From contig NZ_AAMY01000025.1 of NCBI RefSeq assembly GCF_000152905.1, forward strand, positions 1 to 45,905: 45,905 nt of DNA. The letters are read 5' to 3'. The DNA comes from Nitrobacter sp. Nb-311A (lineage in GTDB: Bacteria; Pseudomonadota; Alphaproteobacteria; Rhizobiales; Xanthobacteraceae). This document shows positions 1 through 45,905 of the stretch, one piece after another. The notes beneath the pieces are model-generated. The model searched no databases. It worked only from the letters and a program-made list of their open reading frames with translations, and was not told the DNA's origin. The translations under genes and the position numbers were made by a program. Positions within the stretch are counted from its first letter, which is position 1; each line of letters begins with the position of its first letter.

Positions 1-1
1 G

Positions 2-397
2 CTTGAGGTGATCACGGGCACTGGGCGTCGGCGCCGGTTCTCGGATGATGACAAGGCCCGCATCATCGAAGAGACACTTGTTCCGGGCGCTGTAGTTTCG
101 GAGATTGCGCGCCGTCATGGGTTATCGCCGCAACAGTTGTTCGGCTGGCGCCGTCAAGCACGGCAGCCTGCATCGGCGAGCACCGAGACGTCAGGGCCGC
201 TTTTTGTTCCGGCGCTCGTGGAAGCTACATTGCCGGAGCGCGCGGTTCGCCGCCGCGGTCGCAACCGTGCGCTCGATGAGGATCGTGTTGCTGGAATCAT
301 CGAGGTTGAGATTGGCAGCGTGACGGTGCGCGTCGGCCGCGGTGCCGACGCCAGGACGGTCACGGCGGTGATCCGCGCGCTAAAGGCCAGCGCGTGA
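2..397 (+). CDS. tnpA: IS66 TnpA (OrfA), 5' partial
   Basis: Small accessory protein of IS66 transposition. The N-terminal half carries a helix-turn-helix of the transposase_8 type (RRFSDDDKARIIEET, then ARRHGLSPQQLFGWRRQ). The C-terminal half is more variable. Complete copy B shows that the true start is a GTG about 15 codons upstream of the window edge, so the first in-window GTG at 8 is internal. The stop overlaps the GTG of the next gene (GTGA at 394-397), which suggests translational coupling. Confidence 0.9.
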   Translation, partial: LEVITGTGRRRRFSDDDKARIIEETLVPGAVVSEIARRHGLSPQQLFGWRRQARQPASASTETSGPLFVPALVEATLPERAVRRRGRNRALDEDRVAGIIEVEIGSVTVRVGRGADARTVTAVIRALKASA

Positions 398-750
398 TCG
401 GTCCGACCGGCGCAGTTCGGGTTATGATGGCGACCAAGCCGGTCGACTTCCGGAAGGGTGCCGAGGGTCTCGCGGCTCTGGTGCGAGACGGGATGAAGAC
501 CGATCCGTTCTCCGGTGCTGTCTACGTGTTCCGCGCCAAGCGGGCGGACCGTGTGAAGCTGATCTTCTGGGATGGCACTGGTGTCTGCCTGTTTGCCAAG
601 CGGCTCGAAGATGGCGCATTCCGCTGGCCCAATGTACAGGACGGCGTCATGCATTTGACTGCGGCGCAGCTCTCGGCGTTATTGGAAGGTCTCGACTGGC
701 GCCGTGTCCACGTCGCGCGCGAGACGACGGTGCCGACGCAGGCCAGTTGA
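394..750 (+). CDS. tnpB: IS66 TnpB (Orf2)
   Basis: Second IS66 accessory protein, 118 aa, the usual family length. It carries the family signature VMMATKPVDFRKGAEGLAAL near the N-terminus and the VYVFRAKRADRVKLIFWDGTG block in the middle. The role in transposition is poorly defined in the family, but TnpB is required by most IS66 elements. The start GTG at 394 overlaps the tnpA stop. 70 bp separate its stop from the likely tnpC ATG. Confidence 0.93.
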   Translation: MIGPTGAVRVMMATKPVDFRKGAEGLAALVRDGMKTDPFSGAVYVFRAKRADRVKLIFWDGTGVCLFAKRLEDGAFRWPNVQDGVMHLTAAQLSALLEGLDWRRVHVARETTVPTQAS

Positions 751-820
751 TCTGCGACACAGTGAATCATCTTCATCGGATCGCTCGCGACGCATTGAGG
801 CTCGTGATTTAATTGCTTCC

Positions 821-2353
821 ATGACGGCTCTGGCAGACGCGCTTCCCGATGATCCCGGTACGCTGAAGGCGATGCTGCTGGCGGAACGGGCACGCGCCGA
901 ACGGTTGGAACAAATCATCAGGGAGTTGCGCCGCCATCGCTTTGGCCGGCGCGCCGAGACGCTGCCGGAAGATCAACTTCTGCTCGGGCTCGAAGAGGTC
1001 GAGCAGGCTGCTGCGAGCAGCGAGGCGGCAGGTGAAGCGGTCGCTCCGGCCGAGCGAGCACGTCATGCCGTCAGGCACCGCATGAACCGCGGATCGCTTC
1101 CGGCACATCTGCCGCGCATCGAGATGGTGGCCGATATCGAGGACCACAGCTGTCCATGCTGTCGTAACGCGCTGCATCGGATTGGCGAAGACCGGAGCGA
1201 GAGACTCGACATGATCCCCGCGCAGCTGCGCGTGCTCGTCGTGCGCCGGCCGAAGTATGCCTGTCGGGCCTGCGAAGAGGTGGTGGTGCAGGCTCCGGCG
1301 CCGGCACGGCTGATCGAGGGCGGATTGCCGACCGAAGCGACAGTGGCGCAGGTCCTCGTCTCCAAATACGCCGATCACTTGCCGCTCTACCGCCAATCCC
1401 AGATCTACGCCCGGCAGGGCATCATACTCGACCGCTCGACATTGGCCGACTGGGTCGGCCGCGCCGCCTGGTTGCTGCGGCCGGTGCATGAGCGCCTGCT
1501 CGCTACTTTGAAGACCTCGACCAAGCTGTTCGCCGACGAGACCACGGCGCCGGTGCTCGATCCCGGCCGCGGGCGGACCAAGATCGGCCAGCTCTGGGCC
1601 TACGCACGCGATGATCGCCCTTGGGGCGGGGCCGATCCGCCGGGCGTAGCTTACCTCTATGCGCCCGACCGCAAGGCGGAGCGGCCGATCGCTCATCTCG
1701 CCGGCTTCACCGGCATCCTGCAGGTAGACGGCTATGCCGGCTATCGCGCCCTCGCCGAACGCGGCGACGTGCGGCTCGCGTTCTGCTGGGCCCACGTGCG
1801 CCGGCGCTTCTACGAGCTTGCCGTCGCCGGTCCGGCGCCGATCGCCAGCGAGGCGCTCAAACGCATTGTCGATCTCTATGCCGTCGAGACCCAATGCCGG
1901 GGCCGCTGCGCCGATGAGCGGCGCGCGCTTCGGCAGGAGAAGAGCCGCCCCATTCTGGAAGCCCTCGAACCCTGGCTGCGTGCCAAGCTCGACCTGATCA
2001 GCCAGAAGACCAAACTCGCCGAGGCGATCCGCTACGCGCTGTCGCGCTGGGAGGGGCTCACGCGATACCTCAATGACGGCCGCATCGAGATCGATAGCAA
2101 CATCGTCGAACGCTCAATCCGACCGATTGCGCTCAACCGCAAAAACGCGTTGTTCGCCGGCTCCGACGGCGGCGGCGAGCACTGGGCCGTCATCGCCTCG
2201 CTGATCGAGACCTGCAAGCTTTGCAGCATCGAACCGCATAACTATCTGGCCGACGTCATCACCAGGATCGTCAACGGCCATCCCAACAGCCAGATCAACG
2301 ACCTGCTGCCTTGGGCCTATACCGCTGCGCTGGATACCAGGGAAGTGGCCTGA
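821..2353 (+). CDS. tnpC: IS66 TnpC transposase
   Basis: DDE transposase of the IS66 family, 510 aa from the ATG at 821 (MTALADALPDD). An upstream in-frame start at 704 would add 39 low-complexity, Arg/Ser-rich residues overlapping tnpB, and I judge it spurious. Order of parts: N-terminal coiled-coil (about 20-75), IS66 zinc-binding region with CPCC near 111 and CRAC near 148, then the catalytic core with LFADET (D about 239), QVDGYAGY (D about 303) and the E of SNIVERSIRP (about 430). The C-terminal region follows LNRKNALFAGSDGG. The ORF is intact and the product is identical in the three copies, so transposition activity is plausible. Confidence 0.95.
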   Translation: MTALADALPDDPGTLKAMLLAERARAERLEQIIRELRRHRFGRRAETLPEDQLLLGLEEVEQAAASSEAAGEAVAPAERARHAVRHRMNRGSLPAHLPRIEMVADIEDHSCPCCRNALHRIGEDRSERLDMIPAQLRVLVVRRPKYACRACEEVVVQAPAPARLIEGGLPTEATVAQVLVSKYADHLPLYRQSQIYARQGIILDRSTLADWVGRAAWLLRPVHERLLATLKTSTKLFADETTAPVLDPGRGRTKIGQLWAYARDDRPWGGADPPGVAYLYAPDRKAERPIAHLAGFTGILQVDGYAGYRALAERGDVRLAFCWAHVRRRFYELAVAGPAPIASEALKRIVDLYAVETQCRGRCADERRALRQEKSRPILEALEPWLRAKLDLISQKTKLAEAIRYALSRWEGLTRYLNDGRIEIDSNIVERSIRPIALNRKNALFAGSDGGGEHWAVIASLIETCKLCSIEPHNYLADVITRIVNGHPNSQINDLLPWAYTAALDTREVA

Positions 2354-2366
2354 AAACACCGCTTAC

Positions 2367-4527
2367 CCTCAAACTGTGGAGCATTTGAATTCTTCAAAGA
2401 CTCGGACAATGCAAAAGCCCGATCCATGCTCTCTTTGTCGGACCTATAGTCGAGTAACAAACTCACGAGATTGTTCACAGCAACGGCAGCGTTCGGTCGA
2501 GCCCTCAGGATGGACTCGTACTGCGAAATCGCTGCGTCGTGATCGCCTTTGAGTATCTGCAGGCCGGCATACAGCAGTTGCAAGTTTAAATCGGCCGGCA
2601 TCTGTTTTAATCCAGCTTGAAGCACGCTTTCGGCGGCGTCATAATTTTTCTGGCGAATGTAGAGATCCGACAGAGCTGCGTAGCCCTCGGGGCTATTCGG
2701 CTGCTTTGCTGTTGCATTCTTAAAACTTTGGATCGCATCGACGTCCTTGTTTTGCCCAAGCTGAACCTTCCCCAACAGCACGAGGATTTGCGAATTTTCC
2801 GGATATTTCTGACTTATTTCCTGCAGGAGTGAGGCCGCTTTTTCTGGCTTGCCTTGCTTTACATACGCCGAGACCAACGAGACGACAGGTTGGAGAGCAG
2901 TCGGCGCTGCCTGGTGAGCGTCTTCAAGCGCTGCAATGCTTTCATCGACTTTGCCTTGTCCCGCCAGTGCTAACGCACGTATTTGATCAGATAGCACACG
3001 GCCCTCGCCGAGCTTGCCAACTGCATCTGCGACGGCGGCCGCACCGGTCCAATTTTTTTGAGAAAGTTTGATCTGCGCCAAGGAGGAAAGGAGCTGCAGA
3101 TTTTGGGGATACCGGCCTGATGCCTCGATGAGAACATGCTCCGCATGAGTGACATCATCGCGACGCTGCAGGAACGCAGCATATCGTAGAGCAACTTGGG
3201 GGATCATGTTTGAGAACTTCAGCGCATCGGCATACTGGCGATCCGCTAACTCGTTCTTTCCATCCTTTTCATAGGCTGCCGCTAAGAGCAGTAGAAGTTC
3301 AGGCGACTTCGGCTGATCGTTCATTGCTTCGCGAAGATCTGAAATCGCGCTATCGATTCGTCCTTTGTCTATGCTAATCGCAGCTCGAAGTCTTAAGGCT
3401 CCCGTGTTCCGTCGGTCGTTTTCGATAACCTCCGCAATCAGCGGCTCCGCATCTGAGATCTTTCCCTTACTCACATAGACTTCAGCGAGCTTGAGCTTAA
3501 CTTTGAACTTCCGCTCTGGCGTCAAAACAGAACCCGCTAGCTTCTGTAATGATTGGATTGCGTCGGTACTCTTATTTTGGGAGACGTCGAGCTGTGCCAA
3601 GGCCATCTCGTAATCGAACACATCACCACCGACCTTTATTAGTTTGTCCAGCTCCGTTCGGGCGGCTTCCGGGCCTTTCGCGAGACTGAGGAAACGCACC
3701 AGATCAAGAGCGATCTTGCTATCATGAGGATTGGCGCTCACCCTTGTCCGAAGCTCCTTTTCGGCTTCATCAAACCGCCGCTGCGCGATAAGAAGCTGAA
3801 TGAGCTGCGATTGGTAAGAAGGCTCCTTTGGATTGAGCGATATTATTCGTCGCAGCAGCTCTTCTGCTTTCGCCAAATCGCCCTTTCGCGCATAGGCCTG
3901 CATCCTTAGCAGCGAGATTCGCGTTTCATCCTGGGGAGCGACAGCAAGCGATTCCAAAAGCTTTAACGAACCGTCCGCATCCCCCTCAAATAATTTTTTA
4001 GAAGCAAGGAGACTAACCGCGTCAACATTCGTTGGATCAATCTCGAACGCGCGCTGCGCTTCGCGGACCGCACCCGCACTGTCATTGGTTTTCAATAGAA
4101 TGAGAGCCTTTAAGGCGTGAAGTGCAGCGCTCGGCTTATCTTCCTTGGCAACCTCAATAACCTTCAGCGCCCCGTCAACAGCGCCGCCGCTAACCATAAT
4201 GCGAGCAAGCTTTAGCCTCGCGTCGAGATCACTTGGATCAAGCTCAACGATACGGCGAAGGTCCAAAAAAATCGAAGTAGCTTTTGTCCGTTCGTCTACG
4301 CCAGCGAGAGCTTTCCAAACTTCAACCTTGTCGCTTTTGTATTTTACAGCCTTGAGGAGCTCCTTGCGTGCGCCTAGATCATCGCTCTTTTCTATGAGAA
4401 CCATAGCGTTCGTATAGTGTTCCTGCGCCTGCTGTTCGGGTGAGCCACACCCTGTCAAACAGACAACTAGAGCAAGTGCGAACAAACCACCAAGTGAGCG
4501 TCTCATCTTTGAACCTATCGTCCTCAT
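2367..4527 (-). pseudogene. TPR-repeat lipoprotein, C-terminus cut by IS66-A
   Basis: About 720 native codons of a tetratricopeptide-repeat protein. The N-terminus is a lipoprotein signal (SLGGLFALALVVCLTGC, lipobox LTGC), so it should be membrane-anchored at the cell envelope. The rest is a near-continuous run of about 34-residue TPR units with the usual W/L/G/Y/A/P spacing (for example LDPSDLDARLKLARIMVSGG, EIDPTNVDAVSLLASKK). It resembles the large TPR proteins found in exopolysaccharide loci, such as PrsT-type proteins of PEP-CTERM/EPS systems; that name is an inference. The start may be the ATG at 4527 or the one at 4506, which begins closer to the signal peptide. The insertion of IS66-A replaces the end: the reading frame runs on for about 16 IS-derived codons to 2317. 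A partly functional truncated protein cannot be excluded. It lies 44 bp downstream of the glycosyltransferase gene, probably in one transcript. Confidence 0.85.
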
Positions 4528-4571
4528 TCTGTCTCGCGCGTTCGGGAAGCTCTTTCCAGGACAACTGCTTC

Positions 4572-5768
4572 CTAAAAAAGCAAATATTCAAAGCGGTTCA
4601 GTCGGAAGAGTCGTCGCATTCGGGGCGAAGCACCGGCAAAGTGCAAAGACTCTCCGCGGCCATTCAAACGTTTTCGCACCATTAAAAGCAGCCCAATGAA
4701 GCGGGCGTCGAGATACTCTGTCTTTGAAAGATCGATAATCATCTGCTTGCCACTAAGTAACGCGACATGAAAATGCTGGATCGCTTTTTCAATATGGCTT
4801 GCAACAGCGTCGCCGACCAGATTGATTGTGATGGATTCCTGTGTTTGCTGGATCTCGATCGAGAGTTCATCGACAGGTCGTTTTCGACGCTGGCTGATCA
4901 TCAATGGCACCGCACTTCCGAGCAACATTTTTAACAACGCCTTTCCATCACTCCAATAACGCCGCCAAAGGTATGGTTCTTCTTTAATCCGCCACAACCA
5001 TTCAAAACCCGTGCTCCTGATCAACGGCGGCGCTCTTCGGACGGTTCCTGCCTCGAAATTAATGGTGGCGCCGAACTGAGCACGGAGGGGGGCACGCAAG
5101 TTTCGGTGGTTGTGTAGCATCCACGCCTGTGCCTTTTCGGCTCCAAAAAACACCGCGATCAAATCCGCGTTGCTTGCATTGATTGTTCCTATAATTGCTG
5201 GCGTGCTCATTTCCTCTACGGTGCCAAAGCCCGGGTTCAGCACGCCGACACACTGTAACCCTCCCCCCTCTGCGTTCAATTTTGCGCCCACAGTGGCCGC
5301 TAAGCCTTCGGCACCACCAAGCAGAAAAACCTTCAGGGGACGAGCGGTCTTACTTGCCGACTTAAGCCGACCAAAAAGATCACTTCCTGCAATCCTTTCA
5401 TGGATCGGAATGCCAAGCAGCTTTGCGATCCAAATGAGGGGCATGCCATCGGCAAGGCAAAGACTGCTTGCCAACATAGCCTCGCGAAAATCAGGGTTTC
5501 CTTGGCTTTTGACCAGAAAATTGACGTTGGGAGTGGAGATTAGAAAGGGCGAACTTTGATCTGCTGCAAACTCGATTGACTGCAGCAAGGACCGAAAATC
5601 TATGGCATCGACCGGAATGCCTAGCAGGCCAAAGACATTGCGTGAAAGATCGTCAGGGACCCTAGAATCTGGATTTGCCTCCGAGGGATGCTGCGAAATG
5701 ATGTCGACAGCCTGACCTGGCCCCTTGCTATGCGACTTCTCTAACACCATTCGCTCCAACAGGGTCAC
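4572..5768 (-). CDS. WecG/TagA/CpsF glycosyltransferase (GT26) with C-terminal STAS domain
   Basis: A 398-aa two-domain protein. Residues about 45-290 form a WecG/TagA/CpsF (GT26) domain, a family that transfers an N-acetyl-hexosaminuronic acid or related sugar onto a polyprenyl-linked intermediate. Visible hallmarks are FLISTPNVNFLVKSQ (Thr79/Asn81), CLADGMPLIWIAKLLG with the expected catalytic Asp107, KVFLLGGAEG (147-155) and the late IKEEPYLWRRYW. Residues about 302-398 look like a STAS (anti-sigma-antagonist-like) domain: an amphipathic strand ITINLVGD, then IIDLSKTEYLDARFIGLLL with Asp at the usual loop, and LHFAGASPRMRRLFRLNRFEYLL. Plain WecG/TagA proteins are about 240-260 aa, so the extra domain is a fusion. 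It may recruit the enzyme to a membrane complex or regulate it; this is inference. It is probably cotranscribed with the TPR gene and diverges from the acetyltransferase gene. Confidence 0.88.
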   Translation of the reverse strand: MTLLERMVLEKSHSKGPGQAVDIISQHPSEANPDSRVPDDLSRNVFGLLGIPVDAIDFRSLLQSIEFAADQSSPFLISTPNVNFLVKSQGNPDFREAMLASSLCLADGMPLIWIAKLLGIPIHERIAGSDLFGRLKSASKTARPLKVFLLGGAEGLAATVGAKLNAEGGGLQCVGVLNPGFGTVEEMSTPAIIGTINASNADLIAVFFGAEKAQAWMLHNHRNLRAPLRAQFGATINFEAGTVRRAPPLIRSTGFEWLWRIKEEPYLWRRYWSDGKALLKMLLGSAVPLMISQRRKRPVDELSIEIQQTQESITINLVGDAVASHIEKAIQHFHVALLSGKQMIIDLSKTEYLDARFIGLLLMVRKRLNGRGESLHFAGASPRMRRLFRLNRFEYLLF

Positions 5769-5983
5769 CGAGAATTAAGTCATTAGGTGTAAGATCCGAA
5801 TAGGGGTATGACCGAATGACTTGCTCTTTGAAATAGATTTAATATAATTTAATTAATATCGATTCATAAAAATGGACCCCAAGGATACCAAGTTGTGATG
5901 GCTGCGGCTGTTATAACGGCTCGGCGGCGGACATGGTAAGCTATTCCGATTGACCAAGGTGCTTTTCGCCATTTGAACTTAAA
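5769..5983. promoter_or_regulatory. divergent intergenic region with AT-rich core
   Basis: A 215-bp region between the minus-strand WecG/TPR pair and the plus-strand acetyltransferase gene. The core (about 5825-5870) is strikingly AT-rich for this window (for example TTTAATATAATTTAATTAAT), which fits a region carrying divergent promoters and possibly a regulator site. I could not assign specific -35/-10 boxes or an operator with confidence. Confidence 0.45.
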
Positions 5984-6502
5984 ATGCACCATGACCAAGC
6001 ATCCGACCGAGTAAGTTCCGAGGTTCCCGATTGGGCCAGGGAAAAGCCTCTCCGTTTCTGGGATCCCGGCCGGAAGTTGCTTTTATCGGTTCGGCGTTAC
6101 CAGTATTGGCGGGCTCGGGGCGGGGCTTTGGGCTTGCTTCACTGCAAGGTTATCGCTCTTCGTCATCGCTTCTGGAGCGTCATTACAGGCGCAGAAATTC
6201 CTCTCACCTGCGCGATCGGGGGCGGGCTATTAATACCTCACCCCAACGGTATTGTTATACATCCCGGCGTGAAAATCGGCGTCAATTGCTTGATTTTCCA
6301 TCAGGTCACCCTGGGAAGCCGTAAGGGTGGCGGGGTGCCCGAGATTGGCGGGCACGTCGACATAGGAGCCGGCGCTAAACTTCTTGGACCAATAAAGGTT
6401 GGTGCGCACGCGCGAATAGGTGCAAACGCGGTCGTAATTGGTGATGTGGAACCTTACGGGGTCGCGAGGGGATATCCTGGAAAGATTCACCACGCTTCGT
6501 AA
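5984..6502 (+). CDS. serine O-acetyltransferase-like hexapeptide acetyltransferase
   Basis: A 172-aa left-handed beta-helix acyltransferase of the serine acetyltransferase type (LbH_SAT). The C-terminal half is a run of hexapeptide repeats: PLTCAIGGGLLIPHPNGIVI, HPGVKIGVNCLIFHQVTLGS, then GGHVDIGAGAKLLGPIKVG and the closing GANAVVIGDVEPYGVARGYPGK. His residues at about 86 and 93 correspond to the conserved active-site region of the family. It is much shorter than housekeeping CysE (about 270 aa) and lies in a polysaccharide cluster, so acetylation of a sugar or lipid-linked intermediate is more likely than cysteine synthesis. The acceptor is unknown. The start ATG at 5984 has only a weak ribosome site. 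Confidence 0.8.
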   Translation: MHHDQASDRVSSEVPDWAREKPLRFWDPGRKLLLSVRRYQYWRARGGALGLLHCKVIALRHRFWSVITGAEIPLTCAIGGGLLIPHPNGIVIHPGVKIGVNCLIFHQVTLGSRKGGGVPEIGGHVDIGAGAKLLGPIKVGAHARIGANAVVIGDVEPYGVARGYPGKIHHAS

Positions 6503-6593
6503 TAGCTCAACGTTTCAGCTTACCCTGCTAAATTGCTAATCTACGGGCGAAGCTGTATTCGATCACCCATTGTCGAAACTCATCAACTGATTA

Positions 6594-7700
6594 TTGCGTA
6601 TTGAAGTCACTCCAACGCTCAGCCTGCCGCGCTTACGAGAAAAAACTTTGCGAACAAATGGAAGCATAGACGGCGAGTCGGACTGGAGTCCGAAGCAACT
6701 TGGTGTCGTTGTCATTGGGCGTAACGAAGGACAACGATTGGTTACTTGCCTCCGCTCCGTCTCCGAAACAAAGGCGGTCGTCTATGTCGATTCTAAGTCG
6801 ATAGACGACTCTGTGAAGACCGCAAGCGATATGGGAGCGGACGTCGTCGAGCTCGATCTTAGCATTCCGTTCACTGCTGCCCGCGCCCGCAATGCTGGGT
6901 TTGACCGACTTTTGAAAAAAGAACCCCATGTGCGGTACGTGCAGTTCGTTGACGGTGACTGTGAGCTGATACCGCAGTGGACGACGGACGCTGTCCTATT
7001 TCTCGAGAGTCGACCAACCATAGCTGCTGTCTGCGGTCGGTTAAGGGAACGATATCCTGATCGATCGATCTACAATTGGCTCTGCGACAAAGAGTGGGAT
7101 CGTCCGATCGGCGAAGTCCGCTCCTGCGCCGGTAACGTGATGATGCGCGTGAAGGCATTGAAAGCCGCAGGCGGCTATCGTGAAGATGTTATTGCGGCTG
7201 AAGAAGATGAGCTATGTGTGAGGCTTCGTAAGGCGAACTGGAAAATTTGGCGGCTCGCTGACGAAATGGCAATTCATGATGCGGCAATGGTGCACTTCGG
7301 GCAATGGTGGCGACGGGCGTGCCGCGCGGGTTATGCTTTTGCCCAGGGCCATTATTTGCATGGAGCTCCACCTGAGCGACACTTTAGGCGCGAGACGTGG
7401 CGCGCCCTGATCTGGGGACTTGGACTACCACTCGGGGGCATTGCCGCTACAGCAGTTGCGCCGAGCATTGGATGGACGATCTTGCTGGTCTATCCGCTGC
7501 AGCTAGCGCGACTGACGGTCAACAACAGAGGGACTATTTCTACGCGGCTTCGCCTTGCATGCTTTCAACTTCTCGCACGCTTTCCTGAAGCGCTTGGTCT
7601 TGCGATGTTCTGGCGCGACCGCTTACTGAATAGGCGTCCTTACATCATCGAACACAAGCAGATTGCAAAGAGCGGCATTCATGACCAACACCTCTGGTGA
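6594..7700 (+). CDS. family 2 glycosyltransferase (GT-A fold)
   Basis: A 368-aa GT2-type glycosyltransferase expected to act at the cytoplasmic face of the membrane. The nucleotide-sugar fold begins with LGVVVIGRNEGQRL (about 36-49), followed by VVYVDSKSIDDS (62-73) and the DxD-like motif FVDGDCEL (Asp120, Asp122), which binds the metal and sugar nucleotide. EDELCVRLR, after the GGYREDVIAAE region, fits the catalytic acid area of the family. The C-terminal third has one or two hydrophobic segments (LIWGLGLPLGGIAATAV, then WTILLVYPLQ). The annotated start is a TTG at 6594; the first 33 residues are not conserved-looking, so a downstream start is possible. The end overlaps the next gene by 20 bp, which indicates an operon. 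Confidence 0.87.
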   Translation: MRIEVTPTLSLPRLREKTLRTNGSIDGESDWSPKQLGVVVIGRNEGQRLVTCLRSVSETKAVVYVDSKSIDDSVKTASDMGADVVELDLSIPFTAARARNAGFDRLLKKEPHVRYVQFVDGDCELIPQWTTDAVLFLESRPTIAAVCGRLRERYPDRSIYNWLCDKEWDRPIGEVRSCAGNVMMRVKALKAAGGYREDVIAAEEDELCVRLRKANWKIWRLADEMAIHDAAMVHFGQWWRRACRAGYAFAQGHYLHGAPPERHFRRETWRALIWGLGLPLGGIAATAVAPSIGWTILLVYPLQLARLTVNNRGTISTRLRLACFQLLARFPEALGLAMFWRDRLLNRRPYIIEHKQIAKSGIHDQHLW

Positions 7701-9855
7701 TCGAAAACCCACAGCCGTTCCGTTACGCGTTGGGATCATCGGAACCGGCTACATCGCGGACTTCCATGTCCGTTCTATTCGCGCAGCCGCTGGCACAAAA
7801 CTCGCCGCTGCCTGTGATTCCAATCTTGGCCGGGCACAAGCCTTTGCAAAATCCTGGGATATCCCGCTCGCCTTCGATTCTCTTGGGAAAATGCTTCAGG
7901 ATCGCCAGATCGACTGCGTGCATATTCTCACACCACCCGATCTGCATTTTTCTCTAGCCAAACTCGCTCTTGAATCCGGTGTGCACGTCTTTTTGGAAAA
8001 GCCTATGTGCACTTCGACGGAAGAGGCCGACGAGCTGATAGGACTAGCCGCTGAACAAGGCGTTTATCTCGGGGTCAGCCATAACTTTCTGTTCTCGACC
8101 GCATTCCAGCGATTGCGTGAAGCTATCTCTTCGGAGCGACTTGGGCCGATTGATCACATCACGATCAATCACTTCTATGAACTCGGCCAGGTTCGCTTTG
8201 GCCCATTCGACAGTTGGATGCTACGCGATCCCGGAAACGTTATCCTCGAAACCGGGCCTCACCTGGTTTCTGCACTGCTGGATCTTGTTGGTAAGCCAGA
8301 GAGCTTCTCGGTAACCGCCGACCGGATGGTGACCTTGCCAAATGGAGCTCAAGTCTATCGGCGCTGGCGCATAAGGACCACCGTGGGTCGCGCCGCAATT
8401 GATCTCAATATAAATTTCGCGCCAGGTTTCCCGCAGCGAACAATCTCCGTGCGCGGGCTTTTTGGGTCAGCATTGCTGGATTTCGATGCCGACACCTGTG
8501 TCATCGATCAGAGGACTCCGCGAGATATCGATTTCGACCGCTTCAAGCGCAGCCGCCAAATTGCGAGCCAGATGAGGACGCAGGCACTCGTTGTCCTCGC
8601 TAAATACGCGCTCGGAAAATTAAAGCTTCTGCGCCGCGGCAATCCTTACCAGAACTCGATACAGGCTAGCACGGCTGCGTTCTATTCAGCCATCGGAACC
8701 GCCCAGCCGCTTGATGTTCGCATTGCGGGAGCCACTGGGCGTGACGTCGTCGCTCAATGTGAAAGGATTATCGAGGCGTCGGCCCTCGATAAAGTCGCTT
8801 CTTTAGTTGCTTACGCGCCTATTGAACGCCCTGCTCTGGTGACTCAGCCTACCGTCCTCGTTCTCGGCGGCGCCGGTTTCATCGGCAAGGAGTTGATACG
8901 CAAGTTGTTGACAGACGGGTATTGCGTTCGTGCGCTGGTTCGCGGCTCTGGACTAGCACTGGAGGAGTTCAGGTCTGACCATCTCGAAATCGTACGTGGT
9001 GACATCGGAAACCGGACGGACCTGGAAAGATCCATCTCCGGCATCGAGTTCGTCTATCATCTTGCCCATGCGCAATGTAGAACTTGGGATGAATATCTAA
9101 CGAGAGACGTCGAGCCGACTCGGCTAGTCGGCGAAGTTTGTCTCGCTGCTGGAATCAAGCGCTTGATCTATACCGGTACAATCGACTCCTATTACGCGGG
9201 GAGCAAGGCGGGCACTATCAATGAGACCACACCGCTAGACCCTGGAATTCATCGTCGAAACTATTATGCCCGCGCCAAGGCCGCAGCCGAAGGTATTTTA
9301 ACCGACATGAATCGTAATCGAGCGCTGCCGCTGGTAATCTTGCGTCCCGGCATCGTGATTGGCCGTGGCGGCAATCCTTTCCATTGGGGAGTCGGACGCT
9401 TTTCAGAGAACGTATGCGAGGTGTGGGGAGATGGACGCAACAAGTTACCCTTCGTCCTTGTATCGGACATTGCCGGTGCGCTGGTACTTGCGATCGAGGT
9501 ACCTGGCATTGAAGGCAAGAGCTACAATCTGGTCGACGAGCCAATTCTGACAGCTCGGGACTACCTGCGCGATTTGCAAGAGCGAGGCGACATGAAGCTG
9601 GCCGTACTGTACCAGCCAATTTGGAAATTCTACCTAGCGGACCTCGCAAAGTGGCTTGTTAAGGCATTGACCAAGCATCCAGACCGGATCCGCGTGCCGA
9701 GCTATGCCGACTGGGAATCGCGGACACAGAAGGCTTTCTTTGACTGCGCCCGGGCTCGTAGAGAACTCGGTTGGAACCCGACATCTAATCGATCGGGTTT
9801 GGTCAATGACGGAATTGGAGAAGCACTTCGGCCCTGGATTGAGGCCACTAGATGA
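7681..9855 (+). CDS. Gfo/Idh/MocA oxidoreductase fused to NAD-dependent epimerase/dehydratase
   Basis: A 724-aa fusion of two nucleotide-sugar enzymes. Residues 15-370 are a Gfo/Idh/MocA dehydrogenase: Rossmann motif VGIIGTGYIADFH (17-29) and the family EKP signature (106-108, FLEKPMCTS). Residues about 391-720 are an extended SDR epimerase/dehydratase: NAD-binding TVLVLGGAGFIGKELI (391-406) and the YxxxK pair at Tyr529/Lys533 (YYARAK), with RPGIVIGRGGNPF downstream. Both domains bind NAD(P), so one polypeptide may carry out successive oxidation and epimerisation or reduction on one sugar. The substrate cannot be told from sequence. The ATG at 7681 is preferred to the in-frame start at 7663 because the Rossmann strand follows closely. 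It overlaps the GT2 gene by 20 bp. Confidence 0.88.
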   Translation: MTNTSGDRKPTAVPLRVGIIGTGYIADFHVRSIRAAAGTKLAAACDSNLGRAQAFAKSWDIPLAFDSLGKMLQDRQIDCVHILTPPDLHFSLAKLALESGVHVFLEKPMCTSTEEADELIGLAAEQGVYLGVSHNFLFSTAFQRLREAISSERLGPIDHITINHFYELGQVRFGPFDSWMLRDPGNVILETGPHLVSALLDLVGKPESFSVTADRMVTLPNGAQVYRRWRIRTTVGRAAIDLNINFAPGFPQRTISVRGLFGSALLDFDADTCVIDQRTPRDIDFDRFKRSRQIASQMRTQALVVLAKYALGKLKLLRRGNPYQNSIQASTAAFYSAIGTAQPLDVRIAGATGRDVVAQCERIIEASALDKVASLVAYAPIERPALVTQPTVLVLGGAGFIGKELIRKLLTDGYCVRALVRGSGLALEEFRSDHLEIVRGDIGNRTDLERSISGIEFVYHLAHAQCRTWDEYLTRDVEPTRLVGEVCLAAGIKRLIYTGTIDSYYAGSKAGTINETTPLDPGIHRRNYYARAKAAAEGILTDMNRNRALPLVILRPGIVIGRGGNPFHWGVGRFSENVCEVWGDGRNKLPFVLVSDIAGALVLAIEVPGIEGKSYNLVDEPILTARDYLRDLQERGDMKLAVLYQPIWKFYLADLAKWLVKALTKHPDRIRVPSYADWESRTQKAFFDCARARRELGWNPTSNRSGLVNDGIGEALRPWIEATR

Positions 9856-9920
9856 AATTGAATGTGCTGAGGGCAACCAACGACAAGGGCTGGTGTGTTT
9901 GTCAGTGCGGCCACGGCTAA
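9852..9920 (+). pseudogene. start of a lost downstream gene (22 codons)
   Basis: An ATG overlaps the stop of the fusion gene in the ATGA arrangement typical of coupled operon genes, giving MKLNVLRATNDKGW and a stop at 9918-9920. The coupling suggests that a further polysaccharide gene once followed and was removed by the rearrangements that brought in the IS5 sequence. The remaining codons are too few to name it. Confidence 0.4.
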
Positions 9921-10165
9921 GGGGGTTTTTACCAGCTGCTTGGCAAAGACGATCAGCGGCTCACGCCTACGGAGTGGCACGAACTCGCGCCAATTGAATA
10001 CAACGGCGGCATTTCCTCATCGAACCTCGACTAAGTCATAGGACCAGGTCCGGTCGAAAGCCGGATACGATCCGTCATTCAGCCAGAGCTGGAGACCTCT
10101 AAAAACCGCTGGGCAAATTGGCGATTGGCTGATTCATTCGATCATGTCGCAAGCGGAGCGCGGGC
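9921..10165. other. unassigned segment before the IS5 gene
   Basis: The segment has no convincing gene. A 35-codon open stretch on the plus strand (about 9930-10034, LLGKDDQRLTPTEWHELAP) looks protein-like but I do not recognise it. From about 10095 the sequence is probably the 5' non-coding part of the IS5-family element (GGCGATTGGCTGATTCATTC). Confidence 0.35.
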
Positions 10166-11157
10166 ATGGTCGATCGGTCGCCGGGTTTCTTCGATTTGGA
10201 CGATCGGCTGGCGGAACTGTCGGCCAAGGGCGACGATCTGGAGCGCGTAAAGGCGCTCGTCGATTTTGACATGTTTCGCCCCGCGCTCAAGGCGGCCGTG
10301 CCGCGCGCGGATCGGTCGAAGGGCGGCAGACCGGCCTTTGATCACGTCCTGATGTTCAAGGTGCTCATTCTTCAGGCGATGCACGCGCTGTCGGACGAGC
10401 GCACCGAGTCCCTGATCAAGGATCGACTGTCGTTCATGCGCTTCCTCGGCCTAGAATTGGCTGACAGCGTTCCCGACGCCAATACGATCTGGACGTTCCG
10501 CGAGATGCTGAAGAAGGCCGAGGCCATTGACGCCTGGTTCGACGAAGCGCTGCGCTCGGAAGGCTTCCTGGCGATGAGCGGTCAGATCGTCGATGCCACG
10601 ATCGTGGCAGCGCCCAAGCAGCGTAATACGATCGCGGAGAAGACGGCAATCAAGGAAGGCCAAATTCCGGACGAATGGAAGGATAAGCCCGCTAAGCTTG
10701 CCCAGAAGGACCGGGATGCGCGCTGGACGGTCAAATACACGAAGGCCAACCGCGCGAGGACGGCAGCCTGCCGGCGGTCGACCTCGCTATGCCGGCGTTC
10801 GGCTACAAGAACCACGTCTCGATCGATCGCGGCTTCGGCCTGATCCGTAAGTGGACAACCACGCACGCCGCCGCCCATGGCGGCGCGCGGCTCGAAGACG
10901 TGCTGGATCGGACGAACACAGCCAGCGACGTGTGGGCGGACACGGCCTATCGGTCGGCGAAGAACGAGGCGATGCTGGCGCGGCGCGGGTTCGTGTCGCG
11001 CATCGACCGTAAGAAGTCGCTGGGTCGGCCAATGCCGGAGCGCATGCGCATCGCCAATGCTCAGACGTCCAAAGTCCGCAGCGCCGTCGAGCACGTGTTC
11101 GCGCATCAGAAGGGTCCGATGAGTCTCATCGTGCGCACGATCGGCATCGAAATGGTC
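10166..11157 (+). pseudogene. IS5-family transposase, frameshifted and 3'-truncated
   Basis: Transposase of the IS5 type: an N-terminal domain (DLDDRLAELSAKGDDLERVK, GGRPAFDHVLMFKVLILQAM) followed by a DDE core (MSGQIVDATIVAAP with the first Asp, DVWADTAYRS with the second). A one-base loss near 10752, in the stretch that should read AKPREDGSLPAVD, shifts the frame, and the rest continues in the frame of AMPAFGYKNH to RSAVEHVFAHQKG. The normal C-terminal tail is missing after VRTIGIEM (about 11150), shortly before an IS66 end begins. It is inactive. Confidence 0.88.
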
Positions 11158-11176
11158 TTGGGGTTGACGTTATAGC

Positions 11177-11292
11177 GTAAGCGCTGTGGTGGCCCCACCT
11201 TTTTCTGACGTTGCTGATCAGCGATGGTGAAGATCTCTGAAGGGGAGATCGGCTTGTGTCTACGCTTGACCATACGCTTAAGCCGCAGGATT
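11177..11292 (+). mobile_element. IS66 remnant: 116-bp tnpA end of the same IS66
   Basis: The sequence begins with the terminal repeat GTAAGCGCTGTGGTGGCCCC and matches the tnpA-side end of copy B (17891 backwards to about 17776), including the ribosome site AAGGGGAG and the GTG start of tnpA at 11256. It then breaks off at GCCGCAGGATT. The rest of the element is gone. The broken tnpA start is joined in frame to an IS3 OrfB remnant, so a hybrid protein could be translated from 11256. Confidence 0.9.
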
Positions 11293-11945
<653 letters not shown>

Positions 11946-12188
11946 ATTGAACTTCCGCTTGAAACTTCGCACAGCAGTATTCTTCTACAGCCGTAAGAGC
12001 CAAGGCCATCATCCTGGTATGGCGCTAAAGCGAGCGACCAAGCTCCTCTCCCGGTCAAACAGCCGGCGCCACGGGCCATCGCCGGACCTTCAAAGCCAGC
12101 CGAATCGCTTTCCGGCACCGCGCAGCAATGGTCGAACAGGCAATCTTGCACTAATACTAAAACCGACCACCACAAAGGGACGGGACAC
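11946..12188. other. intergenic, possible IS debris, promoter of the wzy-wzx pair
   Basis: About 240 bp with no gene. The only functional feature I see is the ribosome site AAAGGGACGGG just before the GTG of the next gene. Transcription of the following pair must either start here or read through from IS sequence. Confidence 0.4.
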
Positions 12189-13601
12189 GTGTCTGTTGAA
12201 GATCATCAAACATTTGTGGCGTTAGCTGCCTTACTTCTTTGGCCGATTGTAGGTCTATGGATTTTTTTGAGTTCCAGATCTGTTCCTCGCAATCTGATTT
12301 GGGCAATATTGACTGCTCAGCTCCTTCTGCCGGTCGGCGCGGTCATCAAATTTCGAATGATTCCACCTATCGACAAGGTCAACGTCGCAAGTTTCGTTGC
12401 GGTGATTGGCTGCCTCCTCTTTGCACGAGGAAAACCCTTACCGCGATCAAAGGGGTTTGGGTTAGTCGGGCTGTTGCTCATTTCAAACATTGCGAGCCCC
12501 ATTATAACGTCATGGCTCAACCCGGACAATGTTGTCATCGGCGTTCGCTTTCTGCCGGGTGTTGGCATCTATGATGCCCTATCAGCTTCCGAGGCAGCAC
12601 TGATAGGGCTGATTCCTTTCATTTTGGGGCGTAGGTATCTTCGATCGATTGAAGATTGCAAGAATATTCTCTTGGCGCTCACTATAGCGGGCCTTTGCTA
12701 TTCCATCCCTTTGCTGTTTGAGATTCGTTTCAGCCCGCAGCTTCATCTTTGGGTCTACGGCTACGCTCCAAGTGAATTCGTTCAATCTGTGCGCGAGGGT
12801 GGCTATCGGCCCATGGTTTTTATGGGTCACGGATTGTTAGCTGCATTATTTATGTCGTCTAGCGTGCTGGCCGCGACTACCCTTTGGCGCAATCGGGTCA
12901 ATGTTGGCGTAATGCCATCCTCCATTTTGGCCCCGTATCTGGGACTGGTACTTTTTTTATGCAAGAGCATGGGCGCTCTAATTTATGGAGTGGTCGGAGG
13001 TTCACTCATCATCTTCACAAAGCCCAAAACACAAGTTCGCATTGCTGTTGTGTTAGTAGCTATCTCGCTGGCGTTTCCTCTGTTACGCTCCTTGAATTTA
13101 GTACCAACGACCCAGGTTGTCGAACTTGCGAAGCAGATTAGTGAGGCCCGAGGTGAATCGCTCGAATTTCGGTTCGAAAACGAAAACAAGTTGCTACAAC
13201 GAGCTTTTGAACGGCCGTGGTTTGGATGGGGACGATTTGGGCGAAGCCGTATTTATGATGCTAATTCTGGCAGAGACACAAGTGTAACCGACGGTCGATG
13301 GATAATTGACATAGGACAATTCGGTCTGATTGGCTTTTTTTCCGAATTCGGACTTCTCGCGATATCCGTTTTCCGTGCCGCAGCTTCCTTTCAATACTTA
13401 TCGTCCCGAAAGGAGCAGCTGATGTTCACAACACTCATTTTGATCGTTGCAATTAGCGTTTTTGATCTATTGCCCAATTCAGGCTTGATACCTTGGACAT
13501 GGCTGATATCAGGAGCATTGCTAGGTCAATCCGAAGCGCTCGCCTTGCGAAACTCCTCCATGAGTAATTGCTTTCCAGCCAATAAAACGGCCCGCAGATG
13601 A
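12189..13601 (+). CDS. O-antigen ligase/polymerase-like membrane protein (Wzy type)
   Basis: A 470-aa inner-membrane protein with about ten to twelve hydrophobic segments, such as FVALAALLLWPIVGLWIFL near the N-terminus, AALIGLIPFILGRRY, LLAALFMSSSVLAATTLW and LIPWTWLISGALLG near the C-terminus. A large loop between later segments contains the Arg/Glu-rich stretch ARGESLEFRFENENKL followed by FGWGRFGRSRIYD, which resembles the periplasmic loop of Wzy/O-antigen-ligase proteins. It would polymerise repeat units in the periplasm. It starts with GTG at 12189 behind a good ribosome site and overlaps the flippase gene by 4 bp. Base composition is noticeably more AT-rich than that of the IS elements around it. 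Wzy proteins diverge strongly, so the family is secure but the linkage made is unknown. Confidence 0.8.
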   Translation: MSVEDHQTFVALAALLLWPIVGLWIFLSSRSVPRNLIWAILTAQLLLPVGAVIKFRMIPPIDKVNVASFVAVIGCLLFARGKPLPRSKGFGLVGLLLISNIASPIITSWLNPDNVVIGVRFLPGVGIYDALSASEAALIGLIPFILGRRYLRSIEDCKNILLALTIAGLCYSIPLLFEIRFSPQLHLWVYGYAPSEFVQSVREGGYRPMVFMGHGLLAALFMSSSVLAATTLWRNRVNVGVMPSSILAPYLGLVLFLCKSMGALIYGVVGGSLIIFTKPKTQVRIAVVLVAISLAFPLLRSLNLVPTTQVVELAKQISEARGESLEFRFENENKLLQRAFERPWFGWGRFGRSRIYDANSGRDTSVTDGRWIIDIGQFGLIGFFSEFGLLAISVFRAAASFQYLSSRKEQLMFTTLILIVAISVFDLLPNSGLIPWTWLISGALLGQSEALALRNSSMSNCFPANKTARR

Positions 13602-14974
13602 CCCTTCGCAAGCGGACTGTGCGGGCGGGCATTTGGACCATTGCGTCATACAGTGTCGAACTTTCTACCAGACTGCTTACAAATCTGATCATGACGCGAC
13701 TCCTCTTCCCGGACGTGTTCGGTATCGTTGCTGCCGCAACTGGGATCATCATCGCCTTCGCGTTATTAAGCGATTTTGGAGTTAAGGCTGTTGTTATCCA
13801 GAGCCCTCGAGGTGAAGATATCGGATTTCTTCGATCTGCCTGGACGTTCCAGTGTTCGAGGGGGTTGTTGTTATGGATTATTTTGGCGGCCGGCAGCCTA
13901 ATTTTCACTCTCTCCGATATGCGTACCTTTCTATCGCCAGCAAGCGTATTCGCAAACCCATCATTTCCGGCGGTTACGGCAGCTCTTGGACTTAGCTTAA
14001 TTCTAAGCGGCTTCGAATCGACAACGATCCCGTTAAACCTAAGAAAACTGAATTTTCGGCCGCTCGTTATCCTAGATTTGGCTGCACGTATAGTCCCCAT
14101 TCCGATCATGATCGCGGGTGCTTATGCGTATCCAAACGTCTGGTCGATGGTAGTGGGAAGTTTGACGAGCAGTGCGCTACGCGCAACGCTATCGCATATA
14201 ATTATCCCTGGACCTCGAATGGCTTTCTCTCGGCACAATAAGCATTTCAAAGAAATCATTGCGTTTGGAAAATGGGTAAACCTATCCTCTTGGGCCACGT
14301 TTATTGGATCGCAAAGCGATATTATATTATTAGGAGTTTTATTGCCTAGCCCGTTACTGGGAGTCTATTACATTGCAAAAACTTTGAGCGACGCTATCGA
14401 AAACTTTCTCGAACGCCTGAACAGCACGATGACACTTTCCGTGCTTGGCGAAGTGATCAGAAGCAATCCGGATAACCTGAAAGATAGATACTACCGATTT
14501 CGAATGCCCATTGAGTTGGTAGCTGCCGGCTCAGCTGGCTTCCTTTTATCCGCCGGGGATCTGATCGTTGAAGTTCTATATGATCATCGCTATTTGGAAG
14601 CCGGGATCATGTTACGAATACTTAGCTTCGGATTGCTTCTCTATCCATTTCAACTCATCCGGAGCGCGTTTGCCGCAGTGTCAAAAGCGGACATTGTTGC
14701 TTGGGTTTCAATGGTTCAAGCCGTTTCACTGATTATCTGTTTGAGCCTAGGGTATCAGTTTTTCGGCCCATTAGGAGCGATTGCGGGTGTCGCGGGGAGT
14801 CGATTCTTTCCCTCCCTATTGATAATTGTATTAGCACATCAGGCAAACTGGATAAGCGTTTTGAAGGAGCTGAGATGGCTTCCTATTTATGCTCTCGGGT
14901 ACATGCTCGGTGAAGCGGCCACGCGTGTGCTCGAACCTTTCGCCGGCATTAGTCTCAGACAAATCTTTCATTGA
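13598..14974 (+). CDS. polysaccharide flippase (Wzx type, MOP superfamily)
   Basis: A 458-aa membrane protein of the polysaccharide-transporter branch of the MOP superfamily. The N-terminus shows the family pattern RKRTVRAGIWTIASYSVE with LTNLIMTRLLFPDVFGIVAA, and about twelve hydrophobic segments follow in pairs, including FGKWVNLSSWATFIGSQSD, a conserved cytoplasmic-loop/TM motif of the family. It should flip the lipid-linked repeat unit to the periplasm. It overlaps the polymerase gene in an ATGA arrangement (13598-13601), so the two are translationally coupled. It ends about 20 bp before the terminal repeat of the IS3 nest. Confidence 0.87.
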   Translation: MTLRKRTVRAGIWTIASYSVELSTRLLTNLIMTRLLFPDVFGIVAAATGIIIAFALLSDFGVKAVVIQSPRGEDIGFLRSAWTFQCSRGLLLWIILAAGSLIFTLSDMRTFLSPASVFANPSFPAVTAALGLSLILSGFESTTIPLNLRKLNFRPLVILDLAARIVPIPIMIAGAYAYPNVWSMVVGSLTSSALRATLSHIIIPGPRMAFSRHNKHFKEIIAFGKWVNLSSWATFIGSQSDIILLGVLLPSPLLGVYYIAKTLSDAIENFLERLNSTMTLSVLGEVIRSNPDNLKDRYYRFRMPIELVAAGSAGFLLSAGDLIVEVLYDHRYLEAGIMLRILSFGLLLYPFQLIRSAFAAVSKADIVAWVSMVQAVSLIICLSLGYQFFGPLGAIAGVAGSRFFPSLLIIVLAHQANWISVLKELRWLPIYALGYMLGEAATRVLEPFAGISLRQIFH

Positions 14975-15070
14975 TCTCCACTAGAGTCGGTGGTCTGCCC
15001 CCTGAAAAGTGGTCCTCCCTGACTTAGGCTATTCGCCGTTATGGAGCTGCCCCGTTTTGTGGTCCAGATG

Positions 15071-15361
15071 TCAGGCAATTTCTCGGGCTGTTTGAGTTTG
15101 TCGTGCGAACTCGTTCGGCGTCAAGTTGCCGAGCGAGGTGTGGGGCCGATCATTGTTGTAGTGGCACCTCCATTCCTCGATCCGTTCGATAGCGTCGGCC
15201 ATCGACAGGAACCATGAGGCATTCAGGCACTCCGCCCGGACGCGACCGTTGAAGGCCTCGCAAAACGCATTGTCCGTTGGCTTTCCGGGTCTCGAGAAGT
15301 CGATCTCGACGCCATTGTGATAGGCCCACTGGTCGAGCATCTTGCCGGCGAACTCGGGGCC
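15071..15361 (-). pseudogene. IS3-family OrfB, C-terminal half
   Basis: C-terminal part of the integrase-core transposase, beginning at [17 protein letters not shown] and running through [20 protein letters not shown] (catalytic Glu region) to [19 protein letters not shown] and the stop. The first codons of the present ORF (to 15397) come from the inserted IS110 end. It is the complement of the N-terminal half at 19521-20072. The element is inactive unless the IS110 element excises. Confidence 0.92.
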
Positions 15362-15394
15362 ATAGCACCTACGGAAGGAATGCGGAGAGGCCAC

Positions 15395-15402
15395 CAAGGA
15401 GC
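15395..15402. repeat. 8-bp target duplication of IS66-B, left copy
   Basis: CAAGGAGC directly precedes the IS66-B end at 15403 and is repeated at 17892-17899. Eight base pairs is the standard IS66 duplication length. Confidence 0.95.
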
Positions 15403-15415
15403 GTAAGCGGTGTTT

Positions 15416-16948
15416 TCAGGCCACTTCCCTGGTATCCAGCGCAGCGGTATAGGCCCAAGGCAGCAGGTCGTTGATCTGGCTGTTGGGATGGCCGTTGACG
15501 ATCCTGGTGATGACGTCGGCCAGATAGTTATGCGGTTCGATGCTGCAAAGCTTGCAGGTCTCGATCAGCGAGGCGATGACGGCCCAGTGCTCGCCGCCGC
15601 CGTCGGAGCCGGCGAACAACGCGTTTTTGCGGTTGAGCGCAATCGGTCGGATTGAGCGTTCGACGATGTTGCTATCGATCTCGATGCGGCCGTCATTGAG
15701 GTATCGCGTGAGCCCCTCCCAGCGCGACAGCGCGTAGCGGATCGCCTCGGCGAGTTTGGTCTTCTGGCTGATCAGGTCGAGCTTGGCACGCAGCCAGGGT
15801 TCGAGGGCTTCCAGAATGGGGCGGCTCTTCTCCTGCCGAAGCGCGCGCCGCTCATCGGCGCAGCGGCCCCGGCATTGGGTCTCGACGGCATAGAGATCGA
15901 CAATGCGTTTGAGCGCCTCGCTGGCGATCGGCGCCGGACCGGCGACGGCAAGCTCGTAGAAGCGCCGGCGCACGTGGGCCCAGCAGAACGCGAGCCGCAC
16001 GTCGCCGCGTTCGGCGAGGGCGCGATAGCCGGCATAGCCGTCTACCTGCAGGATGCCGGTGAAGCCGGCGAGATGAGCGATCGGCCGCTCCGCCTTGCGG
16101 TCGGGCGCATAGAGGTAAGCTACGCCCGGCGGATCGGCCCCGCCCCAAGGGCGATCATCGCGTGCGTAGGCCCAGAGCTGGCCGATCTTGGTCCGCCCGC
16201 GGCCGGGATCGAGCACCGGCGCCGTGGTCTCGTCGGCGAACAGCTTGGTCGAGGTCTTCAAAGTAGCGAGCAGGCGCTCATGCACCGGCCGCAGCAACCA
16301 GGCGGCGCGGCCGACCCAGTCGGCCAATGTCGAGCGGTCGAGTATGATGCCCTGCCGGGCGTAGATCTGGGATTGGCGGTAGAGCGGCAAGTGATCGGCG
16401 TATTTGGAGACGAGGACCTGCGCCACTGTCGCTTCGGTCGGCAATCCGCCCTCGATCAGCCGTGCCGGCGCCGGAGCCTGCACCACCACCTCTTCGCAGG
16501 CCCGACAGGCATACTTCGGCCGGCGCACGACGAGCACGCGCAGCTGCGCGGGGATCATGTCGAGTCTCTCGCTCCGGTCTTCGCCAATCCGATGCAGCGC
16601 GTTACGACAGCATGGACAGCTGTGGTCCTCGATATCGGCCACCATCTCGATGCGCGGCAGATGTGCCGGAAGCGATCCGCGGTTCATGCGGTGCCTGACG
16701 GCATGACGTGCTCGCTCGGCCGGAGCGACCGCTTCACCTGCCGCCTCGCTGCTCGCAGCAGCCTGCTCGACCTCTTCGAGCCCGAGCAGAAGTTGATCTT
16801 CCGGCAGCGTCTCGGCGCGCCGGCCAAAGCGATGGCGGCGCAACTCCCTGATGATTTGTTCCAACCGTTCGGCGCGTGCCCGTTCCGCCAGCAGCATCGC
16901 CTTCAGCGTACCGGGATCATCGGGAAGCGCGTCTGCCAGAGCCGTCAT
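15416..16948 (-). CDS. tnpC: IS66 TnpC transposase (copy B)
   Basis: Identical in translation to the copy A TnpC: 510 aa from the ATG at 16948, with CPCC and CRAC zinc motifs and the DDE core (LFADET, QVDGYAGY, SNIVERSIRP). It is intact. The 361-aa ORF on the opposite strand (15875-16960) is a shadow of this gene. Confidence 0.95.
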   Translation of the reverse strand: MTALADALPDDPGTLKAMLLAERARAERLEQIIRELRRHRFGRRAETLPEDQLLLGLEEVEQAAASSEAAGEAVAPAERARHAVRHRMNRGSLPAHLPRIEMVADIEDHSCPCCRNALHRIGEDRSERLDMIPAQLRVLVVRRPKYACRACEEVVVQAPAPARLIEGGLPTEATVAQVLVSKYADHLPLYRQSQIYARQGIILDRSTLADWVGRAAWLLRPVHERLLATLKTSTKLFADETTAPVLDPGRGRTKIGQLWAYARDDRPWGGADPPGVAYLYAPDRKAERPIAHLAGFTGILQVDGYAGYRALAERGDVRLAFCWAHVRRRFYELAVAGPAPIASEALKRIVDLYAVETQCRGRCADERRALRQEKSRPILEALEPWLRAKLDLISQKTKLAEAIRYALSRWEGLTRYLNDGRIEIDSNIVERSIRPIALNRKNALFAGSDGGGEHWAVIASLIETCKLCSIEPHNYLADVITRIVNGHPNSQINDLLPWAYTAALDTREVA

Positions 16949-17018
16949 GGAAGCAATTAAATCACGAGCCTCAATGCGTCGCGAGCGATCCGATGAAGAT
17001 GATTCACTGTGTCGCAGA

Positions 17019-17375
17019 TCAACTGGCCTGCGTCGGCACCGTCGTCTCGCGCGCGACGTGGACACGGCGCCAGTCGAGACCTTCCAATAACGCCGAGAGC
17101 TGCGCCGCAGTCAAATGCATGACGCCGTCCTGTACATTGGGCCAGCGGAATGCGCCATCTTCGAGCCGCTTGGCAAACAGGCAGACACCAGTGCCATCCC
17201 AGAAGATCAGCTTCACACGGTCCGCCCGCTTGGCGCGGAACACGTAGACAGCACCGGAGAACGGATCGGTCTTCATCCCGTCTCGCACCAGAGCCGCGAG
17301 ACCCTCGGCACCCTTCCGGAAGTCGACCGGCTTGGTCGCCATCATAACCCGAACTGCGCCGGTCGGACCGATCAC
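17019..17375 (-). CDS. tnpB: IS66 TnpB (copy B)
   Basis: 118 aa, identical to copy A, with the KPVDFRKGAEGL and VKLIFWDGTG motifs. The GTG start overlaps the tnpA stop. Confidence 0.93.
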   Translation of the reverse strand: MIGPTGAVRVMMATKPVDFRKGAEGLAALVRDGMKTDPFSGAVYVFRAKRADRVKLIFWDGTGVCLFAKRLEDGAFRWPNVQDGVMHLTAAQLSALLEGLDWRRVHVARETTVPTQAS

Positions 17376-17812
17376 GCGCTGGCCTTTAGCGCGCGGATCA
17401 CCGCCGTGACCGTCCTGGCGTCGGCACCGCGGCCGACGCGCACCGTCACGCTGCCAATCTCAACCTCGATGATTCCAGCAACACGATCCTCATCGAGCGC
17501 ACGGTTGCGACCGCGGCGGCGAACCGCGCGCTCCGGCAATGTAGCTTCCACGAGCGCCGGAACAAAAAGCGGCCCTGACGTCTCGGTGCTCGCCGATGCA
17601 GGCTGCCGTGCTTGACGGCGCCAGCCGAACAACTGTTGCGGCGATAACCCATGACGGCGCGCAATCTCCGAAACTACAGCGCCCGGAACAAGTGTCTCTT
17701 CGATGATGCGGGCCTTGTCATCATCCGAGAACCGGCGCCGACGCCCAGTGCCCGTGATCACCTCAAGCCGGTGCAAATCCTGCGGCTTAAGCGTATGGTC
17801 AAGCGTAGACAC
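17372..17812 (-). CDS. tnpA: IS66 TnpA (copy B), complete
   Basis: Complete 146-aa TnpA, starting with GTG at 17812 (MSTLDHTLKPQDLHRLE) behind the ribosome site AAGGGGAG. The helix-turn-helix region is RRFSDDDKARI...ARRHGLSPQQLFGWRRQ. This copy shows what is missing from the start of copies A and C at the window edges and from the remnant at 11177. Confidence 0.93.
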   Translation of the reverse strand: MSTLDHTLKPQDLHRLEVITGTGRRRRFSDDDKARIIEETLVPGAVVSEIARRHGLSPQQLFGWRRQARQPASASTETSGPLFVPALVEATLPERAVRRRGRNRALDEDRVAGIIEVEIGSVTVRVGRGADARTVTAVIRALKASA

Positions 17813-17891
17813 AAGCCGATCTCCCCTTCAGAGATCTTCACCATCGCTGATCAGCAACGTCAGAAAAAGGTGGGGCCACCACAGCGCTTAC

Positions 17892-17899
17892 CAAGGAGC
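17892..17899. repeat. 8-bp target duplication of IS66-B, right copy
   Basis: CAAGGAGC follows the IS66-B end at 17891 and matches 15395-15402. Confidence 0.95.
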
Positions 17900-18006
17900 G
17901 GTGCGCGCAGCCTTTCATTGCAAGCGCGCGCCGGTCGAGGTGGCCATGGCCAGTCAAGGTTTCTCTAGAATGTGAATGTTCACAACCCATTCCGGAGAGA
18001 CCGACC

Positions 18007-19269
18007 ATGACCAGTACAAATGCTATACTCGCCGATGCGGTGTTGGTAGCCATTGATATTGCCAAGGCTTGCAACGAAGTCCTGATCGAGGCCCCTAGCC
18101 ATAAACGTCGGCGCCGGCTGTCGGTCCTCAACAGCCGTGCGGAGCATGATCGGCTGATCGAAATGCTGCAGGCGTATGGCCGACCTGTGGTCTGCGCTTT
18201 TGAGGCGACTGGGAACTATCACCGGCCGATAGCATGGCGGCTGGCTGAAGCGGGTTTTGAGGTGCAGCTGGTGTCGTCGCTGGCGCTCGCCCGGACCCGG
18301 GAGGCCTTGCACAACAGCTGGGACAAGAACGATCCTAAGGATGCGCAGGTGATCCTGCACATGCTGAGGATCCGGGCGACGCAGGTCTACCATGATCCGC
18401 TGCGCGTCGGCATCAACGACGTGCAGGAACTGTCGAAGACGCATGAAGCGATCGCCAGGGCCAAGACCGAGATCCAGCACCGCATCCTGACGCATTACCT
18501 GCCGCTGTATTTTCCCGAGATCGAACGCTTCCGGGGCAACAGCCGCAGCGATTGGTTCTTCGCCTTCCTCGATGCCTTTCCGACGCCGGCAAACATCACG
18601 GCGCTGACAAAGGAGGAGTTCGTCAAAGCAGCCTGGGATGTCGTCGGCCGCAAGGTCAGCAAGACGCAGATTCTCATGGATATTTACCAGACGGCGCGTA
18701 CATCGATTGGACTGCCGTTGCCGCTCGACGCTCCTGCCATCCGCATGTTCCGGATGGTCATTGCCGAAGCACGCAGCCTGATCCGGCAACGCAATGCGAT
18801 CGAAGCCCAGGCCGACGAACTGCTTCGGCACAGCCAGGATTATCAGCTCCTGCGGCAAATCCCCGGCATCGGGCCGATCAATGCACTGACGGTCATTGCC
18901 GAAGCCGGAGATCTTCGCCGCTTCCACCACCATCGCCAGTTTCTCAAGTTCTGCGGACTGGATCTGTCGACCCAGCGGTCCGGCCAATATCGCGGCCAGA
19001 CCCGGCTTTCGAAGTTTGGCAATGCCAGGCTGCGCCGCACCCTATGGATTGCCGGGCAGGTTGCCATCCGCCAGCGTGAGAACGGCTTCCGGCACAAGTT
19101 CGAACGCTACATCGCTAGAGATCGCGACAATCCCGATCTGCGCCGCAAGGCGATGACCGCTATTACCGCCAAGATGGCGCGCGTCGTGCACGCCGTTGTC
19201 AAAAGCGGTTCCGATTACCGGCCCTTCGTCGAGGGGCGGGTGCCAGGTGGAAGAACCTCTGTCAGCTAG
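18007..19269 (+). CDS. IS110-family (IS1111-like) transposase, intact
   Basis: A 420-aa recombinase of the DEDD type. The N-terminal RuvC-like domain starts with VLVAIDIAKACNEVLIE (first Asp), continues with AFEATGNYHRPIAWRL, and has KNDPKDAQVILHML as the paired acidic motif. The C-terminal Transposase_20 domain has LRQIPGIGPINALTVIAEAG and GLDLSTQRSGQYRGQTRLSK, which includes the conserved Ser. The family inserts without target duplication and is now known to be guided by a bridge RNA made from a non-coding end of the element. The ORF is intact. IS66-B lies about 115 bp upstream and may cut its promoter. Confidence 0.95.
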   Translation: MTSTNAILADAVLVAIDIAKACNEVLIEAPSHKRRRRLSVLNSRAEHDRLIEMLQAYGRPVVCAFEATGNYHRPIAWRLAEAGFEVQLVSSLALARTREALHNSWDKNDPKDAQVILHMLRIRATQVYHDPLRVGINDVQELSKTHEAIARAKTEIQHRILTHYLPLYFPEIERFRGNSRSDWFFAFLDAFPTPANITALTKEEFVKAAWDVVGRKVSKTQILMDIYQTARTSIGLPLPLDAPAIRMFRMVIAEARSLIRQRNAIEAQADELLRHSQDYQLLRQIPGIGPINALTVIAEAGDLRRFHHHRQFLKFCGLDLSTQRSGQYRGQTRLSKFGNARLRRTLWIAGQVAIRQRENGFRHKFERYIARDRDNPDLRRKAMTAITAKMARVVHAVVKSGSDYRPFVEGRVPGGRTSVS

Positions 19270-19520
19270 GGCCGTGAGGGCATCTGTTCGATGACCCTGT
19301 AGATAATGTTCGGGTCTTCCGCCTGGATCAGAAGCTCGTGTTGAGGACGGTGAGGGCCGCCTTCGTGCGGACCCTGTGTTTGCTATGGACGAGACCTTTT
19401 CCTTTGCCGGCGGAAGCCGCCTGGTTCGACCTTGCGACTTGACCAGCGTCACGCAGCGAGAGCATGCTGGCGAACGGAGAGACTTTGATCGGCTGCTCCA
19501 CTTCCTTCCGCTCTTAGGAC
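19270..19520 (+). ncRNA. putative bridge RNA region in right end of IS110-type element
   Basis: This is the 251-bp non-coding tail between the transposase stop and the element end. In IS1111-type elements the bridge RNA is encoded on this side (established for the family). GC-rich inverted stretches are visible, such as GTGAGGGCCGCC...GCGGACC around 19349-19373. Within it, CGCAGCGA (19452-19459) matches the right target flank and GGCGAAC (19469-19475) the left target flank. The RNA itself is not shown by sequence alone. Confidence 0.4.
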
Positions 19521-20072
19521 GTTGTCGCAGCGAATGGTCTTTGGCTTGCCGCGCTCCCTTGCCAGCCGCTCAAGAACCTCGACGACCTGGAAGGCTCTGA
19601 AGTTCGTTCTCGGAACGATCGCAAGTGATTCTCGGGTGTGGCAATCGACAACGGTCAAAAGCCGGAACGGGCGGCCGTTGAACAACGCATCCGACATGAA
19701 GTCCATCGCCCAGCAGTGGTTCACGGCGGCGATCTTTGGCCGATCGGAACGATAGCGCCAGGCCCGTTTGCGCTTCGGCGTTTTTGTCCTGATCGACAGG
19801 CCTTCTTCGCGATACAGCCGGTAAGTGCGTTTGTGGTTCAAGCGATAGCCCTCGCGCAGCAGCAGGACGTGGAGACGCCGATAGCCGTAGCGCACCCGGC
19901 TGGCCGCCAGATCCTTCAGCCGAATGCGCAGCTCGGTTTGCGGATCACCGCGCGACTTGTAGCGTTGTGAAGAGCGATGAAAGCCGGTCGCTTTGCAGGC
20001 CCGTCGTTCGCCAATATCGTAGACCTTCTGCAGATGGAATACGACCTCACGTCGGACGGCGGGCCTCACCAT
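19521..20072 (-). pseudogene. IS3-family OrfB, N-terminal half
   Basis: N-terminal part of OrfB from MVRPAVRREVVFHLQ to ERGKPKTIRCDN. It includes the HTH_21-like region, CWAMDFMSDALF (first catalytic Asp) and VVDCHTRESLAIVPRTN, and stops exactly at the Asp-Asn of the second catalytic motif, where the IS110 end begins. The last 24 codons of the present ORF are read from IS110. The remainder of the gene is at 15071-15361. Confidence 0.93.
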
Positions 20073-20332
20073 TTTTTTCGTAGGACGTCCTGCAACATCG
20101 CCTTGTCCAGCGTCAGATCCGCCACCACACGCTTCAGCTTCGCGTTCTCGTCCTCAAGCTGCTTCAGCCGCCGGATCTCGCTCACACCCATGCCGGCATA
20201 GACTTTCTTCCATCGATAAAATGTCGGCTCCGAGACCCCCATCTTCCGGCAGATCTCCTCAATCGTCGTCCCGCTCTCTGCCTGCCTCAACGCAAAGGCA
20301 ATCTGTTCCTCCGAAAACCGCTTCCGTTTCAT
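20066..20332 (-). CDS. IS3-family OrfA (HTH_Tnp_1)
   Basis: An 88-aa OrfA with the helix-turn-helix RFSEEQIAFALRQAES...CRKMGVSEPTFYRWKKVY and a leucine-zipper stretch (RRLKQLEDENAKLKRVVADL). It ends in an A7 run (RKKW, stop), the usual -1 frameshift site leading into OrfB, which starts at 20072. OrfA is intact, but its partner OrfB is split. Confidence 0.92.
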   Translation of the reverse strand: MKRKRFSEEQIAFALRQAESGTTIEEICRKMGVSEPTFYRWKKVYAGMGVSEIRRLKQLEDENAKLKRVVADLTLDKAMLQDVLRKKW

Positions 20333-20404
20333 GGCATCCGCCCTCCGTGGGGTTCAGAATGCCCGAAAAAATTGCCTTCAACATGGACCAGCTTCGTGGG
20401 TCAG

Positions 20405-21136
20405 GATCAATCAGTTCGCTGTTCTCAAACCGCTTCTGCCTAATGATCCGCGCGGCAAGCCGCGGGTCGATGATCGGCGCGTCATCAGCGGCATTATCCA
20501 GGTTCTGAAGTCCGGTGGGCGCTGGATCGATGCGCCGGAGGTCTATGGTCCGCGCAAAACACTCTACAATCGCTTCGTCCGCTGGGCAGCGAAGGGCGTA
20601 TGGGTAGACATATTCCACGCACTCGCAACGGCCGGTGGACCTCCTGCGCAGGTCCTGATCGATAGCTCGGCCGTGAAGGCGCATCGATGCGCATCTGGCG
20701 GCAAAGGGGGGAACATCAGCAGGCCATCGGCCGATCGCGCGGCGGGCGGACCACGAAGATCCATGCTCTAACCGACGCGGAGTGTCGTCCCGTCGCGTTC
20801 TTGCTGACCGGGGGTCAGATAGCCGATTGCACCGCTGGAGCGGTTCTGCTCGAACAGATGCCACGTTCCGCGATCCTGCACGGCGACAAGGGTTACGACA
20901 GCGATGCCATCCGCCGACAGGTCGAGGGAAAGGGTGCGATGCCGAACATCCCGCCCAAGGCGAACCGACATTGGAAGAATTGCTTTTCGCCCGTCCTCTA
21001 TCGAAGCCGCAACGCCATCGAGCGTATGTTCTGTCGCCTGAAGGACTTTCGCCGCATCGCAACCAGATATGATCGTCTCGCAATCAATTTCCTCGCAGCC
21101 GTCTGCATCGCTGCGGTGGTCAGTTACTGGTTATGA
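20405..21136 (+). pseudogene. IS5-family transposase (IS427 group), two-frame, 5'-truncated
   Basis: The first frame begins without its own start at INQFAVLKPLLPNDPRGKPR and runs through VLIDSSAVKAHR (first Asp). The second frame (from about 20687) carries RGGRTTKIHALTDAEC, ILHGDKGYDSDAIR (second Asp) and YRSRNAIERMFCRLKDFRR (Glu). The frames are joined at an A3G6 run (20703-20711), the programmed -1 frameshift site known in this group, so the frame change itself is normal. The missing start is the damage: translation could only begin in upstream foreign sequence. Confidence 0.85.
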
Positions 21137-21147
21137 GTCCGGACCCT
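20405..21147 (+). mobile_element. IS5-family element (IS427 group), left end missing
   Basis: The right terminal repeat is visible (AGTCCGGACCCT ending at 21147), and the 3' 76 bp recur as a relic at 26747-26822. The left repeat and the transposase start codon have been lost where the IS3 nest ends (20404). Two overlapping ORFs (orfA, orfB) are typical of the IS427 group. Confidence 0.85.
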
Positions 21148-21469
21148 AGCGGAGGTGAGTTGTACTGAGCTTTTCTTCGTCGAAATAGTCCGTCCGCGAT
21201 TGAAGGCCGGGCTGATGAAGCGCAAACGGATCGGATTTTTACAATTCTGCGCGAGCCTGAGGTCGGTACCGATCTGCCGGCATGGTGGGGCATTGACGAC
21301 GTTAAGCGCTGAGGTCTATTGAAGACGAGATTAGGAAGTTGAAGAATCTGCTAGCCAACCACAACTTTGAAGAATTTGCGCTTCTAGAGCATATTCCGAC
21401 CGGAATGAATCGTTGGGGATTACCAATGGTCTGCCCCTATGAGGTGCTCCGTTTTCAGTCTTAATGCAT
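21148..21469. other. unassigned segment
   Basis: About 320 bp between the IS5 end and an IS66 relic. I see no convincing gene or recognised IS end. It is likely eroded mobile-element debris. Confidence 0.35.
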
Positions 21470-21738
21470 GATGGGCTTTTCGGCCATGCACCGGCCGCAG
21501 CAGGAAGGCGGCACGTCCGATCCAATCGGCCAAGGTCGAGCGATCCGGATCAATATCCTGGCGTGCGTAGATCTGGGCTTGTCAATACAGCCGCAGATGA
21601 TCGGCGTATTTGGCGACGAGCACCTGCGCCACAGTGGCCTCGGTCGGCAGCCCACCCTCGACCAGCCGCGCCGGCGCCGGTGCCTGCACCATGGTCTCGC
21701 AGGCTCAGCAGGCATACTTCGGTCGGCGCACGACCAGG
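21470..21738 (-). pseudogene. divergent IS66 TnpC fragment
   Basis: Minus-strand fragment of an IS66 transposase, different from copies A-C. It aligns with their segment from about RRPKYACRACE through VQAPAPARLVEGG, VAQVLVAKYADHL and ARQDIDPDRSTLADWIGRAA to LRPVH. A stop and small lesions break it. It shows an older IS66 insertion unrelated to the recent expansion. Confidence 0.82.
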
Positions 21739-21802
21739 GGTCTGACTCACATCTGATGAGTTTTCTGCCGAGCTTGCGGTTCTCCAACGGGGGATCAGCG
21801 CC

Positions 21803-23259
21803 ATGCGAGCCGGTATTCGAATTTCGTCGCTTGTGCCGAGTGGGTTGGTTATCGAGAGCGTAAGTGATTCATCTGACTCGATTATTTTAGCCGTCCGATC
21901 CGACGGCGGCATGGCCGAGTGCCCATTGTGCGGGGCGAGATCGCGCCGAATCCATAGTCGATACGATAGACAAGTCGCGGATTTGCCATGTGCAGGCAAG
22001 CAAATACGCCTCCGCGTGATCACGCGGCGGTTCATTTGCGAGATACGTCATTGTCGGCGGCGGATTTTCGCAGAACGGTTCGGGGACGATGTTCTCCCGA
22101 CCCGGTCGCGCCGGACGGCACGGCTGGAATGCATCGTCCACCATCTGGGGCTGGCACTCGGCGGCAGGCCGGCAGCGAGATTTGCCAAGCGACTGATGCT
22201 GCCGGTGAGCAACGATACTCTGCTGCGGGTTGTTAGGCGACGAACGCGCCCAAGAACGGAGCCTCTGATCGTCGCTGGTATTGACGACTGGGCTTTTCGC
22301 AAGAACCATCGCTACGGAACAATTGTGTGCGATCTGGAGAGGCGGCGGATCGTAACTCTGCTTCCCGATCGCGAGATTGCAACGGTGCGGGCTTGGCTTT
22401 CCGACCATCCGGAGATCATGGTCGTATCGCGCGACCGTGGCGGCGGCTACGGTGAGGCCGCGGCAAAGGCGCTGCCCGACGCCGTCCAGGTCGCCGACCG
22501 TTGGCACCTGATGGAGAACAAGCGCGGCGTTCCTCAACGCGGTACGCCGTTCCATGCGGCCGCACCGCAATCGGTGCGACGACGATCAATCCAAAACTGC
22601 TCACTTGCGCGGAAAGGCTGCAGTATGAAGGGTATCTCCGACGCAAGCAGACGAATGCCGCCATCATGGCGCTCGTCGGAGACGCAGTGCCACTCAAGGA
22701 GATCGTCCGTCGAACAGGACACAGCCGTAAACTCGTTCGCCAAGTCAGTCGCGGCGAGAGTACGGATGTCTTCCGGACACGGCAAAGCACGCTCGATGCC
22801 CACTTGCTTTTTCTGGATGCGCAATGGAGCGGGGGCTGCCGTAACGGCGCAGAGCTCTGGCATCGTTTACAAGGGCAAGGCTTCCAAGGCTCCTTGCGTG
22901 TCGTCAGTGAGTGGACGACACGGCGACGACGGGCCGAGAAGGCGACCAATCAACAACTGCAAAAAGTGCCATCCGCGAGAACAATCTCACGATTGATGAC
23001 CACGGCGCGCGACAATCTCAGCAAAGCAGATACGGTCACCATCGCCGCCATCGAGGCGCGCATTCCCACACTCGTCGAAGCCCGCATGCTCGTCGAAAGC
23101 TTCCAGACCATGGTGCGCAAGAAGCTTGTCGCTGATCTCGATCCTTGGATCGCCACCGCCAGCTTGAGCCTGATCGGTTCCTTTGCGAGTGGCATCATTA
23201 GGGACAAGGCCGCCGTCCGTGCCGCCATGCAGCAAAAGGCTGCGCGCACCGCTGCTCAG
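21803..23259 (+). pseudogene. ISL3-family transposase, frameshifted and 3'-truncated
   Basis: N-terminal zinc-ribbon region ECPLCGARSRRIHSRYDRQV, followed by the ISL3 pattern DLPCAGKQIRLRVITRRFIC. The core has VAGIDDWAFRKNHRYGTIVC (first Asp) and VVSRDRGGGYGEAAAKALPD (second Asp), then ADRWHLMEN. Single-base changes near 22515 and 22565 shift the frame; the remaining part (LLTCAERLQYEGYLRRKQTN onward) continues to 23259. The C-terminus with the catalytic Glu is missing because an IS110/IS3 junction follows. The left flank (21739-21802) may hold the ISL3 end. Confidence 0.88.
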
Positions 23260-23291
23260 TGACCTCTCCTCAGTCCTTCCGTAGGTGCTAC
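23260..23291 (-). mobile_element. IS110 left-end remnant, related to the nest 1 IS110
   Basis: Read on the minus strand, this 32-bp stretch is GTAGCACCTACGGAAGGACT followed by GAGGAGAGGTCA. It matches the left end of the nest 1 IS110 (15362 onward) with a few differences, including the CGGAAGGA subterminal repeat. It abuts the Gly codon of an IS3 OrfB catalytic motif, exactly as in nest 1. The rest of the element has been deleted. Confidence 0.8.
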
Positions 23292-23639
23292 GGCACCGAG
23301 CTGACCTCGATGGCAGTCCTGCGATGGTGCCAACACACCGGCGTCGAATGGCACTACATCGCGCCGGGAAAGCCTACCCAGAACGCCTTCGTAGATAGCT
23401 TCAACGGGCGCTTCGGGACGAATGCCTCAATGACACGCTCTACTCGACGCTGTCCGAGGCGCGCAGCACCATCAGTTCATGGAGGGAGGATTACAACCAA
23501 CACCGACCACATTCGGCACTCGGCAACATCACACCCGCCGAGTTCGCAACGAAATCCACGCTGGAAAAACAGGCCGCACAAGGCCAAAACGAAAACCAGG
23601 ACTCTCCCTCAAGCTGGAGGAGACTAGGGTCTCGGGTCA
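23292..23639 (+). pseudogene. IS3-family OrfB C-terminal fragment and right end
   Basis: The fragment begins at [12 protein letters not shown] (second catalytic region) and continues with [20 protein letters not shown] and FVDSFNGR. A one-base loss at about 23414 then shifts the frame. It ends with the IS3 terminus AGGGTCTCGGGTCA at 23639. It is the same IS3 type as the elements at 28219 and 38992. A third, 80-bp piece of this end lies at 26666. Confidence 0.9.
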
Positions 23640-23845
23640 AAGCCACCGTCAAACGCTATCACTACGACAGCCACGACCAACTGCGACGCCATCTCGCTAA
23701 TTTCGTCGACGCTTACAATTTCGGTCGAAGGCTGAAAACCCTCAAAGGCCTCACGCCTTACGAGTTCATCTGCAAATGCTGGACAAGCGAACCCAAGCGA
23801 TTCAAACTAAACCCGTTTCAGAAAATGCCGGGACCAAACACCTAG
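23640..23845 (+). pseudogene. IS481-family transposase C-terminal fragment
   Basis: The last about 68 codons of an IS481-type integrase-core transposase: KRYHYDSHDQLRRHLANF, VDAYNFGRRLKTLKGLTPYE, FICKCWTSEPKRF and the closing MPGPNT. It lacks the DDE motifs. The stop TAG lies in a CCTAGG palindrome, whose other strand supplies the stop of the convergent methyltransferase gene. Confidence 0.82.
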
Positions 23846-24594
23846 GTCCGCCGTGAGAATATCAGCAAGGGGTTTAGCTTCTCGGTACCGGGTCCGCCAA
23901 AGCCCAGACTATGAATAGTTCCAAGCTTTGTTGTATTAAGCCCATGCTTCGCAGCCGCAGCGCGGTATGTCTCAATGCCTCGTTTAACAAAAGGAAACTC
24001 TAACCACTTATCGCTTTCGAGGTGGTCGTTAACGTTAGCAAAGCATTTTCCACCCGCCGCAAGCCGCCGACTAACCTCAGAAAAAAAGTCGTCCAAAACT
24101 TCGTCGTTGAGGTGGTAAAGGACGCTAAAACTATAGATAATATCAAAGGTATGATCTCGTGAAAGAATGTCTGAACCAAATGATGATGAACATATTAGGC
24201 GTGGATTTTTGCTGCTCAGTCCGGCCTTACCGACTTCCCGCCATGCCAAATTTAGCACAGATGCCCTAATGTCCACGCCGACGTATTTATTTGGTTCCAG
24301 GTAATCCATCACCGGAATCCCGGCCGTTAGAGGACCGCAACCCAATTCAAGAAATGTACTCGACGGCGTTAGTCCGTTGTTTCTCAAGAAATCAATCTGA
24401 AACTTTCGGTGACTGTCCCATTGTCCGCGAAAGCCCATCGAATCTTCGAGTTCATGCTTTTGGCGAAGGTCAACCATTTTTTGGAAGTTGGCTTTGTCGA
24501 AAACAAAGCCTTTTAGACTGTGAATCAGTCTTGCGCTGGTACGTGACAAAGGAATTTTCAAGACGAAACTCCGACTTCTGACTACGTTACTCAC
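23842..24594 (-). CDS. class I SAM-dependent methyltransferase
   Basis: A 250-aa methyltransferase with motif I FLELGCGPLTAG (81-92), a following acidic loop NKYVGVDIRASV and the post-motif region HTFDIIYSFSVLYHLNDEVL, typical of small-molecule or sugar methyltransferases. The N-terminal 60 residues are basic and not diagnostic. Context suggests methylation of a sugar residue of the polysaccharide; the substrate is unknown. The last codons and stop fall in the IS481 junction, so the native C-terminus may have been altered. Composition is AT-rich relative to the flanking IS sequence. Confidence 0.82.
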   Translation of the reverse strand: MSNVVRSRSFVLKIPLSRTSARLIHSLKGFVFDKANFQKMVDLRQKHELEDSMGFRGQWDSHRKFQIDFLRNNGLTPSSTFLELGCGPLTAGIPVMDYLEPNKYVGVDIRASVLNLAWREVGKAGLSSKNPRLICSSSFGSDILSRDHTFDIIYSFSVLYHLNDEVLDDFFSEVSRRLAAGGKCFANVNDHLESDKWLEFPFVKRGIETYRAAAAKHGLNTTKLGTIHSLGFGGPGTEKLNPLLIFSRRT

Positions 24595-25374
24595 CCTGCT
24601 CTATTCGATTCAGCAACTACTGCAACAGCAACTGCGTCGATCATAACGGGAAGCAGTTTACGCCTACCATGCCGTAGACCCCGTGGGGCGCGAAGGTCCG
24701 CAGCGCGCTTACCGTCGTCTGCTTGATTGCTTAGGCTGAGCATAGGGTATCACTTCCACTCCTAAATCACAGTCGCAAAGTTTCAAGCTGAAGCTCTCGC
24801 AAAGCCATATTTTCCCAAGGGCTTCTGGGCTCGACGAACGCGGCGTTCGCCGAAAGCTGCAATCGCGCACCGCCCTGATCCCTAAACTCGCCGATCAGAA
24901 CGAACGTGGCTGGGCGCGGCGGAGCATGAACAGGTCCGATAAGAGGCGATGTTGGTCGACTTGAGTTTGCGATCAATCCGGATCGCCAGAATTCTCGGGT
25001 GAACTTCGACAAGCATTGAAACTTCTGCCATGTGGGGCGCCGATCGACGAACGCAGATCAGACATGGCTCGAGTACCCGACCAATGCCGAGCGCACGATC
25101 CGTCATTCAGGGGTTCGAAGACGAGGAGCTTCGGCCGACCCGGCGCAAGAGGCGGGCGAGGCTTAGAATGTATTGAACCAGCCTCGTTCAGAAAAGCTTC
25201 TATAGCGTCGGTTCGACACATCCTCCGCAGCGGACTTTCGCTTGGCAAGCTTAGTACTGGAGTCGCCACAATCTATACATCGACCGCTTCGCAACGCATT
25301 GGTTAGATTGTAGTCAGGCACGCTTGGATGGGTAGTTCCAAAACGCTCTGAAGCAGAGCAAGCGGCAATGCCTA
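24595..25374. other. 780-bp segment without a recognised gene
   Basis: Short overlapping ORFs on both strands (up to about 98 codons), none of which resembles a family I know. The longest minus-strand ones (24767-25012 and 24973-25269) have no ribosome site I would trust. It may be decayed coding sequence. I see no terminal repeats marking it as a single IS. Confidence 0.3.
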
Positions 25375-26214
25375 TCACAACCTAATACCATGTACATGAT
25401 CTCGTACATAGTCCCGCGGATCATCGGACCTTTCGATGATATGAAAGCCGCTAGCATTCAAGAACTCCTTGACAGGCTTTTTGGTCCCTAACTCGCCATC
25501 CTTAAAATCGTGACAAGCGATCACGACATACTTGGCCATCTTGATTGAATTGAGCATACCCTTAATCGCTAGTTCCTCAGCTCCCTCGATGTTCATCTTA
25601 AGTAAATTGATTTTTTCAATTTGATGCTGCTTGACAAACCTATCAAGCTCTATTGCCTGTACTGCGGTCGAATGGCCATTTCCGTTCACATTTTTTATGC
25701 TGTTGCTTTCATTGTGGCGAAGCGAATTGATCCATACCGTGCCGAGCTTATCCGAAATGGCTAGATTGTACGTCCTGACGTTCTTGAGGCCATTAAGTTC
25801 GCATGTCTTTTCTAAGGCCGAGAAAGTCCACGGGTGAGCTTCAATTGAATGAATAGTTCCACCGGCGATCAATGGAGACAGCGTTAGCGCGTCCACGCCG
25901 ACGCCAGCGCCAACGTCTATGATGGTGTCTCCAGGACTGGGTCGGTAAAGGTGCGTCCAGTAGTCCAGAGAGCCCGCCAGTCTCTCACGGGCGCGCTTCG
26001 CCATATGTCGAATGTCGTATCCAAAATACTCGAACTGCGCGGACCTGGGCAGGTAAACGCCGTCGACGACATCAATCCACATTTCGTCATACATTACACT
26101 CTGAATCGATGTGCCGGTGGCGTGGCGCGACCATTGCGAGGCCGCTTTAGCGAGGAGTCCACGGCGGCCGGGTCCGTCCAACAGAGAGGCTACTCGTCGC
26201 GCTAACGATGGCAT
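25375..26214 (-). CDS. FkbM-family methyltransferase
   Basis: A 279-aa protein. The SAM-binding motif TIIDVGAGVGVDALTLS (97-113) is followed by HSIEAHPWTFSALEK (acidic residue binding the SAM ribose). The FkbM signature INLLKMNIEGAEELAIKG lies around 196-215. FkbM proteins O-methylate hydroxyl groups, often on sugars or polyketides, and are common in surface-polysaccharide loci. It lies on the same strand as the upstream acyltransferase and the downstream methyltransferase, but long gaps of debris separate the three, so cotranscription is doubtful. Confidence 0.87.
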   Translation of the reverse strand: MPSLARRVASLLDGPGRRGLLAKAASQWSRHATGTSIQSVMYDEMWIDVVDGVYLPRSAQFEYFGYDIRHMAKRARERLAGSLDYWTHLYRPSPGDTIIDVGAGVGVDALTLSPLIAGGTIHSIEAHPWTFSALEKTCELNGLKNVRTYNLAISDKLGTVWINSLRHNESNSIKNVNGNGHSTAVQAIELDRFVKQHQIEKINLLKMNIEGAEELAIKGMLNSIKMAKYVVIACHDFKDGELGTKKPVKEFLNASGFHIIERSDDPRDYVRDHVHGIRL

Positions 26215-26665
26215 TTGACCTCAAATATTTCTTTTACTTCCGACAAAGTTCACCACGCTACCCACATCGCACCATAAAGCAGGTGGTGGCTTAGCTGCTA
26301 CTAAGGTATAAGACCGCGCGAGCCGATCCGTGTGTTTTGCGGCGTGATAGCAGATCCACGTTGTCGTAGCGCCAGTTTTTGCACGGAAGCGGTAGCGACC
26401 ATACGATACATATATACCTTGGCGCGGTAGACACCAAGTTTGTTGAGTTGCGCTTGGTCACCAGGGTGACTGTTTAACTAACTCGATGAATTGGCCTTCT
26501 CGGAGGCGGGACAACTACTGCCTCTCCTTCCCAATTTCCATCATGTTTTTGGAGCAGCCGATTCTGCTCGTCCAAGTTGTGCTTTACTACGAAGAACCTT
26601 CACCTCGCCGAAAAATCGCGGTGGCACGCCGACGGCCTTTTGCCGGCCTCGAGAACCTGGGACCA
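26215..26665. other. intergenic segment, no gene recognised
   Basis: 450 bp. The first half is moderately AT-rich and would contain the promoter of the FkbM gene. The second half (26486-26665) is open in two frames, but the predicted peptides match nothing I recognise. It ends at an IS3 relic. Confidence 0.35.
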
Positions 26666-26745
26666 GCTGGAAAAACAGGCCGCATAAGGCCAAAACGAAA
26701 CCCAGGACTCTCCCTCAAGCTGGAGGAGACTAGGGTCTCGGGTCA
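26666..26745 (+). mobile_element. IS3 right-end relic
   Basis: 80 bp matching the last 80 bp of the IS3 at 23292-23639, from GCTGGAAAAACAGGCCGCA to the terminus AGGGTCTCGGGTCA. Nothing else of the element remains. Confidence 0.88.
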
Positions 26746-26746
26746 A

Positions 26747-26822
26747 ATCGTCTCGCAATCAATTTCCTCGCAGCAGTCTGCATCGCTGCGATGGTCAGTT
26801 ACTGGTTATGAGCCCGGACCCT
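26747..26822 (+). mobile_element. IS5 (IS427 group) right-end relic
   Basis: 76 bp matching the 3' end of the IS5 element at 21072-21147 with only a few mismatches. It covers the OrfB C-terminus (LAINFLAAVCIAA) and the terminal repeat GAGCCCGGACCCT. It supplies the last codons and the stop of the convergent acyltransferase gene. Confidence 0.9.
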
Positions 26823-27842
26823 AGATTGTCTGAATAAAGCCAAAAGAGGCTTTTCAATCAACAGATAGCAAATAAGTCCGCCAACAGTGGAAAAAATGAC
26901 TGAAACAAGAATAAACACCCACCCGAAGGACACTTCTGAATATCCAACCGCCAACCAAAACTTCCGCACTATGGGAAGAGTTGCGAAGTGAGTTAGATAT
27001 ACAGAATAGGATGCCGCGCCTAAGAACAACAGGACTCTACATCTGGGAGCTGAAAAGGTGAGCTCGGCAAAGACACAGCCGAACAAGATCAGCGCAGCAG
27101 GAAGGCCAATTTTGACACTTCGGGACAAATGTGAGAGTTGCAGGATTTGAAAATTAATCAGTATTAAGCATCCCACTAGGATTGAGATGGACAACCAAAA
27201 AGAGGAGCCCTCTCGGGAAAACCACTGCCCGACGGCGACACCTATTGCAAACTCAAGAACGATATTATTGGTATAAAAAATTCCAGCAGCAGACGAGAAG
27301 CGAAAGATTGCGCCGATCGTAACAAGCGCTGTTAGTATTGTTGTAACCGCGATAGGAAGCCACGTGCGAGGTAATAATAAGCAAAATGCAAAAAGTAAAT
27401 AAAATGTCATTTCGTAATTGAGAGTCCAGCCCGGAATTATTAATGGTGCTATCGATCCCGTCACGGGATGATGCCATGGCAAAAATAGGAAAGAAGTTGT
27501 TGTGTGAAACAAGTCGATTTTTGTTGTTGAGAGCAGTTGAGGGGCAACATATGCGATCAAGATAAGAATTGATGTCGCCAACCAATAAAGCGGAACTATA
27601 CGCGTGAACCGTCGATAGAGAAAAGTCACCGGGCTGGTGGTCTCTGATGTTGTGATCCACATGATGAACCCAGAGACGACGAAGAAAATATCGACACCGT
27701 ATTGGCCGCCAGATTCTGGAAAACTTACCGGCACACCCGAAATGCGGGACCATTGCGATGAGGCGTGAAACCAAACGACGAGCAACGCTGCGAAGGCCCG
27801 CAAATATTGAACGGATAGCATTGAAGTTCGTGTTTCACTCAT
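26799..27842 (-). CDS. acyltransferase family 3 (ExoZ/OafA-like), C-terminus altered by IS5
   Basis: An about 347-aa integral membrane acyltransferase that would add acetyl or other acyl groups to sugars of a surface polysaccharide. The N-terminus MLSVQYLRAFAALLVVWFHA contains the family R-x10-H motif, and FFVVSGFIMW and the GWTLNYEMTFYLLFAF block are further ExoZ-type signatures. About ten hydrophobic segments follow, ending in LLIEKPLLALFRQ. The last eight codons (SRVRAHNQ) and the stop are read from the IS5 relic. The ORF is open upstream to 28379, but that part is IS-derived, so I start at the ATG at 27842 (MSETRTSM); MRPDII at 27881 is an alternative. Confidence 0.85.
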   Translation of the reverse strand: MSETRTSMLSVQYLRAFAALLVVWFHASSQWSRISGVPVSFPESGGQYGVDIFFVVSGFIMWITTSETTSPVTFLYRRFTRIVPLYWLATSILILIAYVAPQLLSTTKIDLFHTTTSFLFLPWHHPVTGSIAPLIIPGWTLNYEMTFYLLFAFCLLLPRTWLPIAVTTILTALVTIGAIFRFSSAAGIFYTNNIVLEFAIGVAVGQWFSREGSSFWLSISILVGCLILINFQILQLSHLSRSVKIGLPAALILFGCVFAELTFSAPRCRVLLFLGAASYSVYLTHFATLPIVRKFWLAVGYSEVSFGWVFILVSVIFSTVGGLICYLLIEKPLLALFRQSRVRAHNQ

Positions 27843-28000
27843 CACGCTATTTTTGAAACCGTCTATGATATCCGGACGCATATATTGAATGGTAGATGGA
27901 GACCAGTGCACGATAGCACACTCGTTGGAGCAGTTGGGTGTGGATGTATGCAGCAGCGGCGGTGGTCGATAATGGCTTGAGCTCCAAGGATCATCTAGCT

Positions 28001-28218
28001 GCACGCCGTCGTCAAAAGCGGTTCCGATTACCGGCCCTTCGTCGAGGGGCGGGTGCCAGGTGGAAGAACCTCTGTCAGCTAGGGCCGTGAGGGCATCGGT
28101 TCGATGACCCAGTAGATAATGTTCGGGTCTTCCGCCTGGATCAGAAGCTCGTGTTGAGGACGGTGAGGGCCGCCTTCGTGCGGACCCTTGTTTGCTATGG
28201 ACGAGGCCTTTTTCCTTT
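28001..28218 (+). mobile_element. relic of the nest 1 IS110 type (3' end of gene plus tail)
   Basis: 218 bp nearly identical to 19189-19405: the last codons of the IS110 transposase (VVKSGSDYRPFVEGRVPGGR) and about 145 bp of the non-coding tail. It stops where an IS3 end (TGACCCGAGACCC) begins at 28219. The far end of the IS110 element is missing. Confidence 0.9.
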
Positions 28219-28221
28219 TGA

Positions 28222-29115
28222 CCCGAGACCCTAGTCTCCTCCAGCTTGAGGGAGAGTCCTGGTTTTCGTTTTGGCCTTGTGCGGCCTGTTTTTCCAGCGT
28301 GGATTTCGTTGCGAACTCGGCGGGTGTGATGTTGCCGAGTGCCGAATGTTGTCGGTGTTGGTTGTAATCCTCCCTCCATGAACTGATGGTGCTGCGCGCC
28401 TCGGACAGCGTCGAGTAGAGCGTGTCATTGAGGCATTCGTCCCGAAAGCGCCCGTTGAAGCTATCTACGAAGGCGTTCTGGGTAGGCTTTCCCGGCGCGA
28501 TGTAGTGCCATTCGACGCCGGTGTGTTGGCACCATCGCAGGACTGCCATCGAGGTCAGCTCGGTGCCGTTGTCGAGACGATCGTGGCGGGCCGGCCGCGC
28601 CAGCGGATGATGGCGTCCGGTTCACGCACGACGCGCAGGCCGGAAAGCGATGTATCGGCGATCAGTGCCAGGCACTCCCGCGTATAGTCGTCGACCACGG
28701 CGAGCACCCGGAAGCGCCGACCGTCGGTGAAGGTGTCGGAGACGAAGTCCAGGCTCCACCTTGCGTCGGCACGATCGGGCATGAGCATCGGCCTGCGTGT
28801 GCCCAAGGCCCGCTTGCGGCCGCCGCGCCGGCGCACCTGCAGCTTCTCCTCCCGGTAGAGGCGCCGCAGCTTCTTCTGGTTCATCACGATACCCTGCCGC
28901 TCCAGCATGATGTGGATCCTGCTGTAGCCGAACCGCCGGCGCTCCGCCGCCACGGCCTTCATCGCATCGCGCAACGGACCGTCGTCCGGACGGATGCTGG
29001 TGTAGCGCACCGTTGAACGGTCGATGCTTAGAGCCTGGCACGCCCGACGCTGGCTCACCCCATGCACCTCGCAGGCGCAAGCCACCGCTTTCCGCTTCGC
29101 ATCGGGCGTCACCAT
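28222..29115 (-). pseudogene. IS3-family OrfB, frameshifted at the second catalytic Asp
   Basis: It begins MVTPDAKRKAVACACEVHG, with CQALSIDRSTVRYTS and RRFGYSRIHIMLERQG in the HTH_21-like region, then ARWSLDFVSDTF (first Asp) and VVDDYTRECLALI. In the stretch that should read IVSDNGTELTS one base is missing (about 28570), exactly at the second catalytic Asp. The frame is regained only for a separate ORF ([16 protein letters not shown]... [14 protein letters not shown]). The same lesion is present in the copy at 38992, so the damage preceded the duplication. IS110 insertion also removed its link to OrfA. Confidence 0.92.
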
Positions 29116-30476
29116 TAATGAGATGGCCCGCCCCGGCTCTCCGGCTGCGATGATGCAGCTGGTTGATTCCCAACTGAAGGAGCCGATATGTCCAGAAGCC
29201 ACTCTGTCGATGCCGCCGTCTTCGGCATTGATCTCGGAAAGACCCGCTTCGACGGCATGGCAGCCGATGCATCCGGCAAGCCGATACGCCGCGTCAAGCT
29301 AACCCGTTATACGATCCTGCCGTTCTTCGAGCAGGCGCCTCGCGCCTTGATCGGGATGGAAACTTGTCCGGGCGCCCAATGGCTGGCGCGCAAATTGGCT
29401 GCGATGGGCCACACAGTGCGGATTATCCCAGCGCAGTTCGTGAAGCCTTTCGTCAAATCGAATAAGAACGACGCGCGTGACGCAGAGGCGATTGCCGAAG
29501 CGGTGGTCCGTCCGACGATGCGCTTTGTAGAGATCAGGCAGGAAGCGCAAATCGATCTGCAGGCGCTTCATCGGATCCGAGACCGGATCTCCGCAAACAG
29601 AATACAGCTTATCTGTCAGATGCGCGCCTTTTGTCTGGATATGGAATCGCGATGCGGCCAGGGGCTGGCGTCTTCAAGCTCGACATGGCGCGCATCCTTG
29701 CCGACGAGACCAACGACCTCACACCGATGATGCGCACGATGCTGCGGGAACTCTGGGACGAGTTCGTCGTCGTCGACGCGCGGCTCGCCACCGTCAGCCG
29801 GCAGGTCGAAGCGATCGCCGATCGCGTCGACGCAGCGCGCCGGCTGATGTCGATCCCCGGGATTGGGCCACTGGGAGCAACGGCCCTGCTTGCCGCAATC
29901 GGAGATGGACGGCAGTTCCGCAAGGCGCGTGACCTTGCGGCATGGCTCGGGCTCGTTCCACGCCAAAACTCGACAGGCGGGAGGACCACGCTGCTGGGGA
30001 TCAGCAAGCGCGGCAACCCGTACCTGCGGCGCCTCATCATCCATGGCGCACGCTCATGCATCGCCCACCTGAACCGTGAGCGCGACCGTATGGGTGAGTG
30101 GATCGGCCGGCTCGAACAGCGGATGCATCGCAACAAGGTTGTTGTCGCTTTCGCCAACAAAATCGCTCGGATGGCGTGGGCCGTGCTCACGCGGCCGGGC
30201 AATCTTTATGAGCGCGTTGATCCGGCCCGGGCTTGATCATCGCGTTCTCGTCAGGTTGCGGGGTCAAGGAGTGATGTCGGAACAGTCCATCCGCTGGTTG
30301 TAAGCCCTGTCAAAAAACGGGCATCATGGCCCGTACGATTTATTGGGAACAACCGGCGCGCATCTCATCATGGCCTGGCTGCAACAGCAGCTCACTCGCG
30401 AGAGGCCGGATACATTTACGCAAACTGCGCCCGACAGAAATCCAAATCCCTTGCAACGCCGGGGCGGACCATACAT
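29116..30476 (+). mobile_element. IS110-family element, IS1111-like, second type
   Basis: The boundaries are read from the interrupted IS3: GGGCGTCACCAT on the left and CATTTTTTGAGG on the right, sharing CAT, so the exact limits float by 3 bp. A clear subterminal inverted repeat, ATGGCCCGCCCCGGC (29123-29137) against ATGGTCCGCCCCGGC (complement of 30458-30472), has one mismatch and lies about 7 bp inside the left end, as in IS1111. There is one ORF and a right non-coding tail of about 240 bp (30237-30476), where a bridge RNA would be expected. Confidence 0.9.
29188..30236 (+). pseudogene. IS110-family transposase, one frameshift
   Basis: N-terminal RuvC-like domain from AVFGIDLGKTRFDGMAAD, with GMETCPGAQWLARKL and SNKNDARDAEAIAEA. 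The C-terminal Transposase_20 domain has RLMSIPGIGPLGATALLAAI and LVPRQNSTGGRTTLLGISKR, including the conserved Ser. Near 29638 one base is missing in what should read MRAFCLEYGIAMRPG, splitting the gene into ORFs 29188-29730 and 29631-30236. The same lesion occurs in the copy at 39961. Without readthrough it is inactive. Confidence 0.92.
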
Positions 30477-30735
30477 TTTTTGAGGTGACATCCTTCAGAA
30501 TCGCATTGTCGAGCATCTGCTCGGCCAAGAGCTTCTTCAGCCGGGCATTCTCGTCCTCCAGCGCCTTCAGGCGACGGGCGTCGGACACATCCATCCCGCC
30601 GAACTTCGCCTTGAACTTGTAGAAGGTCGCAGCCGAGATACCATGCTTGCGGCAGACCTCCGTCGTCTTCGCTCCGGCTTCCTGCTCCTTCAGCATCCCG
30701 ATGATCTGTTCCTCAGTGAACCGCGAGGCGCGCAT
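30477..30735 (-). pseudogene. IS3-family OrfA, cut at its 3' end by IS110
   Basis: Starts MRASRFTEEQIIGMLKEQEA, with the helix-turn-helix CRKHGISAATFYKFKAKFGG and the zipper stretch LKALEDENARLKKLLAEQM, to ILKDVTSK. The element's own stop and frameshift site are separated from OrfB by the IS110 insertion at the A-rich junction. Confidence 0.9.
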
Positions 30736-30797
30736 CGTCCGTCTCCGTGATCGACGGACTCTACCCAATTCTGGAGGAAGTTCAGGGTCTCAGGTCA

Positions 30798-31126
30798 GAG
30801 CCTATGACCGGCAATTCAAGGAACACCATCCGCGCACGTTACGTACCGAATTTTGGAACTTGAGGAACCAGAAAGCTGCGCCGCGACAATGCAGCCACGG
30901 CAAGGCTGGAAGCAACAGCGCCAAACTGTCTGGCTCCGTTCGGCAAGGCGTTGGATGATCCAGATCATCCGGCACAATCGTGCACAACGCGACCGGCGGC
31001 CGCGAGATCGTCAAGGCGCGCCAAGAAGAAGCGAGCAAAGCTGGAGGCCAAAGGTCAGCCTGGTAGACTCCAGCTGCTTCGGCTCGAGACGGACACGCTG
31101 ATACAGCACCTAGATTTAACTGGGCA
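30798..31126. other. unassigned segment
   Basis: About 330 bp after the IS3 end, with no gene I can support. A Lys/Arg-rich stretch near 31000-31060 is open but unrecognised. The promoter of the following methyltransferase gene should lie in its last part. Confidence 0.35.
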
Positions 31127-32065
31127 ATGTGGAGTAGCATGGCTCGACAAATAAATCGGGAGCTTAAATTGAAAGTGCTTTCACGCTGTCCGGTTTGCCG
31201 CTCCAAGCTTACCCAATTTGCTTTTAAGGCTCCCACGACACGCGGCCAGGATACCAGGATGTGGTCCGTTTCAGCGTGCGGTTCGTGCACTCACCACTTC
31301 ATTAATCCTCAGCCTTCTTGGGATGACCTGAAGATTTACTATGATAATTGTTATGGTGCTTATAGCCCCAATCACGGTACCGAGGCGGGTGACGAAGATG
31401 TCATTCGGGGAGCCCAACAGACGGGCAAATTGCGAGGCATTCCGTTGCCGACCGGCAAGCGTTTGCTAGATGCCGGTTGCGGTGCCGGCTCATTTTTAAG
31501 AATTGCCAATAAGCTTGGAGCGCTCGGTGAAGGCATCGAGCCCAGTGAATACGCGTCTGGGGTCGCTAGGAGCCAGGGTCTGAAAGTATTCTGCGGAACT
31601 ATCGAAGCGTTCGCTCAACAAACCACGGACACCTTCGATATCATTACGTCTCATCACGTAATGGAGCATGTTCCAGATCCTGTTGCGTCGTTTAGCGCCA
31701 TGAGAAAGCTACTGGCCCCCAATGGATTTATTTGGATAGCTGTTCCAAACGCAGCTTACCCTCCTGCTAGAGCTCTAAAACGCCGATGGCATAGTTCAGA
31801 CTTGCCATATCATCTGATGCAATTCAGCCCGACCAGTTTGAGAACCGCAGGCGAACTCGCAAATCTAAAGGTACGCACTCAGGAGACCCTTTCGATTCCT
31901 CATCTTGTTGAAACGAGCTTGGCCCAGTATTTCCGTTACAAATGGATGATTCCTCGAAAAATCTCCCATGGATCCGGCATATTAAAACCGTTGGCGGGCT
32001 GGTACGCGAAGCTTATGGATCGAAGATGCGCAGGAGAAGCTATAATTACAGAGTTTGTTACATAA
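31127..32065 (+). CDS. class I SAM methyltransferase with N-terminal zinc ribbon
   Basis: 312 aa from ATG 31127; ATG 31139 is an equally good start. An N-terminal zinc ribbon has two Cys pairs (CPVC at 21-24 and CGSC at 51-54), followed by a Methyltransf_11/23 domain: RLLDAGCGAGSFL (112-124), LGEGIEPSEYASGVA, and DIITSHHVMEHVPDPVASF, with the typical EHV(P)DP signature. This architecture is common in polysaccharide and natural-product loci for C- or O-methylation of nucleotide sugars or glycans. The C-terminal third (TSLAQYFRYKW) is not diagnostic. It is followed by a small membrane ORF and a glycosyltransferase on the same strand. Confidence 0.85.
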   Translation: MWSSMARQINRELKLKVLSRCPVCRSKLTQFAFKAPTTRGQDTRMWSVSACGSCTHHFINPQPSWDDLKIYYDNCYGAYSPNHGTEAGDEDVIRGAQQTGKLRGIPLPTGKRLLDAGCGAGSFLRIANKLGALGEGIEPSEYASGVARSQGLKVFCGTIEAFAQQTTDTFDIITSHHVMEHVPDPVASFSAMRKLLAPNGFIWIAVPNAAYPPARALKRRWHSSDLPYHLMQFSPTSLRTAGELANLKVRTQETLSIPHLVETSLAQYFRYKWMIPRKISHGSGILKPLAGWYAKLMDRRCAGEAIITEFVT

Positions 32066-32117
32066 TTAGAACATCGCGGTTGTTCACGGTGACGCAAAGC
32101 AGGATCGTTCAATCATC

Positions 32118-32243
32118 ATGATGTGGTATCTAATGCGCCTATCTGAAATCATATTAATTCCATTCGCGGTGTTACTCGTCGGAGCGGCGCTCGATGTCTG
32201 GGAAGGATTTTCCGAGACCGCCGAGCCAAACCGGCCCGATTAA
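32118..32243 (+). CDS. possible small membrane protein, 41 aa
   Basis: A short ORF starting MMWYLMRLSEIILIPFAVLL with one hydrophobic segment (about residues 8-24), then an acidic tail, and ending 5 bp before the GTG of the glycosyltransferase gene. Tight spacing in an otherwise gene-bearing block supports a real, coupled small protein, but the ORF is short and I recognise no family. It could be a chance ORF or a remnant of a larger gene. Confidence 0.4.
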   Translation: MMWYLMRLSEIILIPFAVLLVGAALDVWEGFSETAEPNRPD

Positions 32244-32248
32244 GTCCC

Positions 32249-33445
32249 GTGAAGCTGTTCGCCGCTCTTGGTCCGGGCGATATCGTGGCCGCTCATAGGC
32301 AACAAATCGCCGGTCGCGTAATCGAATCTGAGACTGCTATCACCTATTCTGGCCCGCTCTTAGAGTATTGTCGCGTACGAAATATAGATACGCTGGCGGT
32401 CTCTCAAAATTTGAGATCAGATGAATTTTCCGACGGCGTCCTGACGGTTGAAAATCGACCGATGCCCCGCCTTCCGTATCACCTCTCAATGGTTTTTAGA
32501 GCCTTCTACCTAGCTTACAGAGCAAAACGCTTCGGCGCTGATTTCGCGCTCATAAATTCCGGTAGCGCCCATTATTTTGCACTAACGGCCTTTAGAATTG
32601 TGGGCATCGCCGTCGCTGTTGACTTTCACAATACGCTTTGGCCAACCGGATACCCGGAACCCAGCGCAACCAAACGAGTATTGCGGAAACTAGATAGCTA
32701 CTTCTTTCGCTGGCTGTGCGCGGGAGCCATCGGCGTTTCGGAAGAATGCGGTCGCCAAGTCAAACAATCGGCAAATTATTGCATTCCGTTTTTTGGATAC
32801 AAGGCTCAGTTTAGAGACGATGGTTATGTTTCATCAATATCAACCGACCGAAATCTCTTTCGGGTCGCGTTTGTGGGTCGCATCGCAGAGAATAAGGGAG
32901 CATTTGATCTTATAGAGATCGCAGAACTGCTCTCGGCCAAGCCCGTGAGAATCGATGTCTGTGGGGATGGCCCCGCACTAGTAAGCCTACGCCGGACCGT
33001 TCTTGAAAGGGGATTGGATAATCTAATAACGATCCACGGCGCCCTGAGGCGGCCCGACCTTCTCAGGGTATATCAAAGATCAGACGCCGTTTTAGTCCCA
33101 ACCAGAACAGACTTTTCCGAAGGTCTCCCAAAAGTTTGCATCGAGGCAGCCCTCTTTGGCCTTCCTATAATCACCAGCAAATTGAGCAACGCTTTCGATT
33201 CTTTAGGTCCTGCAATAATTGAGGCTAAGCCAAACCAACCGAGTAGTTATGCGCAAGCCATTGTCTCCCTTATGAACGATCCCGACAGACGTCTCCGCAT
33301 TAAGTCAGATTGCGCGAATCTAGCTGGACAATTCTTTGATAGGTCAAACAGCTTACCGGCGGCCCTCGACCGGCTGCTTGCTTTTTCGCTCCCTAACTGG
33401 ACCCCGCTTCGGGATTTCGAAGAAGTTTTCGCTAAAGCTATTTAA
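32249..33445 (+). CDS. family 4 glycosyltransferase (GT-B fold)
   Basis: A 398-aa GT-B glycosyltransferase. The N-terminal domain holds ADFALINSGSAHYFAL and VAVDFHNTLW. The C-terminal nucleotide-sugar domain begins at FRVAFVGRIAENKGAFDLIE (about 208-227), with IDVCGDGPALVSLRR and the GT4 E-x7-E motif in FSEGLPKVCIEAALFGLPII (about 290-309). It would add a sugar from a nucleotide donor to the lipid-linked repeat unit at the cytoplasmic face. It starts with GTG at 32249, close to the small membrane ORF. Confidence 0.87.
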   Translation: MKLFAALGPGDIVAAHRQQIAGRVIESETAITYSGPLLEYCRVRNIDTLAVSQNLRSDEFSDGVLTVENRPMPRLPYHLSMVFRAFYLAYRAKRFGADFALINSGSAHYFALTAFRIVGIAVAVDFHNTLWPTGYPEPSATKRVLRKLDSYFFRWLCAGAIGVSEECGRQVKQSANYCIPFFGYKAQFRDDGYVSSISTDRNLFRVAFVGRIAENKGAFDLIEIAELLSAKPVRIDVCGDGPALVSLRRTVLERGLDNLITIHGALRRPDLLRVYQRSDAVLVPTRTDFSEGLPKVCIEAALFGLPIITSKLSNAFDSLGPAIIEAKPNQPSSYAQAIVSLMNDPDRRLRIKSDCANLAGQFFDRSNSLPAALDRLLAFSLPNWTPLRDFEEVFAKAI

Positions 33446-33586
33446 GTCCGTCACGCGCGCCGTCCGCAATCGACGGCCTGTTCGATTTCATCGGCAAGGG
33501 CGGCAATGCCTGAGTGTGCTGGTAACCTGACCTGGATTCTTGAACTAAGCTCCATGAGAAATTGAGCCTGGAAGGGAGCTATGGTT
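33446..33586. other. intergenic sequence and probable left end of a degraded IS3
   Basis: No gene. The last part (CTGGATTCTTGAACTAAGC to GGAAGGGAGCT) precedes an IS3 OrfA start and contains its ribosome site. It is probably the non-coding end of that element. Confidence 0.35.
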
Positions 33587-33646
33587 ATGCCGAAGGAAAG
33601 GCTCATCGCGGAGCAGATCGTGATAGTGCTCCGTCTGATTGAAGTG
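33587..33646 (+). pseudogene. IS3-family OrfA, first 20 codons
   Basis: MPKERLIAEQIVIVLRLIEV is the start of an OrfA of the type MPKKRFTAEQIV. It is cut after 20 codons. It probably belongs to the same dead element as the OrfB remnant at 34710-35170. Confidence 0.7.
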
Positions 33647-33758
33647 TGCTGATGTCGCACGGTAAGGGGCGCCAGTGGTCTGCCGTTAAGCCGGAATTTC
33701 GCAGCAGAGTTATATCGCTGGCGAATACCGCGGTCTTGAGCTCGATCAGACGAAGCGC

Positions 33759-33761
33759 TAA
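33759..33761. repeat. 3-bp target duplication of IS5, left copy
   Basis: TAA precedes the IS5 end at 33762 and recurs at 34669-34671. Confidence 0.8.
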
Positions 33762-34668
33762 GAGCCCGTTTGGAAAATCAGGGATGAGCGTTTCTGCGGA
33801 TGAGGACGCCGCCCATGGCGACGTGGATCATGGCGGTTGAGACGTCGATGCGGCGCTCGTAGTCGCGAACGAGCCTGCGCCAACGGATCATCCAACCGAA
33901 AGTTCGTTCGACGACCCAGCGACGCGGTAGGACTTCGAAGCCCTTCTGACCGTCGCGGCGACGGATGATTTCGATCACGAACCGTAGATAGGTGGCCTTG
34001 TCCATCAACTGCAGCCGGTCGTAAGCGGCATCGGCGAAGAGATGTTTCACCCACGGCCAGCGTTTGCGGATCGTATTGAGGATCGCCTGCGCTCCGGCGC
34101 TGTCGGAGATATCGGCGGTCGTCAGATTGACCATCAACAGCCGCCCGTCGGTGTCGACCGCGATATGGCGCTTGCGCCCGACGATCTTCTTGCCGGCGTC
34201 ATAGCCGCGCGTCTCGCCATGCGGCGCTTTGACCGACTGGCTGTCGATCACCGCAGCAGACGGGCTGGCTTCGCGACCTTGCCTTTCCCGGTCGAGCATG
34301 AGTTCGATGTCATGGATCGTTTGGAACAGGAAGCGCCGCGCCAGTTCGCGGAACCAGCCGTAGACCGTCCGCCAATGGCCGAAATGCACGGGCAGCATCC
34401 GCCAGCCGCAGCCCGAGCGCACCAGATACCGTACCGCGTTGATCACTTCGCGAAATTCGATCTCCCGCGGCCGCCCCCTGCGTCCGGGCTTCGGCATCAG
34501 CGGCGCGATCCGCTCCCATTCCTCGTCCGTCAGGTCAGACGGGTAGCGCTTGGTCTTCCGGGCGATCTTGGCCATTCGGCCTCGCTGCTTGCGTGTCCAC
34601 ATCCGAAGTGTGAATCATATTCGCAACGACACCGGAATCTCGGCCCAGCCCAATTTTCAAACAGGCTC
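33762..34668 (-). mobile_element. IS5-family element, complete (907 bp)
   Basis: The terminal repeats GAGCCCGTTTGGAAAAT (left) and GAGCCTGTTTGAAAAT (complement of the right end) bracket one intact transposase gene. A TAA duplication flanks it, as expected of the ISL2/IS1031-like branches of IS5. It sits in a degraded region with IS3 remnants on both sides. Confidence 0.92.
33778..34602 (-). CDS. IS5-family transposase
   Basis: 274 aa (or 265 from MAKIARKTKR at 34575). It has the DUF4096-type N-terminus RYPSDLTDEEWERIAPLMPK and GRPREIEFREVINAVRYLVR, then the DDE core: SAAVIDSQSVKAP (first Asp), VKHLFADAAYDRLQLM (second Asp) and PRRWVVERTFGWMIRWRRL (Glu). The frame is intact and the length normal, so it may be active. 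Confidence 0.95.
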   Translation of the reverse strand: MWTRKQRGRMAKIARKTKRYPSDLTDEEWERIAPLMPKPGRRGRPREIEFREVINAVRYLVRSGCGWRMLPVHFGHWRTVYGWFRELARRFLFQTIHDIELMLDRERQGREASPSAAVIDSQSVKAPHGETRGYDAGKKIVGRKRHIAVDTDGRLLMVNLTTADISDSAGAQAILNTIRKRWPWVKHLFADAAYDRLQLMDKATYLRFVIEIIRRRDGQKGFEVLPRRWVVERTFGWMIRWRRLVRDYERRIDVSTAMIHVAMGGVLIRRNAHP

Positions 34669-34671
34669 TAA
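34669..34671. repeat. 3-bp target duplication of IS5, right copy
   Basis: TAA follows the IS5 end at 34668 and matches 33759-33761. Confidence 0.8.
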
Positions 34672-34709
34672 GGATCTAGAGCAGGAGGCCGCAGCTTCGT
34701 AGCCACGTC

Positions 34710-35170
34710 TGGAGCTTACAACTTCGTCGAGGCGCGGAGCTACGATGGGCGCAAGTTGCGGCCCATTACTTTGATCGACAAGTTCCACGCGGGAATGCCC
34801 AGCCATTCGTGGCTCGCGGGAATAACAGTTTCGGTGTCATCGAGACAATGGCCGAGGTGATGCTTGCCAAAGGCGATGCTGAACACATCCGACGGCCAAC
34901 CGCGCGAAGATGACGGCCAGGATTGTGCGGAACTAGTTCGCAAAGCTCGAAGCAAAGACACTCTATTGCCCCGAGCAGCTTATAGGGAGCGGATACTGCG
35001 AGTCATTCAATGGCGAGCTGCGCGACGAATGCCTGAACGGTGAAATCTTCTACAGCCTGAAGGCCAGTGTCGTCATCGAACAATGATGCAAGCACTCAAC
35101 ACGATCCTACTGCACTCCGAGCTACCGGCCGCCACAACCACAACAGTGTCCGTCGTCGGGGATTTTTGGA
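34710..35170 (+). pseudogene. heavily degraded IS3-family OrfB
   Basis: Recognisable blocks lie in shifting frames: YNFVEARSYDGRKLRPITLI (counterpart of DFVEARTHDGRKFRMLNII), the region of the second Asp lost, then a stretch matching GYCESFNGELRDECLNGEIF and FYSLKASVVIEQ. Several frameshifts and stops make it dead. It probably pairs with the OrfA start at 33587, the IS5 having inserted between them. Confidence 0.72.
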
Positions 35171-35453
35171 CCGTCGGCGGTGTGAGCTAACGGAGGCTCT
35201 TCTCTATTCGGCGTGTTGAGGTCAAGTTCCTTCGAGCCTTCCGTCTCACCGATTGATCTCTCTCGCGGGCCTCGCTTCTCTTCGGGATTGGCTTATTAGC
35301 CCTCCCAGTATGGGATCAGAAAGAATGAAGCAGCACAATCTGACTCGCGTCCTGACAGCAATGCCGCCGGTACAAGAGCCTCCACAAACTCACTTCACTC
35401 ACCGTCCCGCGGGACATCGTCCGCCGGTGAGCACCGTACTTTTATTGACTGAC
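35171..35453. other. unassigned segment
   Basis: About 280 bp with no gene or IS end that I recognise. It lies between the dead IS3 and the IS110 fragment. Confidence 0.35.
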
Positions 35454-35960
35454 TCAGATGGCTGTTTGGGCGACCTCCCTTGTCCAATGGAACTTGGTGC
35501 CGTCGATCCATATCCGGTGCATGACGACAGCAAGGCGGCGCGCCAAAGCGACGATAGCTTTCTGCTGGCCGCGCCGTTTGGCAACGTTCATTGCCCACGC
35601 TTTCAGCCAGGACCATTTCTTGACGCGGGTTAGCATCACCTGGGCCGCTTCGTAGAGCAACGTGCGCATCATCCCATTGCCGCAGAGCGAGATGCGGCCC
35701 ACCCGCGTGCTTTCATCCGACTGATGGAGCGCCGGTGTCAGACCCAGCGCCGGGCCGACGGCTTTGGAGTTGCGGAAGCGTGACGGCACGTCGATGGTGC
35801 TGATGAAGGCAAGCGCTACCACGGGCCCGACGCCGGGTATTGTCATCAAGCGGCCGCAAACGGCATCATGCCGGGTCAACGCCAGAACCTTCCGATGTAG
35901 CCGATTATGTTCTTCGCGCAACTTGTCGCGGGCCTCCAGTAACGGTTCGCGTTTGGAAAT
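35454..35960 (-). pseudogene. IS110-family transposase, C-terminal fragment (third type)
   Basis: Contains only the Transposase_20 half: GRLMTIPGVGPVVALAFIST, GLTPALHQSDESTRVGRISL (conserved Ser region), then NGMMRTLLYEAAQVMLTR and KAIVALARRLAVVMHRIW to the stop. The RuvC-like N-terminal domain is missing; the first codons of the present ORF (35961-35981) are foreign. It differs in sequence from the two other IS110 types here. Confidence 0.88.
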
Positions 35961-36119
35961 CCCGATTAAAAAATGGCACATCCGGTGCCGACATGCTTAT
36001 GAGGCTCTAAACGCGCGGATGTCCATCTTGGCCATGGGCATGCCCATGACACCGTATACGTTGACGCAGACTGCTCAGAACACCGTAAAATACTCTTGCA
36101 GGCGGGCGGGCCATACGTT

Positions 36120-36459
36120 TTTTTAAGCAGCCGCAGCTCCAGCGCCTGTTCGGCGACGACCTCTTTGAGATCGCGCGCCTCCTTGCGCAGCACTTTCACC
36201 TCGTCGCTGGTGGCCGCCCGCGCCGTATCGCCGGCAAGCCGTTTCTTGCCGGCTCCAGGAACTCCTTCGAGCAGTTATAATACAGGCTCTCAGCGATGCC
36301 TTCGCGACGGTACAGCGCGGCGATCGACTCCTCACCGCGTAGGCATTCCAATACGATGCTGATCTTCTCTTCGGCCGAATACTGCTTGCGGGTCGCACGG
36401 CGGATGCCCTTAATGACCTGCTCCGCTGGCGCTTTCCCTGTCCCGGATTTCTGTCTCAT
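36120..36459 (-). pseudogene. IS3-family OrfA, frameshifted; OrfB lost
   Basis: The first part reads KAPAEQVIKGIRRATRKQYS, AEEKISIVLECLRGEESIAA and YRREGIAESLYYNCSKEFLE. After a frame change near 36230 the second part reads VKVLRKEARDLKEVVAEQAL and ELRLLKK, ending at an A7 run (36119-36125) where OrfB should start. OrfB is replaced by unrelated sequence. Confidence 0.85.
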
Positions 36460-36629
36460 CTTCGCTCCTTTGAAAGGCTACGATGAACCAAAAATCCTCC
36501 GTTCGCAGTTAAACCGCTTTGGTCCTATCAGCGCTGACGCCGGACACCAGCCTAAAATATTCGTCAGGTGGCCTGCACCCGGTTCCGAAGACACCAAGTT
36601 AAGGTGTTTACTGGAGCTGGAGGTGTGTC

Positions 36630-36917
36630 ATGGAGCGACGGCAGTTTACGAGGGAGTTCAAGCTTGAGGCGGTACGGCTGATCAAGGAACGAGGCGTCTC
36701 GTGTGCGCAGGCGTCAGACGATCTGGGTGTGCACCCGACGCAGTTGCGGGATTGGGTGAAGTTTGCGGACGATCCGCAGCATGCGTTCCCTGGTCAAGGC
36801 CAGATGAGGCCGGAGCAGTTGGAGATTGCGCGATTGAAGCGCGAGGTGACCAGGCTCAAGGCTGAACGGGATATTCTAAAAAATGCCGCGGCCTACTTCG
36901 CGAAGGAAGCAACGTGA
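36630..36917 (+). CDS. IS3-family OrfA
   Basis: 95 aa with the HTH_Tnp_1 motif [20 protein letters not shown], then [20 protein letters not shown] and a coiled-coil [20 protein letters not shown]. It is intact. It overlaps OrfB by 4 bp (ATGA-type, 36914-36917). Confidence 0.93.
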
Positions 36918-37780
36918 AGTTCTCCTTCATTGCGAAGCACCGGGGGATTTGGGCCGTGGACTGGATGTGCGAGGCGCTCGGTGTCTCGCGAGGCGGATTC
37001 TATGCGTGGCTGACACGACCGCGCAGCCAGCACAGCTGTGATGATGAAGACCTTGGCGCCAGGGTTCGTGCGAGCTTCCTGGCGAGTGACCGAACCTACG
37101 GGGCGCGGAGGATATGGCGCGATCTCGTCGCTGAGGGCATGTCTTGCGGGCTGCACCGGGTCGAACGATTGATCCGGCTGCAGGCATTCAAGGCCCGTCC
37201 GCGCCGGCGGCGGCTGCCGCCTGATCTCGGCGAACGGCAATCCACCGGCGTCGCACCAAATGTGCTTGATCGTAGCTTCGAAGCAACCGCACCCAACCGC
37301 AAATGGATCGCCGACTTCACCTATGTCTGGACCGCAGAAGGGTGGCTCTATGTTGCCGCTGTGATCGATCTGTTCTCGCGTCGCGTGGTGGGCTGGTCGA
37401 TGAGCGCGTGAATGACTGCCCAGCTCGTCACCGATGCGCTGGCGATGGCGATCTGGCGGCGCGGCAAGCTCGATGCCCTGCTGCATCATTCCGACCGCGG
37501 CAGCCAGTACACCAGCGAGCAGTTCCAGCGGCTGATGGCCGATCACGGCGTCGTCTGCTCGATGAGCCGTTCAGGCAACGTCTGGGACAATGCGGCGATG
37601 GAGAGCTTCTTCTCCTCGCTCAAGACCGAACGCACCGCGCGGAAGATCTATCGAACGAGAGATGAGGCAAGAGCTGACGTCTTCGATTATATTGAGCGCT
37701 TCTACAATCTGAAGCGCAGGCACTCGACAATCGGATATCTAAGCCCGATGGAGTTCGAACAGAGAGCCGGATTCGTCTAA
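36914..37780 (+). pseudogene. IS3-family OrfB with one in-frame TGA
   Basis: 288 codons in one frame with an internal TGA at 37409-37411. Before it: [40 protein letters not shown] and [20 protein letters not shown] (first Asp). After it: [20 protein letters not shown] (second Asp) and VWDNAAMESFFSSLKTER (Glu). No other defect is seen, and the codon is followed directly by ATG (MTAQLVTDALAMAIW). The simplest view is a recent nonsense mutation in an otherwise complete transposase. Two-piece translation from the following ATG is possible but unlikely to give activity. Confidence 0.9.
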
Positions 37781-37884
37781 GTCGGTGTCAACTGAACCGG
37801 GTGCAGGCCAAGGTAATAGACTTAACGGGGCATTGTAGGATAGCGTTGTGGGTTCTGCAATGTAGGGAAGAGGACGAGTTTCGG

Positions 37885-38766
37885 ATGGGGTTTGACATTT
37901 CAGATCTAAAATTTCTTCTGTCTGGTATCTCCGGGACATCGATATGCACGCTGGGGCATCTCAATCTCTTTATGTCTCGTTCCGAATTAGACAGGACCCT
38001 TCGAGAATACGGCCAACCCTCTGTTCGGTTACCAGAAAAGGCGATTTTATTTGCCGAAGATGTCCTAGAACCTCTCGGATTTTCGGTCGATAGCATCGAC
38101 GCGTCCGCTTACGAGAACGCCACTATAATTCACGACCTAAACAATTCTGTGCCCGAGAAATTGAATGAGAAGTTCGATATTGTGTGGGATGGAGGGACGC
38201 TCGAACATGTGTTTGATTACCCAGCGGCACTCACCAACGCGATGCGGATGGTCAAAGTTGGTGGCCATTTGGCATTTCGAACCCCCGCGAATAATCAGTG
38301 CGGGCATGGGTTCTATCAATTCAGCCCCGAACTTTTTTTCCGAAGCTTAGTTCCCGAGAACGGTTTTGAGCTAGAGCGACTCTTCATCGCAAGCAAAGGA
38401 CGATACTACCACGTCAGAGACCCCGCATCCGCTCACTGTCGAGTAGAACTAATGGACAGCGCCCCGGCAGTTCTCATGGTTCACGCCCGTAAGATTGCAC
38501 CTACCCCTAAGCAGGTAGGCGTGCCGCAACAGAGCGACTACGTCGAATTCTGGACACAAAAAACTGAGTGCGACGGAAGATTGAAATCTCTTCTAAGATC
38601 AAAGCTCGCGCCTGAGTCTATCGCGAGAATAAGTTCAGTGCTGAACAGGTTAAGGCAACGCCGCGTTGTTAAAAAGTGGAGGAGAATGTCAAAACTATCG
38701 AATAGAAAGTTTTATCATCCTGTAGGAGACTGGTCTCAGCCATCTAAAACCGTTTGGAGCAAGTAA
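37885..38766 (+). CDS. methyltransferase-like protein of a polysaccharide locus
   Basis: 293 aa from ATG 37885, which has GGGAAGAGG upstream; the ORF also extends upstream into the IS3 end and I reject that part. A shortened Methyltransf_23-like core is visible: EKFDIVWDGGTLEHVFDYPA (96-115) followed by MRMVKVGGHLAFRTPANNQ. No clear glycine-rich motif I is present; the region IIHDLNNSVPEKL occupies its expected place, so SAM binding is uncertain. The C-terminal 100 residues are basic. Proteins of this sort occur among surface-polysaccharide genes, but the role is not established. It is isolated between two IS elements. Confidence 0.65.
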   Translation: MGFDISDLKFLLSGISGTSICTLGHLNLFMSRSELDRTLREYGQPSVRLPEKAILFAEDVLEPLGFSVDSIDASAYENATIIHDLNNSVPEKLNEKFDIVWDGGTLEHVFDYPAALTNAMRMVKVGGHLAFRTPANNQCGHGFYQFSPELFFRSLVPENGFELERLFIASKGRYYHVRDPASAHCRVELMDSAPAVLMVHARKIAPTPKQVGVPQQSDYVEFWTQKTECDGRLKSLLRSKLAPESIARISSVLNRLRQRRVVKKWRRMSKLSNRKFYHPVGDWSQPSKTVWSK

Positions 38767-38930
38767 CGGTCAGGTTTTCATGAGTATCTGACTTTCCGAT
38801 TTCTCAGCGCCTCGAAATCCCATTCAAGAGCCACGCCTTGACCACTAACTGAAGAAGCCGTTGGTCGAGGCGATGCTCGACAATGCCATGTAGAAGGACC
38901 TCAATTCGAAGGGTGCCGAGTCAGCAGCAA
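38767..38930. other. intergenic, nothing recognised
   Basis: About 160 bp of non-coding sequence between the methyltransferase stop and an IS3 fragment. Confidence 0.4.
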
Positions 38931-38990
38931 GCGTACTACATCGCACCGAGCAAGCCGCAGGGGAGCCTTCGTGGAAAGCTTCATTGCGGG
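38931..38990 (+). pseudogene. short IS3-family OrfB fragment
   Basis: About 20 codons reading AYYIAPSKPQGSLRGKLHCG, a damaged form of the AYIAPGKPQQNAFVESFIGR motif of IS3 transposases. The IS3 of nest 3 begins directly after it. Confidence 0.6.
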
Positions 38991-38994
38991 ATGA

Positions 38995-39888
38995 CCCGAG
39001 ACCCTAGTCTCCTCCAGCTTGAGGGAGAGTCCTGGTTTTCGTTTTGGCCTTGTGCGGCCTGTTTTTCCAGCGTGGATTTCGTTGCGAACTCGGCGGGTGT
39101 GATGTTGCCGAGTGCCGAATGTTGTCGGTGTTGGTTGTAATCCTCCCTCCATGAACTGATGGTGCTGCGCGCCTCGGACAGCGTCGAGTAGAGCGTGTCA
39201 TTGAGGCATTCGTCCCGAAAGCGCCCGTTGAAGCTATCTACGAAGGCGTTCTGGGTAGGCTTTCCCGGCGCGATGTAGTGCCATTCGACGCCGGTGTGTT
39301 GGCACCATCGCAGGACTGCCATCGAGGTCAGCTCGGTGCCGTTGTCGAGACGATCGTGGCGGGCCGGCCGCGCCAGCGGATGATGGCGTCCGGTTCACGC
39401 ACGACGCGCAGGCCGGAAAGCGATGTATCGGCGATCAGTGCCAGGCACTCCCGCGTATAGTCGTCGACCACGGCGAGCACCCGGAAGCGCCGACCGTCGG
39501 TGAAGGTGTCGGAGACGAAGTCCAGGCTCCACCTTGCGTCGGCACGATCGGGCATGAGCATCGGCCTGCGTGTGCCCAAGGCCCGCTTGCGGCCGCCGCG
39601 CCGGCGCACCTGCAGCTTCTCCTCCCGGTAGAGGCGCCGCAGCTTCTTCTGGTTCATCACGATACCCTGCCGCTCCAGCATGATGTGGATCCTGCTGTAG
39701 CCGAACCGCCGGCGCTCCGCCGCCACGGCCTTCATCGCATCGCGCAACGGACCGTCGTCCGGACGGATGCTGGTGTAGCGCACCGTTGAACGGTCGATGC
39801 TTAGAGCCTGGCACGCCCGACGCTGGCTCACCCCATGCACCTCGCAGGCGCAAGCCACCGCTTTCCGCTTCGCATCGGGCGTCACCAT
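38995..39888 (-). pseudogene. IS3-family OrfB, same frameshift as nest 2
   Basis: Identical in translation to the nest 2 copy (28222-29115), including the one-base loss at the second catalytic Asp (about 39343). The shared lesion shows that the two copies come from one damaged parent. Confidence 0.93.
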
Positions 39889-40077
39889 TAATGAGATGGC
39901 CCGCCCCGGCTCTCCGGCTGCGATGATGCAGCTGGTTGATTCCCAACTGAAGGAGCCGATATGTCCAGAAGCCACTCTGTCGATGCCGCCGTCTTCGGCA
40001 TTGATCTCGGAAAGACCCGCTTCGACGGCATGGCAGCCGATGCATCCGGCAAGCCGATACGCCGCGTCAAGCTAACC

Positions 40078-40083
40078 CGTTAT
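40078..40083. repeat. 6-bp target duplication of IS21, left copy
   Basis: CGTTAT precedes the IS21 end and recurs at 42707-42712. The uninterrupted site is seen in nest 2 near 29306. Confidence 0.85.
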
Positions 40084-40279
40084 TTGCTGATTCCGGAGCA
40101 AGCCGCCCACCTATTCCAGGATGATGCCGCCCACCTGTTCCGATTAATTGTCGCCCAGCATTCCGATTAATCCTCGCCCAGCATTCCGGGATGATGTCGC
40201 CCGGGGTGGCGGGATGTCGGAGAGCCCTGCTGGCCGTTTGTAAGGTCCGTTTCTTTGGCTTTGGCTGAAGAGTGGATCG

Positions 40280-41826
40280 ATGCCGGCGGAGAGGGTTGCG
40301 ATGCGGGTGGTACGCGAAGTTTTACGTTTGAGGTTTGCAGGGATTTCCAAGCGCGAGGTGGCGCGGCGTACCGGCTTGGCGTCATCGACAGTACGGGCGA
40401 CGATTGCGCGTTTCCAGTCGCTTGGGTTGACCTGGCCGCTGCCCGAGACCGTCACCGACAGCGAGCTGGAAGCAAAGCTCTACAAGAACGCCGGCAAGAA
40501 GCAGGGTCATCGCCGCAGCGCCGAGCCGGACTGGTCGATCCTGCACCGGGAGATGAAGCGCAAGCACGTCACCTTGTCGATCCTGTGGGACGAGTACATC
40601 GAGGCTCACCCGGAAGGATATCGCTACAGCCGCTTCTGCGAGCTTTATCGGGCCTGGGAAGGCAAGATCTCCGTCACGATGCGGCAAACCCATTTAGGTG
40701 GCGACAAGCTGTTCGTCGATTACGCCGGCGACACCGCGCCGGTGGTAATTGACCGACTGACGGCGAGATCAGGAAGGCGCAGATTTTTGTCGCCGTCCTG
40801 GGGGCATCGAACTTCACCTATGCGGAGGCGACGTGGACGCAATCGCTCGCCGACTGGATCGGTGCGCACACGCGTGCCTTCGAGGCCCTCGGCGGGGTAC
40901 CCCGGCTTGTGGTGCCGGACAACACCAGGACGGCGGTCATCAAGGCGTGCCTGTACGAGCCTCAGGTCAACAGGACCTATACGGAGATGGCCGCGCATTA
41001 CGGCATCGGCATCTTGCCGGCGAGACCGCGCAAGCCACGCGACAAGGCCAAGGTCGAAGCCTGTGTGTTGATCATGGAACGCTGGATTCTGGGCCGCCTG
41101 CGCAATAGGAGATTCCATAGCCTGGGCGAGTTGAACGAAGCCATCAGAGGATTACTAGTGCGACTGAACGACGAACGCCCGATCCGGCGTCTCGGCGTAA
41201 CGCGGCGCCAGCTTCTCGAAGATCTCGATCGGCCGGCGCTCAGGCCCTTGCCGGCTGAGCCTTATGTGTTCGTCGAATGGCGCGCCCGCCGGGTCGGGAT
41301 CGATTATCACGTCGATATCGACAAGCATTATTACAGCGTGCCGCATCGCTTCGCCCGTACCGAGGTCGAGGTTCGGCTCACCGGCCGCACCGTCGAAGTA
41401 TTCGCCAAGGGCGAGCGGATCGCCGCGCATCTCCGCTCGAGCGGCAACGGCAAACACACGACCGTGCAAGAACACATGCCCTCCAGCCACCGGCGTTACG
41501 CCAACTGGACACTCGATCGCATCCGCAAAGACGCCGCCTTGATTGGACCGTCGACGGCGGCGTTGTGCGACCTGATCCTGGAGCATCGCCCGCATCCCGA
41601 ACAGGGCTTTCGGGCCTGTCTGGGAATCGTGCGGCTGGTCAAGCCGTTCGGCATGGCCCGGGTCGAGGCCGCCGCGACGCGCGCGCTCGACATTGGGACA
41701 CGGACCTACGGTTCCGTCAGATCGATCCTCGACAACAATTTGGACCGCCACACCGACCGACCGCGCGGCCCGGACGGGGTGACGATCCTCCACCCCAATA
41801 TCCGTGGCCCGCGCTATTACCATTGA
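40280..41826 (+). pseudogene. istA: IS21 IstA transposase, one-base frameshift
   Basis: It starts MPAERVAMRVVREVLRLRFA with the helix-turn-helix SKREVARRTGLASSTVRATI. The DDE core begins at [20 protein letters not shown] (first Asp). One G is missing near 40764, in the stretch that should read [19 protein letters not shown]. The rest follows in another frame: [20 protein letters not shown] (second Asp), [20 protein letters not shown] (Glu) and the C-terminal barrel region [20 protein letters not shown]. Total length would be normal (about 515 aa). As it stands it is inactive. Confidence 0.93.
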
Positions 41827-41835
41827 GGAGATCAC

Positions 41836-42582
41836 ATGCTCACCCATCCCACCCTCGATCAGCTCAATCAACTCGGGCTGTTCGGCATGGCCAAAGCCTT
41901 CGATGGAGTCGCCGCATCCAGCGACGCCGCCGCGCTTCCGCATCTGGATTGGCTTGCGCTGCTGCTCGACCGCGAGATGACTTATCGACACGACAGAAAG
42001 CTGACGGCCAGGCTCCGGTATGCAAGGCTGCGCCACCAAGCGGCTGTCGAGGATGTCGATTACCGGGCCACGCGCGGTCTCGACCGCGCGCTATTCCAGA
42101 AGCTCGCCGAGGGCCGCTGGATCGACGCCCACGATAACGTCATCCTGAGCGGCCCGACCGGAGTCGGCAAAAGTTGGCTCGCCTGCGCTCTCGGACACCG
42201 AGCTTGCCGTAACAACCGATCCGTTCTCTATCAGCGCGTTCCCAAGCTCTTCGCCGATCTCGCGCTGGCACGCGGCGACGGTCGTTATGCCCGACTGCTG
42301 CGGGCGCTCGGGGGCGTGCAACTCCTTATATTAGACGATTGGGGCCTCGAACCTCTCGATGCCGCCGCTCGACATGACCTGCTGGAAATTCTCGAAGAAC
42401 GCCATGGACGACGATCCACGATCGTCACCAGCCAGCTCCCGGTCGACAAATGGCACGATGTCATCGGCGATCCAACCTACGCCGACGCCATCCTCGACCG
42501 CCTCGTCCACAACGCTCACCGCATCGATCTCACTGGAGACAGCCTGCGCCGCACCCGCGAAAGGTCCACCAAAAAAGATTGA
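41836..42582 (+). CDS. istB: IS21 IstB helper ATPase
   Basis: A 248-aa AAA+ ATPase that assists IstA in target capture. It has Walker A SGPTGVGKSWLACALGHRAC (Lys about 112), Walker B LLILDDWGLEPLD and the sensor-1 region STIVTSQLPVDKWHDVIGDP, with RLVHNAHRIDLTGDSLRR at the end. It is intact, has the normal length, and starts 9 bp after the istA stop with GAGG at the ribosome-site position. Confidence 0.95.
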   Translation: MLTHPTLDQLNQLGLFGMAKAFDGVAASSDAAALPHLDWLALLLDREMTYRHDRKLTARLRYARLRHQAAVEDVDYRATRGLDRALFQKLAEGRWIDAHDNVILSGPTGVGKSWLACALGHRACRNNRSVLYQRVPKLFADLALARGDGRYARLLRALGGVQLLILDDWGLEPLDAAARHDLLEILEERHGRRSTIVTSQLPVDKWHDVIGDPTYADAILDRLVHNAHRIDLTGDSLRRTRERSTKKD

Positions 42583-42706
42583 CCATTCACAACAAGCAAT
42601 GGCACAACTTTAGCAGCCAGCGAGGCACGCGCCCTGGGCGACATCATGTCGGAATCTATGGGCGGCATCATCTCGGAATGCCCGGGCGACTTCATCGGAA
42701 TCCGCA

Positions 42707-42712
42707 CGTTAT
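42707..42712. repeat. 6-bp target duplication of IS21, right copy
   Basis: CGTTAT follows the IS21 end at 42706 and matches 40078-40083. Confidence 0.85.
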
Positions 42713-43531
42713 ACGATCCTGCCGTTCTTCGAGCAGGCGCCTCGCGCCTTGATCGGGATGGAAACTTGTCCGGGCGCCCAATGGCTGGCGCGCAAATTGG
42801 CTGCGATGGGCCACACAGTGCGGATTATCCCAGCGCAGTTCGTGAAGCCTTTCGTCAAATCGAATAAGAACGACGCGCGTGACGCAGAGGCGATTGCCGA
42901 AGCGGTGGTCCGTCCGACGATGCGCTTTGTAGAGATCAGGCAGGAAGCGCAAATCGATCTGCAGGCGCTTCATCGGATCCGAGACCGGATCTCCGCAAAC
43001 AGAATACAGCTTATCTGTCAGATGCGCGCCTTTTGTCTGGATATGGAATCGCGATGCGGCCAGGGGCTGGCGTCTTCAAGCTCGACATGGCGCGCATCCT
43101 TGCCGACGAGACCAACGACCTCACACCGATGATGCGCACGATGCTGCGGGAACTCTGGGACGAGTTCGTCGTCGTCGACGCGCGGCTCGCCACCGTCAGC
43201 CGGCAGGTCGAAGCGATCGCCGATCGCGTCGACGCAGCGCGCCGGCTGATGTCCCCGGGATTGGGCCACTGGGAGCAACGGCCCTGCTTGCCGCAATCGG
43301 AGATGGACGGCAGTTCCGCAAGGCGCGTGACCTTGCGGCATGGCTCGGGCTCGTTCCACGCCAAAACTCGACAGGCGGGAGGACCACGCTGCTGGGGATC
43401 AGCAAGCGCGGCAACCCGTACCTGCGGCGCCTCATCATCCATGGCGCACGCTCATGCATCGCCCACCTGAACCGTGAGCGCGACCGTATGGGTGAGTGGA
43501 TCGGCCGGCTCGAACAGCGGATGCATCGCAA

Positions 43532-43539
43532 CAAGGTTG
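43532..43539. repeat. 8-bp target site of IS66-C, left copy
   Basis: CAAGGTTG lies directly before the IS66-C end. The uninterrupted IS110 sequence in nest 2 (30134-30141) has one CAAGGTTG followed by TTGTCGC. The partner copy is outside the window. Confidence 0.75.
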
Positions 43540-43552
43540 GTAAGCGGTGTTT

Positions 43553-45085
43553 TCAGGCCACTTCCCTGGTATCCAGCGCAGCGGTATAGGCCCAAGGCAG
43601 CAGGTCGTTGATCTGGCTGTTGGGATGGCCGTTGACGATCCTGGTGATGACGTCGGCCAGATAGTTATGCGGTTCGATGCTGCAAAGCTTGCAGGTCTCG
43701 ATCAGCGAGGCGATGACGGCCCAGTGCTCGCCGCCGCCGTCGGAGCCGGCGAACAACGCGTTTTTGCGGTTGAGCGCAATCGGTCGGATTGAGCGTTCGA
43801 CGATGTTGCTATCGATCTCGATGCGGCCGTCATTGAGGTATCGCGTGAGCCCCTCCCAGCGCGACAGCGCGTAGCGGATCGCCTCGGCGAGTTTGGTCTT
43901 CTGGCTGATCAGGTCGAGCTTGGCACGCAGCCAGGGTTCGAGGGCTTCCAGAATGGGGCGGCTCTTCTCCTGCCGAAGCGCGCGCCGCTCATCGGCGCAG
44001 CGGCCCCGGCATTGGGTCTCGACGGCATAGAGATCGACAATGCGTTTGAGCGCCTCGCTGGCGATCGGCGCCGGACCGGCGACGGCAAGCTCGTAGAAGC
44101 GCCGGCGCACGTGGGCCCAGCAGAACGCGAGCCGCACGTCGCCGCGTTCGGCGAGGGCGCGATAGCCGGCATAGCCGTCTACCTGCAGGATGCCGGTGAA
44201 GCCGGCGAGATGAGCGATCGGCCGCTCCGCCTTGCGGTCGGGCGCATAGAGGTAAGCTACGCCCGGCGGATCGGCCCCGCCCCAAGGGCGATCATCGCGT
44301 GCGTAGGCCCAGAGCTGGCCGATCTTGGTCCGCCCGCGGCCGGGATCGAGCACCGGCGCCGTGGTCTCGTCGGCGAACAGCTTGGTCGAGGTCTTCAAAG
44401 TAGCGAGCAGGCGCTCATGCACCGGCCGCAGCAACCAGGCGGCGCGGCCGACCCAGTCGGCCAATGTCGAGCGGTCGAGTATGATGCCCTGCCGGGCGTA
44501 GATCTGGGATTGGCGGTAGAGCGGCAAGTGATCGGCGTATTTGGAGACGAGGACCTGCGCCACTGTCGCTTCGGTCGGCAATCCGCCCTCGATCAGCCGT
44601 GCCGGCGCCGGAGCCTGCACCACCACCTCTTCGCAGGCCCGACAGGCATACTTCGGCCGGCGCACGACGAGCACGCGCAGCTGCGCGGGGATCATGTCGA
44701 GTCTCTCGCTCCGGTCTTCGCCAATCCGATGCAGCGCGTTACGACAGCATGGACAGCTGTGGTCCTCGATATCGGCCACCATCTCGATGCGCGGCAGATG
44801 TGCCGGAAGCGATCCGCGGTTCATGCGGTGCCTGACGGCATGACGTGCTCGCTCGGCCGGAGCGACCGCTTCACCTGCCGCCTCGCTGCTCGCAGCAGCC
44901 TGCTCGACCTCTTCGAGCCCGAGCAGAAGTTGATCTTCCGGCAGCGTCTCGGCGCGCCGGCCAAAGCGATGGCGGCGCAACTCCCTGATGATTTGTTCCA
45001 ACCGTTCGGCGCGTGCCCGTTCCGCCAGCAGCATCGCCTTCAGCGTACCGGGATCATCGGGAAGCGCGTCTGCCAGAGCCGTCAT
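43553..45085 (-). CDS. tnpC: IS66 TnpC transposase (copy C)
   Basis: Same 510-aa product as copies A and B (ATG at 45085). The frame and the DDE residues are intact. Confidence 0.95.
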   Translation of the reverse strand: MTALADALPDDPGTLKAMLLAERARAERLEQIIRELRRHRFGRRAETLPEDQLLLGLEEVEQAAASSEAAGEAVAPAERARHAVRHRMNRGSLPAHLPRIEMVADIEDHSCPCCRNALHRIGEDRSERLDMIPAQLRVLVVRRPKYACRACEEVVVQAPAPARLIEGGLPTEATVAQVLVSKYADHLPLYRQSQIYARQGIILDRSTLADWVGRAAWLLRPVHERLLATLKTSTKLFADETTAPVLDPGRGRTKIGQLWAYARDDRPWGGADPPGVAYLYAPDRKAERPIAHLAGFTGILQVDGYAGYRALAERGDVRLAFCWAHVRRRFYELAVAGPAPIASEALKRIVDLYAVETQCRGRCADERRALRQEKSRPILEALEPWLRAKLDLISQKTKLAEAIRYALSRWEGLTRYLNDGRIEIDSNIVERSIRPIALNRKNALFAGSDGGGEHWAVIASLIETCKLCSIEPHNYLADVITRIVNGHPNSQINDLLPWAYTAALDTREVA

Positions 45086-45155
45086 GGAAGCAATTAAATC
45101 ACGAGCCTCAATGCGTCGCGAGCGATCCGATGAAGATGATTCACTGTGTCGCAGA

Positions 45156-45512
45156 TCAACTGGCCTGCGTCGGCACCGTCGTCTCGCGCGCGACGTGGAC
45201 ACGGCGCCAGTCGAGACCTTCCAATAACGCCGAGAGCTGCGCCGCAGTCAAATGCATGACGCCGTCCTGTACATTGGGCCAGCGGAATGCGCCATCTTCG
45301 AGCCGCTTGGCAAACAGGCAGACACCAGTGCCATCCCAGAAGATCAGCTTCACACGGTCCGCCCGCTTGGCGCGGAACACGTAGACAGCACCGGAGAACG
45401 GATCGGTCTTCATCCCGTCTCGCACCAGAGCCGCGAGACCCTCGGCACCCTTCCGGAAGTCGACCGGCTTGGTCGCCATCATAACCCGAACTGCGCCGGT
45501 CGGACCGATCAC
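45156..45512 (-). CDS. tnpB: IS66 TnpB (copy C)
   Basis: 118 aa, the same product as copies A and B. The GTG start overlaps the tnpA stop. Confidence 0.93.
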   Translation of the reverse strand: MIGPTGAVRVMMATKPVDFRKGAEGLAALVRDGMKTDPFSGAVYVFRAKRADRVKLIFWDGTGVCLFAKRLEDGAFRWPNVQDGVMHLTAAQLSALLEGLDWRRVHVARETTVPTQAS

Positions 45513-45904
45513 GCGCTGGCCTTTAGCGCGCGGATCACCGCCGTGACCGTCCTGGCGTCGGCACCGCGGCCGACGCGCACCGTCACGCTGCCAATCTCAA
45601 CCTCGATGATTCCAGCAACACGATCCTCATCGAGCGCACGGTTGCGACCGCGGCGGCGAACCGCGCGCTCCGGCAATGTAGCTTCCACGAGCGCCGGAAC
45701 AAAAAGCGGCCCTGACGTCTCGGTGCTCGCCGATGCAGGCTGCCGTGCTTGACGGCGCCAGCCGAACAACTGTTGCGGCGATAACCCATGACGGCGCGCA
45801 ATCTCCGAAACTACAGCGCCCGGAACAAGTGTCTCTTCGATGATGCGGGCCTTGTCATCATCCGAGAACCGGCGCCGACGCCCAGTGCCCGTGATCACCT
45901 CAAG
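45509..45904 (-). CDS. tnpA: IS66 TnpA (copy C), 5' partial
   Basis: Same as copy A: the start codon lies beyond the window, and the visible part begins at LEVITGTGRRRRF. The cut is at the same base as in copy A. Confidence 0.9.
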   Translation of the reverse strand, partial: LEVITGTGRRRRFSDDDKARIIEETLVPGAVVSEIARRHGLSPQQLFGWRRQARQPASASTETSGPLFVPALVEATLPERAVRRRGRNRALDEDRVAGIIEVEIGSVTVRVGRGADARTVTAVIRALKASA

Positions 45905-45905
45905 C

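Follow-up and report, generated by a model that had tools for sequence, protein, structure and literature searches.

A predicted 3' bridge RNA in an IS110-family element inserted antisense in the catalytic codons of DDE transposases

Described IS110 elements and the element of Nitrobacter

One IS110 element aimed at the catalytic codons of IS3 transposases is already known. ISEc21, as reported by Siddiquee et al. 2024 (PMC11187229), targets the codons of the second catalytic Asp of IS3 and generates no duplication; it was also found outside IS3, in mrkH (PMC12217459). The element described here lies in a window of 45,905 nt, i.e., the whole stretch of DNA analysed (positions 1-45,905, forward strand, of contig NZ_AAMY01000025.1, Nitrobacter sp. 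Nb-311A, GCF_000152905.1). ISEc21 encodes a protein of 358 aa and has its noncoding RNA upstream (PMC11187229), whereas the window element encodes 420 aa and has its predicted RNA downstream. By reading of an ISEc21 copy (the record so named in PMC7096625), the flank ends in ...HSD in the sense direction while the window type inserts antisense, and the region upstream of the copy contains CACAGCGATCG where the window-type guide is GAYAAU. BLASTP between this copy and the window protein yielded E 0.046 only, and the window element lacks what marks the ISEc21 group, namely a noncoding RNA upstream, a length of 345-385 aa and close relatedness in sequence. ISEc21 is a distant IS110 relative.

IS621 and the other bridge-RNA IS110 elements described by Durrant et al. 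2024 (PMC11208160) rely on an RNA with target- and donor-binding loops, in which base pairing, core included, is to the bottom strand for the left guides and to the top strand for the right ones, as predicted for the window type. Unlike that of IS621, the predicted window-type RNA is located at the 3' end, starting inside the recombinase ORF, and the target differs. A bridge or seek RNA with target- and donor-matching loops, as expected of IS110, is supported in the window type by predicted structure and covariation.

The IS1111 group and the window element are alike in having a downstream noncoding RNA (a predicted one in the window element), apparently also in their subterminal inverted repeats, and in having another mobile element as target; IS4321 and IS5075, members of this group, reportedly target the terminal repeats of the Tn21 family. 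However, IS1111 transposases span 330-350 aa, not 420 aa. The subterminal inverted repeats, read from the sequence, are perfect over 9 bp in the window element (CGGAAGGAA at 15372-15380 and TTCCTTCCG at 19502-19510, plus strand) and shorter in other members, against the usual 11-13 bp of IS1111. The guide order, as assigned, is also opposite to that of IS1111 seekRNAs, in which the top-strand match lies 5' of the bottom-strand match (PMC11187229), whereas in the window type the bottom-strand match (GCC) precedes the top-strand one (GAYAAU).

Group I intron homing endonucleases are likewise aimed at codons of active sites and accept variation at wobble positions under loose constraint, but they recognize DNA through a protein and splicing spares the host gene (PMC3943268), while the window type would use RNA and breaks the gene.

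Insertion sites in Asp-Asn-Gly codons

A minus-strand IS3-type orfB is split in two by the IS110-family element at 15363-19521 (hereafter nest 1). Its upstream half (19524-20072, minus strand) ends in ...KPKTIRCD, at the second catalytic Asp, its downstream half (15074-15361, minus strand) starts with GPEF, and both match NCBIfam IS3 in the tested stretches 19524-19883 and 15074-15361. The IS110 left end (LE, TAGCACCTACGGAAGGAATG..., 15363-15402, plus strand, one copy of an IS66 target duplication included) is itself split by an IS66 element (15403-17891, minus strand) flanked by the 8-bp duplication CAAGGAGC at 15395-15402 and 17892-17899. The rest of the element (17900-19521, plus strand) extends to the right end (RE) ...CTTAGGACG and encodes the recombinase (18007-19269, plus strand), in which DEDD_Tnp_IS110 and Transposase_20 both score above the curated cut-off. 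A sequence-only reading had placed the IS110 between the Asn and Gly codons of the IS3 catalytic motif; the motif stood, but the junction lies one base earlier, within the Asn codon (AA|Y-GG), the final C of 'CTGCGACAAC' belonging to the element end. The base retained at the left, an A in the top strand, makes AAT the probable target codon.

A second junction occurs at 23291, where 68 bases of the left end of a second, diverged IS110 (23223-23290, minus strand) adjoin C|GGCACCGAG of an IS3 other than that of nest 1. The downstream half of this transposase (23291-23627, plus strand) starts with GTELTS and its frame is broken further along; the other half is absent, ISL3-like DNA occupying its place. 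The remnant is identical to the left end of locus L001 at 62 of 68 positions; over its first 40 positions, 34 agree with nest 1. It is therefore nearer to another subtype than to nest 1, which speaks against an origin of this junction by recombination with nest 1 and agrees with the sequence-only reading of a diverged IS110 end at the equivalent codon of a different IS3. Further copies of the second IS3 bear the empty target CCGTTGTC at 28566-28573 and 39339-39346 (plus strand).

Exact end patterns located 11 ends in the Nitrobacter genome, some of them the two ends of one element. All five RE and all but one of the six LE adjoin the Asp-Asn-Gly codons of a DDE transposase; the remaining LE is joined to the right end of another IS110 as a tandem junction. 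The genome contains 555 CCRTTRTC sites and 42 rve_3 matches, so that catalytic codons represent about 8% of the motif sites, assuming one site per rve_3 gene (rve genes missed by rve_3 would raise this by a few), as against 10 of the 11 ends. At least eight empty copies of one transposase, compared with its filled copy, revealed no bases gained or lost; this is one empty/filled comparison, the filled ends lying on contigs C15 and C25 and being counted as one insertion.

The flank consensus proposed as a check of the common target was derived from 130 pooled copies, 21 loci having been excluded beforehand (repeats of the same DNA in the Nitrobacter genome or in Afipia, or pattern hits). Removal of 23 duplicates left 107 distinct sites, 80 of which present the left and the right half of CC-R-T/T-R-T-C, a sequence antisense to GAY-AAY-GG, which encodes Asp-Asn-Gly. 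CC-R was read in 98 of 101 left flanks and TTRTC in 87 of 93 located right flanks, counts for which the end finders favour these readings wherever choice exists; two more right flanks, at L010 and L038, do not fit TTRTC. The site exceptions are L066, L070, L010 and L038 (right side) and L075 (left side). Insertion is specific for site and orientation and runs antisense to the interrupted gene. Around the site, third codon positions are free to vary and no longer DNA motif is visible; a longer form of the target, CTGCGACAACGG with CCGAG at most two bases further on, retrieved no copy in the Nitrobacter genome and was rejected as too long. The sole site seen in a gene clearly not a transposase, L030, lies in a host DctM gene and has the same 8-bp core CCATTGTC; recognition thus acts on DNA and not on gene identity. 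Copies in unrelated targets devoid of a shared core would have told against a common site, but the DctM copy shares it. Tandem RE|LE junctions at L039, L106 and L126 are compatible with a circular intermediate, without proving it.

At E 0.01, rve was matched in 68 of 86 upstream target halves and rve_3 in 84 of 97 downstream halves. NCBIfam assigned the 86 upstream halves to IS3 (58), IS481 (46) and IS30 (2), in overlapping categories; the targets reach beyond IS3 to IS481 and IS30 types. The 91 downstream halves with 40 aa or more fall into 33 groups when clustered at 70% identity and into 16 when clustered at 50%; together with the 107 distinct sites, this supports the earlier proposal that the insertions arose separately at a single conserved site of codons. 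By eye, halves of different transposases are joined at L026 and L051; recombination between copies occurs.

The predicted bridge RNA and its guides

The 3' end of the element is predicted to encode a covarying two-arm bridge RNA at 19243-19400 (plus strand), whose 5' strand starts inside the recombinase ORF and whose 3' end is approximate. Of the 41 listed RNAs, 36 were aligned (L051, L056, L073, L074 and L080 were left out) over 35 pairs; 90.0% of the cells are paired, compared with 79.8 +/- 0.5 after shuffling. Two-sided changes were found in 26 pairs versus 13.8 in shuffled alignments, none of the 500 shuffles being as high. A comparison of 15300-23700 with Rfam was negative at E 1.

The target-binding arm (19243-19326, plus strand) would be closed by an outer stem pairing 19243-19257 with 19312-19326 and would carry an apical hairpin between the two guides. 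The putative left target guide GGGCC-GU (19269-19275, plus strand) has the same sense as the top-strand left target and would pair with the gene strand GG..; it was placed 5' because the GGGCCGU segment sits where it mirrors the donor loop. A position 3' of the right guide, where UUCGGGUC resembles the left target, was dropped, part of this stretch being taken up by the outer helix's 3' strand. The right target guide GAUAAU (19302-19307, plus strand) can, by reading, pair with GTTGTC, GTTATC, ATTGTC or ATTATC, the antisense of GAY-AAY. UAGAYAAUG is common to the 36 aligned RNAs. Since a U stands opposite the third position of Asn in 36/36 and that of Asp in 29/36, GAYAAU would be able to pair with either synonymous codon; L056 has the variant AGATAATA, in which GAUAAU itself is intact. 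C-type guides are found at GAC in 10/10 cases, U-type guides at GAC in 64 and at GAT in 12, and one AGATAATA variant at GAT, counts that run in the direction expected for wobble reading but are not significant (about 0.2 by hand). Beyond GCC, the left guide showed no significant match with individual targets (permutation p 0.08-0.24, 2-4 bases). As target guide and target hardly vary, covariation does not itself test target pairing.

The predicted left donor guide GAGGACGG (19343-19350, plus strand) resembles the right end TTAGGACG, and the right donor guide UUUGCUAU (19379-19386, plus strand) can pair with the left end (GT)AGCA. Left ends in TAACAC go with GUUAU at 15/15 loci, those in TAGCAC with GCUAU at 74 of 75 readable loci (10 were unreadable; the exception, L029, has GUUAU) and TGATAC with AUCAU (L144). 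Right ends in TAGTCCG go with AAGUCCY (L144, L147) and TAGTACG with GAGUACAG (L138). In this comparison, right-end rows such as TAGGGCCG were mis-picks and were excluded, and the window row of the left-end table, which is shifted by two bases, was not counted. Donor guides thus appear mostly to vary with the element ends while target guides do not. Exceptions are L045, L047 and L048, where TAGTAC left ends retain GCUAU and a G-T wobble is needed, and L012, L031, L117, L071 and L080, where guide and end disagree at roughly one base.

Alternative explanations, significance and distribution

Given the established site, orientation, codon phase, absence of duplication (one comparison), conserved two-arm RNA and donor guides varying with the ends, this IS110-family element very probably carries a 3' bridge RNA directing insertion into CC-R-T-T-R-T-C, antisense of the codons of the second catalytic Asp of DDE transposases. 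The RNA would be transcribed from the 3' end, its target loop pairing with the site through the left (GCC-GU) and right (GAYAAU) guides and its donor loop guides matching the element's own two ends; a circular form would then recombine at a GT (or AT) core, inserting without duplication and antisense to the victim, whose transposase would be broken. The element would benefit from a landing site that is dispensable, spreads and changes slowly. The site may be durable because it is constrained, and the wobble-tolerant guide bases fit such durability. Counting against the scheme, eight bases do not by themselves account for the small number of insertions observed elsewhere.

Insertion could alternatively be equally easy at any CCRTTRTC, the surviving copies lying mostly in other transposons because they are harmless there. 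The freely varying third codon positions, which leave no longer motif in sight, and the host-gene insertion at L030 agree with this explanation. Yet many intergenic or dispensable motif sites ought to tolerate insertions too, and with 555 motif sites for 42 rve_3 matches, 10 of the 11 ends fall in transposase codons, the other being the tandem. We consider survivorship possible but on balance doubtful; it would bear on why the pattern exists and would leave the RNA-guided mechanism as it is.

That the recombinase itself reads the Asp-Asn-Gly DNA, the conserved 3' region being a mere cis element, would account for the joint conservation of target and recombinase across the clade, but is very unlikely in view of the covariation of the two-arm RNA, the donor guides that vary with the ends inside one protein family, and the use of RNA by published IS110 and IS1111 members according to the accounts in PMC11208160 and PMC11187229. 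Equally hard to credit is the copying around of one ancestral IS110-in-IS3 unit, with few true insertions: some flanks do recur between genomes, as the 23 duplicates among 130 copies attest, and L026 and L051 join different halves, but the 33 and 16 target groups, IS481 and IS30 types included, share the same codon phase.

Directed insertion by a bridge RNA lends itself to a broader reading, plausible but tentative: an IS110 clade spanning several proteobacterial classes and Acidobacteriota would in effect read a protein motif with a fixed guide RNA, exact at the invariant Asp-Asn-Gly positions and wobble-capable at synonymous ones, so that a victim could escape only by losing catalysis. The DDE active site would then be a convergent target of RNA-guided transposons, since ISEc21, which belongs to a far-off lineage and has another guide, would have arrived at these codons too. 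The separate and apparently widespread lineage with a 3' RNA, its breadth and the wobble-tolerant guide look new; no report of this lineage's target was found in the open-licence literature searched, so that ISfinder or published target logos could have it. The names ISRel25 and ISMex12 occur in annotations met in this analysis. If true, this would be a natural RNA-guided mobile element specialized in inactivating rival mobile elements, aimed at codons fixed by selection, which suggests a way for a guide to remain useful over long evolutionary time. Such elements may brake the spread of IS3, IS481 and IS30 in bacterial genomes, and would provide a natural short-target, wobble-tolerant bridge RNA with a code readable from sequence. 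Without a duplication at the insertion site, precise excision might in principle repair the interrupted gene, amounting to reversible silencing.

The distribution of the element is patchy, as relatives were detected in 7 of 296 genomes searched at the family level and 3 of 385 at the class level (both at E 1e-80), and 4 of 398 at the phylum level (E 1e-60), the Nitrobacter genome included each time. The guide pattern matched twice in 299 genomes, versus once for a reversed control. Other IS110 types of the Nitrobacter genome (ten loci among L092-L103, about 21-32% identity) provide no usable outgroup: target-half matches lie nearby in five of the ten, which may reflect dense IS clusters alone. 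The target is shared by members with 46-58% identity from Rahnella, from an acidobacterium and, for the left half only, from Robbsia.

Nested insertions in the window

Judging from sequence, the specialisation of these IS110-family elements on other transposases' catalytic codons is real and extends across the clade, and their insertion into those codons is most likely RNA-guided. In the window, which is one of the 44 contigs of the 4.1-Mb genome (C33), sequence reading and a domain search confirmed that an IS110-family element at 15363-19521 splits a minus-strand IS3-type transposase gene (nest 1). Its 420-aa recombinase contains both IS110 Pfam domains, and the element itself has received an IS66 element (15403-17891) with an 8-bp duplication. 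The IS66 transposase ORF (15416-17065, minus strand) has the same length (549 aa) as ORFs at 704-2353 (plus strand) and 43553-45202 (minus strand), which by this ORF pattern look like extra IS66 copies.

The sequence-only reading had taken the junction at 23291 for a separate insertion of a diverged relative at the equivalent codon of a different IS3. There, 68 bases of an IS110 left end adjoin the other IS3; they are identical at 62 of 68 bases to the left end of L001, an Afipia birgiae 34632 locus (as are L002-L004 and L023), and at 34 of the first 40 to nest 1. The remnant is therefore not a fragment of nest 1, which upholds that reading and speaks against recombination with nest 1 as its source. 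The second half of the target is gone and ISL3-like DNA occupies its place, with a transposase (21803-23262) split over overlapping frames (21803-22996 and 22501-23262) that runs into the left-end remnant. The interrupted IS3 stretch recurs with the site unoccupied at 28566 and 39339. Both unoccupied copies read LARPARHDRLDNG ahead of the site instead of the usual ...IVSDNG, and hence look already broken by a frameshift. At about 27981-28230 lies a C-terminal and 3' remnant of the same IS110 type, apparently cut by an IS3 element end; this is not an insertion at catalytic codons.

A shared site in transposase genes

The site, CC-R-T/T-R-T-C, is the antisense of GAY-AAY-GG, the Asp-Asn-Gly codons of the second catalytic Asp. 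Exact end patterns located six left and five right ends in the Nb-311A genome. Five of the six left ends adjoin a codon series opening with Gly, the sixth forming a tandem with a relative of 70% identity, whose right end it joins, while all five right ends adjoin an upstream half ending in Asp (VTRVMTD, VPGHVRSD, KPKLLSD, PATIVSD and KTIRCD). Three further left ends at these codons, one on C4 and two on C23, belong to another lineage of the element type, which shares about 70% identity. For one victim transposase, inspection of 30 of the 42 rve_3 loci turned up at least eight unoccupied copies at other places in the genome. When the unoccupied sequence was set against the filled ends on C15 and C25, treated as the flanks of a single insertion, no base had been gained or lost. 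Since CCRTTRTC occurs 555 times in a genome with 42 rve_3 matches, the scarcity of insertions in host genes must reflect survivorship, longer recognition or the two together.

We pooled the best 80 of 331 confirmed genome-collection loci with 22 hand-chosen plasmid records and further genome loci; exclusion of 21 repeat or irrelevant loci left 130 copies, and removal of 23 duplicates left 107 distinct sites. The anticipated shared consensus emerged from their flanks, 80 of the 107 having both the left motif CC-R and the right motif TTRTC. Considered singly, CC-R was found in 98 of 101 left flanks (the others being two tandem junctions and L075, AAC) and TTRTC in 87 of the 93 right flanks located (the others being three tandem junctions, L074, which runs off its contig, L066 and L070), figures slightly favoured by end finders that prefer the expected reading when a choice exists. 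The right flanks of L010 and L038 were not located by the script and do not fit TTRTC. Within the 80 sites the Asp codon is GAC (69) or GAT (11), the Asn codon AAC (55) or AAT (25), and the Gly codon any of the four. In a logo of 78 of these sites (L030 and one short-flank site omitted), only CC-R-T-T-R-T-C is fixed and third codon positions outside it vary; consequently, conservation past the core, e.g., at the Glu-Phe codons, looks protein-driven. The motif is altered on one side only in L066 (right flank, TAGCC) and L075 (left flank, AAC), which may reflect later mutation or flank exchange. Some elements lie head to tail, right end against left end (L039-L043, L106 on C23 and L126 on a Sinorhizobium meliloti plasmid), and the half-site kept at such junctions may allow repeated insertion.

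The victims are diverse. At E 0.01, rve_3 was matched by 84 of 97 downstream halves and rve by 68 of 86 upstream halves; the latter matched overlapping NCBIfam families, namely IS3 (58), IS481 (46), IS30 (2) and some weaker ones. The 91 downstream halves that were 40 aa or longer sorted into 33 groups at 70% identity and 16 at 50%. For L126, L134 and L054, the halves searched matched no Pfam family at 0.1, and L134 weakly matched IS481. The one site clearly outside any transposase, L030, whose right side matches the TRAP transporter component DctM, shares the CCATTGTC core; thus the unrelated targets without a shared core that would have told against the site were not what this exception supplied. 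In L026, L051, L009, L048 and L077, the flanks appear by eye to come from different transposase types, as in L026 (IS30-like upstream, IS3-like downstream), and recombination between copies may exchange flanks.

A predicted bridge RNA and its guides

An alignment of 36 members from the last recombinase codons onward, down to about 46% protein identity, yielded a predicted bridge RNA of two similar arms, each with a stem, a two-stranded internal loop and an apical hairpin. Over 35 pairs in four named helices, 90.0% of cells are paired versus 79.8 +/- 0.5 in shuffled alignments, and 26 pairs show two-sided changes versus 13.8; none of 500 shuffles attained the observed values. Slid-partner controls reached only 31-50%, a comparison in which the structure has an advantage from being drawn on the window sequence. 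The outer donor stem is the weakest helix (74.4% paired).

The first, putatively target-binding arm carries GCC-R-U 5' of its hairpin and UAGAYAAUG 3' of it. In the window, the hairpin of the second, putatively donor-binding arm is flanked by AGGACGG on its 5' side and by UUUGCUAU on its 3' side, which match the right and left ends of the element. Guide pairing is believed because donor guides mostly change along with the ends: left end TAACAC occurs with GUUAU in 15 of 15 loci and TAGCAC with GCUAU in 74 of 75 loci with a readable guide (10 more were unreadable), counts that overstate events as the loci are non-independent. The distant members are more telling, with TGATAC and AUCAU in Rahnella and, at the right end, TAGTCCG with AAGUCCY (L144, L147) and TAGTACG with GAGUACAG (Acidisarcina, L138). 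As an exception, left end TAGTAC in L045, L047 and L048 still accompanies GCUAU, and small right-end-side mismatches occur in L012, L031, L117, L071 and L080.

The target guide and target are constant through these end changes; pairing with this nearly invariant target would thus lie outside the reach of covariation. The GAYAAU guide is predicted to pair with GT-TGTC, core included, its U tolerating A in place of either G. A U occupies the Asp position in 29 of 36 members and the Asn position in all 36. The U at the Asn position lies opposite the core too and has a counterpart U in the donor guide, so that it may serve the core instead of the codon. Ten guides have C at the third Asp position, all of them at GAC; U guides are found at GAC (64) or GAT (12), and a AGATAATA variant at GAT. 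This distribution fits wobble but is not significant. Past GCC, any match between the left guide and its own targets fell short of significance.

Taxonomic reach and known systems

Most members are alphaproteobacterial. The same codons are targeted, on both sides, in Rahnella (46%), in a genome of another class (L147, 48%) and in the acidobacterium Acidisarcina (58%), and on the left side in Robbsia (51%), where the right end is cut off.

The core idea of targeting catalytic codons is already known from ISEc21, an IS110-family element reported to target the second-Asp codons of IS3 (PMC11187229). The guide order assigned here, in which the match to the bottom strand is 5' and the match to the top strand 3', agrees with the order reported for ISEc21 (IS110 type) and is the reverse of the IS1111 order (PMC11187229). 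Plasmid pCRE3-KPC, on which its paper names ISEc21 (PMC7096625), carries a 358-aa IS110 element. By BLASTP, its protein is distant from ours (best E 0.046 against the window protein, 0.022 against that of Rahnella); by reading, the copy follows ...HSD in sense orientation and has CACAGCGATCG in the region upstream of it. From this comparison, two far-apart IS110 branches appear to have arrived at the same catalytic codons using different RNAs. Outside IS elements the nearest analogy is offered by homing endonucleases, whose targets are active-site codons and whose recognition is tolerant at wobble positions (PMC3943268).
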